From positions 124,001 to 188,000 of the forward strand of contig NZ_VRMG01000004.1 in the NCBI RefSeq assembly GCF_008040105.1: DNA of 64,000 bases, in the 5' to 3' direction. Origin of the DNA: Lacisediminihabitans profunda. GTDB lineage: Bacteria > Actinomycetota > Actinomycetes > Actinomycetales > Microbacteriaceae. A program made the translations under genes and the position numbers. The first letter of the stretch is position 1. Every line of letters starts with the position of its first letter. Under the pieces are notes generated by a model that was not told where the DNA came from, made no database searches, and saw only the letters and a program-made list of their open reading frames with translations. Positions 1-64,000 of the stretch are shown here, in pieces.

Positions 1-361
1 CCTGCAACACGAATCGGAACTGCTTGCCGGTTTCCGTCTCGTCCACGGTGAAGCTCTGCCGGGTGGTGCCGGCGATGGGGATGGCGCGGCTGGAGATTCC
101 CTCGGTATCGAGCATGCGGCGCAGGGACTCCCCGGTGAGCCCGCCCACCGCGAAGATGGCGAGCGACTCCCCGCCGAGCCGATGCACGACACGCGACACG
201 TTGATGCCGCCGCCTCCGGGGTCGAGCCGGGTCGGGCCGCACCGGAGCTTGTGCTCGCTCACGACCGTCGCCGTCGAGGTGCTGAGGTCGAGCGCCGGGT
301 TGACCGTGATCGTGACGATCGCCCGCGTCGCGCCGTGGGTCGTGCCCGGGATCGATGCCAT
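1..361 (-). CDS. pfkB: PfkB-family hexose/1-phosphofructokinase, 3' end outside window
   Basis: Cytoplasmic PfkB-family kinase, probably phosphorylating fructose 1-phosphate or a related hexose phosphate with ATP. Only the first 120 codons are present; the gene runs off the left edge. Seen in the sequence: the N-terminal strand TITVNPALD (residues 17-25), the glycine-rich sugar-binding signature DPGGGGINVSRV (47-58), and FAVGGLTG further on. The catalytic Asp and the ATP-binding anion hole would lie in the missing part, so substrate cannot be decided. The start is the ATG at 361. An AAGGG lies very close upstream of it, so a start a few codons downstream is possible. The gene is divergent from the secreted nuclease gene. 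Confidence 0.8.
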   Translation of the reverse strand, partial: MASIPGTTHGATRAIVTITVNPALDLSTSTATVVSEHKLRCGPTRLDPGGGGINVSRVVHRLGGESLAIFAVGGLTGESLRRMLDTEGISSRAIPIAGTTRQSFTVDETETGKQFRFVLQ

Positions 362-494
362 GCCCTTACTGTAAGACGCTCGTCCGTGGCGCGGCGGGAT
401 TTCCGAGTTGTCGGCACGACCCGCGCACTGGGACTGACCGTTCCGGCGATCCGCCTCTAGGTTCGACTGAGGACAACTAAAGAAAAGCGAGCCG

Positions 495-1496
495 ATGCCC
501 GACAGTTCCGAACCCGTGCATGTCTCGCGCTACTTCACTCGTCCGAGATTCTGGGTACTCGTCGTGGCGGCGTCGGTGTTCGCCGCCATCGTCGGCGGGG
601 CGCTGGTGCCGGCCGCGCACCGCGCGGACTCGGCGGCCCGGACTGGTGCCTCCGCCTCGACGCAGTCTCGGTTCGGCTCGGCGACGACGGGCACCGCACT
701 GGTGGCGATTGCCGATTCGTCCAGCACCGACACGACTGCACTCGCTCTTCTCGCCACGCTGCCGGTGAAGGGTAAGTCGCCGATGACGGGTTATACCAGA
801 ACGGTGATGTTCGGCGCGGCCTGGATCGACCAGGATCGAAACGGATGCGACACCCGCAACGACATCCTGAGCCGCGACCTCGTGAAGGTCGTCAAGTCGG
901 GCAGCTGTCGGGTGCTGAGCGGCAAGCTGGTCTCGCCGTACACGGGGAAGACGATCGACTTCGTGCGTGGGAACCGCACCTCCACCGCCGTGCAGATCGA
1001 CCATGTCGTGTCGCTCGGCGACGCGTGGCGCACCGGGGCGCAGCGCCTCAGCCAGGGGCAGCGGGTTGCCCTGGCGAACGATCCGATCAACCTGTTCGCC
1101 GTGGACGGCCGCTCCAACGAGCAGAAGAGCGACGGTGACACCGCCACCTGGCTGCCCGCCGCGAAAGCATTCCGCTGCGAGTATGTAAGCCACCAGGTGT
1201 CGGTGAAGGCGACCTACGGGCTCTGGGTGACGCCGGCGGAGCATGCCGCGATGCTGCGAGTGTTGTCCGCGTGCCCGGCCGAGGCTGCCGTCTCGTCGCC
1301 GTTCGCGTCGGCTCCCGCACCCGCTCCGGTTCCACCCGCTCCGGTTGCTCCTGCTCCTGCTCCGGCACCGGCCGGCGTCGTCCATCCCGGGGCCTTCTGT
1401 TCGACGGCGGGGGCAACAGGCGTGACCGTGAAGGGCGCCGCCATGCGCTGCACGACCACCCCCACCGATCCGCGCCTGCGCTGGCGTGCCGCCTAG
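495..1496 (+). CDS. Secreted or membrane-anchored HNH nuclease, GmrSD C-terminal (DUF1524) type
   Basis: Predicted extracytoplasmic HNH-fold nuclease of 333 residues. One hydrophobic N-terminal helix (about residues 18-40) follows a short basic region and should export or anchor it. The nuclease core contains VQIDHVVSLGDAW with the metal-site His at 170, then NDPINLFAVD and SNEQKSDGDTATWLP with Asn and Lys placed as in DUF1524 proteins. Residues about 268-295 are a Pro/Ala linker, followed by a small Cys-containing C-terminal module (CSTAGATG...MRC). Secreted HNH proteins of this kind are common in actinobacteria and probably act on extracellular DNA; that role is inference. The start ATG follows an A/G-rich stretch (AAAGAAAAGCG). 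Confidence 0.8.
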   Translation: MPDSSEPVHVSRYFTRPRFWVLVVAASVFAAIVGGALVPAAHRADSAARTGASASTQSRFGSATTGTALVAIADSSSTDTTALALLATLPVKGKSPMTGYTRTVMFGAAWIDQDRNGCDTRNDILSRDLVKVVKSGSCRVLSGKLVSPYTGKTIDFVRGNRTSTAVQIDHVVSLGDAWRTGAQRLSQGQRVALANDPINLFAVDGRSNEQKSDGDTATWLPAAKAFRCEYVSHQVSVKATYGLWVTPAEHAAMLRVLSACPAEAAVSSPFASAPAPAPVPPAPVAPAPAPAPAGVVHPGAFCSTAGATGVTVKGAAMRCTTTPTDPRLRWRAA

Positions 1497-1659
1497 GGGC
1501 TGAGAGACTGGGGGCATCGATACTTCCACTTCTCTCACCGACTGGGCTGCGTTATTCGCCAGGACCGCCCCGGTCCCGATCTCCCCTCCCCTGCTGCTCG
1601 GCATCCTGGTCGCCGCGGCGGCGCTGAGCATTCCCCGCGCCACCTGGCAGTATTTCGGG

Positions 1660-2238
1660 TTGTTCACCACCCTCGTGCACGAACTCGGCCACGCCCTCGC
1701 CGCGGTGCTGTCCGGCCGGGTGGTGCACGGCATCCGCATCCGGCGCAACCATTCCGGTGACGCGCTCAGTAGCGGTCGCGGCGCGTTCGGCACCGTCGTG
1801 AGCGGCGTGCTCGGCTATCCGGCACCCGCCATCGTGGGGGCAGCACAGCTGTTGAGTGTGTTCAACGGCTATACGGCCATCGCGCTGGTCGCGGGCGGAG
1901 TGGTGCTTCTGCTGACGCTTCTGGTAATCCGCAACCTGTTCGGCACCCTCGTCGTGCTCGCCTCGGCGGCGGTGAGCGCGGCCCTCTGGGTCTACGCCAC
2001 GCCGGCGGTGCAGAGCTACGCGCTGCTCGTGCTCGGGGTCGCGCTTCTCGTCGGGTCGGTTCGAGGCCTTGTCACGGTGATCGGCGTGCACGTGCGGCGC
2101 CGCGGTCAGCTGCAGACCTCGGACGCATACCTGCTCTACCGCCGCACCGGGGTTCCCTCTGTCGTCTGGCTGGCGATCTTCGCGGCCCTGATCGGTGGAT
2201 GCTGCGTGCTCACCGTCATGGCGTACCTGGCTCGGTAG
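1660..2238 (+). CDS. M50-family (site-2-protease-like) membrane metallopeptidase
   Basis: Polytopic membrane zinc protease of the M50B-like actinobacterial family. HELGHA supplies the two zinc His and the catalytic Glu, and several hydrophobic segments follow. The annotated start is the TTG at 1660, which puts HELGHA only six residues in and removes the helix that should precede it. The frame stays open upstream to 1504 and encodes a plausible N-terminus (DTSTSLTDWAALFAR, then a hydrophobic LLLGILVAAAALS helix), but that stretch has no ATG, GTG or TTG. The real start may be a rare codon, for example ATC at 1516 after GGGGG. The 3' end overlaps the convergent PPOX gene by 23 bases. Confidence 0.72.
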   Translation: MFTTLVHELGHALAAVLSGRVVHGIRIRRNHSGDALSSGRGAFGTVVSGVLGYPAPAIVGAAQLLSVFNGYTAIALVAGGVVLLLTLLVIRNLFGTLVVLASAAVSAALWVYATPAVQSYALLVLGVALLVGSVRGLVTVIGVHVRRRGQLQTSDAYLLYRRTGVPSVVWLAIFAALIGGCCVLTVMAYLAR

Positions 2239-2626
2239 CCGGCCGCGGCATCCCCGGCGACCCCATCACCTTGTCGATCGCGATCTCGATCACCACGCGC
2301 CGGGGGTTGACCCCGGGCTGCCGGTAGCGCCGCGAGTACAGTTCAACGGCGTGGGCCACGGCGCCCGGATCCCGGTTGATGGTCGCGTCGCCGTCGAGGG
2401 TGATCCAGCGTCGACCGTCGACCTGCGCCACAGTCGCCTGCCCAGACCGCTCCACATTGCGCACCTTCTGGGTGCCGTCTGACGTGATGATGCGCAGGAT
2501 GCCGTCCTGCACCGTGAAGCCGACCGGCACCGAATGGATGCGGCCGGTCGGGCCGAGGGTCGACAGCACGGCGAGGTGGCGTTCGGTCACGAACTCGGCA
2601 GCATCGGGGGTGAGTCGCCTGTTCAC
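2216..2626 (-). CDS. PPOX-class F420-dependent oxidoreductase
   Basis: Small split-barrel flavin/deazaflavin-binding protein (136 residues) of the pyridoxamine-5'-phosphate-oxidase superfamily. Family knowledge: actinobacterial members of this length usually bind coenzyme F420 and reduce small substrates. Seen: the opening helix AAEFVTERHLAVLSTLGPTG, then HSVPVGFTVQDG, IITSDGTQKVRNVER and ATVAQVDGRRWITLDG, the usual strand order of the fold. It is the last gene of a three-gene operon. Its GTG start overlaps the stop of the MmcQ-like gene in a GTGA arrangement, which suggests translational coupling. Substrate unknown. Confidence 0.82.
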   Translation of the reverse strand: MNRRLTPDAAEFVTERHLAVLSTLGPTGRIHSVPVGFTVQDGILRIITSDGTQKVRNVERSGQATVAQVDGRRWITLDGDATINRDPGAVAHAVELYSRRYRQPGVNPRRVVIEIAIDKVMGSPGMPRPATEPGTP

Positions 2627-2970
2627 GAGGGCGTCCGGCGCGGGACTCTCGGCCGCACGAGCGCGTGGCTGGAGGCGAGCAGCTGCTCGACCAACTCATC
2701 CGGAATGCCGCCCTCGAGCCGGACAGTGACCCAGTGCCTCTTGTTCATGTGGTAGCCGGGCGTGATCTGTGCGAACTCGGTGCGGAGGGCGATGCTCTCC
2801 TCGGGGTCGCATTTGAGGGTGACGGAGAGAGGCTCGTCGCCGAGCGCCGAGATCGCGAAGATCTTGTCGTTTCCGCTCGTCTTGAACACGCTCGTCTCCT
2901 CGCCGAAGGGAAACGTCTCGGTCGCCTGGGGCAGGGCGAGGCACAGGTCGCGCAGGTCGTCCGGGGTCAT
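2623..2970 (-). CDS. MmcQ/YjbR family protein
   Basis: 115-residue protein of the MmcQ/YjbR (CyaY-like fold) family, often listed as DNA-binding but without a defined biochemical role. Seen: the family pattern FPFGEETSVFKTSGNDKIFAI, then LKCDPEESIALR, GYHMNKRHWVTV and a closing ELVEQLLASSHALV helix. The frame is open further upstream, but the ATG giving MTPDDLRDLCLALP is the start that fits the family and lies 7 bases after the DUF2188 stop. It is the middle gene of the operon and overlaps the PPOX start by 4 bases. Confidence 0.82.
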   Translation of the reverse strand: MTPDDLRDLCLALPQATETFPFGEETSVFKTSGNDKIFAISALGDEPLSVTLKCDPEESIALRTEFAQITPGYHMNKRHWVTVRLEGGIPDELVEQLLASSHALVRPRVPRRTPS

Positions 2971-2977
2971 CCGGCGG

Positions 2978-3178
2978 CTACTCCGCCGGGTCGGTAATGA
3001 CACCGGTCGGCTCGGAGGGCACCACGATGTGGGCAGTGCCGAGCTGACGGGCAAGCGATCGGCCGGCCTCAATGGCCTCATCCCTGCTGGAGAAGCTCTC
3101 CGAGAGCTCCGGCTCACCGATCACCCGGTTCACCCACTGGCCACCCTTGTCGATCGTTTCCACGTCGCCGTCAGGCAT
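2978..3178 (-). CDS. DUF2188 domain protein
   Basis: 66-residue protein matching DUF2188, a small domain of unknown function. The core reads GGQWVNRVIGEPELSESF and then EAIEAGRSLARQLGTAHIVV, ending in an acidic tail. The ATG giving MPDGDVETID is preferred over the upstream in-frame extension, which is low-complexity and Arg-rich. It is the first gene of the operon with the MmcQ-like and PPOX genes. I cannot assign a function. Confidence 0.75.
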   Translation of the reverse strand: MPDGDVETIDKGGQWVNRVIGEPELSESFSSRDEAIEAGRSLARQLGTAHIVVPSEPTGVITDPAE

Positions 3179-3281
3179 GATCGCTCCGTTTCGTCGGGGT
3201 ACTCCCCCTAGCCTGCCACCGCGGGCTCTTCTCCGCAGGGCATCTGTGGAGAAGAAGTTATCCCCATTTGCCGCACACTCT

Positions 3282-3297
3282 TCGAACATACGTTCGA
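3282..3297. promoter_or_regulatory. LexA-binding SOS box upstream of the DUF222 HNH gene
   Basis: TCGAACATACGTTCGA is an exact match to the actinobacterial LexA consensus TCGAAC-N4-GTTCGA. It lies 19 bases before the HNH ATG, so LexA bound here would block its promoter. Known for the family: several 13E12/DUF222 genes of Mycobacterium tuberculosis carry LexA boxes. The inferred consequence is induction of the gene, and of anything transcribed downstream of it, by DNA damage. Confidence 0.85.
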
Positions 3298-3315
3298 TTA
3301 TGCGAAAATAGTGGC

Positions 3316-4527
3316 ATGGAAACGCTCACCGAGAGGCTCCGCAACGCCGCTGGCGACGTGGCGTTGCTCGGCGACGCGGCCGCCGATTTCGCCGCGCTCT
3401 CGAACGCGGAACTGCTCGCGGCGCAGGGCAAAATCACGGTGCTGCGGGCCTGCGCTGACAGGTTTGCGGCCCTGGCGGCGGGAGAGATCGCGCGCCGCTC
3501 GCATCATGACCTGGGGGAAGCCGGGCTTGCACGGGCAGGTGGGTATTCGTCGACGGAACAGATGATCCAATCCATCACCGGGGTCTCCCGGCAAGACGCG
3601 GTGAAGCTGATCGGCGTGGGCACCCTGATCGCGCAGTCCGAGGCCGCTGCCGACGAGTGGTCGCTTCCTGCTTTGCTTGCCGCAGCGCTCGAATCGGCGT
3701 CGATCTCCCTGGATGCGGTCGAGGCGATTCGACGTGGACTCGGCGACATCAATCCGGCCGTCGGCGCCGAGCAGATCGCGCTGGCCTGCGCGCGATTGAT
3801 CGAGACCTCGTCAGGCAAGACCCCCGAACAGATCTACCGCAATGCGCGTTCTGAGCGGGATGCCCTCGATGAGGACGGCATTGCGAGGCGCGAAATGGAG
3901 CGCCGCGACCTGAGATCGGTGCGGGCGTGGTGGGATGCCGCGGGAATGTACTGCGGCACCTGGCGCTTGCCGGCCGAGGAGGGCGTGATTCTCGCCAGCG
4001 CGTTCGACGATCTCCTCTCGCCGAGACGCGGCGGTCCACGGTTCGTGACCGAGGAAGGCGCGGCCCGGTCGACCGGCGTCTTTGCCGACGAGCGCACCAC
4101 CGAACAGGTCGCCGCCGACGCGCTAGTCGACATGGTCAGGGTCGCGGTGGATGCCGACCCGGGCACGCTCTTCGGCAGGCGCCGGCCCGCGGTACGGGTG
4201 ATCGTCACCGAAACGCAACTCCGGCAACGGGCCGGCCACGGCCACATCGAAGGCCACCCGGACCCGGTCTCATTCGCCACGATCGAACGGCATCTCTGCG
4301 ACACCGGGGCGATCTCCATCGGATTCGACGACGACGGCCAATGCGTGAACGTCGGACGCGACAAGAGGCTCTTCACCGAACGGCAACGCACCGGCATGGC
4401 CGTCCGAGACGGTGGATGCCTGGCTGAAGGATGCGATCGACCGCCCTCCCACTGCGAAGCTCACCACATCGACCAATGGGCACGTGACGGCGGCAAGACG
4501 AACATCGCAGACGGGACAAATTGTTAA
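3316..4527 (+). pseudogene. DUF222/HNH endonuclease gene, 5' part, interrupted by the integrated element
   Basis: First 399 codons of a 13E12-type HNH nuclease gene. The DUF222 region spans roughly residues 20-330, followed by the first part of the HNH motif (CEAHHIDQWARDGGKTNIADG). Right after the Asn segment the frame runs into foreign sequence and stops after DGTNC. The missing end (GILLCRRHHLWMHKSGY...) lies at 8543-8713 in the matching frame. The break falls between the Asn and the last His of HNH, so the fragment should lack nuclease activity. The start ATG follows the SOS box and gives METLTERLRN. Joined, the gene would encode 455 residues, normal for the family. Confidence 0.9.
4508..4514. 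other. attL core of the serine-recombinase element
   Basis: CAGACGG, identical to the repeat at the right end. The left side is HNH coding sequence; the right side is element DNA (GACAAATTGTTAA), which makes an imperfect dyad with the sequence beside the right core once the ends are joined. Confidence 0.85.
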
Positions 4528-4550
4528 TACGCCCTTACGCGAGATTCTTG

Positions 4551-4590
4551 CTCTTCACTGCTCTTCACTGCTCTTCACTGCTCGTCATTC
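4551..4590 (+). repeat. Three tandem CTCTTCACTG repeats plus a degenerate fourth
   Basis: Three perfect 10-bp copies of CTCTTCACTG are followed by a mutated copy (CTCGTCATTC), about 40 bases inside the left junction and 70 bases before the first cargo gene. Helically phased 10-bp repeats could be a protein-binding array such as recombinase accessory or replication iterons. That is inference; they could also be simple slippage. Confidence 0.75.
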
Positions 4591-4657
4591 ACGCATCGTC
4601 CAAGTGTCAACACCAACCGGTATGTACACTGAGGCAACTTGATGGAGAGGGCGTTCC

Positions 4658-5785
4658 GTGAACGGCGACGAAGAACTTGGTTTAGACAAGACCTGCTTCA
4701 TAGTTTCCCCGATCGGCTCAAAGCTCGATCCGGTCGGCAGTCCGGGCAGAAATCGGTACGAAGAATCTATATTCATGTGGGAAAACGTGTTCGAGCCTGC
4801 ATGTATTGCCTTCGGCCTCACACCAGTTCGAGCAGACAAGATCTCGAGCGCTGGTGAAATACCAGAACAAATTTTTACCTATCTACGAGATGCCGATGTG
4901 GTCATCGCCGACGTGAGCCACGCAAACCCGAATGTCATGTACGAGTTGGGCCTGCGACACACGCGCCCCGGAATCACATTGCAGGTCGGCGAGTACAATT
5001 TGCTTCCATTCGACGTGACAACTATCCGCACGATCCAATTCAATCGCACCGAATCGGGATTGATTGGCGCCAGGGATGACTTAGTTGACGCCTTGCGTGA
5101 TGGGTTGAAAGGCGGCGGGTCTCCGCTCCGCGTCACCACAATTTGGGGTGAATCGCCGTCGGCGTCGGCACGGGTCGCTGCGGATTCTGAAGCATCTATA
5201 AGCCCCGAAGATGACTGGCAGGATGACTCGCAACCCGGATCAATGGATATTCTCGCGGACGGTGAAACTGCGATCGAGCACATCAGCGAAGTGATGACTG
5301 AGGCGACAGCTCTAACTAGCCAAGTTGGCGAAATCATGACTGAGCACACGGTGCTTGTGAGTGAGTCAGACGCTCGACAGGGCGGCTTCGCGGGTCGGCT
5401 TCGCGTAGCTCGAAGTCTTAGTAACGCACTCAGCGAGCCAGCAGCGGAGCTGGAGAGCGCGTCAAACGCGTACTACGAGGACGCTCGGTCGCTCGACGCA
5501 ATGGTCGACTACGTCGTCACTCGGATTCTGACCGATGAGGAACTGACAGGAGAAGAGAAGGAAGGCCTAGTCGACTTCGCTCGAACCGTCCTCCGGCTGG
5601 TTGATGCCGCCGACGCGGGCGCGGTAGGCACGGCTCGTTTCCGAGAGACTGTGCGCGGACTCAGGAGTTTCTCAAAGGATCTGCGGCCGGTTGTCCAAGT
5701 TCTCGATCGAGCAACCTCTCGATTCCTGGAGGGTCTAGCAATGATGAGTGCCTGGCGAGACCGTCTCACTCAGGCCAGCGCGTGA
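4658..5785 (+). CDS. TIR/nucleoside 2-deoxyribosyltransferase-like protein (element cargo)
   Basis: 375-residue protein. Residues about 11-135 have the Rossmann-like core shared by nucleoside 2-deoxyribosyltransferases and TIR-like domains: CFIVSPIGS at the first strand, YEESIFMWENVFEPA, GLTPVRADKISSAGEIPEQI, then DADVVIADVSHANPNVMYELG. Glu96 of MYELG is where these folds keep the glycosidase nucleophile. Residues 170-375 are mostly charged helices without a recognised domain. Related domains cleave nucleotides or NAD, often in anti-phage systems, so a defence or element-maintenance role is plausible but unproven. The GTG start has a good GGAGAGG ribosome-binding site 7 bases upstream. Codon use is less GC-biased than in neighbouring chromosomal genes, fitting transfer. 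Confidence 0.65.
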   Translation: MNGDEELGLDKTCFIVSPIGSKLDPVGSPGRNRYEESIFMWENVFEPACIAFGLTPVRADKISSAGEIPEQIFTYLRDADVVIADVSHANPNVMYELGLRHTRPGITLQVGEYNLLPFDVTTIRTIQFNRTESGLIGARDDLVDALRDGLKGGGSPLRVTTIWGESPSASARVAADSEASISPEDDWQDDSQPGSMDILADGETAIEHISEVMTEATALTSQVGEIMTEHTVLVSESDARQGGFAGRLRVARSLSNALSEPAAELESASNAYYEDARSLDAMVDYVVTRILTDEELTGEEKEGLVDFARTVLRLVDAADAGAVGTARFRETVRGLRSFSKDLRPVVQVLDRATSRFLEGLAMMSAWRDRLTQASA

Positions 5786-5858
5786 GCGCTCCGAAGGTGC
5801 GCTCCTTTACTTGAATAAGCAACATAACTCGGGAGCCCGGCAGGGCGACCGAGGGCAA

Positions 5859-5904
5859 GGTTTCGGGCATCCGTAGGATGCTCGAAACCGCGGCAGCCGT
5901 TTTT
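5859..5904 (+). terminator. Probable terminator after the TIR/NDT-like gene
   Basis: A 14-bp stem with one mismatch (GGTTTCGGGCATCC / GGATGCTCGAAACC, loop GTA) is followed about 10 bases later by a run of five T. It lies 74 bases after the stop codon and would separate the cargo gene from the Rep transcript. Confidence 0.5.
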
Positions 5905-5989
5905 GCATTTCTGAATGACAACGGTGAAGTTATGCCGTATAACTGAGTCATACGCAAGGAATGCGAAAACACTCAGGAAAGTTAGAGGG

Positions 5990-6105
5990 ACCCCGAGATC
6001 GGGGTTTGAACGGCGTAAGGCCTGCGCCCCCGTTCAGAACATTCAACGGTTAGAGGCCTTCCCGGTAAGTACTCCGGGTACTGGCGCACCGTTCAGTCTC
6101 TAACC
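5990..6105. other. Hairpin-rich non-coding stretch before rep, candidate replication or transfer origin
   Basis: No gene fits 5786-6157. The stretch contains clustered inverted repeats: ACCCCGA/TCGGGGT (5990-6005), GAACGG/CCGTTC (6008-6035), and GGTTAGAG/CTCTAACC (6048-6105) enclosing CCCGG/CCGGG. CCGTTCAG occurs twice as a direct repeat. Rolling-circle Rep proteins nick hairpin-containing double-strand origins that often sit beside their own gene, so this is a candidate origin. No experimentally known nick site is recognised. Confidence 0.4.
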
Positions 6106-6157
6106 GGATCGACGTCTGTGTCAGTGGTCCACTGTCGGCGTCAACCTCAGGCCTTCC

Positions 6158-6937
6158 ATGCGTCCCTCGTCATTCCCATCGACCATCGCCTCACTGTCGC
6201 GCGCAGATGCCGGATGGCAATTTACCCTCTACCCCGATGCTCGGGAAGGCGGCGGGTCGTTCCAACCCTCCGTTCGGCGCGTGCCTACGTATGTGTCACG
6301 TGGCTACGCGCTCGATCCCGAGCGCTCAGCGTCCGAGGCAGGGCGACGCGCGCGAGCGAAGCTGCGCCGGTATTGCACCGCCAATCGGCTGAACCGACTG
6401 GGGACCCTCACCTTTGCCGGGGACGGTTGTCACGATCCTGCCGAGTTGCGCGCCTACCTGAGCGACTTCTTCCGCTCGCTCCGTCTTGCGTTGGGCGGCG
6501 CTGCGTTCCCGTACGTGTGGGTTCCGGAATGGCACCCGAAGGGCCATGGGCTGCACGTCCACTTCGCTGTCGGGCGGTTCATCCGCCGCTCCCTCATCGC
6601 AGAGGCGTGGGGGCACGGGTTCGTGCACATCAAGTTGCTCGGCGACTTGCCGGTCGGGTCCACGAACCTCTCCGAAGCGCGGCGCGCGGCAGGGTACTTG
6701 TCGAAGTACGTAGCGAAGTCGTTCGCGGAGCCGAGCGCGCGCGTTCTTGGCCTGCACCGGTACGACGTCGCTCAAGGGTTCCTTCCGCTCCCTGTGGCGC
6801 TCTCGGGCCGGTCGGCGGCAGATGTGCTGGCACAAGCATCCGATGCCTTGGGCAGCGTCCCGTCGGTTGAGTGGTCGTCCTCGTCGGTAGAGGACTGGCA
6901 GGGTCCACCCGCCATTTGGGCACAGTGGGGTGCCTGA
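6158..6937 (+). CDS. rep: HUH-family rolling-circle replication initiator (Rep)
   Basis: 259-residue Rep-type HUH endonuclease, expected to nick one strand at an origin and stay linked to DNA through tyrosine. Three family motifs are in order: motif 1 LGTLTF (81-86), motif 2 HGLHVHFAV with the metal-binding His133 and His135, and motif 3 GYLSKYVAK with candidate nucleophiles Tyr180 and Tyr184. Such Reps occur on actinobacterial rolling-circle plasmids and integrative elements. A mobilisation relaxase is the main alternative. The ATG start gives MRPSSFPSTI but has only a weak AGG upstream, so the exact start is uncertain. Its TGA overlaps the next ATG. Confidence 0.8.
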   Translation: MRPSSFPSTIASLSRADAGWQFTLYPDAREGGGSFQPSVRRVPTYVSRGYALDPERSASEAGRRARAKLRRYCTANRLNRLGTLTFAGDGCHDPAELRAYLSDFFRSLRLALGGAAFPYVWVPEWHPKGHGLHVHFAVGRFIRRSLIAEAWGHGFVHIKLLGDLPVGSTNLSEARRAAGYLSKYVAKSFAEPSARVLGLHRYDVAQGFLPLPVALSGRSAADVLAQASDALGSVPSVEWSSSSVEDWQGPPAIWAQWGA

Positions 6938-7113
6938 TGGCTGTTGATCGGGTGGCGTTGCGCGCATGGCTTGAGGCCTCGTGCGTGGCGCAGGGCGTCC
7001 CGGTGGTGGTGGCCGATCCGGGATTGCTAGCCCAAGTTGGGGTGCTCTTGAGGGGGCGGGGTGCTGCGGGGATGCCCCCGCAGGGGGCGGATCGCAGCAC
7101 CCGTCCCTCATAG
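6937..7113 (+). CDS. Small 58-residue protein coupled to rep
   Basis: The ATG overlaps the rep stop (TGATG), which argues for translational coupling. The product starts MAVDRVALRAWLEASCVAQG and continues VADPGLLAQVGVLLRG, a helical N-terminal half, and ends in a Gly/Pro-rich tail. No domain is recognised. Position next to Rep, and convergent with the recombinase (6-base overlap at the 3' ends), makes an accessory replication protein or a recombination directionality factor possible. Both are guesses. Confidence 0.55.
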   Translation: MAVDRVALRAWLEASCVAQGVPVVVADPGLLAQVGVLLRGRGAAGMPPQGADRSTRPS

Positions 7114-8514
7114 CCGCCAGCTGGGAACGATTCGGTTGGGATCTACTTCGCGTCGACCTCCGCCGGTTCCGGGGCTGATGGTCGCGAAGTCCAAGACGGC
7201 GGCGACTATTGCCGCCTGCCGGGTCAGGTTCAAGGAGTCCCACGACGTGCGAAGTTCGCCTCCGTGTCCGGCGATTCCGTCCAAGGTGTTCGTGCCGGTG
7301 ATCTGGCTCAGTTGCCGCTCGATGGTGTAGAGCTTGGCGTCGAGGATATCGCGTGCTTCTTTCCAATCGGCGGACGAGATCTCCTTCCGTGCCCACATTC
7401 CGGACAGCTCGAGCTTCTGCGCCTGGTCGGCTTGCAGTTCCTCCACCAACACCGAATGGCGTTCGTCAACGGCCGCGCGTCCCGCAAGAGCATCCGCGAT
7501 CTCCGGACTGTCGAGCCGCATCAGCACAGCTTCGGCGATCCACTCCTCGACTGGGGCGGCGACGATAGTCAGCCGTCCACAGCCGCCACCGTGGTCGGGT
7601 CCGGACATGCAGACATAGCGGCGGGTGTCGCGTCGCGCGGAACTGTAGAGCTTGTTCCCGCATTTGGAGCAGCGCAGCATTCCCGAGAGCAGGTAGCGAC
7701 GTGGCGCGCGGCGGTTGGATTGTGCCTTCCGCGCGAACGCCGCGACAAGTTGTTTGTGTTGCGCCGGCGTAATGATCGCCGGCCACACTGCCGTCGCGAC
7801 GATGACGCCATTGTGGGCACGAAGACCCGCTATCCGAGGATTCGTGAGGGTTTGACGCAGCGCTGTCGTCCGCCATGGCAAGCCCGCGACTGACGAGATC
7901 CCGTTGTCCTGCAGCCATGCTGTCAGTGACCCCAGTGACTCCCCGGCTAAATAGCGGGACGCGAGTTCACGAATGGCCACCGCTTCGGACTCGACCATGG
8001 TGAGTTGGTTCTTTTCGTAGCCGAATGGTCGAAGGTTGCCCCCGTTCGGCCTTCCAGCCTCTGCGATCTCCTGCGCTTTCCGCTTGAGCCGATCCGACTT
8101 TATGTCGGACTCGAGCGCCGCGAATGTGCCTAAGAGCCGCGCCATAGCGATACCTTCGCTGCTGGCAAGTCGTACTTCACCGCTTACGACTCCAAAGTCT
8201 TTGACCTTGGCCTGAGCCATCACATCGGCGAATTCCTCAAGCTCACGCGGCTGTCTCGTCAATCGATCCAACTTGTAGACGATCACGGCATCCCGTTGGC
8301 CCGCCGAAATGTCCTCGAGCATTCGCCGATATTCGGGCCGCTTCTTGCCGCGGTAGGCCGAAGCGTCATTGTCGACGTACTCCTCGGCAACAATCCAACC
8401 GTTATCAGCCGCATACTTTCGAGCATCGATGAGCTGCCGCTCAACACCCAATGCCTGTCCAGAGATGTCCTTGGAAATACGCGCATAGATAGCAGCTCGG
8501 ATGGGTAGTTTCAT
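7108..8514 (-). CDS. int: Large serine recombinase (site-specific integrase)
   Basis: 468-residue integrase that should insert and excise the element between attP and attB. The N-terminal resolvase domain has AAIYARISKD with the nucleophile Ser14, VIVYKLDRLTRQP, and GEVRLASSEGIAMARLLGTFAALES. The recombinase domain follows (PFGYE..., LTNPRIAGLRAHNG). A zinc ribbon has CSKCGNKLYSS and later YVCMSGPDHGGGCGR, then a helical stretch likely to form the coiled coil, and a C-terminal tail. The gene reads inward from the right junction, the usual place for the integrase of such elements. A separate directionality factor, if any, is not obvious. Confidence 0.93.
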   Translation of the reverse strand: MKLPIRAAIYARISKDISGQALGVERQLIDARKYAADNGWIVAEEYVDNDASAYRGKKRPEYRRMLEDISAGQRDAVIVYKLDRLTRQPRELEEFADVMAQAKVKDFGVVSGEVRLASSEGIAMARLLGTFAALESDIKSDRLKRKAQEIAEAGRPNGGNLRPFGYEKNQLTMVESEAVAIRELASRYLAGESLGSLTAWLQDNGISSVAGLPWRTTALRQTLTNPRIAGLRAHNGVIVATAVWPAIITPAQHKQLVAAFARKAQSNRRAPRRYLLSGMLRCSKCGNKLYSSARRDTRRYVCMSGPDHGGGCGRLTIVAAPVEEWIAEAVLMRLDSPEIADALAGRAAVDERHSVLVEELQADQAQKLELSGMWARKEISSADWKEARDILDAKLYTIERQLSQITGTNTLDGIAGHGGELRTSWDSLNLTRQAAIVAAVLDFATISPGTGGGRREVDPNRIVPSWRL

Positions 8515-8537
8515 GGGGTCACATTAGCAACTAGACC

Positions 8538-8544
8538 CAGACGG
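8538..8544. other. attR core of the serine-recombinase element
   Basis: CAGACGG, matching attL. Joining the two outer flanks gives an attB that reads AAC ATC GCA GAC GGC ATC CTT CTC in the HNH frame. Joining the two inner flanks gives an attP whose arms TTAGCAACTAGAC and (reverse strand) TTAACAATTTGTC agree at 9 of 13 positions. Confidence 0.85.
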
Positions 8545-8713
8545 CATCCTTCTCTGCCGCCGACATCACCTCTGGATGCACAAAAGTGGGTACCAAGTCA
8601 TCCGGGCGGGCGGTAACTACTACCTCAGACCGCCAGCGGCCAAAGACCCCGAGCAAACGTTGGTGCCCTTGCGCAGCCGCAACCCACTCATGAAGACGGT
8701 CAGGGCGAGCTAG
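8543..8713 (+). pseudogene. DUF222/HNH endonuclease gene, 3' part
   Basis: The last 56 codons of the interrupted HNH gene: GILLCRRHHLWMHKSGY and onward to a natural TAG. RRHH carries the final His of the HNH site. There is no start codon of its own directly at the junction, and it lies beyond an integrase gene of opposite strand, so it is probably silent. Its frame matches the 5' part exactly when the element is removed. Confidence 0.9.
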
Positions 8714-8820
8714 TGTTGCCCCACGCCCGTACAGGTCAGGAACGCTTTGCGGCAGGGCCGAGGGTGCTCCGCGCCGGGCATCCGGGGTCAGCGACGCGAT
8801 GGGCCGGCCAGGCGACGGCC

Positions 8821-8880
8821 AGCGGCGCGATGACCAGCGGCGCGAGGGCTAGCGGCGCGAGGGCTAGCGGCCCGGTGCCC
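8821..8880. repeat. Four 15-bp tandem repeats (AGCGGCGCGAKGRCY type)
   Basis: Units start at 8821, 8836, 8851 and 8866; the second and third are identical (AGCGGCGCGAGGGCT), and the first and fourth are degenerate. Related half-units (CAGCGACGCGAT) occur on both sides. The stretch 8714-8944 otherwise holds no supportable gene. Confidence 0.8.
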
Positions 8881-8944
8881 CGCACCCCGCTGACCAGCGA
8901 CGCGATATTCGGTAATGGGATGGCGAAGGACGATAACTCCTGCG

Positions 8945-10132
8945 CTAGGCGTGCGCGCGGACGGCGACGTCGCCGATCGTGAGTTCAGCATCGCCCTCGA
9001 GGATCTCGCCTATTCGATGCGCCTCCGGCTCGAGCTGGGCGAGCTGCCGGGCCCGCAGCGGCGAGAACGATTCGACCGTCACAACGATGCGACGTCCCGC
9101 GCGACGCTGGTGCCACACTCCGGCGACGACCCCATCGACGAGCAGTACAGGCAACACCCCGGCCTGGCCACGCCCGAGCGCACGCTCGGAGGCGCGCCCG
9201 GGATAGACCAGCGATCTCGGCTGGGAACCGACGACATACGGATCGAAGTAGGGCAAGAGCCGCACGCCGCGCGCGGGCGGGTCCACCGGCTCAGCGTCGC
9301 CGGCGTTGAGCCAGACCTCCGTTCCCTCAAGGCTCACCGGCTCGAGGCGGGCGCCCTCGAATACGTCGGAGGCCCACGCGAGAGGAGCGGCGAGCCATTG
9401 GGCGAAGTCCCGCGGGGACGCCGGACCGTAGGCGTGGAGGTACCGGCGCAGCAGCTCGACCTCCGGCTCGGGCCCGGTCTCGTCGATCAACGACGAGACC
9501 GGGGCCCGAGTGAAGGTCGTCTTGGGCCCGCGGTTGGGACCAAAGACGAGCACACCCGTGTACGACGCGGCCGCAATCGCCTGTCGCCAGCGCGGGGCCA
9601 TGCCACCGAACATCGGCACCACCGGGTCGGCCGCCCACGGGCCGGTGCGCCTGACCACCTCGGAATCGAGTTCATCGAGGGTCAGGCACGCGCTGTCGAG
9701 AACGGGCCCGACCGGGACCTCGAGAGTGGGCGCGCCTCGGTCGAGCGCGTCGGCGATCGCCCGAATCACCTCGGCGCTTTGCGCCGCGGACAGCCTCGCG
9801 CTCTCGGGGAGGCCGCTGCGGGCGGGAATGGCGGAGAGGGCGCCGTTCCAGATCGCGAGATCCGCCGCGGGGAGCCAGTGCACGGTACCTCGCGGCCCGT
9901 AGGTCTTCACGAGCGACCGGTCAGTCCAGAGGGCGCGCCGCACGTCGGTACGAGTGATAACGGGCATCCTCACACCGAGCTGCAACTCGGCGGCGGAGGC
10001 GATCTGGGCGTGCACGCCGCAGATCGCGGCGGCCGCCGCCGGGATCGCCGCAGGCGCGGACGCGGCGACGGGCACAGTGAGGAAATGGCGCGACATGCGC
10101 CGGCTCACGGCCTGACGCCATGTCCACCTCAT
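8945..10132 (-). CDS. AlkZ-like winged-helix DNA-binding protein
   Basis: 395-residue protein of the winged-helix DNA-binding family related to AlkZ/YcaQ DNA glycosylases. Seen: an N-terminal helical part (AAAICGVHAQIASAAELQLGVR), TDRSLVKTYGPRGTVHWLPAADL, GLPESARLSAAQSAEVI, and the late segments LLPYFDPYVVGSQPRSLVYPG and PVLLVDGVVAGVWHQRRAGRR. AlkZ-type enzymes excise bulky or cross-linked bases. Actinobacterial relatives are mostly uncharacterised, and whether this one keeps the catalytic QxQ-type residues cannot be confirmed here. It stands alone, convergent with the HNH remnant. Confidence 0.75.
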   Translation of the reverse strand: MRWTWRQAVSRRMSRHFLTVPVAASAPAAIPAAAAAICGVHAQIASAAELQLGVRMPVITRTDVRRALWTDRSLVKTYGPRGTVHWLPAADLAIWNGALSAIPARSGLPESARLSAAQSAEVIRAIADALDRGAPTLEVPVGPVLDSACLTLDELDSEVVRRTGPWAADPVVPMFGGMAPRWRQAIAAASYTGVLVFGPNRGPKTTFTRAPVSSLIDETGPEPEVELLRRYLHAYGPASPRDFAQWLAAPLAWASDVFEGARLEPVSLEGTEVWLNAGDAEPVDPPARGVRLLPYFDPYVVGSQPRSLVYPGRASERALGRGQAGVLPVLLVDGVVAGVWHQRRAGRRIVVTVESFSPLRARQLAQLEPEAHRIGEILEGDAELTIGDVAVRAHA

Positions 10133-10237
10133 GCGATCAGGCTAGCCGCGACTGCCGACGGGGCGGTTCCGAGGCCTGGGGAATCGCGGCGAATGGCCGA
10201 TTCGGCCGTGCCCACCGCCGGGCAGGCTACCCGACAA

Positions 10238-10948
10238 TCACGACAGGTGCGCGACCAGTGCGGCGAAGCTCGGCGAGGCGAGAGTGACAAAGGCCGCGAT
10301 GTTGAGAAGCACGGTCCCCCAAAAGGCGAGCTGGAAGCTCGCCTTGCGCGTCTTGTGCCGCAGCCTCTGCTGGGCGAATATCGACCCCGGCCAACCCCCG
10401 AGGAGGCCAAGCACGAGAAGGGTGCTCTCGGACGTTCGCCACCGCCCGGCCGTCGCCGCGGCCTTGTCTGAGGCGTAGGTGAAGAAGGCGAGCACGCTCA
10501 TCACGAGGTAGACCGCAATCGGCCAGTAGGGCAGTGCCCACGCAACGCTCACGAACACGTAGAGCGCGATGAAGGCGAGGATGGCGAGGTAGCTCACCGG
10601 ACTCTGATTCGCCGGCCCGGGGATGCGGCGCGGCACTGCGGTGCGCGGCACTGCGGTGTGCAGCACGGCCATCCGGCCCGTAGCGGCGCGATTGGAGGAC
10701 TTGGGTACCGGCAGCGCGACCGATTTCACGCCTGTGGCCTTCTCGCGTCCTCCCTGGCCGGCAGACCTCTCAAAGGTCAGCAACTCGCCGGTGAACGGCC
10801 GGGCGTCACGGTGCCCGAACGCGGAGATGTGCACGAAAACGGTGCTGCCGCCGCCGGAGGGGGTGATGAACCCGAAGCCGCGCTCATCGTTCCAGGTGGT
10901 GAGAGTGCCTTCGAGGCGCCCGACGACGGGTTCTCGCGGGACGGCCAT
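10238..10948 (-). CDS. Cold-shock domain plus DUF1294 membrane protein
   Basis: 236-residue fusion. Residues about 10-70 are a cold-shock nucleic-acid-binding domain (GTLTTWNDERGFGFITP..., TVFVHISAFG, with the RNP-type aromatic motifs). The C-terminal half is DUF1294: two or three membrane segments around LPYWPIAVYLVMSVLAFFTYASDK, then GGWPGSIFAQQRLRHKTRK. Such fusions are common in actinobacteria; a membrane-tethered RNA-binding role is presumed only. The linker (residues about 80-115) is Arg/Pro/Ala-rich. Confidence 0.85.
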   Translation of the reverse strand: MAVPREPVVGRLEGTLTTWNDERGFGFITPSGGGSTVFVHISAFGHRDARPFTGELLTFERSAGQGGREKATGVKSVALPVPKSSNRAATGRMAVLHTAVPRTAVPRRIPGPANQSPVSYLAILAFIALYVFVSVAWALPYWPIAVYLVMSVLAFFTYASDKAAATAGRWRTSESTLLVLGLLGGWPGSIFAQQRLRHKTRKASFQLAFWGTVLLNIAAFVTLASPSFAALVAHLS

Positions 10949-11018
10949 GAGTCGATCGTAACGGCAGCACCCGGCGGCCGCGATCCGACCGCGCGGGCGC
11001 CGAAAACGGGTGGCCCGA

Positions 11019-12017
11019 CTAGACCGTCGCCCCGCTCATCGCCTCGGCCGTGAGTTCCACCGAACGCAGGCGGTCCGCCACGTCTCGGGACTGGTGCGCG
11101 AGAATCAGCTCGTCGGCGTTGGTGGAGGCGGCGAAGTCCTCGAGCCAGACGCGAATCTCGGCGGGCGTACCCACGGCGGTGTAGCGCATCATGTTCGCGA
11201 TGTTGCGTCCCTCTGGTGTGGTGAGGAACGCGTCGATCTGGTCGTCGGAGTAGTCGGGCGCCGACGGCCCCCGAGCGATCATGCTGCGTACCCGAGAGCG
11301 GCGGGTCGTCTCGAACTGGTGGGCGGCATCCGCCCCGTCCTCGGCGGCGATCACGTTGGCCGCCACGATCAGGTGCGGCTCGGCGAGTTGGTGCGACGGC
11401 TGGAAGTCGCGCCGGTAGGTCGCGATTGCCTCGTGCAACGCATCCGGCGCAAAGTGCGAGGCGAACGCGTACGGCAGCCCGAGGGCTGCGGCGAGCTGGG
11501 CGCCGAAGAGGGAGGATCCGAGGATGTAGAGGGGCACGTTGGTGCCCGCCCCGGGGACAGCCTGCACGCCGGGGATGATCGACTCGCCGCGAAGATAGGC
11601 CTGAAGCTCGAGCACGTCCTGCGGAAACTGGTCGGAGGCGCGAGGGTCGCGTCGCATCGCGCGGGCGGTGGTCTGGTCGCTGCCGGGAGCCCGGCCGAGG
11701 CCGAGGTCGATGCGGTCTGGGAACAGCTCGGCGAGGGTGCCGAACTGCTCCGCGATGGTCAGCGGCGAGTGGTTCGGCAGCATGACGCCGCCCGAGCCGA
11801 GGCGGATCGTCGACGTGTGGGCGGCGATGTAGCCCACCAGCACGCTCGTGGCCGACGACGCGATCGTGGGCATGTTGTGGTGCTCGGCGTACCAGACTCG
11901 CGCGTAGCCGTGCCGTTCGGCGGTCTGTGCGAGTGCGACGCTCGCGGCGAAGCTCTCCCGAACCGTGTGCCCCGGCGCGATCGGTGCGAGGTCGAGAATG
12001 GAAAGCGGGATGGACAT
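11019..12017 (-). CDS. LLM-class (luciferase-like) flavin-dependent oxidoreductase
   Basis: 332-residue TIM-barrel flavin monooxygenase-like protein. Seen: [20 protein letters not shown] near the start, [32 protein letters not shown], and [14 protein letters not shown] late in the protein, all typical of the MsnO8-like LLM subgroup. The ATG giving [13 protein letters not shown] is chosen: an AGAAAGG lies 8 bases upstream, and the longer frame is low-complexity. It lies 40 bases downstream of the ArsO-like monooxygenase gene on the same strand and may be co-transcribed. Substrate unknown. Confidence 0.85.
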
Positions 12018-12057
12018 GGACCGAGCCTTTCTGTCGTGCGCCGCCGAGGCGCACCCC

Positions 12058-13164
12058 TCATGCCAACCGCGTCGACGCCCCAATCGTTCCCGATTCCGTC
12101 GACGTCGCCCGCGCGGCCACTCGATCGGCGATGAAGGCCGCGTCCCGGCCGACTCCGCCGATGAGCCCCGAGGTGAGCGCGTACTGGAACGGCATCCCCA
12201 CGAAGTAGAGGCCGGGAACGTCGTCGACCACTCCGCGGCTGGTGACTGGCAGCCCATCCTCGTTCATCGGCAGGTCGGGCAGCCAGCGAACGTCCGGACG
12301 GTAGCCGGTGGCCCAGATGACGGTGGCCGCGGACTCCGGCGACCAGACCGGCCCGGCCTCACCGGCGACGGGATGGCCGCCCTGAACCCCGGTGATGCGG
12401 GGCAGGCGCGTGATGCCCGCGGCATCCAGCTGGCGCATCGAGACGCTGATGAGCGGCGCACCCCGTTTGCCGAACCCCGCGGCGACCCGGCGGCCGGGCG
12501 GAGTGTCCACGGTGAGCAGGTTGCTCACGAGCCACCAGTAGGCCGCCCCGGCGTAGTGGAACACCGCGTCCGGGATGTGCACCGTCGGCCGACCGGCGAT
12601 GGTCACCCGGTGGGTGGTCGCGAGCTCGAGCGCGATCTGCGCCCCGGAGGTGCCAGCGCCGACGACGAGCACGTCTCCAGCCGGCAGGTGCGACGGGTTG
12701 CGGTACTCCGACGAGTGCAGCTGCCGGATGCCCGGGTCGAGCTCGAGGGAGAGGTCGGGAACGCGCGGCAACCGGTTGGGTCCGCCGGCGACCACTACCT
12801 GCCGGGCGGTCATCGGCCCCGCCGTGGTCGCGAGGACGAAGCCGTCGTCGCTGCGGCTGAGAGCGGTCACGGTGACTCCGGAGCGGGTGGGCAGGGCAAA
12901 CGCGTTCGCGTAGGCCTGCAGGTAGTCGGCGAACTCGTCTTTGCTGGCAGTGGAGTTGCGGCCCACCGGGTTGGCCATTCCGGGCAGCCCGCTGAATCTG
13001 CCCGGAGTGAAGAGCCGCAACGAGTCCCAGTGCCGGCGCCAGCCGTCCCCGATTCGTTGCTCGCTGTCGAGGATCACGAACGCCCTGCCGAGCCGGGCGA
13101 GGTGGTATCCCGTGGCGAGGCCGGCCTGGCCGCCGCCGACCACGATGGTGTCGATGTGTTCCAT
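12058..13164 (-). CDS. FAD/NAD(P)-dependent flavin monooxygenase, ArsO/YUC-like
   Basis: 368-residue class B flavoprotein monooxygenase-like enzyme. An FAD Rossmann motif is at the N-terminus ([16 protein letters not shown]), then [16 protein letters not shown] second, NADPH-binding motif reads [17 protein letters not shown], and the closing [11 protein letters not shown] box is typical. The start is the ATG with AAGGAG 5 bases upstream. It is divergent from a TetR gene across a strong palindrome, so it is probably controlled by that regulator. The substrate may be a small organic or organoarsenic compound; no arsenic genes are nearby, so the name ArsO would be speculative. Confidence 0.85.
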
Positions 13165-13189
13165 GGCTGCTCCTTGAGTTCTCACTAGA

Positions 13190-13216
13190 ATAGCGTTCTA
13201 CTGACTGGAACGCTAT
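13190..13216. promoter_or_regulatory. TetR-type operator between monooxygenase and regulator
   Basis: Inverted repeat ATAGCGTTC / GAACGCTAT with a 9-base spacer, in the 62-base divergent intergenic region. A TATACT at 13214-13219 overlaps the right arm and lies 7 bases before the regulator's GTG, so the TetR gene may be transcribed leaderless and repress itself and the monooxygenase. Confidence 0.75.
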
Positions 13217-13226
13217 ACTAATTTTC

Positions 13227-13853
13227 GTGACCACCGAGGCCGTCCCGACCCTGCGCGAGGCCCAGGCCGCCGTCACCCGGCGGCAGGTGGTCGACGCGGC
13301 GAGCACGCTCTTTCTGGCCAACGGCTACGTGGGGACCTCGATCGGCGCGGTCGCGCGACTCGCCGGAGTCTCGGTGCAGACGATCTACAACTCCGTGGGC
13401 AACAAGGCCGCGCTGCTCTCGGCGATGCTGGATTCGGCGGCGTCCGGGCCGGCGGCCCCGACCCCGGTTGCCGAGTTCATGCGGGAGCGTTCGCGCGCCG
13501 CCGTGGACGCCGCGGGGGTGATCGACGTGCTCGCGGACTGGTTCGTGGAGGTGCACGGGCGAACAGCGAGCGTCTGGGCGGTGATTCACCAGGCCGCGGC
13601 CGTGGACGGGGAGGCGGCCGCCATGGAACGGGCGCGCAATGAGCAGCGGCTGCGCAACTACCGACTCGCCGCCGCCGAGCTGCGATCGCGCGGATGCCTT
13701 GCCGGACTCACGGACGACGAGGGAGCCGCTGCGATCTGGGCCATCGGCAACCCGGAGGCCTACCAGGTGCTGGTCGGCGGGGCAGGCTGGACGGTCGCGG
13801 CCTACCGCGACTGGCTGCGCAAGGCACTCGGGGGCGCGCTCGGGATCGCCTGA
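13227..13853 (+). CDS. TetR/AcrR family transcriptional regulator
   Basis: 208-residue repressor. The N-terminal helix-turn-helix region spans about residues 18-62: VVDAASTLFLANGYVGTSIG, AVARLAGVSVQTIYNSVGNK, then AALLSAMLD. The C-terminal ligand domain is helical and not assignable to a ligand. The GTG start follows a TATACT box almost immediately, so the transcript may have no leader. It is divergent from the flavin monooxygenase gene, which with the LLM gene is its likely target. Confidence 0.88.
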   Translation: MTTEAVPTLREAQAAVTRRQVVDAASTLFLANGYVGTSIGAVARLAGVSVQTIYNSVGNKAALLSAMLDSAASGPAAPTPVAEFMRERSRAAVDAAGVIDVLADWFVEVHGRTASVWAVIHQAAAVDGEAAAMERARNEQRLRNYRLAAAELRSRGCLAGLTDDEGAAAIWAIGNPEAYQVLVGGAGWTVAAYRDWLRKALGGALGIA

Positions 13854-13906
13854 CTGGGACGCGGTGGCAGGGCCACGACAGTGGCCGTCGCGGCCATCGG
13901 TCGCGA

Positions 13907-14374
13907 CTATCGTTTCCGCAGCCGCCCGATGCCCGGGAGGAACCGGCCGACGCGCGCCGCGTAGTGGGCGAATTCCGCGTGTTCGGCGAGGAGCATCCGC
14001 TCTTCCCACCGCGTCTTTGACGACAGCAGCACCACCAACAGAACCCACACGACGATGTGCCAGACGGAGGCGCCGAGCAACACCAGGCCCACACCGCCGG
14101 CCATGAGCCCGGTGTAGATCGGATTGCGCACCACTGCGTAGACGCCGCCGGTGACGAGCGGCGCATTCTCCTTCGGAATCGGACTCGCCGTGAGCGCCGG
14201 GCCGAGTCCGACGAGACCCAGGACAGCGAGCAGCATGCCGGCAGTGACGACCACAACCGCGACCGCGACGACAACGCCATCGACCGGCCAGATCGTGCCG
14301 TGCGGAACGAAGACCAGCGCGGCGAGCAGCACGAACTGCGCACCCACCAAACCGAACGCCAGCGCACGCCTCAT
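13907..14374 (-). CDS. Isoprenylcysteine methyltransferase-family integral membrane protein
   Basis: 155-residue membrane protein of the ICMT/PEMT-like family. Four hydrophobic segments are present, then the conserved GGVYAVVRNPIYTGLMAGGVGL and the C-terminal EERMLLAEHAEFAHYAARVGRFLPG with the Glu-Glu pair used for SAM binding in the family. Bacterial members are thought to methylate lipid-like or thiol substrates; the target is unknown. The gene is convergent with the TetR gene. Confidence 0.82.
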   Translation of the reverse strand: MRRALAFGLVGAQFVLLAALVFVPHGTIWPVDGVVVAVAVVVVTAGMLLAVLGLVGLGPALTASPIPKENAPLVTGGVYAVVRNPIYTGLMAGGVGLVLLGASVWHIVVWVLLVVLLSSKTRWEERMLLAEHAEFAHYAARVGRFLPGIGRLRKR

Positions 14375-14508
14375 GGGTCGAGGCTACGCCCTGGCGCGCA
14401 GTGTTCTATAAGGTGCGGCCAAGCCGAATTCGCTACGCTGTGTTCTCGACGGCGGTCGTCGAAGGCGCCGCCCGGCGCGGTTCGAGCGGCTCGAAGAGGG
14501 TGATGCGA

Positions 14509-15078
14509 ATGCGCAAGGGGATCACGCTCCTCGTCGTGCTCGCGGGCATCCTCGCGGCGGCGGTGGCCGGAACCGCCGCCTTCGCGCCGGCGATCTTCGC
14601 CAGGATCTGGAGCACGGCATCCGCTCCGGTCTGTCCCTCGGCCGCCGCGATCACCGTGCGGAACATCTCCGTGCCGTCCGGTCCGGTGGCCGGCTACTGC
14701 CAGGACCGGCTCGTGAACGCGGCACAGGTGATCGCGGCCGCGCGTTCGCTCGGCATCGGGCGGCACACCCAGGCCATCGGGGTGATGACCGCGATGGGCG
14801 AGTCCGGACTGCGCGTTCTCGACCACGGCGATGCTGCCGGCGTCGACAGCCGCGGCCTGTTCCAGCAACGCGACAACGGCGCCTGGGGCACGCTGGCCGA
14901 CAGGATGGACCCGTACGTCTCGGCTCTCAACTTCTTCAAGAAGCTCGTGAGAATCCCCGGCTGGAAGAACATGACGCCGGGTCAGGCGGCCCACGCCGTG
15001 CAGGTGAACGACGATCCGCATCACTACGACCGCTATTGGGAGCGTGCGCAGTTCATTGTGGAGGCCCTGGGTTCGTAG
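14509..15078 (+). CDS. Secreted lysozyme/transglycosylase-like protein
   Basis: 189-residue protein with an N-terminal membrane helix (LLVVLAGILAAAVAGTAAF). A compact helical domain reads NAAQVIAAARSLGIGRHTQAIG, then MTAMGESGLRVLDHGDAAG, VDSRGLFQQR and LNFFKKLVRIPGW. The Glu in MGESGL followed by SRGLFQQ resembles the catalytic Glu context of lytic transglycosylase/lysozyme-like domains of actinobacteria. Cell-wall cleavage is the likely activity. The ATG at 14509 is preferred because GAAGAGGG lies 8 bases upstream. The 3' end overlaps the convergent EI24 gene by 26 bases. Confidence 0.7.
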   Translation: MRKGITLLVVLAGILAAAVAGTAAFAPAIFARIWSTASAPVCPSAAAITVRNISVPSGPVAGYCQDRLVNAAQVIAAARSLGIGRHTQAIGVMTAMGESGLRVLDHGDAAGVDSRGLFQQRDNGAWGTLADRMDPYVSALNFFKKLVRIPGWKNMTPGQAAHAVQVNDDPHHYDRYWERAQFIVEALGS

Positions 15079-15856
15079 TAGCGTCTGTCGGTCGTGCCGG
15101 GCTCGCTGGCGTCGCCTCGAGCGCGTGGCGGGCGAGGAGGGTGGCTCCGGCGACGGCCGCCGGCATGATCACCACGGCGGCGAATGGGACGAGGAACAAC
15201 AGGTAGGTGGGGATGCCGAAGCCGAGGGCAGTGGCCCGATTCGCCCCGAGCGCCCGGCGCCGCTTCCGCAGGCGCTGTCCGCGCGCCTCGAAGGCGAAGC
15301 CGGTGAGTTCGAGGGCCAGGATCCAGCCGCCCAGAACGGCCCCGAGCACGGGGACCACGGTCTGGCCCACCACCGGGATGAAGCCGCAGGCGAAAAGCAG
15401 CACGCCCACGGCGACGGTGAGGCCGAACAGGCGGATGCCGCTGCCGATGCCGCGCGCGACCGCACGCCAGGCCGGCTCACCAGGGTCCGCGGGCTCCTCC
15501 CCCAGCGTCCGCTCCGTCGCGCGCCAGATCTTCTCGTAGAAGGGGTCGCCCACCGCGAGGGTCACCGCGGCGAAGGTGAAGACCGCCGCGAATGCCAGGC
15601 CGCCCACGAGCGCCGCCGCCGCGACGACCCGAGTGGCCGTGCGCCACAGCTCGCTCCCCTGCGCGGCGAAGGGAACCGCCCAGGAGGCGATCGACTCGAG
15701 GTTCACCAGGACGAGCACGAACGCGGCGGTGTAGACGACGCCGACGATGAACGCCGGGATCGCACCGAGCAGCATGAGTCGCGGCGAGGTCAGCCAGAGA
15801 CGGAGTCCAGAGCCGAGGTAGCCCACCCCGGTGCCGAATCGTCGCGCGACGCCCAT
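15053..15856 (-). CDS. EI24 (CysZ-like) domain integral membrane protein
   Basis: 267-residue polytopic membrane protein of the EI24/CysZ family. Seen: the opening GVGYLGSGLRLWLTSPRLML, several long hydrophobic helices, the conserved VGDPFYEKIW loop, and late ELTGFAFEARGQRLRKRRR. E. coli CysZ is a sulfate permease, but most actinobacterial members are uncharacterised and sulfate genes are absent here, so transport of sulfate is not assumed. Confidence 0.83.
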   Translation of the reverse strand: MGVARRFGTGVGYLGSGLRLWLTSPRLMLLGAIPAFIVGVVYTAAFVLVLVNLESIASWAVPFAAQGSELWRTATRVVAAAALVGGLAFAAVFTFAAVTLAVGDPFYEKIWRATERTLGEEPADPGEPAWRAVARGIGSGIRLFGLTVAVGVLLFACGFIPVVGQTVVPVLGAVLGGWILALELTGFAFEARGQRLRKRRRALGANRATALGFGIPTYLLFLVPFAAVVIMPAAVAGATLLARHALEATPASPARPTDATTNPGPPQ

Positions 15857-15870
15857 GATCCGGTGGCTCG

Positions 15871-17322
15871 CTAGAGCAGAACCGACAGCAGCATCACCAC
15901 GGCGAGCCCGACGACGGAGATGATCGTCTCCATCACCGACCAGGTCTTGAGGGTCTGTCCGACGGTGAGACCGAAGTACTCCTTCACCAGCCAGAATCCC
16001 GCGTCGTTCACGTGAGAGAAGATGAGTGACCCGGCGCCGATCGCCAGCACGAGCAGCGCGAGATGCGCGGGCGAGAGGCCGGCCGCGAGCGGCGCGACGA
16101 TCCCCGCCGCGGTGACGGTCGCGACGGTCGCGGAGCCGGTGGCGAGGCGGATGAGCGCCGCGACGATCCAGCCCAGCACGAGCACAGACACGCTGGTGGC
16201 GATCGCGATCTTGGCGATCGCGGTGCCGGTGCCTCCGTCCACGAGCATCTGCTTGAAGCCGCCGCCGGCGCCCACGATGAAGATCACCCCGACGATGGGA
16301 AGCAGGCTCTGGCCGATCTTGGTGCTCAGCGTCGGGGCGCTGAATCCCACGCTCGTGCCGAAGGTGACCATCGCGAGCAGCACGGCGAAGAGCAGCGCGA
16401 ACACCGGGTCGCCCACGAAGTCGAGGAACGGGCGGATGCCGGAGCCGGCCGGCAGCCAGATGTCCGCGGCGGCCTTGACGAGCATGAGCACGAGCGGCGA
16501 CAGCAGGGTGACGAGGGTGAGGGCGAAGGAGGGCGTGCGCGTGGCATCCGAATCCTGGGCCCGCCCCGGCTTGCCGTCTGCGCTCCTCGATCCGCCGGTG
16601 ACGGCGAGGGCCGCGCCTGCCGCGCCGATCGGCACCCAGCGCGCGGCGAGTCGGCCGAACAGCGGCCCGGCGACGATCACGGCCGGGATGGCGACGAGCA
16701 GGCCGAGGGCGAGCGTGATTCCGACGTTGGCGTGCAGGATTCCGATCGCGGCGAGGGGGCCGGGATGCGGCGGGATGAAGCCGTGCAGCACGCTCAGCCC
16801 GGCCAGTGCCGGGATGCCGAGGCGCATCGCGGGTCCCTTGACGCGGTGCACGGCGAGCATCACGATCGGGATGAGCAGCACGAGACCGATCTCGAAGAAC
16901 ATCGGGATGCCGATGATCGACGCGATGAGCGCCATCTTCCAGGGCAGGGTGGCCGGCTTTCCTCGCAGCAGGGTGTCGACGACGCGGTCGGCTCCCCCGG
17001 AATCGGCGAGCAGTTTGCCGAGCATGGCGCCGAGGGCGATGAGCACGCCGACATAGCCGAGCACCCCTCCGACGCCCGTCTCGAACGAGAGGGTGATCTT
17101 ATCGAGCGCGATGCCGGAGGCGATCCCCACGAAGAGCGCCCCGATGGTGAGGGCCAGGAAGGCATGGAACTTCGCCACCACGATGAGCAGAACGACGATC
17201 GCGATGCCGATCGCGGCCACCACGAGAACCTGGGTGTCGTGTGCCGTCCAGGGTTGGTCCGCCGGATTCACCGCCGCCGCGAGGTGTCTACTGGCGACTG
17301 CTGCACTTTGGATGATGCTCAC
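15871..17322 (-). CDS. gntP: GntP-family gluconate:H+ symporter
   Basis: 483-residue permease with about 12-14 hydrophobic segments, the GntP family length. Characteristic pieces are GGVLGYVGVLIALGAMLGKL, IIGIPMFFEIGLVLLIPIV, GFIPPHPGPLAAIGIL (the conserved PPHPGP motif) and LIFSHVNDAGFWLVKEYFGL. It should import gluconate or a related sugar acid with protons. No gluconate kinase lies beside it; the only sugar kinase is at the left edge. It lies downstream of the endonuclease/phosphatase gene, after a hairpin that may separate the two transcripts. Confidence 0.9.
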   Translation of the reverse strand: MSIIQSAAVASRHLAAAVNPADQPWTAHDTQVLVVAAIGIAIVVLLIVVAKFHAFLALTIGALFVGIASGIALDKITLSFETGVGGVLGYVGVLIALGAMLGKLLADSGGADRVVDTLLRGKPATLPWKMALIASIIGIPMFFEIGLVLLIPIVMLAVHRVKGPAMRLGIPALAGLSVLHGFIPPHPGPLAAIGILHANVGITLALGLLVAIPAVIVAGPLFGRLAARWVPIGAAGAALAVTGGSRSADGKPGRAQDSDATRTPSFALTLVTLLSPLVLMLVKAAADIWLPAGSGIRPFLDFVGDPVFALLFAVLLAMVTFGTSVGFSAPTLSTKIGQSLLPIVGVIFIVGAGGGFKQMLVDGGTGTAIAKIAIATSVSVLVLGWIVAALIRLATGSATVATVTAAGIVAPLAAGLSPAHLALLVLAIGAGSLIFSHVNDAGFWLVKEYFGLTVGQTLKTWSVMETIISVVGLAVVMLLSVLL

Positions 17323-17391
17323 GGTGAATCCCCTGGTGGTCGTGGTCTCGCTGCGGGGGCCATGCTCGACCCCTGCCCGACGTTAGACACT

Positions 17392-17409
17392 ACGCCTCAT
17401 TTGAGGCGT
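17392..17409 (-). terminator. Hairpin after the endonuclease/phosphatase gene
   Basis: ACGCCTCA and TGAGGCGT form a perfect 8-bp stem with a 2-base loop, starting right after the stop codon at 17411 on the minus strand. There is no T-run, so it may be a weak terminator, or an operator for the permease gene just downstream. Confidence 0.45.
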
Positions 17410-17410
17410 G

Positions 17411-18106
17411 TCATCCCGCAGTGGCGACCGGGGCATCCGCGCTGTAGGAGGCCGTGACCAGAATCGGAAGATGGTCGGACGTGCCGCGCGGGAGGGTGGT
17501 GACGTTGTCGATCGTGAGCCCGATCGATGTCGCGAGGTCGAAGTGCCCGCGGAAGAACTTGTAGCGCGTGTAGGTGCGCCGATCGCTGAGGGTGAGGTCA
17601 TAGCCGGACTCGAGCATCCGCTCGTTGAGGTGATTCTTGAAGATCGGGTAGTTGTAGTCGCCCACCATGAGGGTGGGAAGGTTGGGTCCGAGCACGCGCA
17701 ACTGCTCGTGGGCGGCGGCGATCTGGTGCCGGCGCAGCGAGTTGAGCGCGGTCAGCGGTGCGGCGTGGAAGGAGGCGACCACGAGCTCCCGCTTGGCTGC
17801 CCTGTCGACGAGCCGGGTGGCGATGAGCCGCTCGTGCGCGGGCCGAAGCAGGCGGTCGTGCAGTGACTTCTTCAGCTCGAAGGCCTGGGTCTTCACCGCG
17901 CTGAAGCGGTCCTCCCGATAGTAGAGTGCGAGGCCGAGACGGTTCCGAAGGGTCGAATCGGCGAGGTGAAGCACGCCGAGATCCGGCGGGAGCGCCGAGG
18001 TGTCCGCCTCCTGGAGGCACAACACGTCCGGCTCGAAGTCGGCGGCGAGAGCAGCCAGTTCTGTGCTCGCGCGGTTCTTGCGGAGGTTGTAGCTGATGAC
18101 CTGCAC
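17411..18106 (-). CDS. Endonuclease/exonuclease/phosphatase family protein
   Basis: 231-residue EEP-fold metallohydrolase. Seen: VISYNLRKN at the start, the metal-binding Glu in VLCLQEADTS, VVASFHAAPLT, the Asp/Asn pair in LMVGDYNYP, and the terminal GTSDHLPILV with the catalytic His. The fold covers nucleases, inositol phosphatases and sphingomyelinases, so the substrate stays open. It has no signal peptide and appears to be monocistronic. Confidence 0.85.
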   Translation of the reverse strand: MQVISYNLRKNRASTELAALAADFEPDVLCLQEADTSALPPDLGVLHLADSTLRNRLGLALYYREDRFSAVKTQAFELKKSLHDRLLRPAHERLIATRLVDRAAKRELVVASFHAAPLTALNSLRRHQIAAAHEQLRVLGPNLPTLMVGDYNYPIFKNHLNERMLESGYDLTLSDRRTYTRYKFFRGHFDLATSIGLTIDNVTTLPRGTSDHLPILVTASYSADAPVATAG

Positions 18107-18189
18107 TCGTGACCTGCCCCGGGGATCGATGTTGCGACATTCAAGCCTAAGGTCAGTCGGCGTGCAGCGCCGACTCGCAGGGGAAACGC

Positions 18190-19341
18190 TCAGAGCCGAC
18201 CGGTGAACGCGCGGAACTGCAGCGACGCCTGCAACTCGTCAAGCCTGGCCGACTGGAGGCGCTCGATCGCCCGCGCCTGGCGGATGTCGTGCAGCCGGCC
18301 CGAGAATTGGCTGAGCGCCGAGGAGGTCGGGAGGGGAACCGGCATCGACGCCAGGCTCTTGGCGGTGATCGACGCCAGGGATCGGAGGGCTGCCCTTCCC
18401 GGAACGCTGTTGAGGTAGGCGGCAAGGAAGTCCCCCGCGTGCGCCACGGCGGGCCGAATCCGGAGCAGCGGGACGCCGTAGGACGCCATTTCGCCGCGAA
18501 ACACCGCCGCCTTCGCGATCGTCGCGGAGTTGCCGGTGCGGCAGAACAGGACGTCGCCGTTTCGCACCAGTCGGCTCTCGTCGGGCGAATCCGGGCCGCG
18601 CGAGTCGACGCCGCGCGCGTCCGGGCTGGCCTCGGAGAGGTCGGCCAGATCGATTTCGCCGTCGACAATGTTCGATCCCCGGATGAACGGCAGGGCAACC
18701 TCGCCACCTTGCTTCACCGGGGAGCCCGGGGTCGCCGACTCGATCAGGTTCTGAAGCCGACCCACGCGCTCGGCGGATTCCAGCAGATCCAGGAGAGTCG
18801 CGTCGACCAGTTCGTCGAGGAGGGCGATGGCGCTACGCCTCTCGTGCCGAAGCTGGTCGGACTGGTCCAGAATGTCGGCCATGCGGCGTTGGTCGGGCAG
18901 CGATGGAACCGGAATCGACGACTCCCGCACCTGAAGATCGGAGACGACCGGCGTCGCGCCACCGGTGGCGAGCCGCGTCATCTCGGCCACGAACGAGGGC
19001 GTCTGCACCCAGTGGAACAGGTAGCGGTCATCGATGAGTTCGGGCCTCGGCCGAAGGACGGAGAACGCGCTCGACGCCGTCGCGCCCTCGAGCGGCGGAG
19101 AGACGGACGCCACACAATTGAGTCCCGGCCGCACGGTCGAGACGAGCACGTCACCGCGCCTCAGGCGTTGCCGGGCGCGGGCCGGTGCCGCCGAAACGAG
19201 AATCCGGTTCGGGAACGCGACGACCTTGCTGACCGCATCCACGGATCCGAGGTCGATGTACAGGAACTCCAGCGAACCGGGGTCAGGTGCCGATGGCTCG
19301 ACGACGTCGGTGACGTCGGAGAGCCGCATCGCGATGTTCAT
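18190..19341 (-). CDS. hsdS: Type I restriction-modification specificity subunit (HsdS-like)
   Basis: 383-residue S subunit with two target-recognition halves. The first ends in ESSIPVPSLPDQRRMADILD and the helical spacer LDELVDATLLDLLESAE. The second contains SRLVRNGDVLFCRTGNSATI and ends LASMPVPLPTSSALSQFSGRL. It would guide the methylase to an asymmetric bipartite site. The start is the ATG that overlaps the hsdM stop (ATGA). The frame continues upstream only as a shadow inside hsdM. No HsdR gene is found in the window. Confidence 0.88.
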   Translation of the reverse strand: MNIAMRLSDVTDVVEPSAPDPGSLEFLYIDLGSVDAVSKVVAFPNRILVSAAPARARQRLRRGDVLVSTVRPGLNCVASVSPPLEGATASSAFSVLRPRPELIDDRYLFHWVQTPSFVAEMTRLATGGATPVVSDLQVRESSIPVPSLPDQRRMADILDQSDQLRHERRSAIALLDELVDATLLDLLESAERVGRLQNLIESATPGSPVKQGGEVALPFIRGSNIVDGEIDLADLSEASPDARGVDSRGPDSPDESRLVRNGDVLFCRTGNSATIAKAAVFRGEMASYGVPLLRIRPAVAHAGDFLAAYLNSVPGRAALRSLASITAKSLASMPVPLPTSSALSQFSGRLHDIRQARAIERLQSARLDELQASLQFRAFTGRL

Positions 19342-20645
19342 TGCCAGGTGCCCGGCTGGGGCGCGACCGTCGGGAGTTCGCTCAGCGATCGGGCCAGGGC
19401 GGCCGCGGCCTGCTGGATCTGCAGTTCGAGCCGAGCGATGTCGATGAGGATGTCGTTGGGCGAGCGGTGCACGACACGCTCGGCAGGCACCACCCGGTAG
19501 CGGTTGAAGGTGAGGTCGTAGTCGTGCTCGGCGATCTCTTCGCGCGGCACGAGAAATGACTGGGCCGTGCGTGGGCGTTCGTCCTCTGAGACTTCGGGCG
19601 ATCCCTGTGCCTCGGACGAAAGAGCCCGCCAACGGGACAGCACGTCTGGCAGGTCGTTCGATTCGCTCGGCTGGCCATTCTCGTCGGGGGTGAAACCGTC
19701 GGCCCGCACGTCGTAGAACCAGACGTTCGTGGTGACGGAGCCCCGGCGAACGAGGAGGATCGACACAGACTGGCTGGCCGCCGACGGGGAACTCGGCCGC
19801 ACGGCACCGGCAGGGAGGCGCACGACGGCCTCCAGCAAGTGCTCGTCGACGAGCGTGCGCCTCAGGTCTCTGTGCGCCTTCGTCGTACCGAAGAGCACGG
19901 CGTCCGGAACGATGATCGCCGCGCGCCCACCGTCGCTCAACAGGCGCAGGCTGTGGGCGACGAAGAGAAGGTCGGTCTTCCTGGTCTTGACCACGGAGAG
20001 CAGTTGCTTCGCCGCGACGAGGTCGCGGGTTCCGCCGGTCGGCGGGTTCGCGAAGACGAGCGAATACCGGCCGGCACCGCCCTCCTCGGCGAGCGAGTCG
20101 CGGTGCAGGATCTCGGGGTTCTGCACCCCGTGCAGTCGGAGGTTCATCCGCGCGATGCTGCACAGTGCGGCGTCGGAGTCGACGCCGGTGAAGGCGGCAT
20201 TGTTGAAGTGGTCGCGCAGGTCGGAGTCGAGCCAGGCCGTGGGGTGGTGATCGCGCAGATAGTCGGCCGCGGCCACGAGGAAGCCCGCGGTGCCGACCGC
20301 CGGGTCGATGACGGTGTCCGTGGGCGTCGGGGCGGTCATCTCCACCATGAGGGAGACGATGTGCCGGGGCGTCGGGGCCGTGGGCGATGCCCCGGACGTG
20401 CCGAGCTTGCCGAGCAGGTACTCGTAGACGCGCTCCTGGGTCGCGCGGTCGCGCATCGGTGCGCTGTCGAGAAGACCCACGACCTCGGAGCGAAGTTCCG
20501 CGTTGCGGAACGCCGAGGTGACGCTGGCGCGATCGTCGAGCAGGCTGGTGATCTGTTCGATCGCCTCGAGCGGATCCACGGCCCCGGCCTGTTCGAAGGC
20601 GTGCAGCACCCCATCCACGTGGGCGGTGAGTTCCGCTGCGAACAA
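19338..20645 (-). CDS. hsdM: N6-adenine DNA methylase (HsdM-like)
   Basis: 435-residue SAM-dependent adenine methylase of the type I/gamma class, somewhat shorter than usual because the N-terminal helical domain is reduced. SAM-binding motif I reads DPAVGTAGFL (114-123). The catalytic motif IV reads FANPPTGG (199-206): the usual aromatic residue after NPP is Thr, which could lower activity. The gene is co-transcribed with hsdS (4-base overlap) and divergent from a SWIM-SNF2 ATPase gene. Without HsdR it may be a protective or regulatory methylase. Confidence 0.87.
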   Translation of the reverse strand: MFAAELTAHVDGVLHAFEQAGAVDPLEAIEQITSLLDDRASVTSAFRNAELRSEVVGLLDSAPMRDRATQERVYEYLLGKLGTSGASPTAPTPRHIVSLMVEMTAPTPTDTVIDPAVGTAGFLVAAADYLRDHHPTAWLDSDLRDHFNNAAFTGVDSDAALCSIARMNLRLHGVQNPEILHRDSLAEEGGAGRYSLVFANPPTGGTRDLVAAKQLLSVVKTRKTDLLFVAHSLRLLSDGGRAAIIVPDAVLFGTTKAHRDLRRTLVDEHLLEAVVRLPAGAVRPSSPSAASQSVSILLVRRGSVTTNVWFYDVRADGFTPDENGQPSESNDLPDVLSRWRALSSEAQGSPEVSEDERPRTAQSFLVPREEIAEHDYDLTFNRYRVVPAERVVHRSPNDILIDIARLELQIQQAAAALARSLSELPTVAPQPGTWQ

Positions 20646-20800
20646 TTGCGGTTTCCTTCGGGGTTCGGGCCCTGGATCGAGTACCAGTCTTTCGAACCTA
20701 ACCGGATGGGGGTGCGCGGGGGCAGTCCCAGAACGGGGTGGGCGCCCCCGCCCCGCCGCACGGGTTCGGCACGGTCGGAGGCCCGTGAGACGATTGGCGG

Positions 20801-23800
20801 ATGCCGTCCGAAGCCGCTCCGCTGGTGGACGTGAGCGACATCATCCGCCTCGTCGGACCCGACGCGTTTCAGCGGGGGCAGGGCTATGCCAGGCTCGGTT
20901 CCGTCGTCGAGACGCACTGGGACGCTGACGCCGAGATCCTCACCGGAACCGTGCGGGGCACGAGGCCGCACCCGTACCAGTGCAGCGTGCTGCTGGCGTC
21001 GACACCGGGCGGCAGGGTGCGGCCGACGAGCAGCATCTGCAGTTGCCCGATGGAGGTCGACTGCAAGCACGTGGCGGCGACGCTGTTGGTGAATAACGCG
21101 GCGCAGGTGCGTCGGTTCGACCGGGTGCAGGTCGCGAGCGGGCTCGCCGGCGGCAGCTCCGCTTCAGTGACCGACACGCCCGTCGGTACCCCCGCCACCG
21201 GTTCGCCGGCCTGGAAGACCGCCTTGTCCGACCTCGCCGGCGGCCCCTCGACGCCCCGCGCGGCGGCGCACACCCCGATGGCGCTCCAGTTCGAACTCCG
21301 AGAGCAGCTCCTCCGGTCCCGGAGCCGCTGGAACGGTCCGACCGCGAGACCGGCAGGGGCGGCGGTCGACCAGACGGCGACGCACCGGCTGGGGGTGCGC
21401 CCGGTGATCCGGAGCAAGACCGGCAACTGGGTGCGATCGAACATCACCTGGAATTCCCTGGCCTACCTCGGCAATCGGCTCGAACTCGAACCAGGCCAGC
21501 AGCTCTGGTTCGCCCAGTTCGCTGCCCTGCACCGCGCCACTCGCGAGACGTTCAGCGGGCAGGAGGCCGACTGGCTCTACCTCGACGACTTCCAGAGCCC
21601 GCTGCTGTGGCGACTGCTCGACGACGCCCGTGTGATCGGCATCCCGCTGGTGGGGAGCAAGAAGGACGTGTCCATCACGGTCGGCACCAGGGCCGACCTG
21701 AGCATCGACGTGAGAACGGACGAGGCCGGCGATCTGAGGCTCGCGAGCATGCTCGCGATCGACGGGGCGCGGCATCCGGTGTCCGCTGCGGCCACGGTCG
21801 GCGACCACGGCATCTACGCTTGGGCCGTCGCGCCGTGGACGTTCACCCTTGCGCCGACGGAACGCGCAATCGGGCGCGATCAGCGGCGTCTGCTCGGCCA
21901 GCCCGAGCTGGTCGTGCCGCGCGACGACGTTGACGAGTTCCTGCACGACTTCTACCCCGCACTGCGCCGGAGGCTCGAGGTGACGAGTGTCGATGACTCG
22001 GTGACGCTTCCCGAGCTCGCCCGCCCCGAGCTGCTGCTCACCGTCACGTTCGCGCCGAAACAGACCGTGCGGCTCGAGTGGGCCTGGCGCTGTGACGGCG
22101 CTCGCAGCGCGCTGCGGGCGGCCGCCATCGACGACGAGCAGGCCGAGATCGTCGAGCGGGTCGAGCGCCTCACGGGCGGCCTCACGCCGAACACCACCCT
22201 CCAGGGACTCGCGGCCGCGGAGTTCGCCGGCACCGTGCTTCCCGCGATCGAGGCGATCGTGGGGGTGACGGTCGAGACCGTCGGTGAGCGTCCGGACTAC
22301 CGGGAGCTCACCGACCTGCCGAAGCTCACCGTGAAGACGGTCGAGACCGACAAGCGGGACTGGTTCGACCTCGGCGTCTACGTCACGGTCGAGGGCCGGG
22401 ACATCCCGTTCACCAAGCTCTTCAAGGCGCTGTCAAAGGGCCAGAAGAAACTCCTCCTCGTGGACAACTCCTACCTGTCGCTCGACCAACCCATCTTCGA
22501 CGACCTCAAGCTGCTCATCGAGGAGGCGAGCGCCCTCGCGGAATGGGAGACCGGCCTGCGCATCAGCCGCTACCAGGCGAGCCTCTGGGCCGAGTTCGAG
22601 GATCTCGCGGACGAGACGGAACAGGCCGCCACCTGGCGGGAGGCCGCCGCCGGTCTTCTCGCCGTCGAGTCGGTCGAGGCGACTCCGCTCCCCGGCGGCG
22701 TGAAAGCCACCCTGCGGCCGTACCAGCAGGAGGGCTTCAACTGGCTCGCGTTCCTTTGGCGGCACCGACTCGGCGGGATTCTCGCCGACGACATGGGCCT
22801 CGGCAAGACGCTCCAGGCGCTCGCGCTCATGGAGCACGCCCGGGGGGAACGTCAGGACATTGACAGTCAAAACGCGCCGGAACTCCGGCCGTTCCTCGTG
22901 GTGGCGCCCACCTCGGTGGTGTCGAACTGGGTGACCGAAGCCGGCCGCTTCACGCCTGGACTCGCGGTGCAGGCCGTCACGGCGACCGAGTCGAAGAGCC
23001 GCACCTCGATCGCGGGGATCGTGGCCGGTCCGGACGGCGCGGACGTCGTGGTCACCTCCTACGCCCTCTTCAGGCTCGACTTCGAGGCCTATCAGGCCAT
23101 CGACTGGGGTGGCCTGATTCTCGACGAGGCGCAGTTCGTGAAGAATCACGCCTCGAAGGCGCACGTGTGCGCCGTGGAACTGCGGGCGCCCTTCAAGCTC
23201 GCCATCACCGGCACTCCGATGGAGAACAGCCTCGCCGACCTGTGGTCACTGTTCGCGATCGTCGCCCCCGGCCTGTTCGCCTCCGGGCGGCGGTTCGATG
23301 ACGAGTACCTGCGTCCGATCAGCGGACGACCGAGCGGTGGTGCCGCCGGCGCCCGGTTCGCGGTCTCCGTCACCGAGGCCGAGGCCTCCGCCCTCGCGTC
23401 CGAGAGGTTGGCGCGGCTTCGGCGTCGCATCCGTCCTCTCATGATGAGGCGCACCAAGGAACTCGTTGCCACCGAGCTCCCGGCCAAGCAGGAGCAGGTG
23501 CTGCGCATCGACCTCGCGCCGCGACACCGCAAGCTCTATGACACCTTCCTGCAGAAGGAGCGGCAGAAGCTGCTCGGTCTCATCGAAGACCTCGACCGCA
23601 ACCGCTTCATCGTGTTCCGATCCCTGACCCTGCTGAGGATGCTGAGCCTCGACGCCTCCCTCGTGGACGAGGCGTACGCCGACATCCCCTCGTCCAAGCT
23701 CGACGCTCTGCTCGAACAGCTCGACGACGTGGTGGCGGAGGGCCATCGTGCCCTGATCTTCAGCCAGTTCACCTCGTTCCTCGGCCGGGCCGCCGAGCGG

Positions 23801-24196
23801 CTGGACGCCGCCGGCATCCGGCACGAGTACCTCGACGGATCCACGCTGCATCGCCCGGAGGTGATTGCTCGGTTCAAGACCGGGGACGCCCCCGTGTTCC
23901 TGATCAGCCTCAAGGCCGGCGGATTCGGGCTCAACCTCACCGAGGCCGACTACGTGTTCCTTCTCGACCCGTGGTGGAACCCGGCGACCGAGTCCCAGGC
24001 CGTGGACCGCACCCACCGGATCGGTCAGACCCGCTCCGTGAACGTCTACCGCCTCGTCTCGACGGGCACGATCGAGGAGAAGGTGATGGCGCTGCGCGAC
24101 CGAAAGGCCGCGCTGTTCGACGCGGTGATGGATGACGACGCCATGTTCTCGACAGCCCTCACGGCGGAGGACATCCGTGGGCTGCTCGACGGCTGA
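20801..24196 (+). CDS. SWIM-zinc-finger SNF2-family helicase/ATPase
   Basis: 1131-residue SF2 translocase. A SWIM zinc site (CSCPMEVDCKH, Cys80, Cys82, Cys88, His90) is near the N-terminus, then a long bacterial SNF2-associated region. The SNF2 motor follows: Walker A DDMGLGKTLQAL near residue 663, Walker B LILDEAQFVKN near 772, GTPMENSLADLWSLF, and the helicase C domain with FSQFTSFLGR, SLKAGGFGLNLTEADYVF and DRTHRIGQ. It should move along double-stranded DNA and remodel bound proteins. It is divergent from the methylase/specificity pair; the 155-base gap contains a GC-rich inverted repeat (GCGGGGGC/GCCCCCGC). Confidence 0.92.
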   Translation: MPSEAAPLVDVSDIIRLVGPDAFQRGQGYARLGSVVETHWDADAEILTGTVRGTRPHPYQCSVLLASTPGGRVRPTSSICSCPMEVDCKHVAATLLVNNAAQVRRFDRVQVASGLAGGSSASVTDTPVGTPATGSPAWKTALSDLAGGPSTPRAAAHTPMALQFELREQLLRSRSRWNGPTARPAGAAVDQTATHRLGVRPVIRSKTGNWVRSNITWNSLAYLGNRLELEPGQQLWFAQFAALHRATRETFSGQEADWLYLDDFQSPLLWRLLDDARVIGIPLVGSKKDVSITVGTRADLSIDVRTDEAGDLRLASMLAIDGARHPVSAAATVGDHGIYAWAVAPWTFTLAPTERAIGRDQRRLLGQPELVVPRDDVDEFLHDFYPALRRRLEVTSVDDSVTLPELARPELLLTVTFAPKQTVRLEWAWRCDGARSALRAAAIDDEQAEIVERVERLTGGLTPNTTLQGLAAAEFAGTVLPAIEAIVGVTVETVGERPDYRELTDLPKLTVKTVETDKRDWFDLGVYVTVEGRDIPFTKLFKALSKGQKKLLLVDNSYLSLDQPIFDDLKLLIEEASALAEWETGLRISRYQASLWAEFEDLADETEQAATWREAAAGLLAVESVEATPLPGGVKATLRPYQQEGFNWLAFLWRHRLGGILADDMGLGKTLQALALMEHARGERQDIDSQNAPELRPFLVVAPTSVVSNWVTEAGRFTPGLAVQAVTATESKSRTSIAGIVAGPDGADVVVTSYALFRLDFEAYQAIDWGGLILDEAQFVKNHASKAHVCAVELRAPFKLAITGTPMENSLADLWSLFAIVAPGLFASGRRFDDEYLRPISGRPSGGAAGARFAVSVTEAEASALASERLARLRRRIRPLMMRRTKELVATELPAKQEQVLRIDLAPRHRKLYDTFLQKERQKLLGLIEDLDRNRFIVFRSLTLLRMLSLDASLVDEAYADIPSSKLDALLEQLDDVVAEGHRALIFSQFTSFLGRAAERLDAAGIRHEYLDGSTLHRPEVIARFKTGDAPVFLISLKAGGFGLNLTEADYVFLLDPWWNPATESQAVDRTHRIGQTRSVNVYRLVSTGTIEEKVMALRDRKAALFDAVMDDDAMFSTALTAEDIRGLLDG

Positions 24197-24218
24197 GCTG
24201 CCCCTATCGTTGAGGGAC

Positions 24219-24581
24219 ATGATTACGAGACGTGAGGCCGCCCTGCGGCTGGATATCCCCCTCGAGATGGCGCACCGCCACGGCATCCCGTCGAAGTTGA
24301 GCGAGGCGGAGTTCGCCGAGATCGAGACCAACCCGCCGGCCTGGCTGCAGCAGTCGCGCGCCAACCGCACCGGAAAGAAGCCGGTCTGGGTGCAGCTGAA
24401 GTGCGACGTCTGCGGGTTCACCGAGGCGGCGCGGCCGAAGAAGTGGTGGCCGGCCTTCACCTACCTGAGCTGCGACTTCCACCTGGCGGAGGAGCTTCCG
24501 CCGCCCGCGCCGACCGTGCACCGCCGGGAGATCGACGGGATCGGCAGCCGATTCGTCGGAATCGTGGACGAGAAGGCCTAG
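24219..24581 (+). CDS. DUF5997 family protein
   Basis: 120-residue actinobacterial protein. It begins MITRREAALRLDIPLEMAHRHGIP, a helix-turn-helix-like start, then WLQQSRANRTGKKPVWVQLKCDVCGF with a Cys pair, and CDFHLAEELPP. A small zinc site is possible from CxxC plus the later Cys/His. The ATG has a TGAGGGA just upstream; the longer frame is the tail of the SNF2 gene read out of frame. Function unknown. Confidence 0.75.
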   Translation: MITRREAALRLDIPLEMAHRHGIPSKLSEAEFAEIETNPPAWLQQSRANRTGKKPVWVQLKCDVCGFTEAARPKKWWPAFTYLSCDFHLAEELPPPAPTVHRREIDGIGSRFVGIVDEKA

Positions 24582-24603
24582 GCCGCCGTCCCGCGAGGGA
24601 CGG

Positions 24604-25425
24604 TCAGACCGCGCCCTCGTCCACCGGCTGGAACCACGGCGGGTACACGGCCACCTTGGGCTTCGTGGGCGAGGCCTTGAGGATCGCCTTGACGGCATCC
24701 CGGGCCTTGTCGTTCGCCACCCCGATGAGGGTGACGAGTTCGAACGGCACAGTATCGCGCACGAGGTATTCGGCATGCAGGATCGAGTCTTCGTCGGCGC
24801 GCAGGCGGCGCAGCATTCGCTCGGCCGCCTCCGGGGTGGAGCCGAAGCGGGTGAGCACGTGCGCCGCGTCCCCGTCGGTGACGGCGGATTCGGCCTCGCT
24901 GTCGACGATCTTCTTGACGGTGGTCACGAGCAACACGAAGTCCGACGGCGCGGTGTGGGCGATCTCGGCCGAGAGGCGCGGGTCGGCGACACCGGTGCGG
25001 ATGCTCTGCCAGATGCTCGCGTTCGGAGAGAGCACGAACGGCACGTAGTGGGCGACGCTCGGGCCCTCCGAGCCGGCGACGAGGGTGCTGCGGCGCGATT
25101 CGCGGGCGTCGGCCGAGGAGATGTCCACGACGGGGCGCGATTCCCAGGCCTCGCTCAGGTCGGACAGGATGCCGCTGCCGAGAATTCCGCCCAGGTTGTT
25201 CATGTGGGTGACGTGATAGATGCGCTGCTCGCCCACGTCGTCGAGCGGAGTTGTCGACAGGCGGCGCGGCGTCAGCGTGCGGCGCGGCGCGGCGCGGGAG
25301 GAGAGCTTCGGCCTTGTGGGGGTGCGCGTGCCGGTGGAGACGACAACCTCGACCTCGGGGGCCGGTTTCGGATAGCACTGGTCGCAGAGGCCGGCATCCA
25401 ATCCATGAATACATTCGTCGGCCAA
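24604..25425 (-). CDS. DarT-like (DUF4433) ADP-ribosyltransferase
   Basis: 273-residue protein. Residues 68 onward match the DarT/DUF4433 fold, whose studied members ADP-ribosylate thymidine in single-stranded DNA using NAD: YHVTHMNNLGGILGSGIL, then SVAHYVPFVLSPNASIW, and SILHAEYLVRDTVPFE with Glu219 in the catalytic position. An N-terminal knuckle (Cys5, His7, Cys14, Cys17) and a Pro/Thr/Arg-rich linker precede it. There is no macrodomain antitoxin (DarG) beside it, so this is an orphan. Such lone copies may be housekeeping DNA-modifying enzymes in actinobacteria rather than toxins; this is inference. Confidence 0.82.
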   Translation of the reverse strand: MADECIHGLDAGLCDQCYPKPAPEVEVVVSTGTRTPTRPKLSSRAAPRRTLTPRRLSTTPLDDVGEQRIYHVTHMNNLGGILGSGILSDLSEAWESRPVVDISSADARESRRSTLVAGSEGPSVAHYVPFVLSPNASIWQSIRTGVADPRLSAEIAHTAPSDFVLLVTTVKKIVDSEAESAVTDGDAAHVLTRFGSTPEAAERMLRRLRADEDSILHAEYLVRDTVPFELVTLIGVANDKARDAVKAILKASPTKPKVAVYPPWFQPVDEGAV

Positions 25426-25584
25426 GGCAGAACCCTTCGTAATCGCGGCGCCCCGCTCGAGCGCTACCTCTCCACGTTACGTGCAATTCAACACACAATT
25501 CACCCAAAGTGGCCACGAATACCCTCTTTCCTTGGATTCGTGCGGGGCGTACCGTGCGATTACCGCGAGATTGGAGGGGATGCC

Positions 25585-26016
25585 ATGGCTTACCTGACCG
25601 CCGCCGACCTGGGGATCGACGTGACGCACGCCGAGGCGGACGGGCTCTTCCGCTGGTTTCTGGCGAGTCTGCTCTTCGGCCGGCCGATCCAGCAGGAGGT
25701 CGCTGCGGAGACCTGGCGGGTGCTCATCGCCCATGGACTCACCACGCTCGACAGCTTCGCCGACTACGACCGTGAGCAGCTTCGCGCCCTGCTCGACGAG
25801 GGCCACTACGCCCGCTTCGACTACCTGATGACCGACGAGCTGCATGAGGTGATGGCCACAGTGAAGCGCCAGTACGGCTCGGTGAGCGCCCTGGTGAAGA
25901 CCTCCGGGTCGCGCAAGGAACTCAGCGAAAGGCTCGATGCCCTCGCGGGCGTGGGCCCGAAGACCGTGGAGATCTTCCTGCGGGAGGTGCCGGATGCCGT
26001 GATCGGCAGCCGCTAG
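25585..26016 (+). CDS. Helix-hairpin-helix (HhH-GPD-like) protein
   Basis: 143-residue protein ending in LDALAGVGPKTVEIFLREVP, a helix-hairpin-helix motif of the kind seen in endonuclease III-like glycosylases. The rest is helical, with LFRWFLASLLFGRPIQQEVA and GHYARFDYLMTDELHEVMA. It is shorter than true glycosylases, and no catalytic Lys/Asp pair is identified, so a repair-associated DNA-binding role is the safest reading. The ATG has GGAGGGG 5 bases upstream. It is divergent from the DarT-like gene. Confidence 0.75.
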   Translation: MAYLTAADLGIDVTHAEADGLFRWFLASLLFGRPIQQEVAAETWRVLIAHGLTTLDSFADYDREQLRALLDEGHYARFDYLMTDELHEVMATVKRQYGSVSALVKTSGSRKELSERLDALAGVGPKTVEIFLREVPDAVIGSR

Positions 26017-26053
26017 CTCCCCCGGCCTTTCGTCGTCTGCATACACTCGGTGC

Positions 26054-26578
26054 ATGCCCGAGAACACGCGACCCACCAGCGACGGGCTCGAGCCCCTCAC
26101 CCTGGCCGCCCACCGACTGCTGGGCAGGCTCGCGTCTGACTACGACGTGACCGTGTCCGCACTGCCGGGCTACCGCCACGAGGGAGCTACGGTGAGCGAG
26201 GCCGTGCTGGTCGTGCCGGCCGAGCCGCACGGCGCGTCCGTCCTGCTCGCCATCACGACCGAGCCGAGGGTGATCGTGCGCGCCGGCGTGCTCCACGAGT
26301 TCTGCTTCCCGCCCCTGGGCGACGAAACCCGGGAGGATGCGGCGAGCCTCATCGGACAGCTGGAGGACCTCATCCTCACGATCGTGAACGGCGGCTACAC
26401 GGAGACGGTTGACGGCGACATGGTGAGCTTCACCCTGCGTCACGCCAGCGGCTGGCAGTCCGGGGAGTGCCACAGCGGCCAGTTTCCGCCGGAGCGCGTC
26501 GCCGAGGCCCGAGCAACCCTCGCCGCCTCACCGGGCGGCTGGGCACCGTGGCCGCGGCGGCCGGTCGACCGACCCTAG
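26054..26578 (+). CDS. Uncharacterised protein
   Basis: 174-residue soluble protein not assigned to a family. Visible features: a helical start (LTLAAHRLLGRLASDYDV), alternating strands (VSEAVLVVPAEPHGASVLLAITTEPRV), FCFPPLGDETREDAASLIGQLEDLI, and a Trp/Arg-rich C-terminus. No signal peptide or membrane helix. The 3' end overlaps the convergent monooxygenase gene by 4 bases. It sounds like a small immunity/SMI1-like or domain-of-unknown-function protein, but I see no diagnostic motif. Confidence 0.6.
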   Translation: MPENTRPTSDGLEPLTLAAHRLLGRLASDYDVTVSALPGYRHEGATVSEAVLVVPAEPHGASVLLAITTEPRVIVRAGVLHEFCFPPLGDETREDAASLIGQLEDLILTIVNGGYTETVDGDMVSFTLRHASGWQSGECHSGQFPPERVAEARATLAASPGGWAPWPRRPVDRP

Positions 26579-26862
26579 TCCGGCAGCTCCCAGCTCTCCA
26601 CGCTGCGCTCCTCGAGGAGGGGAACGATCTGCGCGAGCACGAGCCGCGCGAAGTGCTCCGTCTCGCGGTGCAGGGCGAAGTCTGCCTCCGATCGGTATCG
26701 CTCGATCAGCACCACTCGGCGGGCGCTGCCCACCTTGAGGTAGGCGTCGAATGCGAGGCAGCCCGGCTCCGCTCGGCTCGCCGACTCGAGCTCGGCGACG
26801 AGCGCCAGCACGGCGCTCTCGTTGCCGTCGGCGACCGTGTAGTGGGCGATTGCAAGGAACAT
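26575..26862 (-). CDS. Antibiotic-biosynthesis-monooxygenase (ABM/YgiN-like) domain protein
   Basis: 95-residue dimeric ferredoxin-like ABM domain: AIAHYTVADGNESAVLALVAEL, EPGCLAFDAYLKVGSARRVVLIERY, and SEADFALHRETEHFARLV, the normal strand-helix order with the family His. Members oxidise quinols or aromatic compounds without cofactor, or serve as stress proteins. It starts 4 bases after the M18 peptidase stop and should be co-transcribed with it. Confidence 0.82.
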   Translation of the reverse strand: MFLAIAHYTVADGNESAVLALVAELESASRAEPGCLAFDAYLKVGSARRVVLIERYRSEADFALHRETEHFARLVLAQIVPLLEERSVESWELPD

Positions 26863-26866
26863 CGGT

Positions 26867-28174
26867 CTACCTTTCCGGGGGCGTGGACGGGGCGAGGAAG
26901 GCGCCGATCGCCGCCGCGAGGGCGGCCGGGTCCCCCACGCCGCACAACTCGCGGGCGGAGTGCATGGAGAGCAGGGCGATTCCCACGTCGAAGGTGCGGA
27001 TGCCCAGTCGGGTCGCCGTCAGCGGACCGATCGTCGAGCCGCACGGCACCGCGTTGTTCGACACGAACTCCTGGTAGCCGACCTCGGCCTGCCTGCAGGA
27101 CCGCGCCCATTCCGCGGCCCCGAAGGCATCGGTGGCGTAGCGCTGGTTGGCGTTGATCTTGAGGAGGGGACCTCGGCCGACGACCGGGCGGTTGGCCGGA
27201 TCGTGCCGTTCCGGATAGTTCGGATGCACGGCGTGACCGGCGTCGGCCGAGAGGCACCACGACCTCGCGAATGCCCGGGCGCGGTCCGATTCGGTGGCGT
27301 CCGGCTTGATGCGGGCGAGGATGTCGGCGAGAAACGGTCCGCTCGCGCCGGACCGGGTGTCCGAGCCGACCTCCTCGTGGTCGAAGGCGACGAAGACCGG
27401 GATGTCGTCGACTCCGTCCTCGCCGTCCTCCGCGAGTCCGATCAGCGCGGTGAGACCCGCGTGCACGGAGGAGAGGTTGTCGAGCCTCGCCGAGGCGAAC
27501 AGGGCGTCATCGAGCCCGAAGACGGCGGACGGCTGAGTGTCGGCGACGACCACGTCGTAGCCGACCACGTGCCGGCCCGCCCGGCCGACGAGCCCCGCGA
27601 GGTGGGCGATCACGTCGGTGTCCGCGGCATTGCCCACGCCGATCACCGGGTTGAGGTGGGATTGCGGATTGAGCGTGAGCCCGTCGGAGTTCACTCCCCG
27701 ATCGAGATGCACGGCGAGTTGCGGAAAGCGCAGGAAGGGGCCGGTGCGCACCAGGGCGCTCGTGCCGTCGTCGAACACGAGCCGACCGGCGAACTCGAGC
27801 TCGCGGTCCAGCCAGGAATTGAAGAGCGGCCCGCCGTAGACCTCCACTCCCGCCTGCAGCCAGCCTTGGGATCCGGTGGTCGGCTTCGGCTTGAGCTTGA
27901 AGCCGGGCGAATCCGTGTGGGCGCCCACGATGCGGAACGGCGTGGCGGGGCCGGCGGTCGGTGGCAGGATCCAGGCGGCGATCGCGCCATCCCGGATCGC
28001 GAAGTACCGGCCGGGGCTCGTCACCCAGTGCTCCGCCTCGTCGAGCGCGGTGAATCCGGCCGCACCGAGCCGCCTGCCCGCTTCGGCGACCGCGTGGTAC
28101 GACGACGGCGACGCCTCAACGAAGCTGGCGAGGTCGTGCAGGTGGGCGGCGGCCGAGGAGGGGGATTCGCTCAT
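26867..28174 (-). CDS. apeB: M18 family aminopeptidase
   Basis: 435-residue cytosolic di-zinc aminopeptidase that removes N-terminal acidic or neutral residues. Metal and active-site segments: VGAHTDSPGFKLKPKP, VFVAFDHEEVGSDTRSGASG with the catalytic Glu pair, and SADAGHAVHPNYPERHD. The C-terminal MHSARELCGVGD is typical of aspartyl aminopeptidases. The ATG giving MSESPSSAAAHLHDLA is chosen over an Arg-rich upstream extension that lies in a repeat. It is followed immediately by the ABM-domain gene. Confidence 0.9.
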   Translation of the reverse strand: MSESPSSAAAHLHDLASFVEASPSSYHAVAEAGRRLGAAGFTALDEAEHWVTSPGRYFAIRDGAIAAWILPPTAGPATPFRIVGAHTDSPGFKLKPKPTTGSQGWLQAGVEVYGGPLFNSWLDRELEFAGRLVFDDGTSALVRTGPFLRFPQLAVHLDRGVNSDGLTLNPQSHLNPVIGVGNAADTDVIAHLAGLVGRAGRHVVGYDVVVADTQPSAVFGLDDALFASARLDNLSSVHAGLTALIGLAEDGEDGVDDIPVFVAFDHEEVGSDTRSGASGPFLADILARIKPDATESDRARAFARSWCLSADAGHAVHPNYPERHDPANRPVVGRGPLLKINANQRYATDAFGAAEWARSCRQAEVGYQEFVSNNAVPCGSTIGPLTATRLGIRTFDVGIALLSMHSARELCGVGDPAALAAAIGAFLAPSTPPER

Positions 28175-28217
28175 GGGCCAATTCAAGCATCCGCGTCGGT
28201 TCTCCGCGTCCCGCCCC

Positions 28218-28375
28218 CTTCTCCGGAGGCGCAGTCGCGCTACTCCCCGGTGGCGCACCCGCGCTTCTCCGGTGGCGCACGCGCGCTTCTCCGGAGGTTG
28301 CGCCGCCGGGGCATCCCATCCGTCCCCAAAGCGACATTTTGACTGCCTCGCGCAGCGAAACCTCCGGAGAAACGC
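28218..28375. repeat. Clustered CTTCTCCGG tandem repeats ending in a 17-bp inverted-repeat element
   Basis: Between two divergent genes, four 22-24-bp units begin CTTCTCCGG or CTACTCCCCGG at 28218, 28240, 28264 and 28286. The last overlaps the left arm (28283-28299, GCGCTTCTCCGGAGGTT) of an inverted repeat whose right arm is at 28359-28375 with one mismatch. The 93-base unit between arm ends looks like a palindromic intergenic repeat. It must lie in or near the peptidase and acetyltransferase promoters. Confidence 0.8.
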
Positions 28376-28425
28376 TGGTAGCGGGGAGCGGGTCGGGGCG
28401 GGCGGGGCACCGATAGCCTGAAGCG

Positions 28426-29751
28426 ATGACCTCCGAATTCCAGCGCACCCCGATCGATTCCCGTTCCCGCGAACGCCTCGCCGCCGAGGGTCTGCGACTC
28501 GACCTCGTCGACCCGGGCGACAGGGCCACGCTCGACCTGTGGTTGCGGGCCGAGGCCCGCGGGTTCCACGCCCCGCGACCGTCCGAGGAGTCGCTCGGCG
28601 AGCAGTTCGCCGGCTATTCCGACCGACGCACCAGCGGAGTGTGGGACGCCACTGCTGCCGAGCCGGACTCCCCCGTCGCCACGGTCAGCTCGTGGCCGGC
28701 CGAACTCACGGTTCCCGGGCAGCGCTCGGTCACCGCGTGGGCCATCAGCGCCGTCACCGTGGCGCCCACTCATCGCCGGCTCGGCATCGCCCGGGCGATG
28801 CTCGAGGCCGAGTTGCGCACCGCCGACCGCCTCGGGGTGCCGGTGGCGATGCTCACGGTGTCGGAGGCGACGATCTACGGCCGCTTCGGGTTCGCCCCGG
28901 CGGCGATGACCACGGACTGGCGCATCGACACGACGCGGGCCAGGTGGACCGGCCCGGAGACCTCCGGCCGGGTGCAGTTCGTGTCGCTCGAACACCTGCG
29001 CGACGAGGGCCTGCCGATCGTGGAGCGGGTGCGTCTGCAGACGCCGGGGCAGATGGAGTTCGGCGGCCAGCTGTGGGTGCGGCTCTTCGGGCTCGTCGGA
29101 GACGACAAGGACGCGGCCAAGCACCTGCGCGCGGTACGGTTCGACGACGCGGCCGGCGTCCCCCAGGGCTTCGCGGTCTACCGGATCACCGAGTCCCCCG
29201 CCGACTTCGCCGCGCACACCCTCGACGTGAAATTCCTGGTCGCGGCGACAGATGACGCCTACGCGGGGCTGTGGCGCTTCCTGCTCGAGCAGGATCTCGT
29301 GAGCGAACTGACGGCATCCCTGCGTCCGGTCGATGAAGCGGTGCTCTGGCAGGTGTCGGATTTCCGGGCGGTGCGCGTCGCCCAGCAGCGGGACCACCTC
29401 TGGACGCGCATCCTGGATGTGAAGGCGGCGCTCGAGGCCCGGCACTACCCCCGTCCCGGCCGCACGGTGTTAGAGGTGAGCGACCCGCTCGGCTTCGCCG
29501 CAACGCGCGTGCTGCTGGATGTCGCCCCGGACGGTTCGGCGACCGCTGAACCCTTCGACGGGGACATTCCGGACGACGCCGCGGCGGTGGGGCTCTCGGT
29601 GAACGCCCTCAGCGCGCTCTACCTCGGCGGGGTGTCCGCCGTGTCGTTGACCCGGGCCGGACGGATCACCGAGCTGCGCGAGGACTCCGCGGTCGCGGTG
29701 GACCGCACCTTCCGATCGCCCGTCGAACCGTGGTTGAGCATCTGGTTCTAA
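28426..29751 (+). CDS. Eis-like GNAT N-acetyltransferase with SCP2-type C-terminal domain
   Basis: 441-residue protein with the three-part Eis architecture: an N-terminal GNAT domain, a central second GNAT-like domain, and a C-terminal sterol-carrier-like domain. Seen: AVTVAPTHRRLGIARAMLEAE (acetyl-CoA pyrophosphate loop R-R-L-G-I-A), TVSEATIYGRFGFAPA, the central QGFAVYRITESPADFAAH, and the closing RSPVEPWLSIWF with the terminal carboxylate used as general base in Eis. Eis proteins acetylate aminoglycosides and lysine side chains; the natural substrate here is unknown. Confidence 0.88.
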   Translation: MTSEFQRTPIDSRSRERLAAEGLRLDLVDPGDRATLDLWLRAEARGFHAPRPSEESLGEQFAGYSDRRTSGVWDATAAEPDSPVATVSSWPAELTVPGQRSVTAWAISAVTVAPTHRRLGIARAMLEAELRTADRLGVPVAMLTVSEATIYGRFGFAPAAMTTDWRIDTTRARWTGPETSGRVQFVSLEHLRDEGLPIVERVRLQTPGQMEFGGQLWVRLFGLVGDDKDAAKHLRAVRFDDAAGVPQGFAVYRITESPADFAAHTLDVKFLVAATDDAYAGLWRFLLEQDLVSELTASLRPVDEAVLWQVSDFRAVRVAQQRDHLWTRILDVKAALEARHYPRPGRTVLEVSDPLGFAATRVLLDVAPDGSATAEPFDGDIPDDAAAVGLSVNALSALYLGGVSAVSLTRAGRITELREDSAVAVDRTFRSPVEPWLSIWF

Positions 29752-29760
29752 CCTTGGCTC

Positions 29761-30354
29761 GTGAGCACACCCACCAGGCCTAGGTCCGTTCGATGGAGGC
29801 GTCGTGACGTCCTCTGGACGCTCGTGCTCGCGATCATGGCCGGATTCCAGCTCTGGCGCGGAGCATGGGTCGACGGCGTGGTGTTCGGGCTCCTCGTCGC
29901 CGTGCTCGTCGTCGACAACCAGACCGACGGGCGCATCCATCTGCTCAGCCGGCCCCTGACCGCACCGCGCTGGGTGATCCTGGCGATCACTGCGGGCCTC
30001 GGGGTGTTCCTCGTGGTCGCCCCGCGGCACAGCTGGCTCGACCTGCTCGGGATGGTCCTCATCGGAATCACGGTTCTCCTGCTCGCCTGGGTACCGGATC
30101 CGGTGGGTGCCGCCCGCCCGCCGAAGGCCATCCGCCGGTCGCTCGTGCTCTGGTCGGTGCTGGGCGTTACCCTCTGCCTCTGGGAGGCGGGCGCGTTCAT
30201 TCTCAGCACGAGGTCGACCGCGGCCCTGCAGGAGTACCCGACCGTTTCGATCCTTCTCGACCCGTTCGTGGATTCACCGATCGGGCGGGCGATCGTGGTG
30301 GTTCTCTGGCTGTTCGGCGGTCTGGGGCTTCTTCGCGTCTGGAGCCGGCCGTGA
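29761..30354 (+). CDS. Uncharacterised integral membrane protein
   Basis: 197-residue membrane protein with about six hydrophobic segments (VLWTLVLAIMAGFQLW, VVFGLLVAVLVV, WVILAITAGLGVFLVVA, MVLIGITVLLLAW, LVLWSVLGVTLCLWEA, IVVVLWLFGGLGLLRVW). No catalytic motif or known family recognised. It starts with GTG 10 bases after the Eis-like gene and overlaps the following DUF6186 gene by 4 bases (GTGA), so the two membrane genes form a translationally coupled pair. Confidence 0.7.
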   Translation: MSTPTRPRSVRWRRRDVLWTLVLAIMAGFQLWRGAWVDGVVFGLLVAVLVVDNQTDGRIHLLSRPLTAPRWVILAITAGLGVFLVVAPRHSWLDLLGMVLIGITVLLLAWVPDPVGAARPPKAIRRSLVLWSVLGVTLCLWEAGAFILSTRSTAALQEYPTVSILLDPFVDSPIGRAIVVVLWLFGGLGLLRVWSRP

Positions 30355-30557
30355 CGCGCCTGGTCGTCATCTCGGGATATCTCGTGATTCTCGGGGCGAT
30401 GATCGCCCTGGAGGCCTATTCGCGCAGCAAACCGGATCGTGTGGCCCCGCTCGATGAGATGCTCACCGAGGTGATGACGTCCCGCATCGTGCGCGTGGGC
30501 ATCATCGCGGGCTGGTGGTGGTTCGGTTGGCACTTCTTCTTCGCGCCCACGGTCTGA
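30351..30557 (+). CDS. DUF6186 family small membrane protein
   Basis: 68-residue protein with an N-terminal helix (VVISGYLVILGAMIALEA) and a C-terminal WWWFGWHFFF segment, the pattern of DUF6186 proteins. The GTG start overlaps the upstream stop as GTGA. The longer upstream frame is only a shadow of the preceding gene. Function unknown; it probably works with the upstream membrane protein. Confidence 0.75.
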   Translation: MTRLVVISGYLVILGAMIALEAYSRSKPDRVAPLDEMLTEVMTSRIVRVGIIAGWWWFGWHFFFAPTV

Positions 30558-30578
30558 CTCCGCGAGCCGCCCCACGCC

Positions 30579-31067
30579 TCAGGAGACGAACCGCGGATGA
30601 TCGGAGGCGGCCACCGTGCGCAGGTCTTCCCCGAACTCGAACGTGGCGGTGACGAAGCCACCGCCGAGCGCGTCGTGAAGCCAATACTTCGCGTCGTCCC
30701 ACATCCGGTGCACCGGGATCGCGCCGATCGGGAACCACTCGGGGGCCAGCTCGTCCGACTCCCGCGGCACGCCGGACCAGACACGGCTGACGAACACCCA
30801 GGACTTCTGGCTCCAGGCCGGTCGGTGCGGAAAGGGGTAACTGAGCTCCCCGGCGAGCCTCAGCCCCTCGGCGGCCACGACCACCCCGGTCTCCTCCGCC
30901 ACCTCTCGGACGATCGCCTGAACGGGCGTCTCCCCCGGTTCGATCTTGCCGCCGGGGCCGACGAGGTTCCCCTCCCCGAGGCCGAATTTCTTCGCCCCGA
31001 GCAGCACCTCGTCCCCCGAAGGACCTGACCGGATGAGGTAGCACACGCACACCTCCGGCAAACTCAT
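30579..31067 (-). CDS. NUDIX hydrolase
   Basis: 162-residue pyrophosphohydrolase. The complete Nudix box is GGKIEPGETPVQAIVREV followed by AEETG, with the metal-binding REVAEE. The context (CVCYLIRSG, LLGAKKFGLGEGNLVGPGG, WFPIGAIPVHRMWDDAKYWL) resembles MutT/8-oxo-dGTPase-type enzymes that clean oxidised nucleotides. Substrate is not defined by sequence alone. It is convergent with the DUF6186 pair and divergent from the lipase maturation factor gene. Confidence 0.9.
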   Translation of the reverse strand: MSLPEVCVCYLIRSGPSGDEVLLGAKKFGLGEGNLVGPGGKIEPGETPVQAIVREVAEETGVVVAAEGLRLAGELSYPFPHRPAWSQKSWVFVSRVWSGVPRESDELAPEWFPIGAIPVHRMWDDAKYWLHDALGGGFVTATFEFGEDLRTVAASDHPRFVS

Positions 31068-31104
31068 GCAGCGAGCCTAGCCGCGCGCGCGTATCGTGAG
31101 CCGC

Positions 31105-32538
31105 ATGGACTGGTTCGATGCCCAGGACTTCGAATTCGCGCGGCAGGTGCTGCAGCGCGGCATCGCCGTGATCTTCTTCATCGCGTTCCTCTCCACGGCC
31201 AACCAGTTTCGCGTTCTCCTCGGCGAGCACGGCCTGCTGCCGGTGCCGAGGCTGCTCGAGGGCAAACGACGCCTGCGTGGACCCACCCTCTTCCGCTGGC
31301 GCTATAGCGACCGGCTGCTGATCGCGGTCTGCGTGACGGGGATGCTGCTCGCCGCCTCCGTCATCCTGGGACTGCCTCAGGTCGGACCGCCGTGGCTGCC
31401 CATGATCGTCTTTCTCGGACTCTGGCTTCTCTACATGTCGGTGGTCAACGTCGGCCAGACCTTCTACGGCTTCGGCTGGGAGATGCTGTTGCTCGAGGCG
31501 GGATTCACCGTCGCATTCCTCGGCTCGAATCAGGTGCCTCCGCCGAGGACGATCCTGCTGCTCATCGCCTGGCTGGTCTTCCGGCTGGAATTCGGGGCAG
31601 GGCTGATCAAGCTACGCGGCGACACCGCTTGGCGCGACCTGACGGCGCTGTACTACCACCACGAGACCCAGCCGATGCCGGGCCCACTCAGCCGTCAGGC
31701 CCACCTGCTGCCGAAGTGGGCGCACCGTGCGGAGGTTGTCGGTAACCATTTCGCCCAGTTGGTGGTGCCCTTCCTGCTCTTCGCGCCGCAGCCGGTAGGC
31801 AGCGCGGCGGCCGCCGTGATCGTGCTCACCCAGCTGTGGCTGGTCGTCACCGGCAACTTCGCCTGGCTCAACTGGATCACCATCGTTCTGGCCTTCGCGG
31901 CCATCAGCGACCCGGTCGCCCATGCCGTGCTGCCGCTGATCCCGCTGGGCCGGGCATCGGCGCAGAGTCCGATCTGGTGGCTCGCGATCGTGCTCGTCGT
32001 GTCGCTGCTTCTCGTGGTTCTCAGCTACTGGCCGATCAGGAACTTCTTCTCCCGGCGGCAGCTCATGAACGCGAGCTTCAACCGCTGGCAACTGGTTAAC
32101 GCCTACGGCGCCTTCGGCTCCGTCACGAGACGCCGCATCGAGATCGTCGTCGAGGGGACCCGTGACGACGACCCGGGCGATGACACCGCGTGGAGCGAGT
32201 ACGAGTTCAAGGGCAAGCCGGGTGATCTCCGACGGATTCCGCGGCAGTGGGCGCCGTACCACCTGCGCCTGGACTGGCTGATGTGGTTCCTGCCGCTCGG
32301 TTCGGTGCATGAGGGGTGGTTCTACGCGTTCCTTGCCAGGCTGCTCGAGGCGGACCCGCCGACGCTCCGCATGCTGCGACGCGACCCATTCCACGGGGAC
32401 CGCCCGCGGCTGGTGCGAGTGCTCAGCTACCGGTACCGGTTCACGACCCGGGCAGAGAAGAGGGCCACCGGACAGCGCTGGATTCGCGACCAGCGACGGG
32501 AACTGATGCCCCCCATGGCGTTGCGGGCCCCCGAGTGA
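31105..32538 (+). CDS. Lipase maturation factor family membrane protein
   Basis: 477-residue LMF-family protein. Eukaryotic members help lipoprotein lipases fold in the ER; the bacterial role is unknown. Seen: the N-terminal helix GIAVIFFIAFLSTANQFRVL with GEHGLLPVPRLL, GFGWEMLLLEAGFTVAFLG, FRLEFGAGLIKLRGDTAWRDL, and C-terminal DRLMWFLPLG-type segments around LDWLMWFLPLGSVHEGWFY, with DRPRLVRVLSYRYRF. The ATG (MDWFDAQDFE) matches the family start; a GTG three codons upstream is possible. Confidence 0.87.
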   Translation: MDWFDAQDFEFARQVLQRGIAVIFFIAFLSTANQFRVLLGEHGLLPVPRLLEGKRRLRGPTLFRWRYSDRLLIAVCVTGMLLAASVILGLPQVGPPWLPMIVFLGLWLLYMSVVNVGQTFYGFGWEMLLLEAGFTVAFLGSNQVPPPRTILLLIAWLVFRLEFGAGLIKLRGDTAWRDLTALYYHHETQPMPGPLSRQAHLLPKWAHRAEVVGNHFAQLVVPFLLFAPQPVGSAAAAVIVLTQLWLVVTGNFAWLNWITIVLAFAAISDPVAHAVLPLIPLGRASAQSPIWWLAIVLVVSLLLVVLSYWPIRNFFSRRQLMNASFNRWQLVNAYGAFGSVTRRRIEIVVEGTRDDDPGDDTAWSEYEFKGKPGDLRRIPRQWAPYHLRLDWLMWFLPLGSVHEGWFYAFLARLLEADPPTLRMLRRDPFHGDRPRLVRVLSYRYRFTTRAEKRATGQRWIRDQRRELMPPMALRAPE

Positions 32539-32571
32539 CCGGTGCGAACCGTGAGCGGATAGCCTGAGCGG

Positions 32572-33261
32572 ATGACGACGGTGTCCGACGCCCCCCTTCG
32601 CCGGAGTTTTGGCGGACTGAGACTGGTTCTCGGGCTGCTCGTGCTCTCCGCGATCATCACCCAGATCACCGACGAGCTGCTTCACGACGCGTTCAAACCC
32701 GGCGAGTATTTCGCCTACTTCACCATCGAGTCCAGCCTGATCAACGTTGTGGTGCTTCTCGTCGCCGGCGTGCTCGCCGTGCGGGGACGAGCGGAGACGG
32801 AGCTGCTCACCAGCGTTCGCGTGGCGGTGCTCTCCTACGCCGTGATCACCGCGGCCGTGTACAACGTGCTGCTTCGCAACATCCCGAGCACGGGTTATCA
32901 CGGAGTGCAGTGGCCCAACGAGGTGATGCACGTCTGGGTGCCGATCCTGATCGTGATCGACTGGCTGTTCGCTCCCGGGCGATCGCGGGTGGGCTGGGTG
33001 CGATTGTGGCTCGTGGTCTCGTACCCGCTCGCCTGGCTCGCGTTCACGATGCTGCGCGGCGCGGTGACCGGCTGGTACCCGTACCCGTTCCTCGAACCGG
33101 GCGGCCCTGGCGGCATCCTGAGCGTGCTCGTCTACGTGCTGGGCATCTCGGCGTTCATTCTCGTTGTCGCTTCGGCAGCGATCGTGATCGGTCGCGTCGA
33201 TGCCCGCCGTCCTCGGCTGGGTGTTGCCAGCAGTGCCGCCGCCGACAACGAGCCGTCCTAG
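32572..33261 (+). CDS. Pr6Pr family membrane protein
   Basis: 229-residue membrane protein with six to seven hydrophobic segments. Family hallmarks are ITQITDELLHDAFKPGEYFAYFTIES, HGVQWPNEVMHVWVPILIVIDWLF and GAVTGWYPYPFLEPG. Function unknown. A second Pr6Pr gene lies 2.7 kb downstream on the other strand, and both have the same layout, so they are probably paralogues. Confidence 0.83.
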   Translation: MTTVSDAPLRRSFGGLRLVLGLLVLSAIITQITDELLHDAFKPGEYFAYFTIESSLINVVVLLVAGVLAVRGRAETELLTSVRVAVLSYAVITAAVYNVLLRNIPSTGYHGVQWPNEVMHVWVPILIVIDWLFAPGRSRVGWVRLWLVVSYPLAWLAFTMLRGAVTGWYPYPFLEPGGPGGILSVLVYVLGISAFILVVASAAIVIGRVDARRPRLGVASSAAADNEPS

Positions 33262-33272
33262 GGGCACACCCG

Positions 33273-33333
33273 GCCTCCCGCGCCGCAGCACCGAGAACGT
33301 CCCGGCGGGAGAAATGGGCCGGCGGCGGGAGGC
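33273..33333. terminator. Inverted repeat between convergent genes
   Basis: GCCTCCCGC (33273-33281) pairs with GCGGGAGGC (33325-33333) between the convergent Pr6Pr and antiporter genes. There is no T-run; a bidirectional, factor-assisted terminator is possible. Two CTCCCTCCGCGAG copies follow at about 33339 and 33381. Confidence 0.35.
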
Positions 33334-33406
33334 ATGACTCCCTCCGCGAGCCCGTGACCCCGCCGAAGGGCACGTCATCTCCCTCCGCGAGGGGTTGCCG
33401 TCCTCG

Positions 33407-34573
33407 CTACTCGGCCGGAACCCCGGGCCGCGCGGAGTCGGTCGGGCCCGCGGTGCGCCTGGCCCGCAGGCTGCCGGCGACCGTCGTGGCCGCGACAGTC
33501 ACGAGTGCCCCGAGAAGCAGCGCGGCATCCTCGCCGGGCCGGAGGAGATGCAACTGCGTGCCGAGGGTGGCCGCCGCCACGGGCACCCCCAGCTGACCGG
33601 CGGCCATCACCCCGAGCAGTAGGGGTTGCCCGACCAGCCGAACGGCGAGGTGAGCCACGATTGCCGCCGCCCCGAGGCAGACGCCGAGCAGGATCATCAA
33701 GGGATGGGCGGCCAGGTGGGAAAGCTGGATCGAGGCGCCGAGCCAGACGAAGAACAACGGTCCGAAGAATCCGTCGGTCACGGCGAACAACTGGCGTGCG
33801 AGCCGCCGCGGTTCGCCGATCGCGGCGACGACGAGGCCGAGGGCGAAGCCGGCGAGCATGATCGACACGTGCGTGAGCTGGGCGAGGCCGGCGAGGGCGA
33901 ACAGCAGGAGCAGGCTGATCCGCAACTCGAGCGCGAACTTGCGACGCTCAGAGAGCTTGTGTCCCCGTTGGCGCAGGCCGAGGCGGTCGAGGGCAAGCAG
34001 CCCGAAGAACGCGAGCACGGCGATCCCCATCACCGCGAGGGCGCCGAGGGCGGCCGGAGCCGAGTTCGCCGGGTCGATCGCGAGCGGAAGAGCCACGATG
34101 CACAGCGTGTCGGCGATGGCCACCTGCGCCACAAGCTGCAGCGACGATGGGCCGGTGAGGCCGATCGCCGCGGCGATGGGGAGCACGAGCGCGGCCGACG
34201 AGGAGGCGATCAGCACCGCATACAGCGCAGGATGCCCGGTTCCGAACAGCGCGGCGATCGCCAGCCCCGCGGCCACCGCAACCACCGCCGCGAGCACTGC
34301 GCCGACGGCGCCACGGCCGAGAGCGGACCGCACGGCCTGATCCCGCACCGGGATGTGGGAGCCCACGACGAACATGGTGAGGGCGAACCCGATGTTGGCC
34401 AGGGCGGTGAAGGTGGGTTCCCCCGCATCGATGAGCCGAAGCCCGGATGCGCCGATCAGGATCCCCCCGAGAAGCTCGCCGACGACTACCGGCAGATGCC
34501 ACGACGAGCGGCCGACGAGCACCGGACCGAGCAGCCCGACAAGCACGACGAGCGCCAGCAGAGAGAAGCTCAT
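33407..34573 (-). CDS. CPA2-type cation:proton antiporter
   Basis: 388-residue membrane antiporter with 11-12 hydrophobic segments. Motifs: GELLGGILIGASGLRLID, ANIGFALTMFVVGSHIP, AALVLPIAAAIGLTG, VAQVAIADTLCIVALPLAID (the Asp of the ion-binding site), and GFFGPLFFVWLGASIQLS. No C-terminal TrkA-N domain is present, so it is a short Kef/NapA-like form exchanging Na+ or K+ for protons. It is divergent from the amine-oxidase-like gene across 74 bases. Confidence 0.87.
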   Translation of the reverse strand: MSFSLLALVVLVGLLGPVLVGRSSWHLPVVVGELLGGILIGASGLRLIDAGEPTFTALANIGFALTMFVVGSHIPVRDQAVRSALGRGAVGAVLAAVVAVAAGLAIAALFGTGHPALYAVLIASSSAALVLPIAAAIGLTGPSSLQLVAQVAIADTLCIVALPLAIDPANSAPAALGALAVMGIAVLAFFGLLALDRLGLRQRGHKLSERRKFALELRISLLLLFALAGLAQLTHVSIMLAGFALGLVVAAIGEPRRLARQLFAVTDGFFGPLFFVWLGASIQLSHLAAHPLMILLGVCLGAAAIVAHLAVRLVGQPLLLGVMAAGQLGVPVAAATLGTQLHLLRPGEDAALLLGALVTVAATTVAGSLRARRTAGPTDSARPGVPAE

Positions 34574-34647
34574 GGGGTCACACTAGCTTCCTGGCGCGAC
34601 CTGGCCCGAGGCTTGGGCCTGTCATTTACGAGTACAGTGGCGATGAA

Positions 34648-36057
34648 ATGTCGTTCAGTCGCCGCAGTTTCCTGGTCGGGGCGGGTTCGGGTCTCTCCCT
34701 GCTCGTGTTGACGGCGTGCACCGACGGCAAACCGGTTCCCACACCCACCTCGTCGCCGAGCCCCACGATCGCCATTCCGCGGCCCGCGGGGATGCTGCGC
34801 AGCAAGTGGACGACCGATCCGTTCAGCCTGGGGTCGCACAGTTTTCTCGCGGTCGGAGCGACGCCCCAGCACCGCGACGATCTGCGGGAGCCCGTGATCG
34901 GCCGACTCTTCTTCGCGGGCGAGGCCACCTCGAACGACCTGCCTGGCACCGTTCTCGGCGCGCAGAACTCCGGCGCGCGCGCCGCGGGTGCCGTCGCCGA
35001 TGCCGCCACGATGGGCGAGCGGATCGCGGTCATCGGCGCGGGTGCGGCGGGGGCCGAGGCCGCGAGACTGCTCACCCTCGACGGCTACAACGTGGTGGTG
35101 ATCGAGGCGCGAAACCGGATCGGCGGCCGCATAGACACCCGCACATCCAAGTCGTGGCCACTGTCGGTCGAATTGGGCGCCTGGCGACTGGGCAAGGCAA
35201 CCGATGCCGCGCTGCTCACCAGGCTCGCCTCCCTCGGCGTGGAGACGAACCCCTTCACCGGCACGCTCCTTGCGCGCCCGGGGGCGAGCGCCTCGACCGT
35301 GAACACCGTCGGTCCGACCGCCGTGAAGACCGCCACGGACTGGGCCGCCGCGCAGGCCACCGATTCCAGCCTCAAGACCTCGCTCGAGAGGTCGGGAGCG
35401 GCCAAGACCGCCGCCGCCTCCACGATCGACGGATTCGCCGGCACCGCCTTGCTCGACCAGTACCTGGCCTCGCTTGCCACCACCAACGGCGCGACCGACT
35501 CCCGCCTGTCCAGCTGGTTCGGGATCGACGAGGACGTGCACTACGACCGTCTCGTCATGGGCGGGTTCGATGCGCTCATCACCGACGCCCTCGACGGCGT
35601 GAAGACCTCGCTTTCCACGGCCGTGGTCGGAGTGGCGTACAGCGACTCGGGAGTGAGCCTCAAGCTCGGCACCGGGGAGTCCCTCAAGGTGGACCGCGCG
35701 GTCGTCACCGTGCCGCTCGGCGTGCTGCAGCAGGGTTCCATCGCGTTCGAGCCGCTCCTGCCGTTCTCGCACCGCGCCGCGATTCAGGCCCTGGGCTCGG
35801 GCGCGGTGGAGACGGTGTGGCTGAGGTTCGACAAGCCGTTCTGGTCGACGGATGCCGCGGCCTGGAACCTCGTCGGCACCGATGATGACTTCACCAGCTG
35901 GATCAATCTCGAGGCCGTCACGGGAGAGCCGGTGCTCGTCGGGATCGTGGGCGGCGACGCGGCCCGCCGGGTTGCCCAGCTCAGCGACGACCAGGTAGTC
36001 GACTCAGCGCTGCGCGCACTCGTGCCCTTCGCGGGTTCGAAACCCCACTCGCAGTAG
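34648..36057 (+). CDS. Tat-exported flavin amine-oxidase-like protein with circularly permuted FAD domain
   Basis: 469-residue predicted Tat lipoprotein: SRRSFLVGAG twin-arginine motif (4-13) and a lipobox LTAC with Cys24. Residues 51-116 (SKWTTDPFSLGSHSFLAVG, GRLFFAGEATSNDLPGTVLG, GARAAGAV) are the block that normally ends a flavin monoamine oxidase. The Rossmann motif RIAVIGAGAAGAEAARLL comes only after it (125 onward), followed by the substrate domain, which ends RFDKPFW ... VGIVGGDAARRVAQLSDDQVV with no C-terminal FAD block. The order is therefore permuted. A TACAGT box close to the ATG suggests a near-leaderless transcript. The 3' end overlaps the convergent Pr6Pr gene by 77 bases. Confidence 0.85.
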   Translation: MSFSRRSFLVGAGSGLSLLVLTACTDGKPVPTPTSSPSPTIAIPRPAGMLRSKWTTDPFSLGSHSFLAVGATPQHRDDLREPVIGRLFFAGEATSNDLPGTVLGAQNSGARAAGAVADAATMGERIAVIGAGAAGAEAARLLTLDGYNVVVIEARNRIGGRIDTRTSKSWPLSVELGAWRLGKATDAALLTRLASLGVETNPFTGTLLARPGASASTVNTVGPTAVKTATDWAAAQATDSSLKTSLERSGAAKTAAASTIDGFAGTALLDQYLASLATTNGATDSRLSSWFGIDEDVHYDRLVMGGFDALITDALDGVKTSLSTAVVGVAYSDSGVSLKLGTGESLKVDRAVVTVPLGVLQQGSIAFEPLLPFSHRAAIQALGSGAVETVWLRFDKPFWSTDAAAWNLVGTDDDFTSWINLEAVTGEPVLVGIVGGDAARRVAQLSDDQVVDSALRALVPFAGSKPHSQ

Positions 36058-36745
36058 CCGAGCCCGGGGTAGCGGCACCGGAACTGGCCGCACCGGACCG
36101 TGACACGATGGCCCATCGTTCGTAGAGCGGCCGGGTTCGACTGATTGCGACCAGTCCGCTGGAGATTCCGCCGAAGAGGGTGAGGGCGATTCCGCCGAAG
36201 AGGAAGAATTCGCCCGGTCCGCTCACCTGGGCCGGGTCGAGGAAGAAGTACGGGTACCACCCCACGATCGGGCCGCGGACGAGTGTCACGAGCCCCCAAC
36301 CCACGGTGTAGACGAGCACGACGGCCACCGTGCGCCACAGGGCACGCCGTCGCCCGGGTGCCGCGATCCAGTCGAGCAGGGCTATTGCCGGCAGCCAGAA
36401 GTGCAGCACCTGGTCGGACCACGGCACGTCGATGCGAAAGCCGCGGGCCCCGGCCTGTTCGATGAGGAAGCCGAACACCACCCCGGAAGACACGGTCAGG
36501 CTGAGCACGCAGGCCCTCGTGGTGTCGAGCCAGGTCGGATCATCCGCTCCTCTCAGGCCGATCAGGCCCGTGATGACGGACACCACGACGAATGCCATGT
36601 TGCTTTGCACGGTGAGGTAGGCGAAGAAGTTGCCCGGGGTGAACGTCGCCGAGCCGAGACCCCAGACGAAGCGTGCCACAAGTGCCACGAGGCAGAGCGT
36701 GGCCATGCCGAGTCGCAGGGCGCCCAACGCCGCCCGAACCGTCAC
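35981..36745 (-). CDS. Pr6Pr family membrane protein, second copy
   Basis: 254-residue membrane protein: GLGSATFTPGNFFAYLTVQS, SDQVLHFWLPAIALLDWIAAP and GPIVGWYPYFFLDPAQVSG match the paralogue at 32572-33261. The C-terminal 40 residues (Ser/Ala/Arg-rich) overlap the amine-oxidase gene and may be an extension rather than domain. Start chosen at the GTG (TVRAALGALRLG) preceded by GGAGG; an ATG 17 codons upstream is possible. Confidence 0.78.
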   Translation of the reverse strand: MTVRAALGALRLGMATLCLVALVARFVWGLGSATFTPGNFFAYLTVQSNMAFVVVSVITGLIGLRGADDPTWLDTTRACVLSLTVSSGVVFGFLIEQAGARGFRIDVPWSDQVLHFWLPAIALLDWIAAPGRRRALWRTVAVVLVYTVGWGLVTLVRGPIVGWYPYFFLDPAQVSGPGEFFLFGGIALTLFGGISSGLVAISRTRPLYERWAIVSRSGAASSGAATPGSATASGVSNPRRARVRAALSRLPGRR

Positions 36746-36948
36746 CGTGCCGCCCACCTCCGCCGCACCGCGCGCGAATCTCGCGTCACGCTGCAACTGG
36801 CAGTCTACGAACCCGCGTCCGGGTTCCCCTCATCGGCAGTCGCGGTCAGTGCGGAGCGCCGCGTCGCCTCGAGCGTTCTCTCACGGAGAGCCAGCCATCG
36901 CGCAGCGTCCGAGCCCGCGCAGCACAGGTCGCCGTCGGCGCGCCGGGA

Positions 36949-38121
36949 TCAAAGCTCCTCCTGCACCCGACCGGCGAGTGCCTGAAGCAGCCCCTCCTCG
37001 CGCCGTGACATGGTGCGAGGACCGGAGTCGACGATGCACAACGCCCCCGCCGATCGTCCATCCGGGGAGGCGAACGGAAAGGCGGCGAAGAATCGGATCT
37101 GCTCCTGGCCGGAGGACGGCCTGTGGGCGGTTCTGGGGTCGGTCGAGGTGTCTTCGATGACCGCGAGTCCGACCTCGCCGGACGTGAGACGGTACAACTC
37201 CGCGATCCTCGCGTCTGCCGAGCCTTCCATTCCGAGCGAGGACTTCACCCACACGTCGTCCCCCTGCCTGAACACGATGGCAACACCGGTCGTGCCGAAG
37301 AGGTTGCGGGCGAGCGCCGTGACGACATTGATCCTGGCCTCGGACTCCGGTCCGAGCGCGGTGAGGTCGTCGAACGCCGGTTGGAGGGCGACCTCGGCCG
37401 GGGCGCGCACTTCGTGGGGCCGTTCGCTCGCGATGTCGAGCTTCTCCCACATGGCGGGAGCGATGAGGCTGGCCCAGCCGTCGAAGGACTTGCTCGAATT
37501 GCGGTTGCCGCCGGCGGAGAGCGGCGGGTCGAACGGCAGGAGGGTGACGGTCGGCCGTCCGACGCACACGGCGGCCGTCGCGTCGTTGAGGAGCACCACC
37601 TGCCGGTCGACGATCCGCGCGAGCATCCGCGGGAAGTGGATGCGGGAGGTCGAGGACGGCACGCCGATCACGAAGGTGGGCACGCCGTAAGCCGTGTTCT
37701 CCACATGATCGAGCAGGTCCACGAGCTGTCGCCGCCACATGCCGAGCGACGACAGCCCGAGCGCCTCGTTTGCTCCGATCGTGAGGACGAGGGCGTCGTA
37801 GCGCGACAGATCCATGCCGGCCAGAGTGGAGAGGCATCCGGCCGCGGTCAGGTTGCCCTCGGCGACGATGTCGATGTCCGCGCCCCGCCCGGTGAGCGCC
37901 GAGAGTCTCCTGGCCAGGTGTCCGGCGAGGCCGAGCTCGTGCGAAAGCTGGCCGTGCCCGACCGATGGCCCGTCGGCAACGAGAAGGATGCGGTCGGCAT
38001 CTACTCCGTCGGCATGAACCTGCGGAGTTCCTGTGGGTCTCGACAGATCGAGAGATGCCCGGGACACCGAGGCGAGCCACACCCGTGCGATCGGTCGGAC
38101 AAGTGCGGTGACTATAGGCAA
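36949..38121 (-). CDS. SGNH-like plus GAF domain protein (first paralogue)
   Basis: 390-residue protein. Residues about 40-215 have an SGNH/GDSL hydrolase-like fold and 260-390 a GAF domain (FGTTGVAIVFRQGDDVWVKS, FFAAFPFASPDGRSAGALCI). Block I reads LLVADGPSVGHG, so the catalytic GDS serine is replaced. Block III is TIGANEALGL, with Asn kept. The protein may thus be a non-catalytic sensor. Start is a TTG giving MPIVTALVRPIARVW; AAAGGG lies 9 bases upstream, and the start matches the paralogue. It is divergent from the gamma-glutamyltransferase gene. Confidence 0.78.
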   Translation of the reverse strand: MPIVTALVRPIARVWLASVSRASLDLSRPTGTPQVHADGVDADRILLVADGPSVGHGQLSHELGLAGHLARRLSALTGRGADIDIVAEGNLTAAGCLSTLAGMDLSRYDALVLTIGANEALGLSSLGMWRRQLVDLLDHVENTAYGVPTFVIGVPSSTSRIHFPRMLARIVDRQVVLLNDATAAVCVGRPTVTLLPFDPPLSAGGNRNSSKSFDGWASLIAPAMWEKLDIASERPHEVRAPAEVALQPAFDDLTALGPESEARINVVTALARNLFGTTGVAIVFRQGDDVWVKSSLGMEGSADARIAELYRLTSGEVGLAVIEDTSTDPRTAHRPSSGQEQIRFFAAFPFASPDGRSAGALCIVDSGPRTMSRREEGLLQALAGRVQEEL

Positions 38122-38288
38122 AGTCCTCAGCCCTTTCGACCGGAAGAATCGGTCTGCTGGGTCTGGGCAGTCGTTTGGGCGATTCTACCGCCGCGGCGTG
38201 GGTCTCGCTCGGCTTACCGCCCCGCGACCTGGCCGGTTTCGCCGGATCCTTTCGGGATCCGCGAGACGGCGTCTACTCTCGGAACACT

Positions 38289-40094
38289 GTGACCTTTACC
38301 CCACCTGAAGCCTTCACGACCCGTCCGACGCTCACGGGCACGTTCGGGATGACCGCCTCCACGCACTGGCTCGCCACCGCATCGGCCCAGGCCGTGCTGG
38401 AGCGCGGGGGCAACGCCTTCGATGCGGCGGTCGCCGGCGCGTTCGTGCTTCACGTCGTCGAACCCCACCTCAACGGGCCGGGGGGCGACATGACCGGGCT
38501 CTTCGCCACGGCGCGTGACCCGGGCACGGCGGTCGTTCTCATGGGCCAGGGGCCGGCTCCCGAGGGGGCCTCGCCGGAGCATTACCGGTCAGAGGGCCTG
38601 GATCTCGTGCCTGGGTCTGGCGCCCTGGCCGCGGCGGTGCCCGGCGCCGTGGACGCCTGGTTGTTGCTGCTGCGCGAGCTCGGCACCTGGGAACTCGATG
38701 ATGTGCTGGCCTACGCGATCGGGTACGCCCGCAAGGGGCATCCGGTGCTCTCCCGCGTTGGCGCGACCATCGCCGCCGTCTCCGACCTGTTCACGGAGCA
38801 CTGGCCGACATCCGCGGCCCAGTGGATGCCGAACGGCCGTGCGCCCGTCGAGGGCGACATCGTGACCAACCCGGCATACGCTCGCACGCTCGAACGGCTC
38901 GTGCAGGTGGCGAAGACCTCCAGCCATCCCGACGGCGGACCGACCAGACAGTCTCGGATCGACGCCGCGCGAGACGCCTGGCGCACCGGTTTCGTCGCGC
39001 GGGAGATCGACAAATTCGTGCGGCGACCGCACCGGCACTCGTCGGGCACCGACCACGCGGGAGTGATGACCGCCCGCGACCTCGAGCTCTTCGTCGCCGG
39101 ATTCGAGGCGCCCGTCACGGCGACGTTCCGCGGCTACACCATCGCCAAGACCGGCGCGTGGGGTCAGGGTCCGGCGCTGCTGCAGATGCTCGCGATCCTC
39201 GAGGGATTCGACGACGAGCACCTCGACCCCTCGACGGCGCTCGGTGCCCACACGATACTCGAGGCCGAGAAGCTCGCCATGGCGGACCGGGAGGCGTATT
39301 ACGGCGATCGCCGGGTGCCGCTCGAGCACCTGCTTTCCGCCGACTACAGCGCGGCGCGAATGGCGCTCATCTCGGATCGGGCGTCCCTCGAGTTCCGGCC
39401 GGGCACCGTGCCGGGCTTCGACGCGTTCGTGCCCACCCTGCGCACCGAGTACGACCCGAGCTTCGCCGGAGTCGGGGAGCCCACGGTGGCCTCGAGCGGA
39501 GAGACCCGCGGGGACACCTGTCACATCGACGTAGTCGACTGCTGGGGCAACATGATCGCCGCGACACCCTCCGGCGGGTGGCTGCAGTCGTCCCCGACCA
39601 TTCCCGAGCTCGGGTTCTGTCTGGGGTCGAGGCTGCAGATGACCTGGCTCGAGCCGGGTTCGCCGTCGACACTGACTCCGGGGAAGCGGCCTCGCACCAC
39701 GCTCACGCCCACCCTCGTGCTCAAGGACGGAAAGGCGATCGCCGCGCTCGGCTCCCCCGGCGGCGACCAGCAGGATCTGTGGCAGCTGCTGTACCTCCTG
39801 CGCACGCTCGTCGGCGGCTATGCGCCCCAACAGGCGATCGACGCACCGATGTTCCACTCCACGTCGTATCCTGGCTCGTTCTGGCCGCGCACCTGGGAGC
39901 CGGGAGGCGTCGTGGCCGAGGGGCGACTGGGCGACGGGGTGATCGACGACCTGATCGCCCGTGGGCATCGGGTCACCCGGGTCGGCGACTGGACGCTCGG
40001 TCGCATCTCGGCCGTCGGCATCGATCCGACGACCGGGGTTCTCAGCGCCGCGGCGAACCCCCGCGGGGCGCAGGGCTACGCGGCCGGCCGGTAG
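38289..40094 (+). CDS. ggt: Gamma-glutamyltransferase family protein
   Basis: 601-residue Ntn-hydrolase that hydrolyses or transfers gamma-glutamyl groups, typically of glutathione-like peptides; some members cleave cephalosporin side chains. Seen: ATASAQAVLERGGNAFDAAV, EPHLNGPGGDM, and the self-cleavage site SGETRGDTCHIDVVD, where Thr becomes the N-terminal nucleophile of the small subunit, then TPSGGWLQSSPTIPELGF and ALGSPGGDQQDLW. No signal peptide, so it is likely cytosolic. The GTG (MTFTPPEAFTT) is the best start; a TACTCT box lies 9 bases upstream, consistent with a leaderless transcript. Confidence 0.88.
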   Translation: MTFTPPEAFTTRPTLTGTFGMTASTHWLATASAQAVLERGGNAFDAAVAGAFVLHVVEPHLNGPGGDMTGLFATARDPGTAVVLMGQGPAPEGASPEHYRSEGLDLVPGSGALAAAVPGAVDAWLLLLRELGTWELDDVLAYAIGYARKGHPVLSRVGATIAAVSDLFTEHWPTSAAQWMPNGRAPVEGDIVTNPAYARTLERLVQVAKTSSHPDGGPTRQSRIDAARDAWRTGFVAREIDKFVRRPHRHSSGTDHAGVMTARDLELFVAGFEAPVTATFRGYTIAKTGAWGQGPALLQMLAILEGFDDEHLDPSTALGAHTILEAEKLAMADREAYYGDRRVPLEHLLSADYSAARMALISDRASLEFRPGTVPGFDAFVPTLRTEYDPSFAGVGEPTVASSGETRGDTCHIDVVDCWGNMIAATPSGGWLQSSPTIPELGFCLGSRLQMTWLEPGSPSTLTPGKRPRTTLTPTLVLKDGKAIAALGSPGGDQQDLWQLLYLLRTLVGGYAPQQAIDAPMFHSTSYPGSFWPRTWEPGGVVAEGRLGDGVIDDLIARGHRVTRVGDWTLGRISAVGIDPTTGVLSAAANPRGAQGYAAGR

Positions 40095-40112
40095 CACCCC
40101 GGCCGACGCTCG

Positions 40113-41327
40113 TCAGCCGGCCAGGTCGCGGTCCGACCGGGCCCACAGTTGCCGCTGCACCCGGATGGCGAGCGAGCGCAGAAGGGCGGAGTCCGACCGG
40201 GAGAAGCTGCGCGGCTCCGTGTCGACGATGCACAACGCGCCCACGCGATGGCCATTGGATGACTCGATCGCCTGCCCGGCGTAGAAACGAAGGTGGGTCT
40301 CGCCCCGCACGAGCGGATGATCTCGAAATCGCGCGTCCCCGGTCGCGTCTTCGACGACGAAGGTCTCGGTGCCGGTGATCGTCACCTTGCAGAAGGCGGT
40401 TGCTCGCGGCGTCATCTCGTTGGGCATGCCCGTGGCCGCCTTGATCCACTGCCGATCGTGGTCGATGAAGGTGATCGCCGCGCCGGAGACGCCGAAGAGG
40501 TCCCTGGCCGTGCGAGCGATGGCGTCGAACTCCTCCTCCGGCTCCGTGTCCAGGATACCGAGCGCGTCGAGGGCCCGCTGCCTGGCTTCCTCGTCGTGCC
40601 CGGCCGTGCGCGCGTACCGATCGGTCGGGTCGATCCGGTTGTGGAGCCACGGCACGATGAGTGCCGCCCAGCGCTCATAGGTGTCCCGGCCGCGGTAACG
40701 ATCCGTGTCCGTCGCCGCCGGAGGCACGAACGGCACGAAGGTGGCCCTCTCGTGACCCGAGCACGCGCGTCGACTGTGCGCATTGATGAGTCGCGCGTGG
40801 TGGTTGAACAGCACGCGCAGGGGTCGGGGAAAGTGCGAGATCGCCTCCATCGGTGGCACCCCGACGATCAGCAACTGGGGGCCGGTCGGTGACGCGGATT
40901 CGACATGGTCGATGAGCGCGCCGAGGTGGCTCTCCCACGCGCGGCAGGACGACAGTCCGAGCACCTCGTTGAGCCCGATGGTCGTGATGACGGCATCGAA
41001 TCGCTCCAGCCGCGTGGAACCGAGCGCGGCGACGATGGTTGCGGCGGTGAGGGTGCCGTCGGCGTGCACGTCGATGTCGGCCGCCCTGCCGGTGCGAGCC
41101 GACAATTGCCGCGCGAGGGCGCCGGGAAGGGCGAGGTCGTGGCTCAGCACGCCGTGACCGACCGCCGGGCCGTTGCCGATGAGCAGGATCTGGTCCGGCG
41201 CACTCCCGGCGCTGTGCACCTGGGGAAGCCCAGACGGCCGGGGCAGGGCGCTCCAATAGCGGGACATCGTCGTCGTCCACAGTCGCACCGCCGGGCGGGC
41301 GAGCGCGGAGACGAACCACCACAGCAT
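40113..41327 (-). CDS. SGNH-like plus GAF domain protein (second paralogue)
   Basis: 404-residue paralogue of the protein encoded at 36949-38121, with the same two-part design. Block I reads LLIGNGPAVGHGVLSHDLAL, again without the catalytic serine, and block III is TIGLNEVLGL. The GAF part is closer to free-standing GAF sensors: FGVSGAAITFIDHDRQWIKA, TAFCKVTITGTETFVVEDA, RFYAGQAIESSNGHRVGALC. The ATG (MLWWFVSALARPAVRLW) with GGGGGG 7 bases upstream is preferred to a TTG six codons earlier. The pair flanks ggt, which suggests duplication of one gene around it. Confidence 0.78.
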   Translation of the reverse strand: MLWWFVSALARPAVRLWTTTMSRYWSALPRPSGLPQVHSAGSAPDQILLIGNGPAVGHGVLSHDLALPGALARQLSARTGRAADIDVHADGTLTAATIVAALGSTRLERFDAVITTIGLNEVLGLSSCRAWESHLGALIDHVESASPTGPQLLIVGVPPMEAISHFPRPLRVLFNHHARLINAHSRRACSGHERATFVPFVPPAATDTDRYRGRDTYERWAALIVPWLHNRIDPTDRYARTAGHDEEARQRALDALGILDTEPEEEFDAIARTARDLFGVSGAAITFIDHDRQWIKAATGMPNEMTPRATAFCKVTITGTETFVVEDATGDARFRDHPLVRGETHLRFYAGQAIESSNGHRVGALCIVDTEPRSFSRSDSALLRSLAIRVQRQLWARSDRDLAG

Positions 41328-41470
41328 CCGCATGCCCCCCGACAAGACAACCAGGTCGTGGCACAGCGACCACGACAGCCCATTGTAGGCTCAGCATCTC
41401 GTCGCGCCGCCGCATCAGGAACGCCGTGTCTCAATGTCACCGCCACGGGGCCCGCGGGCCGCCGGACGCG

Positions 41471-42120
41471 TCAGGAGCGGCCGGGCGGCGATCCGTCTGG
41501 CGCGCTCGGGTTGGCGATCTTCAGCTGCGCGAGTTCGACGCGCAACGCCCCGACCATCTCGATCAGCTCGGTGAGTTCGGCGCGGGTCTCCTGCGCCTCC
41601 ACCTCCTCGACGATCGATACCTGGGCGATGAGCCACGACGCGAGGGTCGCGGCGATCACCCCGACGAGGGCCAGGCCGCAGACCATGAGGCCGACCGCGA
41701 CCACCCTGCCCTCGACCGTGACCGGAACGAAGTCACCGAACCCCACGGTGGTGACGGTCTCGCACGCCCACCAGATCGCGTCGCCGAAGTTGGTGATCTT
41801 CGAGTGCGGCGCTGGACGCTCAGCCTCGAGCACCGCCAGTGCTGAGAGGAACACCAACAGCACCGATGAGCCGACGACGTAGATCGCGATCCGTCCGCGC
41901 AGCGCCTTGCCGAAGATGCGCTGCATCACCGCGAAGAGGGTGAACACGCGAAGCAGCCTGAGCGGCTGGAGAAAGGGCAGGGCCACGAGAAAGAAGTCGA
42001 TGAGGTGGCCGAGGAACCAGCGCGCGCGGTCCTCAGCCAACACGAGCTTGATCAGAAAGTCGACGGCGAAGAGCCCCCAGCTGCCCCAGATCACGACTTG
42101 GGCGATCTCACCGGCCGTTC
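41471..42120 (-). pseudogene. Two-pore-type potassium channel gene, 5' truncated at repeat copy A
   Basis: Voltage-gated-like K+ channel remnant or shortened gene. S3-S4-like segments (LIDFFLVALPFLQPLRLLRVF) are followed by the pore: DAIWWACETVTTVGFGDFVPV with selectivity filter TVGFGD, the last helix, and a coiled-coil tail (VEEVEAQETRAELTEL). The coding similarity continues upstream of the first possible start (GTG at 42094) as AGEIAQVVIWGSWGLF and then runs straight into repeat copy A at 42121, where a stop follows. The N-terminus and first helix are therefore lost. It may still be translated from 42094 as a shortened channel. Confidence 0.68.
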
Positions 42121-42650
42121 GTGACGACTCGCTTCAGTCGGTGAACGTGAGCGAGGTCCTCTTGTCCCACGCTGCGTCTGGCCGTCTGCGACGTTGCCGA
42201 TCTCGTGGTCGTGTCCCTCGACCCCGTCGCGGCCGCCCCGGCCGCCCTCCGCCGCACGCCGGTCGCCGCGACGACGCGTTCCTGAAGCCGGACCTTCTCG
42301 GCCCTCTGGCGGTGCCGCCCGCGACGGTCGGGCCGTGTTCTGCAGGACGGGCCCCGGAGGCTTGGGCGCCTACCCCACAGACTCTGGTTATGCAGGACAG
42401 CTTGTGCAGGACACGGCAGGGGTGTGGCGACCGGAAGACTCCCGGTCTGCAGTGCGCTCCCGTCGGTTCTGCACTCATCGTCCTCGCCATCCGCCCGAGC
42501 CGTCCTGCAGAACCCGCCTGCCGTCCTGCACAACCTGTCCTGCATAACTGGAGTCTGCGGGGCGTGTGCCCGTGAACGGCGGAGCCGTCCTGCACAACCC
42601 GCGCCAGGGCAAGCGAGTGCCGCACCCAATCAACCAACCTGCCTGGGCAG
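42121..42650. mobile_element. Repeat family copy A (right terminal inverted repeat present, left end lost)
   Basis: About 530 bases with no supportable gene. It starts GTGACGACTCGCTTCAGTCGG, as in copies B and C, but lacks the left terminal repeat. Inner inverted arms of 76 bases (42337-42412 and about 42523-42598) agree at 36 of 40 positions in their loop-proximal halves and carry TGCAGGAC motifs. The right end (42623-42650) is the reverse complement of the left end of copy C (CTGCCCAGGC...GATTGGGTG). It lies between the truncated channel and an ABC permease. Confidence 0.78.
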
Positions 42651-42669
42651 TACTCCTAGTGGCTCAGCT

Positions 42670-43545
42670 CTACCGCGAACTCACCTGGGCGAACTTGCGG
42701 ATCGCGAGCGGCACGAACACCAGCAACAGCGCAGTGATTCCGATCAGGACCGTGAGCACCGGGTTCTGCTGGGCCCAGTTGTCCGGCACGGGAGAGCCGG
42801 GCGGCACGTTCCCGAAGAGTTCGCGCGCCGCCTGCACGAGGGCCGAGACCGGGTTGAACTCGGCGAAGATGCGCAGCGGCGTCGGCAGGGTGTTGCTCGG
42901 CACGAAGGCGTTCGAAATGAAGGTGAGCGGAAACAACACGAGGAAGGACACGTTGTTGATGACCTCCGGACTGCGCACGCTCATGCCGATGAAGGCCATC
43001 ACCCAGGAGAAGGCATAGGCGAACAGAAGAAGGAGAGCCACGGCGGCCGCCGCCTCGAGAAAGCTCGACCGGATGCGCCACCCCACGATGAATCCCGTCG
43101 TCATCATCACGGCCATCGAAATCGCATTGATCAGCAGGTCACCGTTGGTGCGCCCGATCAACACGGCCGACGGGCTCATCGGCAGGGTGCGGAAGCGATC
43201 GATGATGCCGTCCTTGAGGTCTTGCGCCATCGCCGATCCGGAGTAGGTGGAGCCGAACACGACGGTCTGGGCGAAGATTCCCGCCATGATGAACTCCGTG
43301 TAGTTGCTCCCGGGAATCTTGACAACGCCGCCATAGACGTAGGTGAACAGAAGCACGAACATGATCGGCTGAAGCGTGGTGAAGACGAGGATGTCCGGCA
43401 CCCGCTTGATCTTGATGAGGTTGCGTCGAGTCGTGATCCAGCCGTCGGAGAACCAGTTGCCGATGGCCGCGGCAGTGTTCCGCTGTCTGAACTCCGGCTG
43501 GCGCGCGGTGGAGCGGTCCGTGGCTGCCAGGCTCGCCTCGGTCAT
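42670..43545 (-). CDS. drrB: ABC-2 type transporter permease (DrrB-like)
   Basis: 291-residue six-helix permease of the daunorubicin-resistance type. Seen: RNLIKIKRVPDILVFTTLQP at the start, FIMAGIFAQTVVFGSTYSGS, GIIDRFRTLPMSPSAVLIGRT, RSPEVINNVSFLVLFPLTFISNAFVP and FAEFNPVSALVQAARELFG. It pairs with the ATPase encoded just upstream (4-base ATGA overlap). Export of a drug or lipid-like compound is expected; the substrate is unknown. Confidence 0.9.
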   Translation of the reverse strand: MTEASLAATDRSTARQPEFRQRNTAAAIGNWFSDGWITTRRNLIKIKRVPDILVFTTLQPIMFVLLFTYVYGGVVKIPGSNYTEFIMAGIFAQTVVFGSTYSGSAMAQDLKDGIIDRFRTLPMSPSAVLIGRTNGDLLINAISMAVMMTTGFIVGWRIRSSFLEAAAAVALLLLFAYAFSWVMAFIGMSVRSPEVINNVSFLVLFPLTFISNAFVPSNTLPTPLRIFAEFNPVSALVQAARELFGNVPPGSPVPDNWAQQNPVLTVLIGITALLLVFVPLAIRKFAQVSSR

Positions 43546-44639
43546 GATGCCGCCCCCACTTCGTCCTTGTTGGCCATGTTCGTGCCGGAGTCCGCCCCGG
43601 TCGCCGTCTTCCCGGACTCCTTGCCGGGCTTCTTCCGGCCGGCCCGGCCGGCCTTGCCTCCCTGGTGGTCCTGATCCTGGTCCTCCTCGGTGGCCATGTG
43701 CCCCGTGAGCTTGAGGAACACGTCGTCGAGGGTGGGGCGACGCATTCCCGCGTCGAACAGGCGGATGTCGCGTGCACCGAACTCGGCGAGGATGGACTGC
43801 AGCGCGACCGGGGCATCCACTGCATTGACCGTTAACTCCCGCCCCTCCAGACTGCCCGTGGGCTCCGAGCTGCCGAATCGCCGCAGGATCTCGAAGGCGA
43901 CGGGGGCGTCGGCCGGGTCGACCAGGTTGATCTCCACCCGCTGCCCGCCGATCGAGGCCTTGAGTTCGTCGGCCGTGCCCTCGGCGATCACCTTTCCGTC
44001 GTCGATCACCGAGATGCTGTCGGCCAGCCGGTCAGCCTCTTCGAGGTACTGGGTCGTCAGCAGCACGGTAGTTCCCTGGCCGACCAGAGTCGTGATGATG
44101 TCCCACATGCCGAGCCGGCTTCGCGGGTCGAGTCCGGTTGTCGGCTCGTCGAGGAAGAGCACCTTGGGGCGGGTGACCAGCGCGCCGGCGAGGTCGATCC
44201 GCCGACGCATGCCTCCCGAGAATCCCTTCACCGGTCGGTTCTGCGCCTCCTCGAGGTCGAAGAGGCTGATCAGCTCGCGAGCCCTTGCCCGAGACTGCCG
44301 GGCGCCGAGGTGGTAGAGCCGCCCCACCATGTCGAGGTTCTCGAACCCGGTGAGGTTCTCGTCGACCGCCGCGTACTGTCCGGAGACGCCGATGATGGGG
44401 CGGATGCGGTCGGGGTGAGCGATGACGTCGATGCCGTCGATCGTCGCGGTGCCGTGGTCGGGTCGAATCAAGGTCGTCAACACCTTGACGGTCGTAGTCT
44501 TGCCCGCTCCGTTCGGGCCGAGCAGGGCCGTGACCGTTCCCCGCGGTACCACGAGATCGAGCCCGTCGAGGGCGTGCACCGGGCCCGCGCCGCGGGGGGA
44601 ATAGGTCTTGCTCAGGCCTCTGGCCTCGATGAAGGTCAT
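43542..44639 (-). CDS. drrA: ABC transporter ATPase (DrrA-like)
   Basis: 365-residue ATPase: Walker A GPNGAGKTT (41-49), signature FSGGMRRRIDLAGAL, Walker B VLFLDEPTTGLDPRSR, and the switch His replaced by Gln in LLTTQYLEEAD, usual for DrrA. A regulatory C-terminal domain ends TLDDVFLKLTGH, followed by an unusual 45-residue Lys/Gly/Asp-rich tail. The ATG giving MTFIEARGLSKTYSP is the start; the longer frame adds nothing family-like. Confidence 0.92.
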   Translation of the reverse strand: MTFIEARGLSKTYSPRGAGPVHALDGLDLVVPRGTVTALLGPNGAGKTTTVKVLTTLIRPDHGTATIDGIDVIAHPDRIRPIIGVSGQYAAVDENLTGFENLDMVGRLYHLGARQSRARARELISLFDLEEAQNRPVKGFSGGMRRRIDLAGALVTRPKVLFLDEPTTGLDPRSRLGMWDIITTLVGQGTTVLLTTQYLEEADRLADSISVIDDGKVIAEGTADELKASIGGQRVEINLVDPADAPVAFEILRRFGSSEPTGSLEGRELTVNAVDAPVALQSILAEFGARDIRLFDAGMRRPTLDDVFLKLTGHMATEEDQDQDHQGGKAGRAGRKKPGKESGKTATGADSGTNMANKDEVGAAS

Positions 44640-44681
44640 GCTGCGAACGTATCCGCCGTCACCGACATCGGGCAACCTCTC

Positions 44682-46313
44682 TCAGCGAGCGGGCTGCGCC
44701 TCGAGCAGCGCGAGAAGCGCGACGCCGTCCGGAACCCCGAGGCCGGTACAGGCGTCCCAGCCCGGTTTCGCCGAGAAGCTGCCGTTGTTTCCCGAGATCA
44801 CATCGCGGAAGCCGGCCTCACCCTCGCCAGTGCCGGCGGCGCGGTAGAGCGTGGGCTGGAGCAGCCCGAGGGGTCGACCCGTCGCCTGGGCGAGCCGCGC
44901 CACGAGGGCAGCCCAGAGCGGCGCGACGGCGCTCGTGCCGCCGTAGACCTTGTGCTCGCCATCCACGAGCACAGCATAGCCGGTGTTCGGATCCGCGACG
45001 GCCGCGACATCCGGCACGCCGCGCCCGCCGGTCTGGGTTCCCGACGGCGGCACGCCCACCCTCTGCTGCCATGCGGGCAGGGTGAACACGTCGCTCACTC
45101 CCCCTCCGGTGGCTCCCCCGCCCGCACCGTTGTTCCAGACCGTCTCCGACCGCACGGTGCCGGCGGATGCGCGCAGGCTCGTTCCGCCGCAGGCGAGCAC
45201 GTGGGGACTCGAGGCCGGGAAGTCGGCGTGGTCACGGTCGTCGTTCGCACCGTCGGAGCTGCCGTTGTCGCCGGCGGCAGCCGTCACCGTGATGCCGAGG
45301 GCGGCGGCGTCGAGGAACGCGTCGTCGAGTGCCCGGCGGGCCTGCTCGGTCCAGGCGTCCTCGTTCTGGCCCCAGCTGATGCTCATCGAGGTGGGAGTGG
45401 TCGCGGCGTGGGCGGCCTCGCTCACGGCATCCACGAATCCCGCGTCGGTGTTGGGGGCGAAGTAGACGACCATCGCGGACCCCGGGCTGAGGGCGCCGGC
45501 CACCTCGATGTCGAGAAGCACCTCGCCGTCGGCGCCGGCTGGGTCCTTGCCCGGCTGGTTCTTCGCTCCGTCCACCCCGACCGCCGTGACCGTGGGGCCC
45601 GTGATGCCGAGGCTTGTGAAGTAGGTCGAGAGCTCGGCCTGGGCGAACCCGCCGCCGAGTTCGATGATCGCGATGCTCTGGCCCGAGCCGTCTGTGCCGG
45701 GCGGAAAACGATAAATCTGCCCGAGCTCGATCGGGGTGTAGCTCACCGAAACGGCTCGCGCCTCGGCGACCCGGAACTCCGCCCGCGCCTGCGGCCGGTC
45801 GTCGAGCCCGAGCACGGCCGTGACCACGCCGTCGAGCGCCGCCGGCACCATGAGTCCTCCCGTGCGATGCCGGTGGCTGGTCGGCGAGCCGTCGGCGGCG
45901 AGGCTGGTGACGGCGTGAAGCTGCACGCCGAAGACCCGGCCCATCGTGGCGACCGTGCCCGAGATTCGCACCCGGCGCGAGGCGAGGTCGGTGGAGACGA
46001 CGGTGACGCCGAGCGACTCCAGGGTGGATGCGACGAGCTCGACATCGCGCGGGTCGGCCCCCATCGACTCGGCGAGCACCTCCCGAGACATCGGAGCAGC
46101 CGCGAGCACGGTTTCCGCGTCCACGGCTCTCCTGCGTCGCAGCATCACCGTCGCCTCGATCGTGCCCTCGCTCGAGAGTTCGGCGGCGGCCGGCACCACC
46201 CCGCGGGCCGGGGCACGCTCGCTTCCGGGAAGGGGCCGCAGTTCGAGCCCCGCGTCCGACGGCGCTGCCGGTGGTCGCACTGCTGGCTGCACTGGTTCGT
46301 TGTCCTGGTCCAT
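44682..46313 (-). CDS. S53 family (sedolisin/kumamolisin) serine-carboxyl peptidase
   Basis: 543-residue acid peptidase. An N-terminal pro-domain (about 45-180; LRRRRAVDAETVL..., STDLASRRVRISGT, FGVQLHAV) is followed by the catalytic domain: Glu264 and Asp268 in DGEVLLDIE, SISWGQNEDAW, the oxyanion Asp in AAAGDNGSSDG, and the nucleophile Ser in YGGTSAVAPLWA. C-terminal DVISGNNGSF and GWDACTGLG hold the calcium site. No classical signal peptide, as in kumamolisin. It is divergent from the response regulator gene. Confidence 0.92.
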   Translation of the reverse strand: MDQDNEPVQPAVRPPAAPSDAGLELRPLPGSERAPARGVVPAAAELSSEGTIEATVMLRRRRAVDAETVLAAAPMSREVLAESMGADPRDVELVASTLESLGVTVVSTDLASRRVRISGTVATMGRVFGVQLHAVTSLAADGSPTSHRHRTGGLMVPAALDGVVTAVLGLDDRPQARAEFRVAEARAVSVSYTPIELGQIYRFPPGTDGSGQSIAIIELGGGFAQAELSTYFTSLGITGPTVTAVGVDGAKNQPGKDPAGADGEVLLDIEVAGALSPGSAMVVYFAPNTDAGFVDAVSEAAHAATTPTSMSISWGQNEDAWTEQARRALDDAFLDAAALGITVTAAAGDNGSSDGANDDRDHADFPASSPHVLACGGTSLRASAGTVRSETVWNNGAGGGATGGGVSDVFTLPAWQQRVGVPPSGTQTGGRGVPDVAAVADPNTGYAVLVDGEHKVYGGTSAVAPLWAALVARLAQATGRPLGLLQPTLYRAAGTGEGEAGFRDVISGNNGSFSAKPGWDACTGLGVPDGVALLALLEAQPAR

Positions 46314-46410
46314 CGGAATCCGCCTCGACCCATCGTTGTGTTCGCTGCCCCCAGCCAACACCGCTTGCCGCCGATCTACAACCCGCGTCCACGGCGAGAG
46401 TGCGCTGAGG

Positions 46411-46434
46411 GAGAGTTCACTCGAAGGTGAGAAC
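46411..46434. promoter_or_regulatory. Candidate response-regulator site upstream of the two-component genes
   Basis: GAGAGTTCAC and, 6 bases on, GTGAGAAC, lying 65 bases before the regulator GTG. The 10-mer recurs inverted (GTGAACTCTC) upstream of the glycosyltransferase operon. Confidence 0.4.
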
Positions 46435-46498
46435 ATTGCTGGAGCGCCGCCACGACCGTGTGGCGGCGCCCAGGCAGTGGTTGCCGGAGAGAAGCGCT

Positions 46499-47173
46499 GT
46501 GAAGATCCTGATTGTGGAGGACGACCCGGAGATGGGTCGTCTCATCGACCGTGGGCTCACGGCGGAGGGCTACGAGACCGTCGTCGTCGACAACGGAATC
46601 GACGCCCTCATCGCCGTGGCGCACGACGACTTCGCCCTCGCGGCGATCGACGTCATGCTGCCCCAGATGTCGGGCTTCGAGATCTGCCGCCGGATCCGCG
46701 AGACCGGCAGCTCGCTGCCGATCCTCCTTCTGACGGCCCGGGATGCGGTGGAGGACCGCGTGTACGGCCTCGACTCGGGTGCGGACGACTACCTCACCAA
46801 GCCGTTCGCCTTCATCGAGCTGAGCGCCCGAATCCGGGCCCTGCTGCGAAGGGACGCCGCCACAGAGAAGCTCTCCATCACCGTGGGCAACCTCACGATC
46901 GACTCGCTCGCGCTGACCGTGACGGCCGACGGTCGCCCCCTCTCCCTGAGTCCGAAGGAGTTCACGCTGCTCCGGCTCCTGGCCGGCAACGCCGGATCCA
47001 CGGTCACGCGGCCCACCATCCTCCAGGAGGTGTGGGGGTCGGCGGACAACATCGACCCCAACATCGTCGACCAGTACGTGAGCTACCTGCGGCGCAAGCT
47101 CGACGCGGAGCGCACGGGGGTCCGGATCACCACGACCCGCGGCACGGGCTACGCGCTCGAGGTCGTGGAGTGA
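46499..47173 (+). CDS. OmpR/PhoB family response regulator
   Basis: 224-residue regulator. Receiver domain: acidic pair in ILIVEDDPE, phospho-acceptor Asp51 in AAIDVMLPQMSGF, Thr79 and Lys101 (DDYLTKPF). The winged helix (about 125-220) has LSPKEFTLLRLLAGNAGS, DQYVSYLRRKLD and the closing ITTTRGTGYALE. The GTG start has GGAGAGAAG upstream; the longer frame overlaps the divergent promoter. Its stop overlaps the kinase GTG as GTGA. Confidence 0.93.
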   Translation: MKILIVEDDPEMGRLIDRGLTAEGYETVVVDNGIDALIAVAHDDFALAAIDVMLPQMSGFEICRRIRETGSSLPILLLTARDAVEDRVYGLDSGADDYLTKPFAFIELSARIRALLRRDAATEKLSITVGNLTIDSLALTVTADGRPLSLSPKEFTLLRLLAGNAGSTVTRPTILQEVWGSADNIDPNIVDQYVSYLRRKLDAERTGVRITTTRGTGYALEVVE

Positions 47174-48525
47174 GACTCCTGCGCCGCCTGTCGATCCGTT
47201 GGCGCATCACCATCGGCAGTCTCGTGATCGCCCTTCTGCTCTCGGCGGTGGCCGTGGTGGCGTTTCGCGCCCAGGTGGAGCACATCCTCAGCACGACGAC
47301 GACGACCCTGCTGCACCACGATGCCGCCCCGTACGTCACCGAGATCCAGACCGCCTCCGGCACTATCGATGATCCGGGCACCGGCCAACTCGTCGCCGTG
47401 GTCAACCCGGCCGGCAGGGTCGTGGTGTCGAGCCTGCCCGATCGTCTCGAGAGCCGACTGCCGACCCTGACCGCGCTCACCGGAGACGCCCACACCGTCG
47501 TGGCCTCCGACGACACCTACCGGGTCTTCACCAAGACGGTCACGACAGCGACCGGGGACTGGCACGTGGTCAGTGCCCGCAACCAGGACTCCGCCATCCT
47601 CTCCCTCGACCGGATCACCGAGGCGCTCGTCACCGTGGCGCTCCTGCTCGTCTCCGGGTTCGGCGTCGCGTCGTGGCTGCTCACGGGCGCGGCACTTCGC
47701 CCGGTGAACCGGATGCGCCAGCAGGCCGAGGCGCTCGTCGCCCAGGGATCGACCGAGCCGCTGCCGATCGGACCGGCGACGGACGAGCTGTCGGCCCTCG
47801 CCACCACGCTCAACGAGTTCATCTCCGAGGTGCGGCAGTCGGTCGATCGGGAGAGGCAACTGGTCTCCGATGCGAGCCACGAGTTGCGCACCCCCCTCGC
47901 GATCCTCATGACCCAGCTCGAGCTCGCGCACCTCTCCACCGGAGACGCCCAGGCCCTCGAGGCGGAAATCACCTCGGCGCAGCACTCGGTCGCCCGGCTG
48001 TCCGCGCTCGCGACCGGGCTGCTCGAGCTGTCCCAGATCGAGGCGAAGACGCCGGAGGGGGTGAGCACCTGGGATGAGCTGGCCGTCGAGGTCGCCGCCG
48101 CGGCCGACCGCGCCAGGCTGCTCGCGGCGCCCAAGGGCGTCACGGTGGACTTCGACGTGGCCGGAGAACCGACGGAGGCCGTCTACCGCATCGCGGTCGC
48201 CAACTTTGGGCGGATCGTGGGCAATCTCACCAGCAATGCGATCTCGGCCGTGCCGAACGGCGGGAGCGTGCGGATCGCCCTGCGCCACGCGAAGTCGAAT
48301 CTCATCCTTACCGTGGTCGACTCCGGCCCGGGCATGCCAGACGACTTTCTGCCGGTGGCCTTCGACCGCTTCTCCCGACCGGATGACGCCCGCGCCAAGC
48401 GGGACGGCGGCAGCGGTCTTGGCCTCGCGATCGTGCACGCGATCGTCTCGAGGGCACACGGCGAGATCACCCTGGCGAACGGAGCGGGATTCACGGTCAC
48501 CGTGTCCCTGCCGACGATCGCCTGA
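47170..48525 (+). CDS. Sensor histidine kinase
   Basis: 451-residue membrane kinase. First helix TIGSLVIALLLSAVAVVAF, an extracytoplasmic sensor of about 120 residues, second helix ALVTVALLLVSGFGVASWLL, HAMP linker (ALRPVNRMRQQAEAL), HisKA box SDASHELRTPLAIL with phospho-His near 237, then an HATPase domain with an N box NLTSNAISAV and GGSGLGLAIV. The signal is unknown; the sensor has no family match that I can name. It is translationally coupled to the response regulator. Confidence 0.93.
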   Translation: MRLLRRLSIRWRITIGSLVIALLLSAVAVVAFRAQVEHILSTTTTTLLHHDAAPYVTEIQTASGTIDDPGTGQLVAVVNPAGRVVVSSLPDRLESRLPTLTALTGDAHTVVASDDTYRVFTKTVTTATGDWHVVSARNQDSAILSLDRITEALVTVALLLVSGFGVASWLLTGAALRPVNRMRQQAEALVAQGSTEPLPIGPATDELSALATTLNEFISEVRQSVDRERQLVSDASHELRTPLAILMTQLELAHLSTGDAQALEAEITSAQHSVARLSALATGLLELSQIEAKTPEGVSTWDELAVEVAAAADRARLLAAPKGVTVDFDVAGEPTEAVYRIAVANFGRIVGNLTSNAISAVPNGGSVRIALRHAKSNLILTVVDSGPGMPDDFLPVAFDRFSRPDDARAKRDGGSGLGLAIVHAIVSRAHGEITLANGAGFTVTVSLPTIA

Positions 48526-48550
48526 CCCGCTGGTCGCCCCGATAAACCTG

Positions 48551-48564
48551 TGTGAACTCTCACA
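48551..48564. promoter_or_regulatory. Palindrome upstream of the glycosyltransferase operon
   Basis: TGTGAACTCTCACA contains GTGAACTCTC, the exact inverse of the 10-mer before the response regulator gene, 118 bases ahead of the operon start. It may be a binding site of that regulator. Confidence 0.4.
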
Positions 48565-48668
48565 TCCGCCCGCCCCGATCCGGGGTAAACCTCAGGGCAC
48601 ACTCGTCACGATGAAGAGGCGAGTCGGCGACTGTCGGATTCGCATACCGGCGGCGAGAGGCGATTTCC

Positions 48669-50207
48669 GTGAGCAACGTCCTGGCAGAACGACCGGTTGC
48701 CCCCGGTCGGGTGTTGGCCCGGCGTTTCGGGCGCGGCATCGGTCCGCTCGCCGCCGGACTCGGACTGCTCGGCTGGATGGTCAACTTCGCCGGCTCGTGG
48801 ATTCCCTCCTTCTGGGGGGACGAGGCGGCGAGCGTCATGTCGGCCGAACGCCCGCTCGCAACGCTCTGGGGCGAGCTCGGCAGGATCGATGCCGTTCATG
48901 GTGCGTACTACGTGTTCCTGCACTTCTGGATCAGCCTGTTCGGGGCGTCCGAGCTGTCCGTTCGATTCCCGAGCACCATCGCCGTCGGCGTCGCGGTTGC
49001 CGGAATCGTCGTGCTCGGCGACCGACTGATCAACCGCCGGGTCGCGATTCTGGCCGGCCTCGTCTGCGTGGTGCTGCCCCGCATCAGCTACATGTCGGCG
49101 GAGGGGCGCTCGTACGCCATGGGCACGGCCATCGCCGTCTGGCTCACGATCTTCTTCGTCACCCTGCTCTCGCGCCGGGTGACGAGGCTGCTGCCGTGGA
49201 TCGCCTACGGCCTGGCGCTCGCCCTCTCGATCTACGTGTTCTTCTACTTCGTGCTCATCGGTGGCGTTCACGGCATCGCGCTTCTCGCCTCCCCCGCCCG
49301 GCGCGTGCTGCTTCGCCGGTGGTTCGCCGCCCTGGGGGTCACCGTGTTCGCGGCGGCGCCGATCCTGATCTACGGCCTCGCCCAGCATGGACAGATCACC
49401 TTTCTCGCGCATCGGGGCTACGCCACCTTCGATCGCATCGTGATCGTGCAGTGGTTCGGCAACCCCTGGCTCGCGACGGCCGGCTGGGCGCTCATCGTCG
49501 TCGGCGTCGTCGCCCTCCTGCGCTCCCGGTCCGAGCATCGAGTGCTGCTCATCGGATGGTTGCTTCTGCCGACGCTCGCGCTGCTCATCGGCAACACCTT
49601 CGTCGCACCGATGTACACCGTGCGCTATCTCTCGTTCTGTGCGCCGATCGCCGCGCTCTTCGTCGCTATCGGCATCGACGCGGTCGCCCGCACGCTGACG
49701 ACGGTTCGCTCGCTCCAGGCCGCGGCGCCGGTGTTGCGTACGGCGATCCCCGCCGCTCTCGTGATCCTTGTCGCGGCCCTCGCCGCCCACACCGACCTGC
49801 AGCAACGCACCCCGTTCGCCAAGGACGGCGGAAGCGACTTCCGGCAGGTGTCGGAGGTGGTGGCGGCGAACGCCCACCCCGGCGATGCCATCGTCTTCGA
49901 CGAGACGACCAGGCCCTCCCGGGCGCCGCGAATCGGCATCCACCTCTACCCGACGGCGTATGTCGGCCTGGCGGACGTGACCCTCGCGACCCCGTACGCG
50001 CAACTGCCGGCCCTGTGGGACAAGGCGGACTCCGTCGGCCAGTCGAGTGGCGCGCTCGCCTCGAAGAACACCGTGTGGGATCTCGAACTCGCGGCCCACG
50101 GCACGCCGGCGAACATCATCGAGCTCCAGCGGCTCGGATTCACCGTCATTCGTGAGATCCCCGTCCATCGGACCGTCGTCTACGAACTCACGAGGGAGAC
50201 ACCATGA
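48669..50207 (+). CDS. Glycosyltransferase family 39-like mannosyltransferase
   Basis: 512-residue polytopic glycosyltransferase of the GT-C fold. The first loop carries SWIPSFWGDEAASVMSAER with the catalytic Asp-Glu, then HGAYYVFLHFWISLFGASEL and RFPSTIAVGVAVAG, followed by ten or so further helices and a C-terminal soluble part (GGSDFRQVSEVVAANAHPGD). It should transfer sugar from a polyprenyl-phosphate donor on the outer face of the membrane. First gene of an operon whose second gene probably makes that donor. Confidence 0.86.
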   Translation: MSNVLAERPVAPGRVLARRFGRGIGPLAAGLGLLGWMVNFAGSWIPSFWGDEAASVMSAERPLATLWGELGRIDAVHGAYYVFLHFWISLFGASELSVRFPSTIAVGVAVAGIVVLGDRLINRRVAILAGLVCVVLPRISYMSAEGRSYAMGTAIAVWLTIFFVTLLSRRVTRLLPWIAYGLALALSIYVFFYFVLIGGVHGIALLASPARRVLLRRWFAALGVTVFAAAPILIYGLAQHGQITFLAHRGYATFDRIVIVQWFGNPWLATAGWALIVVGVVALLRSRSEHRVLLIGWLLLPTLALLIGNTFVAPMYTVRYLSFCAPIAALFVAIGIDAVARTLTTVRSLQAAAPVLRTAIPAALVILVAALAAHTDLQQRTPFAKDGGSDFRQVSEVVAANAHPGDAIVFDETTRPSRAPRIGIHLYPTAYVGLADVTLATPYAQLPALWDKADSVGQSSGALASKNTVWDLELAAHGTPANIIELQRLGFTVIREIPVHRTVVYELTRETP

Positions 50208-50998
50208 CCCAGACCCATCGCACCAACGGCACGCTCGTCGTCATCCCGACCTACAATGAGCGCGAGAACCTCGCCGAGATCGCCGCCCGGGTGCTCCGCA
50301 GCACCCCGGACGTGGATGTGCTGGTCGTGGACGACAACTCTCCGGACGGCACAGGGGCCCTCGCCTCCGCCCTCGCCTCGGGCCACGACAGGATGCACGT
50401 TCTGCACCGCGCGGGCAAGGAGGGCATCGGCGCCGCCTATCGCGCCGGTTTCGCCTGGGGACTCGAACGCGGGTATGAGCGGTTCGTGGAGATGGACGCC
50501 GACGGTTCGCACCAGCCGGAGCAGTTGAGGGGGATCCTCCACGCCCTCGACGGCGCGGATGTCGCGCTCGGCTCGCGCTGGGTCGACGGCGGAAGCGTGC
50601 AGAACTGGCCCCTGCGCCGGGCGGTTCTCTCGCGCGGCGGGAGCCTGTACGCCCGGATCGCCCTCGGACTGCCGTTCCGGGACATCACCGGCGGCTACCG
50701 AGCGTTCACGGCGTTCGCCCTCGAGACCATCGGCTACGAGAAAATCGTGAGCCAGGGCTACTGCTTCCAGATCGATATGCTCTGGCACGCCCACACCGCG
50801 GGGCTGCGCATCGCCGAGGTGCCCATCACCTTCATCGAGCGCGTTCACGGAGAGTCCAAGATGAGCGGCGGGATCGTGCGCGAGGCCATCCTGCGCGTGG
50901 GCCTCTGGGGCATCATGGGCCTTCCGGCCAGACTGAGGGGCGTCACTCCCCTCGAGTACCGGCCGAGCACGAGGGAGCACCATGTCGCGCGAGTCTAG
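50204..50998 (+). CDS. ppm1: Polyprenol-phosphate mannose synthase
   Basis: 264-residue GT2 enzyme that makes polyprenyl-phosphate mannose from GDP-mannose. Seen: VVIPTYNERENLAEIAARVL, the donor-binding VVDDNSPDGTGAL, EMDADGSHQPEQL with the metal Asp, and GSRWVDGGSVQNWPLRRAVLS, then FRDITGGYRAFTAFALE. No C-terminal membrane helices, so it is the soluble DPM1 type. Its ATG overlaps the preceding stop; it supplies the donor for the GT39-like protein. Confidence 0.9.
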   Translation: MTQTHRTNGTLVVIPTYNERENLAEIAARVLRSTPDVDVLVVDDNSPDGTGALASALASGHDRMHVLHRAGKEGIGAAYRAGFAWGLERGYERFVEMDADGSHQPEQLRGILHALDGADVALGSRWVDGGSVQNWPLRRAVLSRGGSLYARIALGLPFRDITGGYRAFTAFALETIGYEKIVSQGYCFQIDMLWHAHTAGLRIAEVPITFIERVHGESKMSGGIVREAILRVGLWGIMGLPARLRGVTPLEYRPSTREHHVARV

Positions 50999-51476
50999 GG
51001 TCGCGCTGGGCAGACAACTGCTCAGCTTCATCCTCGTCGGCGGGGTCGGGCTCGTCGTGGACATCGCCGTGTTCAATGCGCTCCGCACGACCGTGCTCGA
51101 GCCGAGCCTCGTGCACGGAGGGCCGGTGATTGCCAAGGCGATCTCCACCTCCCTCGCCATTCTCGTCAACTGGACCGGCAACCGGCTCTGGACCTTCCGC
51201 TCCCAGCGCCGCACCGACGTGCTGCGTGAAGGCATCGAGTTCGCCGTGGTGAGCGCCGCAGGCATGGTCATCGCCCTCGGCTGCCTCTGGGTGTCGCACT
51301 ACCTGCTCGGCTACACGTCGATCATCGCCGACAACATCGCGACGAACGTCGTCGGCCTCGCGCTCGGAACGGCGTTCCGCTTCGTGGCCTACCGCTGGTG
51401 GGTGTACTCCGCTCGACGCAGGAACCCGGTCGCCCAGCTCGCCCCGCTGAGAGAGCCAAAGATCGCGGCCCGCTAG
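50982..51476 (+). CDS. gtrA: GtrA family membrane protein
   Basis: 164-residue four-helix membrane protein: LLSFILVGGVGLVVDIAVFNAL, AKAISTSLAILVNWTGNRLWTF, and EGIEFAVVSAAGMVIALGCL are typical. GtrA proteins are thought to flip polyprenyl-phosphate sugars or aid their use in glycosylation. It overlaps ppm1 by 17 bases and closes the operon. Its stop codon lies within the candidate target duplication of repeat copy B. Confidence 0.88.
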   Translation: MSRESRVALGRQLLSFILVGGVGLVVDIAVFNALRTTVLEPSLVHGGPVIAKAISTSLAILVNWTGNRLWTFRSQRRTDVLREGIEFAVVSAAGMVIALGCLWVSHYLLGYTSIIADNIATNVVGLALGTAFRFVAYRWWVYSARRRNPVAQLAPLREPKIAAR

Positions 51477-51835
51477 CTGAGCTGCCCAGGCAGGGTGGTC
51501 GATTGGGTGTGACGACGCGCTTCAGTCGGTGAGCGTGAGCGAGGAACTCCTGGCGTGAATGTGGAGCTGTCAAAGGCGGACCATGTCACGAACCTGGAGG
51601 TCCTCGTGTCCCACGCTGATGCTGCTGTGACTCCAAGCCCCGTTACGGACGTTCGCGTATGGCCATCGGCGACGTTGCGGATCTCGTGCGCCGGAAGCTG
51701 GACCTTCTCGGCCCTCTGGCGGTGCCGCCTAGTTGTGCCGCCTAGTTGTGCCGCCCGCGTCGGTCTGACCGCGTTCTGCAGGACGGGCCCCGGAGGTTTG
51801 GGTGCCTCCCCCCGCAGACTCTGGTTGTGCAGGAC

Positions 51836-51933
51836 AGTGTGTTCAAGACAGCTTGTGCAAGACAGCTTGTGCAAGACAGCCAGTGCAAGACAGCCAGTGC
51901 AAGACAGCCAGTGCAAGACAGCCAGTGCAAGAC
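51836..51933 (+). repeat. Seven 14-bp tandem units inside copy B
   Basis: Units read AGTGTGTTCAAGAC, AGCTTGTGCAAGAC twice, then AGCCAGTGCAAGAC four times. All are variants of the TTGTGCAGGACAG motif found once or twice at the same place in copies A and C. Confidence 0.9.
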
Positions 51934-51940
51934 AGTTTGA

Positions 51941-52132
51941 CCCGTCCTGCACAACTGGAGTCTGTGGGGTGGGCACCCGTGGACGGCGGCACTGTCCTGC
52001 ACCACCCGTCCTGCACAACTGGAGTCTGTGGGGTGGGCACCCGTGGACGGCGGCACTGTCCTGCACCACCCGTCCTGCACAACTGGAGTCTGTGGGGTGG
52101 GCACCCGTGGACGCCCGAGCCGTCCTGCACAA
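51941..52132 (+). repeat. Three 64-bp tandem units inside copy B
   Basis: Units start at 51941, 52005 and 52069 with CCCGTCCTGCACAACTGGAG. The first two are identical over 64 bases and the third diverges near its end. Each is the inverse of the left-arm block of the same element, so the region can fold into alternative long hairpins. Confidence 0.9.
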
Positions 52133-52281
52133 CGCGTGCCAGGGGCAAGGGAGTGCCTGGGCAGAACAGCTAGCTGAGAGATATTCTCCCCTTTCGGGTG
52201 GCGAGGGTGGATGATGGTGGCGACGACTGCGGATCCGCCTCACCCGGTTGCGGCACCGCAGATGCTGGAAGGGTTCTGGCC

Positions 52282-52644
52282 ATGGCGATGCGGAAAGCAA
52301 GCGCGGTGGGTTGGGTTGCTCGCGTTCTGGGCATCCTGTTGGTCGTGGTGATGGCCTACGGCTGGTGGGATGAAGTCCAGGCCCGGGGAGGCCGCGGCAC
52401 CTGGCTCGAGCAGTGGGCGGTGATCACCCACGTGATTCCCGGCCTCGTACTGATCGCCGCCGTCGTGTTGGGTTGGTCGTGGCCATTGGTTGGCGCCATC
52501 GGGTTTCTCGGCTACGCGGTTGCGACCGTCTTCAGCTACGCCCCCGAATGGGCTTACGCCCCGCTGGTCTCCGGACCGCCAATCCTGATCGGCCTGCTGT
52601 TCCTCATCGACTGGTTGCTTTCCCGCCGCAGGATCACAGCCTGA
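52282..52644 (+). CDS. Uncharacterised membrane protein
   Basis: 120-residue protein with four hydrophobic segments (VLGILLVVVMAYGWWDEV, VITHVIPGLVLIAAVVLGW, LVGAIGFLGYAVATVF, ILIGLLFLIDWLL). The DUF7670-type small actinobacterial membrane proteins look similar, but I do not claim the match. The ATG at 52282 has GGAAGGG 8 bases upstream; the longer frame starts near the end of repeat copy B. It is followed after 8 bases by another membrane-protein gene. Confidence 0.65.
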   Translation: MAMRKASAVGWVARVLGILLVVVMAYGWWDEVQARGGRGTWLEQWAVITHVIPGLVLIAAVVLGWSWPLVGAIGFLGYAVATVFSYAPEWAYAPLVSGPPILIGLLFLIDWLLSRRRITA

Positions 52645-52652
52645 GGGCGACC

Positions 52653-53705
52653 ATGACGAACGACTCCTCGGGATCACCGAGGCGACCGCGCGGGCGGACG
52701 ACCCTCGCGGTGATCCTCGTGACCCTCGGTATCCTGCTTGCCCCCGTCTCGACCGTGGCTGCCTGGGCGCGAATCGAAGTACTCGACACGAACACCTTCG
52801 TCGCGACCTTCGCGCCGCTCGCCGACGATCCGGCCGTGCAGTCCTATCTCTCGGAGCAGGCGGTCGCCGCGATCAATCGCTCGATCGACATTCCCAAGAT
52901 CACCTCGGACGCGATCGACGGCCTCGCCGGGCTCGGCGCTGGCCCGCTGGCCACCGCCGCGCTCGATTCGCTCAAGGGCGCGGCCGCCCAGGCCGTGCGG
53001 GACGTCATCGAGAACCAGGTCTCGCGCTTCGTGGCATCGGACGCCTTCGCGGTCACCTGGGCCAAGACCCTCCGGCTGTCCCACACCCAGCTCATGGCGA
53101 CGCTGAGTGCCGACCCGAATGCGGTAATCTCGGCCGACCAGCGGGGCACCATCGGCATCGAGCTCGGGCCGATCGTCGAGCGGCTCAAGACGGTGCTCGT
53201 GGCGAAGGGACTCGGCTTCGCGGAGCGGATCCCCGCCGTCGACCGAACCATCGTGATTGCGAATTCCGACGTCGTGCCCGTCGCGAGGTTCTCCTACACG
53301 GTCGTGGCCGTCACCGGAACCTGGTTGCCCTGGCTGGCCCTGCTCCTCCTGGTCGCCGCCGTGCTCGTGGCCCAGCGCCGCGTGCGCACCATCGTGTGGA
53401 CGGCGGTGACGCTTGCCGTCGTGATGATCCTGCTCGGCCTGGCCGTCGTCTGGGGGCGCTACACGTTTCTCGTCGCGGTCAGGCCCGTCCCGGTCTCCAC
53501 GGCCGGTCCGCTCTACGACCAGTTCGTCGCTGGGCTGTCCGGCACGATCGTCGCGGTGGCCGTGTTCGCAAGCATCACCGCCGTCGCAGCCTGGCTCTTC
53601 GGACCGTTCCGGGCGGCACGAAGCGTTCGCGGCTTCACCGCCCGGTGGCTGACCAGACTCCGGGCTGCCGTGCGCCCGTCGGCGCGGAAGGAAGGCTCGC
53701 AATGA
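52653..53705 (+). CDS. Uncharacterised actinobacterial membrane protein
   Basis: 350-residue protein: N-terminal helix (LAVILVTLGILLAPVSTVAAW), a large extracytoplasmic domain beginning RIEVLDTNTFVATFAPLADDP, and three C-terminal helices (WLPWLALLLLVAAVLVAQ, AVTLAVVMILLGLAVVW, IVAVAVFASITAVAAWLF). The layout is widespread in actinobacteria without known function. It is likely co-transcribed with the preceding small membrane-protein gene. A 23-codon ORF overlaps its stop (53702-53773) but is not supported. Confidence 0.72.
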   Translation: MTNDSSGSPRRPRGRTTLAVILVTLGILLAPVSTVAAWARIEVLDTNTFVATFAPLADDPAVQSYLSEQAVAAINRSIDIPKITSDAIDGLAGLGAGPLATAALDSLKGAAAQAVRDVIENQVSRFVASDAFAVTWAKTLRLSHTQLMATLSADPNAVISADQRGTIGIELGPIVERLKTVLVAKGLGFAERIPAVDRTIVIANSDVVPVARFSYTVVAVTGTWLPWLALLLLVAAVLVAQRRVRTIVWTAVTLAVVMILLGLAVVWGRYTFLVAVRPVPVSTAGPLYDQFVAGLSGTIVAVAVFASITAVAAWLFGPFRAARSVRGFTARWLTRLRAAVRPSARKEGSQ

Positions 53706-53865
53706 GCAGCATGCACCCCCTGGCGGAGGCGCGCGGACTCTGGATCCCGCCGCCTTCCAGCCCTGGGGGCTGATCGCCTACGCCCGGTTGACGGCGGCTG
53801 CTCTTGCCCGTGCCCACGCGCGGTCCGGCGACTCGCCGACCCGGTGTCGGTGGCAATTGACATAT

Positions 53866-53881
53866 TCGAATGTATGTTCGA
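53866..53881. promoter_or_regulatory. LexA-binding SOS box of the mutasome operon
   Basis: TCGAATGTATGTTCGA, one mismatch from TCGAAC-N4-GTTCGA, centred in a larger dyad with arms CATATTCGAA and TTCGAATATG. A TTGACA -35-like box (53857-53862) overlaps its left side, and imuA' starts 10 bases downstream. Confidence 0.88.
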
Positions 53882-53891
53882 ATATGGGGAG

Positions 53892-54611
53892 ATGAACCAC
53901 TCCGCCGCCACGCTCGCCCCCTCCGGGGCGCGCTCCGGTGCGCGCGCGACGGAGCGGGAGTCCGTCGAGAGTCTGCAGGCGCGCATCCGCCAGATGCAGG
54001 CCACCAGGCTCGACACCCGCACCATCCCCACCCACCCCGCGATCGCCGGGCTGCTCCCCGGCGGCGGGCTCAAGCAGGGGGTCGCATACTCGGTCGACCG
54101 ATCGGCGACCCTCCTCATGGCGCTGCTCGCCGCCCCGTCGGCCGCCGGAACCTGGTGCGGGGTGGTGGGGGTGCCCGAGTTCGGCGTCGAGGCGGCGGCG
54201 GGCTTCGGCATCGACCTCGACCGCCTCGTTCTCGTGCCGCATCCCGGCGGCCAGTGGCTCGCCGTCACCGCGGCGGTCGCCGACGTGCTTGGGGTCGTCG
54301 TGACCCGACCGCCCAGGCGGGCGAGCGACGCGAGCGTCTCGAGGCTCACCGCCAGGCTTCGGCAGCGGGGAACCACCCTCCTCGTGCTCGGCCCATGGCC
54401 GCAGAGCGAGGCGATGCTGAGCCTCTCCGAGAGCAGCTGGAGCGGGATCGGCCAGGGCAACGGGCACCTGAACGCACGGCAGGTCACCGTGACGGTCACG
54501 AGCCGGGCGGGCCGACCGCGCAGCGCGAGGTTGTGGCTGCCGGACCCGCACGAGCAGTTCCGCGCGGTTAACGTGCAGCGCGAGGCGTACCGGCAGGAGG
54601 CCGCCGGATGA
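53892..54611 (+). CDS. imuA': ImuA'-like mutasome protein (RecA-fold)
   Basis: 239-residue RecA/SulA-fold protein lacking a Walker A motif. Helical start ESLQARIRQMQATRLDTRTI, then HPAIAGLLPGGGLKQGVAYSV, WCGVVGVPEFGVEAAAGFGID and VTVTSRAGRPRSARLWLPD. Known role: in mycobacteria ImuA' and ImuB are accessory factors that let DnaE2 do damage-induced mutagenic synthesis. The ATG after the SOS box and GGGGA is chosen. Its stop overlaps the imuB ATG. Confidence 0.88.
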   Translation: MNHSAATLAPSGARSGARATERESVESLQARIRQMQATRLDTRTIPTHPAIAGLLPGGGLKQGVAYSVDRSATLLMALLAAPSAAGTWCGVVGVPEFGVEAAAGFGIDLDRLVLVPHPGGQWLAVTAAVADVLGVVVTRPPRRASDASVSRLTARLRQRGTTLLVLGPWPQSEAMLSLSESSWSGIGQGNGHLNARQVTVTVTSRAGRPRSARLWLPDPHEQFRAVNVQREAYRQEAAG

Positions 54612-56149
54612 ACGCCACCCGCACGATTGTGCTGTGGTGCCCGGACTGGCCGATCACCGCGGTGGCACGCGTGAGGGGGCTCGCCGCGGATGCCCCGGTC
54701 GTCCTCATCGACGGCAGCGTCGTCTTCGCCTGCTCGGCCGCCGCCCGGGTCGAGGGGGTCAGGCGCGGCATGCGAGTGCGTGAGGCACAGGCGCGCTGCC
54801 CCCAACTGCTCGTTTTCCCCTACGAACAGGCGCTCGACATCCGCTCGTTCGAACCGGTGCTGGAGGCCATCGAGCAGACGATGCCTGGCGTGCAGCTGCT
54901 GCGACCCGGCACCTGCGCCGTTCGCGCCCGCGGGCCGGCCAGGTACTACGGCGGAGAGGAGGAGGCGGCGCTCTGGCTGCTGGACGCCCTCGACGCCCTG
55001 GGAATCCACGGGTCGCGCGTCGGTGTGGCCGACGGGCCGTTCACCGCGGAGCATGCCGCCCGTCTCCCGGGGCGGCAACGCATCCGGATAGTGCCGGAGG
55101 GCGAGTCCGCCGAGTTTCTCGCGCCCATGCCTGTCGGGCTGCTCGGCCAGCCTGCCCTCGCGACCCTGCTGCGCAGGCTCGGCATCCACACCCTCGGCGA
55201 GTTCTCGCGACTGGCCGCCGCGGATGTCGGCGCGCGTTTCGGCGAGTCCGGCGCGTGGCTGCACTCCCTCGCGAGCGGCCGGGACAGCCGGCCGGTCGTC
55301 GCCAGGACTCCCCCGGAACAGCTCGACCGGGTGGTGGAGTTCGAACCGCCGCTCGATCGCATCGACCAGGTGACCTTCGGTTTCCGGGCGGCAGCCGACG
55401 AGTTCATCGCCGAGCTCGTGTGCGCGAAACTCGTCTGCACGGCGATCAGGATCGAGGTTGATTCCGAGTCTGGCGACGTGTCCGAGCGGGGCTGGCTGCA
55501 TCCGCGTTCCTTCACGGCGGCCGACGTCGTCGACCGCGTGCGCTGGCAGCTGCAGGGCGCGGGGGCGGTGGACAGCGGCCTCGGCTCGGGCATCACGCGG
55601 GTGCGGGTGATCCCCGAGAACGTCGACGCGATCGGAAACCACGAGGAGGGCCTCTGGGGAACCGGCCTCGACGAGCGGATCCACCACGGGCTCTCCCGGG
55701 TGCAGAGCATGCTCGGCCACGGCGCGGTGCTCACCGCCGTCCTGGGCGGCGGGCGAACACTGCTCGACCGGCGCACGCTCGTGGCGTGGGGCGACCGCCC
55801 GACCGGCGGCAAGCCGTCGAGCCAGCCGTGGCCCGGCCGGCTGCCGACCCCGGCGCCGTCGAGCGTGTTCGAGGCGCCTCGCCCGGCGATCGTGCTCGAC
55901 GCGGAGGGGGCCACGGTCGACGTCGACGAACGGGGAACACTCTCCGGCGCTCCTGCGCAGTTCTCCACCGACGGCACGACCCTGCTGCCGGTGGGCGCCT
56001 GGACCGGGCCGTGGACGATCGACGAACGCTGGTGGGACGTCGACGACTCCCGGCGGGCCAGCCGCTTCCAGCTCGTCGACCGGGCAGGGGTGGCCTGGCT
56101 GCTCATGCTCGACGGTGGCCACTGGTGGGCAGAGGCGAGGTACGACTGA
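54608..56149 (+). CDS. imuB: ImuB-like Y-family polymerase homologue
   Basis: 513-residue catalytically dead Y-family protein that bridges DnaE2 to the sliding clamp. The palm begins TIVLWCPDWPITAVARVRGL: the metal-binding Asp-x-Asp of active polymerases is not kept, nor is the SxDE motif (LLRPGTCAVRARG). Little-finger and clamp-binding parts follow (LLGQPALATLLRRLGIHTLG). A long C-terminal tail ends SRRASRFQLVDRAGVAWLLM. Overlaps upstream (ATGA) and downstream (TGATG) mark a tight operon. Confidence 0.92.
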   Translation: MNATRTIVLWCPDWPITAVARVRGLAADAPVVLIDGSVVFACSAAARVEGVRRGMRVREAQARCPQLLVFPYEQALDIRSFEPVLEAIEQTMPGVQLLRPGTCAVRARGPARYYGGEEEAALWLLDALDALGIHGSRVGVADGPFTAEHAARLPGRQRIRIVPEGESAEFLAPMPVGLLGQPALATLLRRLGIHTLGEFSRLAAADVGARFGESGAWLHSLASGRDSRPVVARTPPEQLDRVVEFEPPLDRIDQVTFGFRAAADEFIAELVCAKLVCTAIRIEVDSESGDVSERGWLHPRSFTAADVVDRVRWQLQGAGAVDSGLGSGITRVRVIPENVDAIGNHEEGLWGTGLDERIHHGLSRVQSMLGHGAVLTAVLGGGRTLLDRRTLVAWGDRPTGGKPSSQPWPGRLPTPAPSSVFEAPRPAIVLDAEGATVDVDERGTLSGAPAQFSTDGTTLLPVGAWTGPWTIDERWWDVDDSRRASRFQLVDRAGVAWLLMLDGGHWWAEARYD

Positions 56150-59100
56150 TGGGCTGGAACAACCCGCCGATTCCCTGGTCGGAGTTCGAACGCAAGCTCT
56201 CAGACAGCCGCCGCCCCGGCACTCCGCCGGTGGGGGCCGACGGCGGCGACAGCCCGGCCTGGTCGAACAAGCGGCCGGCCTACGCGCCGCCGCCCGCGCG
56301 GGAGACGGTCGGCTCCCGCGTGCACTACGCGGAGCTGCACGCCCACTCCAACTTCAGCTTCCTCGACGGCGCCGCCTCGCCTGAGCAGCTGCTCGAGGAG
56401 GCGGCGCGCCTCGGCCTGCACTCCCTCGCCATCACCGACCACGACGGCTTCTACGGCATCGTGCGCATGGCGGAGGCCGCGGAGAGCCACCCCGGCATCG
56501 GAACGGTCTTCGGCGCCGAACTCTCCCTCGGTCTCAGCAAGCCGCAGAATGGCGCCGCGGACCCCGAGGGCAGCCACCTGCTCGTGCTCGCCCGCAGGGA
56601 GGAGGGGTACCACCGTCTGGCCGGCGCTCTCACCTCGGCCCAGTTGGCGGGGCAGGAGAAGGGGCGTCCGCTCTACGACACCGACGACCTCGCCGAGCGG
56701 GCGGGCGGCCACTGGGTGGTGCTCACCGGATGCCGCAAGGGCTGGGTTCGCCAGGCGCTCGCCACCGGCGGCGAGCCGGCGGCGGCCAGGGAACTCGACC
56801 GCCTGGTCGACCTGTTCGGCCGGAACAACGTGCTCGTGGAGCTGTTCGACCACGGCACCCCGCTCGACAGCGACCACAACGACGCCCTCGCCGCGATCGC
56901 CGAGCGGCGGGGGCTGCCCGTCGTCGCCACGGGCAACGTGCACTACGCCCGGCCGGAGCAGCACCGGCTCGCCTCCGCCCTGGCCGCGGTGCGCGCCCGC
57001 CGCAGCCTCGACGACATGGACGGCTGGCTGCCGGCATCCGGGGCAGCGCACCTGCGCTCGGGAGACGAGATGGCGGCGCGGTTCGCCCGCTACCCCGGCG
57101 CGGTCGAGCGCACCGTGGAGGTGGCGGAGCAGGTCGGCTTTCGGCTGCGCAGCGCCCGCCCCAGACTCCCCCGGCAGGAGGTTCCGCCCGGCCACACCCC
57201 CATGAGCTGGCTGCGCACACTGGTCTGGGATGCCGTGCCGCGTCGCTACCCGAACCTGAGCGACGAGAACCGGGCGCGCATCGCCCACGAGCTCGACATC
57301 ATCGAGGCGAAGGACTTCCCCGGCTACTTCCTCATCGTGCACGAGATCGTGGCGTTCGCCCGCGGCCGCGGCATCCTCTGCCAGGGTCGGGGCAGCGCCG
57401 CGAACTCCGCCGTGTGCTTCCTGCTCGACGTGACGGCCGTAGACCCGATCTTCTACAAGCTGCCGTTCGAGCGCTTCCTGTCGAGCATGCGCGACGAGGA
57501 ACCGGACATCGACGTCGACTTCGACTCCAACCGGCGAGAGGAGGTGATCCAGCACGTCTATGAGCGGTACGGCAGGCACAACGCTGCGCAGGTGGCGAAC
57601 GTGATCCAGTACCGTCCCAAGTTCGCCGTTCGCGACATGGCGAAGGCGCTCGGCGCGAGTCCCGGCCAGCAGGACGCGTGGTCGAAGCAGGTGGAGCGGC
57701 ACGGGGCGCTGCTCTCGAGCGTCGACCACGACATCCCGACGGCCGTCACCGACCTCGCGATGGAGGTGCTCAAATTTCCGCGCCACCTCGGCATCCATTC
57801 CGGCGGAATGGTGCTCACCGACCGCCCGGTCGGAGAAGTATGCCCGATCGAGCATGGACGCATGGACGGCCGCACAGTGCTGCAGTGGGACAAGGACGAC
57901 TGTGCCTGGATGGGCCTGGTCAAGTTCGACCTGCTCGGCCTGGGCATGCTCAACGCGCTGCAGCACACCTTCGACCTCGTACGCGAGCACCTCGGCGAGG
58001 AGTGGACCCTCGCCACTCTTCCGCGCGAGGAGCAGGGCGTCTACGACCAGCTCTGCCGCGCCGACTCGATCGGGGTGTTCCAGGTGGAGAGCCGCGCCCA
58101 GATGGGAATGCTCCCCCGGTTGCAGCCGCGGGAGTTCTATCACCTCGTGGTCGAGATCGCGATGGTGCGGCCCGGGCCGATCCAGGGCGGAGCTGTGCAC
58201 CCGTACATCCGGCGCAAGATGGGCACCGAGAAGGTCACCTACCTGCATCCGCTGCTCGAGCCGGTGCTCGAACGCACCCTGGGCATCCCTCTCTTCCAGG
58301 AGCAGCTCATGCAGGTCGCGATGGCGGTCGGCGGCTGTAGCGCGGATGACGCGGACCTGCTGCGACGGGCCATGGGCTCCAAGCGCGGGCAGGAGAAGAT
58401 CGCGTCGCTCAAGGCGAAGCTCTACGAGGGCATGGCGGGCAACGGCATCACCGGGGCGGATGCCGACGACATCTATTCGCGCATCGAGGCCTTCGCGAAC
58501 TTCGGCTTCGCGGAGAGCCATTCGCTGAGTTTCGGCCTGCTCGTCTACGCGAGCGCCTGGCTGCGGCTGCACTACCCGGCCGCGTTCCTCGCGTCCCTGC
58601 TGCGCGCGCAACCGATGGGGTTCTACTCCCCGCTCTCGCTCGTGGCGGATGCCCGGCGCCACGGCGTGGAGGTGCGCCGGCCGGACATCCTGAGGTCGGG
58701 CTGGGATGCCGGCCTGGAGGGTGTGGCGGTCGACGGCTCCCGGCATGACGATTCGCCGCAAGTGTTCCCGTTTGTCGGGTTGGGGCATGGTCGCGCGGGA
58801 ACAAACCCGACAAACGGGAACAATCGGGGCGTTGAGAGGGCGACGGGCGACGGCGCCTGTCTCGCGCACGAGCAACCGGCGGTGGGGCCGTTCGATCGCA
58901 GCGCCCACTTCGACACCGACGACCACCGCCGGGACGGCAACCTCGCGGTGCGCCTCGGGCTTGCCGAGGTCAAGGGCATCGGCAAGGATCTCGCGAAGAG
59001 CATCGTCGCGGAACGAGAGACCGGCGGCGACTACGTCGACATGCCGAGCCTCGTGCGTCGGGTCGGCCTCACCACCGCGCAGCTCGAGGCGCTGGCCGCC

Positions 59101-59646
59101 GCCGGGGCCTTCGAGTCGCTCGGCCTCACGATGCGGGAGGCGCTCTGGGCGGCCGGCGGCGCCGCGCAGGACCGCGAGGAGTACCTGCCGAGCAGCATGG
59201 TCTCCGTGCAGCCACCGCTGTTCTCGATGCCCAACCCGGCCGAGGTGCTGGCCTCCGACCTCTGGGCGACCGGCATCTCCCCCGACGACCACCCGATCAG
59301 CCACCTGCGGTCGGCGCTCAACGGCCGGGGCGTGCTGAGCTCGGCGGATCTCGCGACGGCGGAATCCGGGCGCCGCATCGAGGTGGGCGGGGTGGTGACG
59401 CATCGGCAGCGTCCGGCCACCGCGAGCGGCATCACCTTCATGAATCTCGAGGACGAGACCGGTCTCGTGAACGTGATCTGCAGCGTCGGGGTCTGGAACC
59501 GGTACCGCAGGATCGCCAGGGACTCCCCGGCGCTGATCGTGCGCGGGATCCTCGAGCGCTCCCCCGAGGGGGTGACGAACCTGCTGGCGGACCGTCTGGA
59601 GCCGCTCGCGATGGCGACGAGAACGGCATCCCGCGACTTCCGCTGA
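56149..59646 (+). CDS. dnaE2: Error-prone DNA polymerase III alpha subunit DnaE2
   Basis: 1165-residue C-family polymerase used for damage tolerance. PHP domain ELHAHSNFSFLDGAASPEQL (about 62-81) and ITDHDGFYGI; polymerase core with EEPDIDVDFDSNRREEVI (about 450-465, catalytic Asp triad members) and HSGGMVLTDRP; C-terminal OB fold TFMNLEDETGLVNVIC. The ATG overlaps the imuB stop. Residues about 862-912 (GSRHDDSPQVFPFVGL... to FDTDD) form an insertion before NLAVRLGLAEVKGIG, encoded partly by a 19-bp palindrome. The frame stays open through it. Confidence 0.94.
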   Translation: MGWNNPPIPWSEFERKLSDSRRPGTPPVGADGGDSPAWSNKRPAYAPPPARETVGSRVHYAELHAHSNFSFLDGAASPEQLLEEAARLGLHSLAITDHDGFYGIVRMAEAAESHPGIGTVFGAELSLGLSKPQNGAADPEGSHLLVLARREEGYHRLAGALTSAQLAGQEKGRPLYDTDDLAERAGGHWVVLTGCRKGWVRQALATGGEPAAARELDRLVDLFGRNNVLVELFDHGTPLDSDHNDALAAIAERRGLPVVATGNVHYARPEQHRLASALAAVRARRSLDDMDGWLPASGAAHLRSGDEMAARFARYPGAVERTVEVAEQVGFRLRSARPRLPRQEVPPGHTPMSWLRTLVWDAVPRRYPNLSDENRARIAHELDIIEAKDFPGYFLIVHEIVAFARGRGILCQGRGSAANSAVCFLLDVTAVDPIFYKLPFERFLSSMRDEEPDIDVDFDSNRREEVIQHVYERYGRHNAAQVANVIQYRPKFAVRDMAKALGASPGQQDAWSKQVERHGALLSSVDHDIPTAVTDLAMEVLKFPRHLGIHSGGMVLTDRPVGEVCPIEHGRMDGRTVLQWDKDDCAWMGLVKFDLLGLGMLNALQHTFDLVREHLGEEWTLATLPREEQGVYDQLCRADSIGVFQVESRAQMGMLPRLQPREFYHLVVEIAMVRPGPIQGGAVHPYIRRKMGTEKVTYLHPLLEPVLERTLGIPLFQEQLMQVAMAVGGCSADDADLLRRAMGSKRGQEKIASLKAKLYEGMAGNGITGADADDIYSRIEAFANFGFAESHSLSFGLLVYASAWLRLHYPAAFLASLLRAQPMGFYSPLSLVADARRHGVEVRRPDILRSGWDAGLEGVAVDGSRHDDSPQVFPFVGLGHGRAGTNPTNGNNRGVERATGDGACLAHEQPAVGPFDRSAHFDTDDHRRDGNLAVRLGLAEVKGIGKDLAKSIVAERETGGDYVDMPSLVRRVGLTTAQLEALAAAGAFESLGLTMREALWAAGGAAQDREEYLPSSMVSVQPPLFSMPNPAEVLASDLWATGISPDDHPISHLRSALNGRGVLSSADLATAESGRRIEVGGVVTHRQRPATASGITFMNLEDETGLVNVICSVGVWNRYRRIARDSPALIVRGILERSPEGVTNLLADRLEPLAMATRTASRDFR
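58763..58822. repeat. Palindromic element inside dnaE2
   Basis: TGTTCCCGTTTGTCGGGTT (58763-58781) and its perfect inverse (58804-58822) enclose 22 bases. The 60-base unit keeps frame and encodes VFPFVGL..., then NPTNGNN. No other copy is seen in the window. Confidence 0.9.
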
Positions 59647-59666
59647 ACCACCCGCGCCGGGCACGC

Positions 59667-59951
59667 TCAGGCCGAGTCGCGCCAGACTATCGAGGTCTCG
59701 AGGAGGGTGCCCTCGCCCGGGGTGTCGTCGCCCCGCAACTGGGCGAGCACGCGTTGGGCGGCCATGCGGCCGAGCTGGTCGGCCGGCTGCCGCACCATGG
59801 ACAGAGCAGGACGGCACCTCAGCGCCCAGGCGCTGTCGTCGAAACCGACCACTCCGACATCCTCCGGTACTCGCCGGTTCGATTCGCGCAGCACATCGAG
59901 CGCGCCGGCGGCGATCGAGTCGAACGACGAGCAGCGAGTGGCGAGAACACC
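59667..59951 (-). pseudogene. LacI-family regulator, C-terminal remnant
   Basis: Only the end of a LacI-type repressor is left: SFDSIAAGALDVLRESNRRV, PEDVGVVGFDDSAWAL, SMVRQPADQLGRMAAQRVL and ETSIVWRDSA are the last third of the ligand domain. The helix-turn-helix and the rest of the periplasmic-binding-like domain are missing. Upstream sequence beyond about 59951 no longer resembles the family, although a short open frame continues to 59987. Confidence 0.75.
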
Positions 59952-59983
59952 GCTCCGCGACGCGACGGCCGGACCATTCCGCA

Positions 59984-60055
59984 CCACCGGAATCGACCCG
60001 GGGCCAGGACAAGACCAAGGCCGCCCTCAAGGCGCAGTCGATTCCCGTCAAGTAG
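59984..60055 (+). pseudogene. Possible C-terminal remnant of a sugar-binding protein
   Basis: About 23 codons end GQDKTKAALKAQSIPVK and a TAG, followed 15 bases later by a strong terminator. Such Lys-rich ends resemble C-termini of periplasmic sugar-binding proteins, the usual divergent partners of LacI genes. With so few residues this is a weak call. Confidence 0.4.
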
Positions 60056-60070
60056 AGGAAGTTGCAGTAC

Positions 60071-60116
60071 CCGGTGCCCGGGCATCCAGCATCGTGCTGG
60101 ATGCCCGGGGCACCGG
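60071..60116 (+). terminator. Strong hairpin terminator
   Basis: A 21-base stem (CCGGTGCCCGGGCATCCAGCA) with loop TCG and one bulged G. It follows the remnant stop codon by 15 bases. No T-run follows, yet this is the most stable hairpin I see in the window. The rest of 60117-60272 holds nothing recognisable. Confidence 0.7.
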
Positions 60117-60272
60117 CACTTCCACAGCCGATTCCTGGGTCTCGTCCCGGCGTCCAATCCGTGAGTGTTCCCCTTTGTCGAGAGTGGCACTGCGCGAGGC
60201 GGCACAATCGCGACGAACGGGCACAGTCACCGGCACGGTGGGCCGCCGAGACGGGCGAGACGGGCGAACCGA

Positions 60273-62069
60273 CTAGCTCCGCAGGCCGCGACGCAGCAGG
60301 TCGATGCGGGCCTGCAGCTGCGAGACGCTCGCCTGGGCGACCGACGGTCCGCCGGCGATGCGCCGCAGCTCGGCGTGGATGATGCCGTGCGGCTCGCCCG
60401 TCGCCTTGGCGCGCATGCCGACGAGGCTGTTGAGCAGGGCCCGCTGCTCCTTGAGGTTGCGGTACAGCGGCACCGGCTCGGCAACGGAGGGCTCGCCGGG
60501 CTGCCTCTGCCGGTCGGTGATGCGCCTCGCCTGGCGGGCCTGGCGGTGGCGGAGCAGTTCCTTCACCTGGTCGGGTTCGAGCAGACCCGGGATGCCGATG
60601 AAGTCGAGCTCCTCGAGGCTGTCGACCGCCGCCCCGACGCCGAATTCACCGCCGTCGAAGAGCACGCGGTCGAACGCCGCCTCGGATTCCAGCGGCTTGA
60701 AGTCGAACAGCAGGGCGTCCCCCGAGGCGGATTCGACCCGGTTGGCATCGTCCGCCGCGTCGTCGTCGAGCATGATCTCCTCGAGCCCCTCGCCGGGATC
60801 CCGGTCGAGCGCGTGGTCCCGCTCGAGTTCGAGCTGGGCCGCGAGTGCCATGAGGGACGGCACGCTCGGCAGAAAGATGGATGCGGTCTCGCCGCGACGT
60901 CGGGTGCGCACGAAGCGCCCGATCGCCTGAGCGAAGAAGAGCGGGGTGGAGGCGGAGGTCGCATACACCCCGACGCCGAGTCGCGGAATGTCCACGCCCT
61001 CCGACACCATGCGCACCGCGACCATCCAGCGCGAATCCCCGGCGGCGAACTCGCCGATCTTGTCGCTCGCCGCTTTCTCGTCCGACAACACCACGGTCGG
61101 CGCCTGCCCCGTGATCGTCTCGAGGATGGAGGCGTAGGAGCGCGCGGCGTAGTGGTCGGTGGCGATGACGAGGCCGCCGGCATCCGGAACACCGTGACGC
61201 ACCTCGGTGAGCCGCCTGTTGGCCGCCTTGAGCACGGCGGGCACCCATTCGCCCTCCGGGTCCAGTGCCGTCCGCCAGGCCTGGGCCGTCACATCCTTCG
61301 TGTCGCCCTCGCCGAGCCGTGCCTCCATCTCGTCGCCCGTGCGGGTGCGCCAGCGCATCTTTCCCGCGTAGGCCATGAAGATCACCGGGCGCACGACGCC
61401 GTCGGCGAGGGCGCGCCCGTAGCCGTACCCGTAGTCGGCCTGCGAGGTGCGGATGCCGCGCTCGTCGGGGTAGTAGGTGACGAAGGGGATCGGAGAGGTG
61501 TCTGAGCGGAACGGGGTGCCGGTGAGGTTCAGCCGTCGGGTCGCCGGTTCGAAGGCCTCGCGGATGGCGTCGCCCCAGCTCAGGGCGTCCCCGCCGTGGT
61601 GCACCTCGTCGAGAATCACGAGCGATCGGCCGCCCTCGGTGAGACTGCGATGGAGAGCCGGGCGCATGGCGACCTGCGCGTAGGTGACCGCGACGCCGTG
61701 GTAATGCTTGCCGGCCCAGCCGTGCGCGTTCTTGAAGCCCGGGTCGAGCCGCACGCCCACGCGGTGCGCGGCATCCGCCCACTGGCGCTTGAGGTGCTCG
61801 GTGGGGGCGACCACGGTCACGCGGTCGATCGTGCGCTGGGCCAGGAGCTCGGTGACGAGACGGAGGGCGAACGTGGTCTTGCCGGCACCCGGGGTGGCGG
61901 CGACGAGGAAGTCCCGCGGTTCCTTGACGAAATAGGCCTCGAGGGCCTCGGCCTGCCAGGCGCGGAGCTTGTCAGCGGTTCCGCGGGCAGCCCGTTCGGG
62001 GAACGACGGGGAAAGGTGCTCGGCTGCAGATCTGCCCACGACGGGGCCGAACGGCAGTGGAGTGCTCAC
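60273..62069 (-). CDS. DEAD/DEAH-box (SF2) helicase, UvsW/ERCC3-like
   Basis: 598-residue helicase: RAWQAEALEAYF (Q-like motif), Walker A AATPGAGKTTFALR (58-71), VAPTEHLKRQWADAA, Walker B LVILDEVHHGG (150-160), LTGTPFRSDTSP, then helicase C with VAVRMVSEGVDIPRLGVGV and FAQAIGRFVRTRRRGE. The C-terminal 150 residues (EELDFIGIPGLLEPDQVKEL..., RNLKEQRALLNSLVGMRAKATGEPHGIIHAEL) are typical of an actinobacterial subfamily whose role is unknown; DNA repair or branch remodelling is likely. Confidence 0.9.
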   Translation of the reverse strand: MSTPLPFGPVVGRSAAEHLSPSFPERAARGTADKLRAWQAEALEAYFVKEPRDFLVAATPGAGKTTFALRLVTELLAQRTIDRVTVVAPTEHLKRQWADAAHRVGVRLDPGFKNAHGWAGKHYHGVAVTYAQVAMRPALHRSLTEGGRSLVILDEVHHGGDALSWGDAIREAFEPATRRLNLTGTPFRSDTSPIPFVTYYPDERGIRTSQADYGYGYGRALADGVVRPVIFMAYAGKMRWRTRTGDEMEARLGEGDTKDVTAQAWRTALDPEGEWVPAVLKAANRRLTEVRHGVPDAGGLVIATDHYAARSYASILETITGQAPTVVLSDEKAASDKIGEFAAGDSRWMVAVRMVSEGVDIPRLGVGVYATSASTPLFFAQAIGRFVRTRRRGETASIFLPSVPSLMALAAQLELERDHALDRDPGEGLEEIMLDDDAADDANRVESASGDALLFDFKPLESEAAFDRVLFDGGEFGVGAAVDSLEELDFIGIPGLLEPDQVKELLRHRQARQARRITDRQRQPGEPSVAEPVPLYRNLKEQRALLNSLVGMRAKATGEPHGIIHAELRRIAGGPSVAQASVSQLQARIDLLRRGLRS

Positions 62070-62210
62070 TTGAAAAGACTCTACCGGCAGCCGCCGTCAT
62101 CGGTGTTCAGGCACGGGGCGATCAGCGCCGACGAGTGTGAGAACGACTGTGGCCTCCCCGCCCAACGGCGAGGAGGCCACAGCTTCGGGCCGCATTGCGC
62201 GGCAGCGGCG

Positions 62211-62477
62211 TTATGCCCGGCGCGAGTTGCGCGTGATGAGGCCGAAGATCAGCAGCACCACGATCGAGCCGAGGATGGCGAGCAGCCAGGTCGACAGCGA
62301 GAAGAAACTGTTGATTCCCACTCCGAAGATGGCGGATCCGATCCACCCGCCGAGAAGCGCACCCACTACCCCGAGAAGGAGTGTGAGAATCCAGCCCCCG
62401 CCTTGTCTGCCGGGCAGAATGGCCTTAGCGATCGCGCCGGCCAGCAGCCCCAGAATGATCCATCCGAGTAAACCCAT
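62211..62477 (-). CDS. GlsB/YeaQ/YmgE family stress-response membrane protein
   Basis: 88-residue membrane protein with three hydrophobic segments: LGWIILGLLAGAIAKAILPG with the family Gly pattern, QGGGWILTLLLGVVGALLGGW, and LSTWLLAILGSIVVLLIFGL. The ATG with GGAG 8 bases upstream is preferred to one two codons earlier. The far longer upstream extension is not family-like. Function is unknown beyond association with stress responses. Confidence 0.85.
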   Translation of the reverse strand: MGLLGWIILGLLAGAIAKAILPGRQGGGWILTLLLGVVGALLGGWIGSAIFGVGINSFFSLSTWLLAILGSIVVLLIFGLITRNSRRA

Positions 62478-62627
62478 GGTCATAGCTCCAATAGTCGACT
62501 TGCACGTTACGAATCTCGAACGCATGCATACTTTGCCACTCCCCCGTTCGGGGGACAAGGGGTTGACCAGGCCGCTTCGCGCTGCTACCGGTTGGCGCGG
62601 CGCGAAGTTGTGAGGCACGCTTAAGTC

Positions 62628-63416
62628 ATGACTCAGCAGCATCCGTGGTCCCGCTATGTTGCGCTCGGGGATTCATTCACCGAGGGTATCGGCGACCCCG
62701 AGCCGCGAAGCCCTGGCGGTAATCGCGGCTGGGCCGACCGCGTGGCCGAGGTGTTGAGCGAGCAGACCGACGACTTCGCCTACGCAAATCTCGCGATCCG
62801 GGGGCGCCTGCTGCGTCAGATCGTGGACGAGCAGGTGGAGCCGGCGCTCGCGCTGCGCCCCGACCTGATCACGATTTCCGCGGGGGGCAACGACCTCATC
62901 CGCCCCAATGGCGACCCGGACCGGCTCGCCGCCCAGTTGGAGAAGGCCGTGACCCGGTTGAGGTCGAACGACGCCACCGTCGTGCTCTTCAACGGACCGG
63001 ACATCGGCATGACTCCGGTGCTCAACCGTGCCCGCGGCAAGGTGGCGATCTACAACGAGAACCTTCGCGCGATCGCCGTGCGGCACGACCTCGTCGTTGC
63101 CGACATGTGGGCCCTTCGCGAGTTGCAGGACCCGAGGATGTGGGCGGCTGACCGACTCCACTTCTCCCCCATCGGCCACAACACGATCGCCCGGATGGTG
63201 CTCGAAGCCCTCAACGTGAAGAACGACCTCAAGCCCTATTCGCCCGAGCCGCTCCCGCGACGACCGTGGCGGCAGGCCAGGGTCGAGGACATCGGCTGGG
63301 CGCGCGAGTATCTCGTGCCGTGGGTGGTCCGGCGAATCCGGCACCAGTCCTCCGGCGACGGCATCACTCCCAAGCGGCCGGATGCCGGACCGTACCACTC
63401 GCGCACCGCGCTCTAG
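62628..63416 (+). CDS. SGNH/GDSL hydrolase
   Basis: 262-residue esterase-like hydrolase with an intact active site, unlike the two SGNH-GAF proteins: nucleophile Ser16 in LGDSFTEG, block III GGND (86-89), and the Asp175/His178 pair in DRLHFSPIGH. No signal peptide. Related actinobacterial proteins are listed as lipases/acylhydrolases; substrate unknown. The C-terminal 50 residues are Arg-rich. It is followed six bases after its stop by repeat copy C. Confidence 0.9.
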   Translation: MTQQHPWSRYVALGDSFTEGIGDPEPRSPGGNRGWADRVAEVLSEQTDDFAYANLAIRGRLLRQIVDEQVEPALALRPDLITISAGGNDLIRPNGDPDRLAAQLEKAVTRLRSNDATVVLFNGPDIGMTPVLNRARGKVAIYNENLRAIAVRHDLVVADMWALRELQDPRMWAADRLHFSPIGHNTIARMVLEALNVKNDLKPYSPEPLPRRPWRQARVEDIGWAREYLVPWVVRRIRHQSSGDGITPKRPDAGPYHSRTAL

Positions 63417-63421
63417 GTCTA

Positions 63422-63899
63422 CTGCCCAGGCGGGTTGGTTGATTGGGTGTGACGACTCGCTTCAGTCGGGTGAACGTGAGCGAGGTCCTCGTGTCCCACG
63501 CTAATGCCGCTGTGACTCCGAAACACCGTTAAGGACGCTCGCGTGTGCCCGTCGGCGGCCCTCCGGCGGTGCCGCCCGCGTCGGACGGGCCCTGTTCTGC
63601 AGGACGGGCCCCTGTTCTGCAGAACAGGCCCTGTTCTGCAGGACGGGCCCCGGTGGTGTGGGTGCCTACCCCGCAGACTCTGATTGTGCAGGACAGTTTG
63701 TGCAGGACAGCTTGTGCAGGACGCGGTGGGGTGGCGACCCGAAGGGTCCCGGTCTGCGGGACTCTCCCGTCGATTCCGCACCTATCGTCCTCGCCATCCG
63801 CCCGAGCCGTCCTGCACAACTGGAGTCTTCGGGGCGGGCACCCGTGGACCGGCGGCACCGTCCTGCACAACGCGTGCCAGGGGCAAGGGAGTGCCGCAC
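63422..63899. mobile_element. Repeat family copy C (left terminal repeat present, right end different)
   Basis: About 480 bases with no supportable gene. Left end CTGCCCAGGC then GGGTTGGTTGATTGGGTG matches, inverted, the right end of copy A. It contains GTTCTGCAGGAC or GTTCTGCAGAAC three times in tandem (63593-63644), left arm 63633-63708 with TGTGCAGGAC units, and right arm 63809-63871 with GTCCTGCACAAC twice. It loses similarity after GGGAGTGCCGCAC at about 63899, so the right terminal repeat is missing. The remaining bases to 64000 show nothing recognisable. Confidence 0.75.
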
Positions 63900-64000
63900 A
63901 GTGGCGGGAACCGGCGGGTGCGCCTTCACTATCGAGGGGCGCGGCGGTCGTGACTCGGAATCGACGACCGACAACGAAAAATCGGGGGCGATTCGTCTTT

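Follow-up and report, generated by a model that had tools for sequence, protein, structure and literature searches.

Gene Content and Boundaries of the Inserted Element

The window analysed here, a stretch of 64,000 nucleotides, contains a DUF222/HNH gene that is interrupted by a compact element carrying a cargo gene, a Rep gene, a small open reading frame (SMALL) and an integrase gene. The features of the locus are as follows:

3268..4514, + strand: interrupted DUF222/HNH gene, N-terminal part (DUF222 match, 3.6e-16)
4508..4514, + strand: left 7-bp att core CAGACGG
4515..4536, + strand: left att arm GACAAATTGTTAATACGCCCTT
4658..5785, + strand: cargo, 375-aa protein with an N-terminal TIR/nucleoside-deoxyribosyltransferase-like domain
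5786..6157, + strand: strongly structured non-coding stretch separating cargo and Rep
5809..5831, + strand: putative double-strand origin/nick motif ACTTGAATAAGCAACATAACTCG
6158..6937, + strand: Rep, HUH initiator (HVHFA) with YxxxY
6937..7113, + strand: SMALL, candidate excision factor; 58-aa ORF with a conserved core of about 44 aa, convergent to the integrase
7108..8514, - strand: large serine integrase, 468 aa (phrog_95, 8.4e-94)
8515..8537, + strand: right att arm GGGGTCACATTAGCAACTAGACC
8538..8544, + strand: right 7-bp att core
8545..8713, + strand: interrupted DUF222/HNH gene, C-terminal part (from the joined frame and uninterrupted homologues)

The original prediction had set the bounds of the element at CAGACGG direct repeats and had claimed that excision in silico restores the HNH frame to the base. 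Both copies are present, and removal of 4030 bp joins the flanks into a single 471-codon DUF222/HNH frame, which reads GGKTNIADG followed by ILLCRRHHLWMH across the junction. The conserved 24-base left arm (consensus GGCACAAGTTGTGAATACACCCCC) starts at position 4513, two bases within the att core. As listed, the N-terminal ORF of the interrupted gene extends to a chance stop at 4527.

Seven repeated base pairs are weak evidence by themselves, so the junction call rests on uninterrupted homologues, on synteny in genome G200 and on matching ends in related elements. DUF222 homologues run uninterrupted across the junction in five genomes of the same genus (G191, G200, G202, G203, and G206), and the window's own genome also has uninterrupted homologues at other places; a DNA-level match to the interrupted gene was found in 7 of 13 genomes of the genus, its own included. 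In G200, the uninterrupted DUF222 gene follows homologues of three neighbour genes of the window (62-75% identical), and the contig stops near residue 461 of 471 in that gene. According to this synteny, the G200 locus is probably the orthologous empty site. Failure to find an uninterrupted HNH gene had been named as a result that would overturn the original prediction; such genes exist in the same genus, one of them syntenic, and the proposed search of related genomes turned up both empty sites and related elements. Judging from these comparisons, the insertion is real and precise, and is placed within the HNH motif of the DUF222 gene.

The serine recombinase, the HUH Rep and the TIR/NDT-like protein named earlier were all recovered by domain and PADLOC scans, and scans of the element's proteins gave no structural or conjugation family, as had been claimed. 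SMALL, located directly behind Rep, and a 23-bp motif are added here to the earlier gene list. The integrase possesses Resolvase, Recombinase, and zinc-ribbon domains, all three above cut-off, which identifies it as a large serine integrase. The cargo protein matched phrog_3634 (8.8e-32) and a PADLOC TIR effector (1.2e-7); its matches to Rcl/DNPH1 were weak (E 0.46-1).

Rep Protein and Putative Origin of Replication

The window Rep matched PF23343 (REP_ORF2-G2P) at 4e-16, with 59.5 bits against a cut-off of 27.8. Its RepSA score was only 12.3 bits (cut-off 34), and no further Pfam family was found up to E 0.1. Two HUH histidines and the two YxxxY tyrosines are invariant in 46 aligned Rep rows. 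The structure model is confident (pLDDT 87.9), and a search for sequence relatives in the PDB gave none at E up to 1.

The non-coding region between cargo and Rep, folded as single-stranded DNA, reached a z-score of -5.27, with none of 100 shuffles equally stable. It contains the 23-bp motif, which is the sole match in the window at up to three mismatches (0 in shuffles). At least 15 of the 23 bases are identical in 46 of 49 loci, both copies of the window's own genome included, while the motif was not recognisable in L039, L041, and L049. We take it to resemble phiX174-type nick sites. A hairpin adjoining the motif was rejected as a general feature, being present in 13 of 46 only.

With its HUH and YxxxY motifs and an origin-like conserved site nearby, Rep has the predicted features of a two-tyrosine HUH initiator. 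From the invariant residues, the confident model and the phiX174-like motif, we infer that the excised circle is copied by rolling circle. At E 1e-5, neither 72,556 plasmid records nor 50,697 phage records contained a relative of Rep, and a pattern-based scan of viral contigs for Rep gave no relative. The viral scan with the origin pattern returned one contig, in which no Rep was recognised in the 2960 bases examined.

Distribution and Insertion Targets of the Element Family

A Rep scan with one genome per species returned 48 loci, 47 of them at 54-77% identity. According to record titles, nearly all belong to Actinomycetota; one title names Bacillus and another Chloroflexi. In 46 of the 48, a complete or partial serine integrase is convergent to Rep; the exceptions are L048, which lacks an integrase and lies close to a contig edge, and L050, a distant clostridial match. 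The gene order is constant across many families: the 23-bp motif, the two-tyrosine HUH Rep, SMALL, and the integrase make up a common backbone, and a variable cargo slot is located at the opposite end. The integrase is split or truncated in L012, L023, L032, L040, and L045.

A second element is present in the window's own genome (contig C84), inserted in another, paralogous DUF222 gene. Its Rep and integrase are 74% and 66% identical to those of the window element, and its cargo is AAA/STAND-like. The occurrence of the family is patchy, with 8 of 199 family genomes and 9 of 396 phylum genomes (own genome in both counts, and some of the underlying matches weak or fragmentary).

To place left ends, a left-arm matrix was built from the 14 ends that the DUF222 frame defines; it gave an end for 38 of 49 loci and none for the other 11, and the ends accepted for L028, L030, L031, L043, and L046 have weak scores. 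It performed better than a search for direct repeats, which the shortness of serine-integrase cores defeated. The 36 loci with both ends contain elements of approximately 2.9-6.3 kb, with a median near 4.45 kb and right ends estimated from the integrase start.

When the right flanks of 46 loci were inspected by eye, the HNH motif of DUF222 genes was the target in 24 and the Walker A motif of an ATPase gene, presumably TadA/CpaF-like, in seven. The remaining 15 comprise other sites, opposite orientation (L012), and degenerate or ambiguous flanks. On a quick integrase tree labelled DUF222, TadA, or other, 12 target changes were counted (the DUF222 label of L042 being uncertain), compared with a shuffled mean of 17.4, and none of 200 shuffles was as low. 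The targets are clustered on the tree yet often switched, which means that target choice is not fixed by clade.

The mycobacterial repeat REP13E12 encodes DUF222 proteins. By its description, phiRv1 of Mycobacterium tuberculosis likewise uses a serine recombinase and is inserted in a REP13E12 repeat, but it is a prophage said to carry virus-like-particle genes (PMC9317374).

Three small contigs (L020, L033, and L042) were judged by eye for a circular form, and none looked circular.

SMALL as a Candidate Directionality Factor

SMALL was found in 44 of 47 loci (L003-L049, E up to 0.01) and is missing in L028, L030, and L032. Its model consists of two helices with a low pTM of 0.49. In the family sample, a SMALL profile hit 18 places, 13 of them near a serine integrase (raw counts). 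Rep-bearing elements account for eight of the 18, and five of the other ten lie near an integrase; these five integrases are about 28-37% identical to that of the window and all convergent. As to the other five non-Rep places, four fall within frames of at least 700 aa and are probably chance matches, and one has no integrase.

In the phylum sample, again by raw counts, a serine integrase is near 17 of 23 places (10 convergent, 7 tandem), and the remaining six have none within about 1.5 kb. Without the five places at Rep-bearing elements, the proportion is 12 of 18. The simplest reading of this association is that SMALL may function as a directionality factor for excision.

Cargo Slot and Backbone Modularity

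The Pfam scan covered 38 cargo and two accessory proteins of related elements, in addition to the window cargo. Cargo was thereby scanned in 33 of the 38 delimited elements, though not every ORF, and L016, L020, L021, L026, and L029 were wholly outside the scan. L026 and L029 had no convincing cargo ORF. By our own reading, 18 of the 33 scanned elements have defence-type cargo, based on Pfam matches over cut-off or, for the window, on PADLOC:

Clearer: AIPR (L010), CAP12 TIR (L019), SIR2 (L024, L027)
Clearer: ThsB-TIR and ThsA-Macro as a Thoeris pair (L028)
Clearer: reverse transcriptase (RT), best PADLOC match retron type VII-A (L038)
Clearer: NACHT (L045), OLD-like TOPRIM (L046), TIR (window)
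Weaker: AAA_21 (L008, L032, L040), PIN_8 (L007), DUF4062 (L011)
Weaker: RelA/SpoT (L047), AAA/STAND (L013, L049, L051)

Ten cargo proteins were also submitted to PADLOC singly, and the nine without a Pfam match gave nothing. In a control, PADLOC returned 226 families for 39 cargo proteins, as against 76 for 35 proteins from the flanks (one for each locus, picked by length and GC3), which lends weak support, since families rather than proteins are counted and some flanking proteins are themselves defence-like. Taken together, the cargo often resembles an anti-phage protein in its sequence matches. One unannotated cargo family is common to L003, L006, and L014.

Closely related elements differ in their cargo. 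The backbones of L016 and L017 (Demequina) are 89.8% identical over 2344 bp, those of L014 and L015 (Microbacterium) 86.0% over 2486 bp with some flank included, and in both pairs the cargo is mutually dissimilar. Rep and integrase distances are correlated (r 0.66 over 42 loci; none of 2000 permutations as high), suggesting that the backbone tends to travel together. As far as sequence comparison can tell, the cargo slot is exchangeable on a conserved backbone.

Relation to AICEs and IMEs

Two plasmid loci, L054 and L055, from Gordonia and Mycobacterium avium, encode an integrase about 49% identical to that of the window, SMALL, a replication initiator (annotated on pS2b and found by similarity on pGRS1), and FtsK/SpoIIIE. 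Their integrases nest inside the element integrase tree (quick tree), so the element shares its integration module with AICE-like elements. A shared origin motif was considered as well and rejected, as the motif is absent from both loci.

The Frankia AICE Faln2929 is described as interrupting a putative endonuclease gene and as carrying a serine recombinase oriented convergently to tra and rep; its excision was detected by nested PCR, and no identifiable RDF is reported (PMC3218068). The present element is similar to AICEs such as Faln2929 in combining an integrase and a rolling-circle Rep in Actinobacteria (PMC3218068). It differs in its size of about 4 kb, in a Rep that is not RepSA by Pfam, in the lack of an FtsK/TraB-type Tra, and in having cargo in place of tra. 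No FtsK/SpoIIIE-type Tra was found among the window element's proteins or the 40 Pfam-scanned proteins of relatives (E up to 0.01), and by Pfam Rep belongs to none of the RepSA, RepAM, or Prim-Pol types of AICEs. Given its Rep type and the lack of Tra, the element is not an AICE.

The element has its own integrase and precise att ends, and T4SS genes are absent among the proteins scanned, as in IMEs. By analogy, its closest functional counterparts would be the streptococcal IMEs with an RCR-type Rep, its mobilisation being putative. Streptococcal IMEs are described as having an integrase and an RCR-initiator-like protein without a T4SS, and their serine-integrase members disrupt genes (PMC5357655, PMC5704250). 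They belong to another phylum, however, and use Rep_trans, Rep_2, PHA00330, and Viral-Rep families; many encode a TcpA coupling protein, and the available descriptions mention toxin-antitoxin and restriction-modification systems in some IMEs but no dedicated exchangeable defence slot (PMC5357655, PMC5704250).

Proposed Mode of Action and Alternative Explanations

The explanation we favour, with a probability of roughly 70%, is a minimal integrative rolling-circle element that combines integration, SMALL-aided excision, copying by Rep, helper-dependent transfer and defence cargo. The integrase would recombine attP with attB in DUF222 genes, and in other members with TadA-like ATPase genes; SMALL, as a directionality factor, would turn it towards excision; and Rep would nick the resulting circle within the CTTGAA motif, after which rolling-circle copying would follow. 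Movement between cells might occur by hijacking a conjugative element, most likely of AICE type, because AICE-like loci have the same integrase/SMALL module. Transfer is the least certain step, and we would give it even odds. FtsK-domain genes are present in the window's own genome, none of them identified as a helper; a RepSA search of that genome found nothing and is uninformative, as its controls were also silent. The host would be compensated for its broken gene by the cargo, which often is an anti-phage-like system of one or two genes.

A phage satellite is an unlikely alternative, in which a helper phage would induce, replicate, and package the circle while the cargo guards the host from other phages, as in PICMI or PICI-like elements. 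The small size, the integrase, and the defence-type cargo are compatible with this, and minimalist satellites have been described (PMC10803314). Against it, Rep has no relative in the phage records or in the viral-contig pattern scan, none of the 40 Pfam-scanned proteins of related elements belongs to a capsid, terminase, or packaging family, and the phage relatives of the integrase are distant (best 34% identical among the matches listed). At the sensitivity used, no relation to phage genes was found beyond these distant integrase matches. The very small integrated satellites of virulent phages in Vibrionaceae are similar in size but phage-dependent, whereas no phage link was found for the present element.

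The element might also be a decayed AICE, namely a conjugative element immobilised by the loss of tra. It shares the integrase and SMALL with tra-bearing loci, and some copies are broken, namely the five with a split or truncated integrase. We consider this quite improbable, because the gene order is the same across many families, Rep belongs to a Pfam family other than RepSA and is accompanied by an origin-like motif not found in AICE-like loci, and cargo is exchanged on similar backbones. Programmed excision as in skin or fdxN elements, by which the insert would control the HNH nuclease through conditional departure, is highly improbable: the precise position in a gene and a distant XisF match of the integrase (91.9 bits, where the cut-off is 375) agree with it, but a syntenic site in the same genus lacks the insert, an own Rep and exchangeable cargo are not predicted, and the family is known from other target genes as well as, within the window's own genome, from a paralogous gene.

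The original prediction of an integrative replicon with an integrase, a rolling-circle-type Rep and one cargo protein, outside any well-described class, fits this evidence, with replication itself inferred. Its suggestion of a satellite or plasmid-derived family is borne out only in part: at the sensitivity used, Rep showed no phage, plasmid or viral-contig relatives, and the link to plasmids stands for the integrase and SMALL, which also occur in AICE-like plasmid loci. The literature searched, with preprints and most subscription papers outside its scope, contained no description of the family. We regard the insertion as a real and precise member of a patchy but wide family, for which a class of its own is plausible. 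The stronger proposal is a distinct, widespread actinobacterial class of integrating rolling-circle replicons of about 4 kb that carry swappable single defence systems and have their own origin, with SMALL as a new family of very small RDFs serving many serine integrases; the arguments for and against it seem to us evenly balanced.

If SMALL is a directionality factor, actinobacterial genetics could gain reversible integrases, and the excision of a serine-integrase AICE reported without identifiable RDF might be explained. According to a survey of Actinomycetota, the contribution of mobile elements to bacterial defence has seldom been studied outside Proteobacteria (PMC10482375), and the present family would give this phylum a well-bounded, recognisable carrier of defence-like genes. 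If the stronger proposal is true, the cargo slot would be a direct hunting ground for unknown defence systems. With its ends known, the cargo can be excised, and unannotated cargo, such as the family found in L003, L006, and L014, then makes up a short list of candidate defence systems.

Related cargo and accessory proteins

The cargo proteins of three related elements, which occupy the following positions within their loci, are related to one another at 27-39% identity, and their C-termini appear hydrophobic by eye.

L003:4355-5635, cargo protein
L006:4381-5631, cargo protein
L014:4303-5634, cargo protein

Pfam and PADLOC scans of these three proteins returned no match, and they are regarded as a candidate new defence family. 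Sequence comparison also revealed further related pairs, in L011 and L025 and in L015 and L017.

An accessory protein of 124-144 aa, located in the interval between cargo and Rep, is common to the elements of L018, L022, and L024 (43-54% identity); no match was found in a Pfam scan of the L018 and L024 copies.

L018:5502-5885, accessory protein
L022:5560-5934, accessory protein
L024:5482-5916, accessory protein

L023 shows a partial tandem duplication of the origin motif, about 315 bases upstream of Rep.

Insertion sites and orientation

Locus L080, which lies close to the end of contig C63 in the same-genus genome G206, contains a DUF222 gene whose similarity ends at the residue of the junction in the window gene, and this shared end point suggests one further insertion within the genus. 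The element of L017 (left end at 3395, right end at about 8326) occupies a site that resembles the DUF222 target only in part; nearby, at about 9597-10070, the HNH region of a DUF222-like gene, the part examined, is uninterrupted. In L012, the N-terminal half of the DUF222 gene (8340-9484) is on the integrase side, the reverse of the usual orientation, and a search for the left end found none; either inverted integration or a subsequent rearrangement may account for this arrangement. Locus L034 is labeled Bacillus sp. AZ43 (unverified), while its element and DUF222 target are both of actinobacterial kind; the record is probably misnamed.

SMALL in other elements

SMALL, the candidate excision factor, is also possessed by three other serine-integrase elements (L128, L129, and L131). 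These adjoin frames that resemble, by eye, the helicase part of TraA/MobF-type relaxases.
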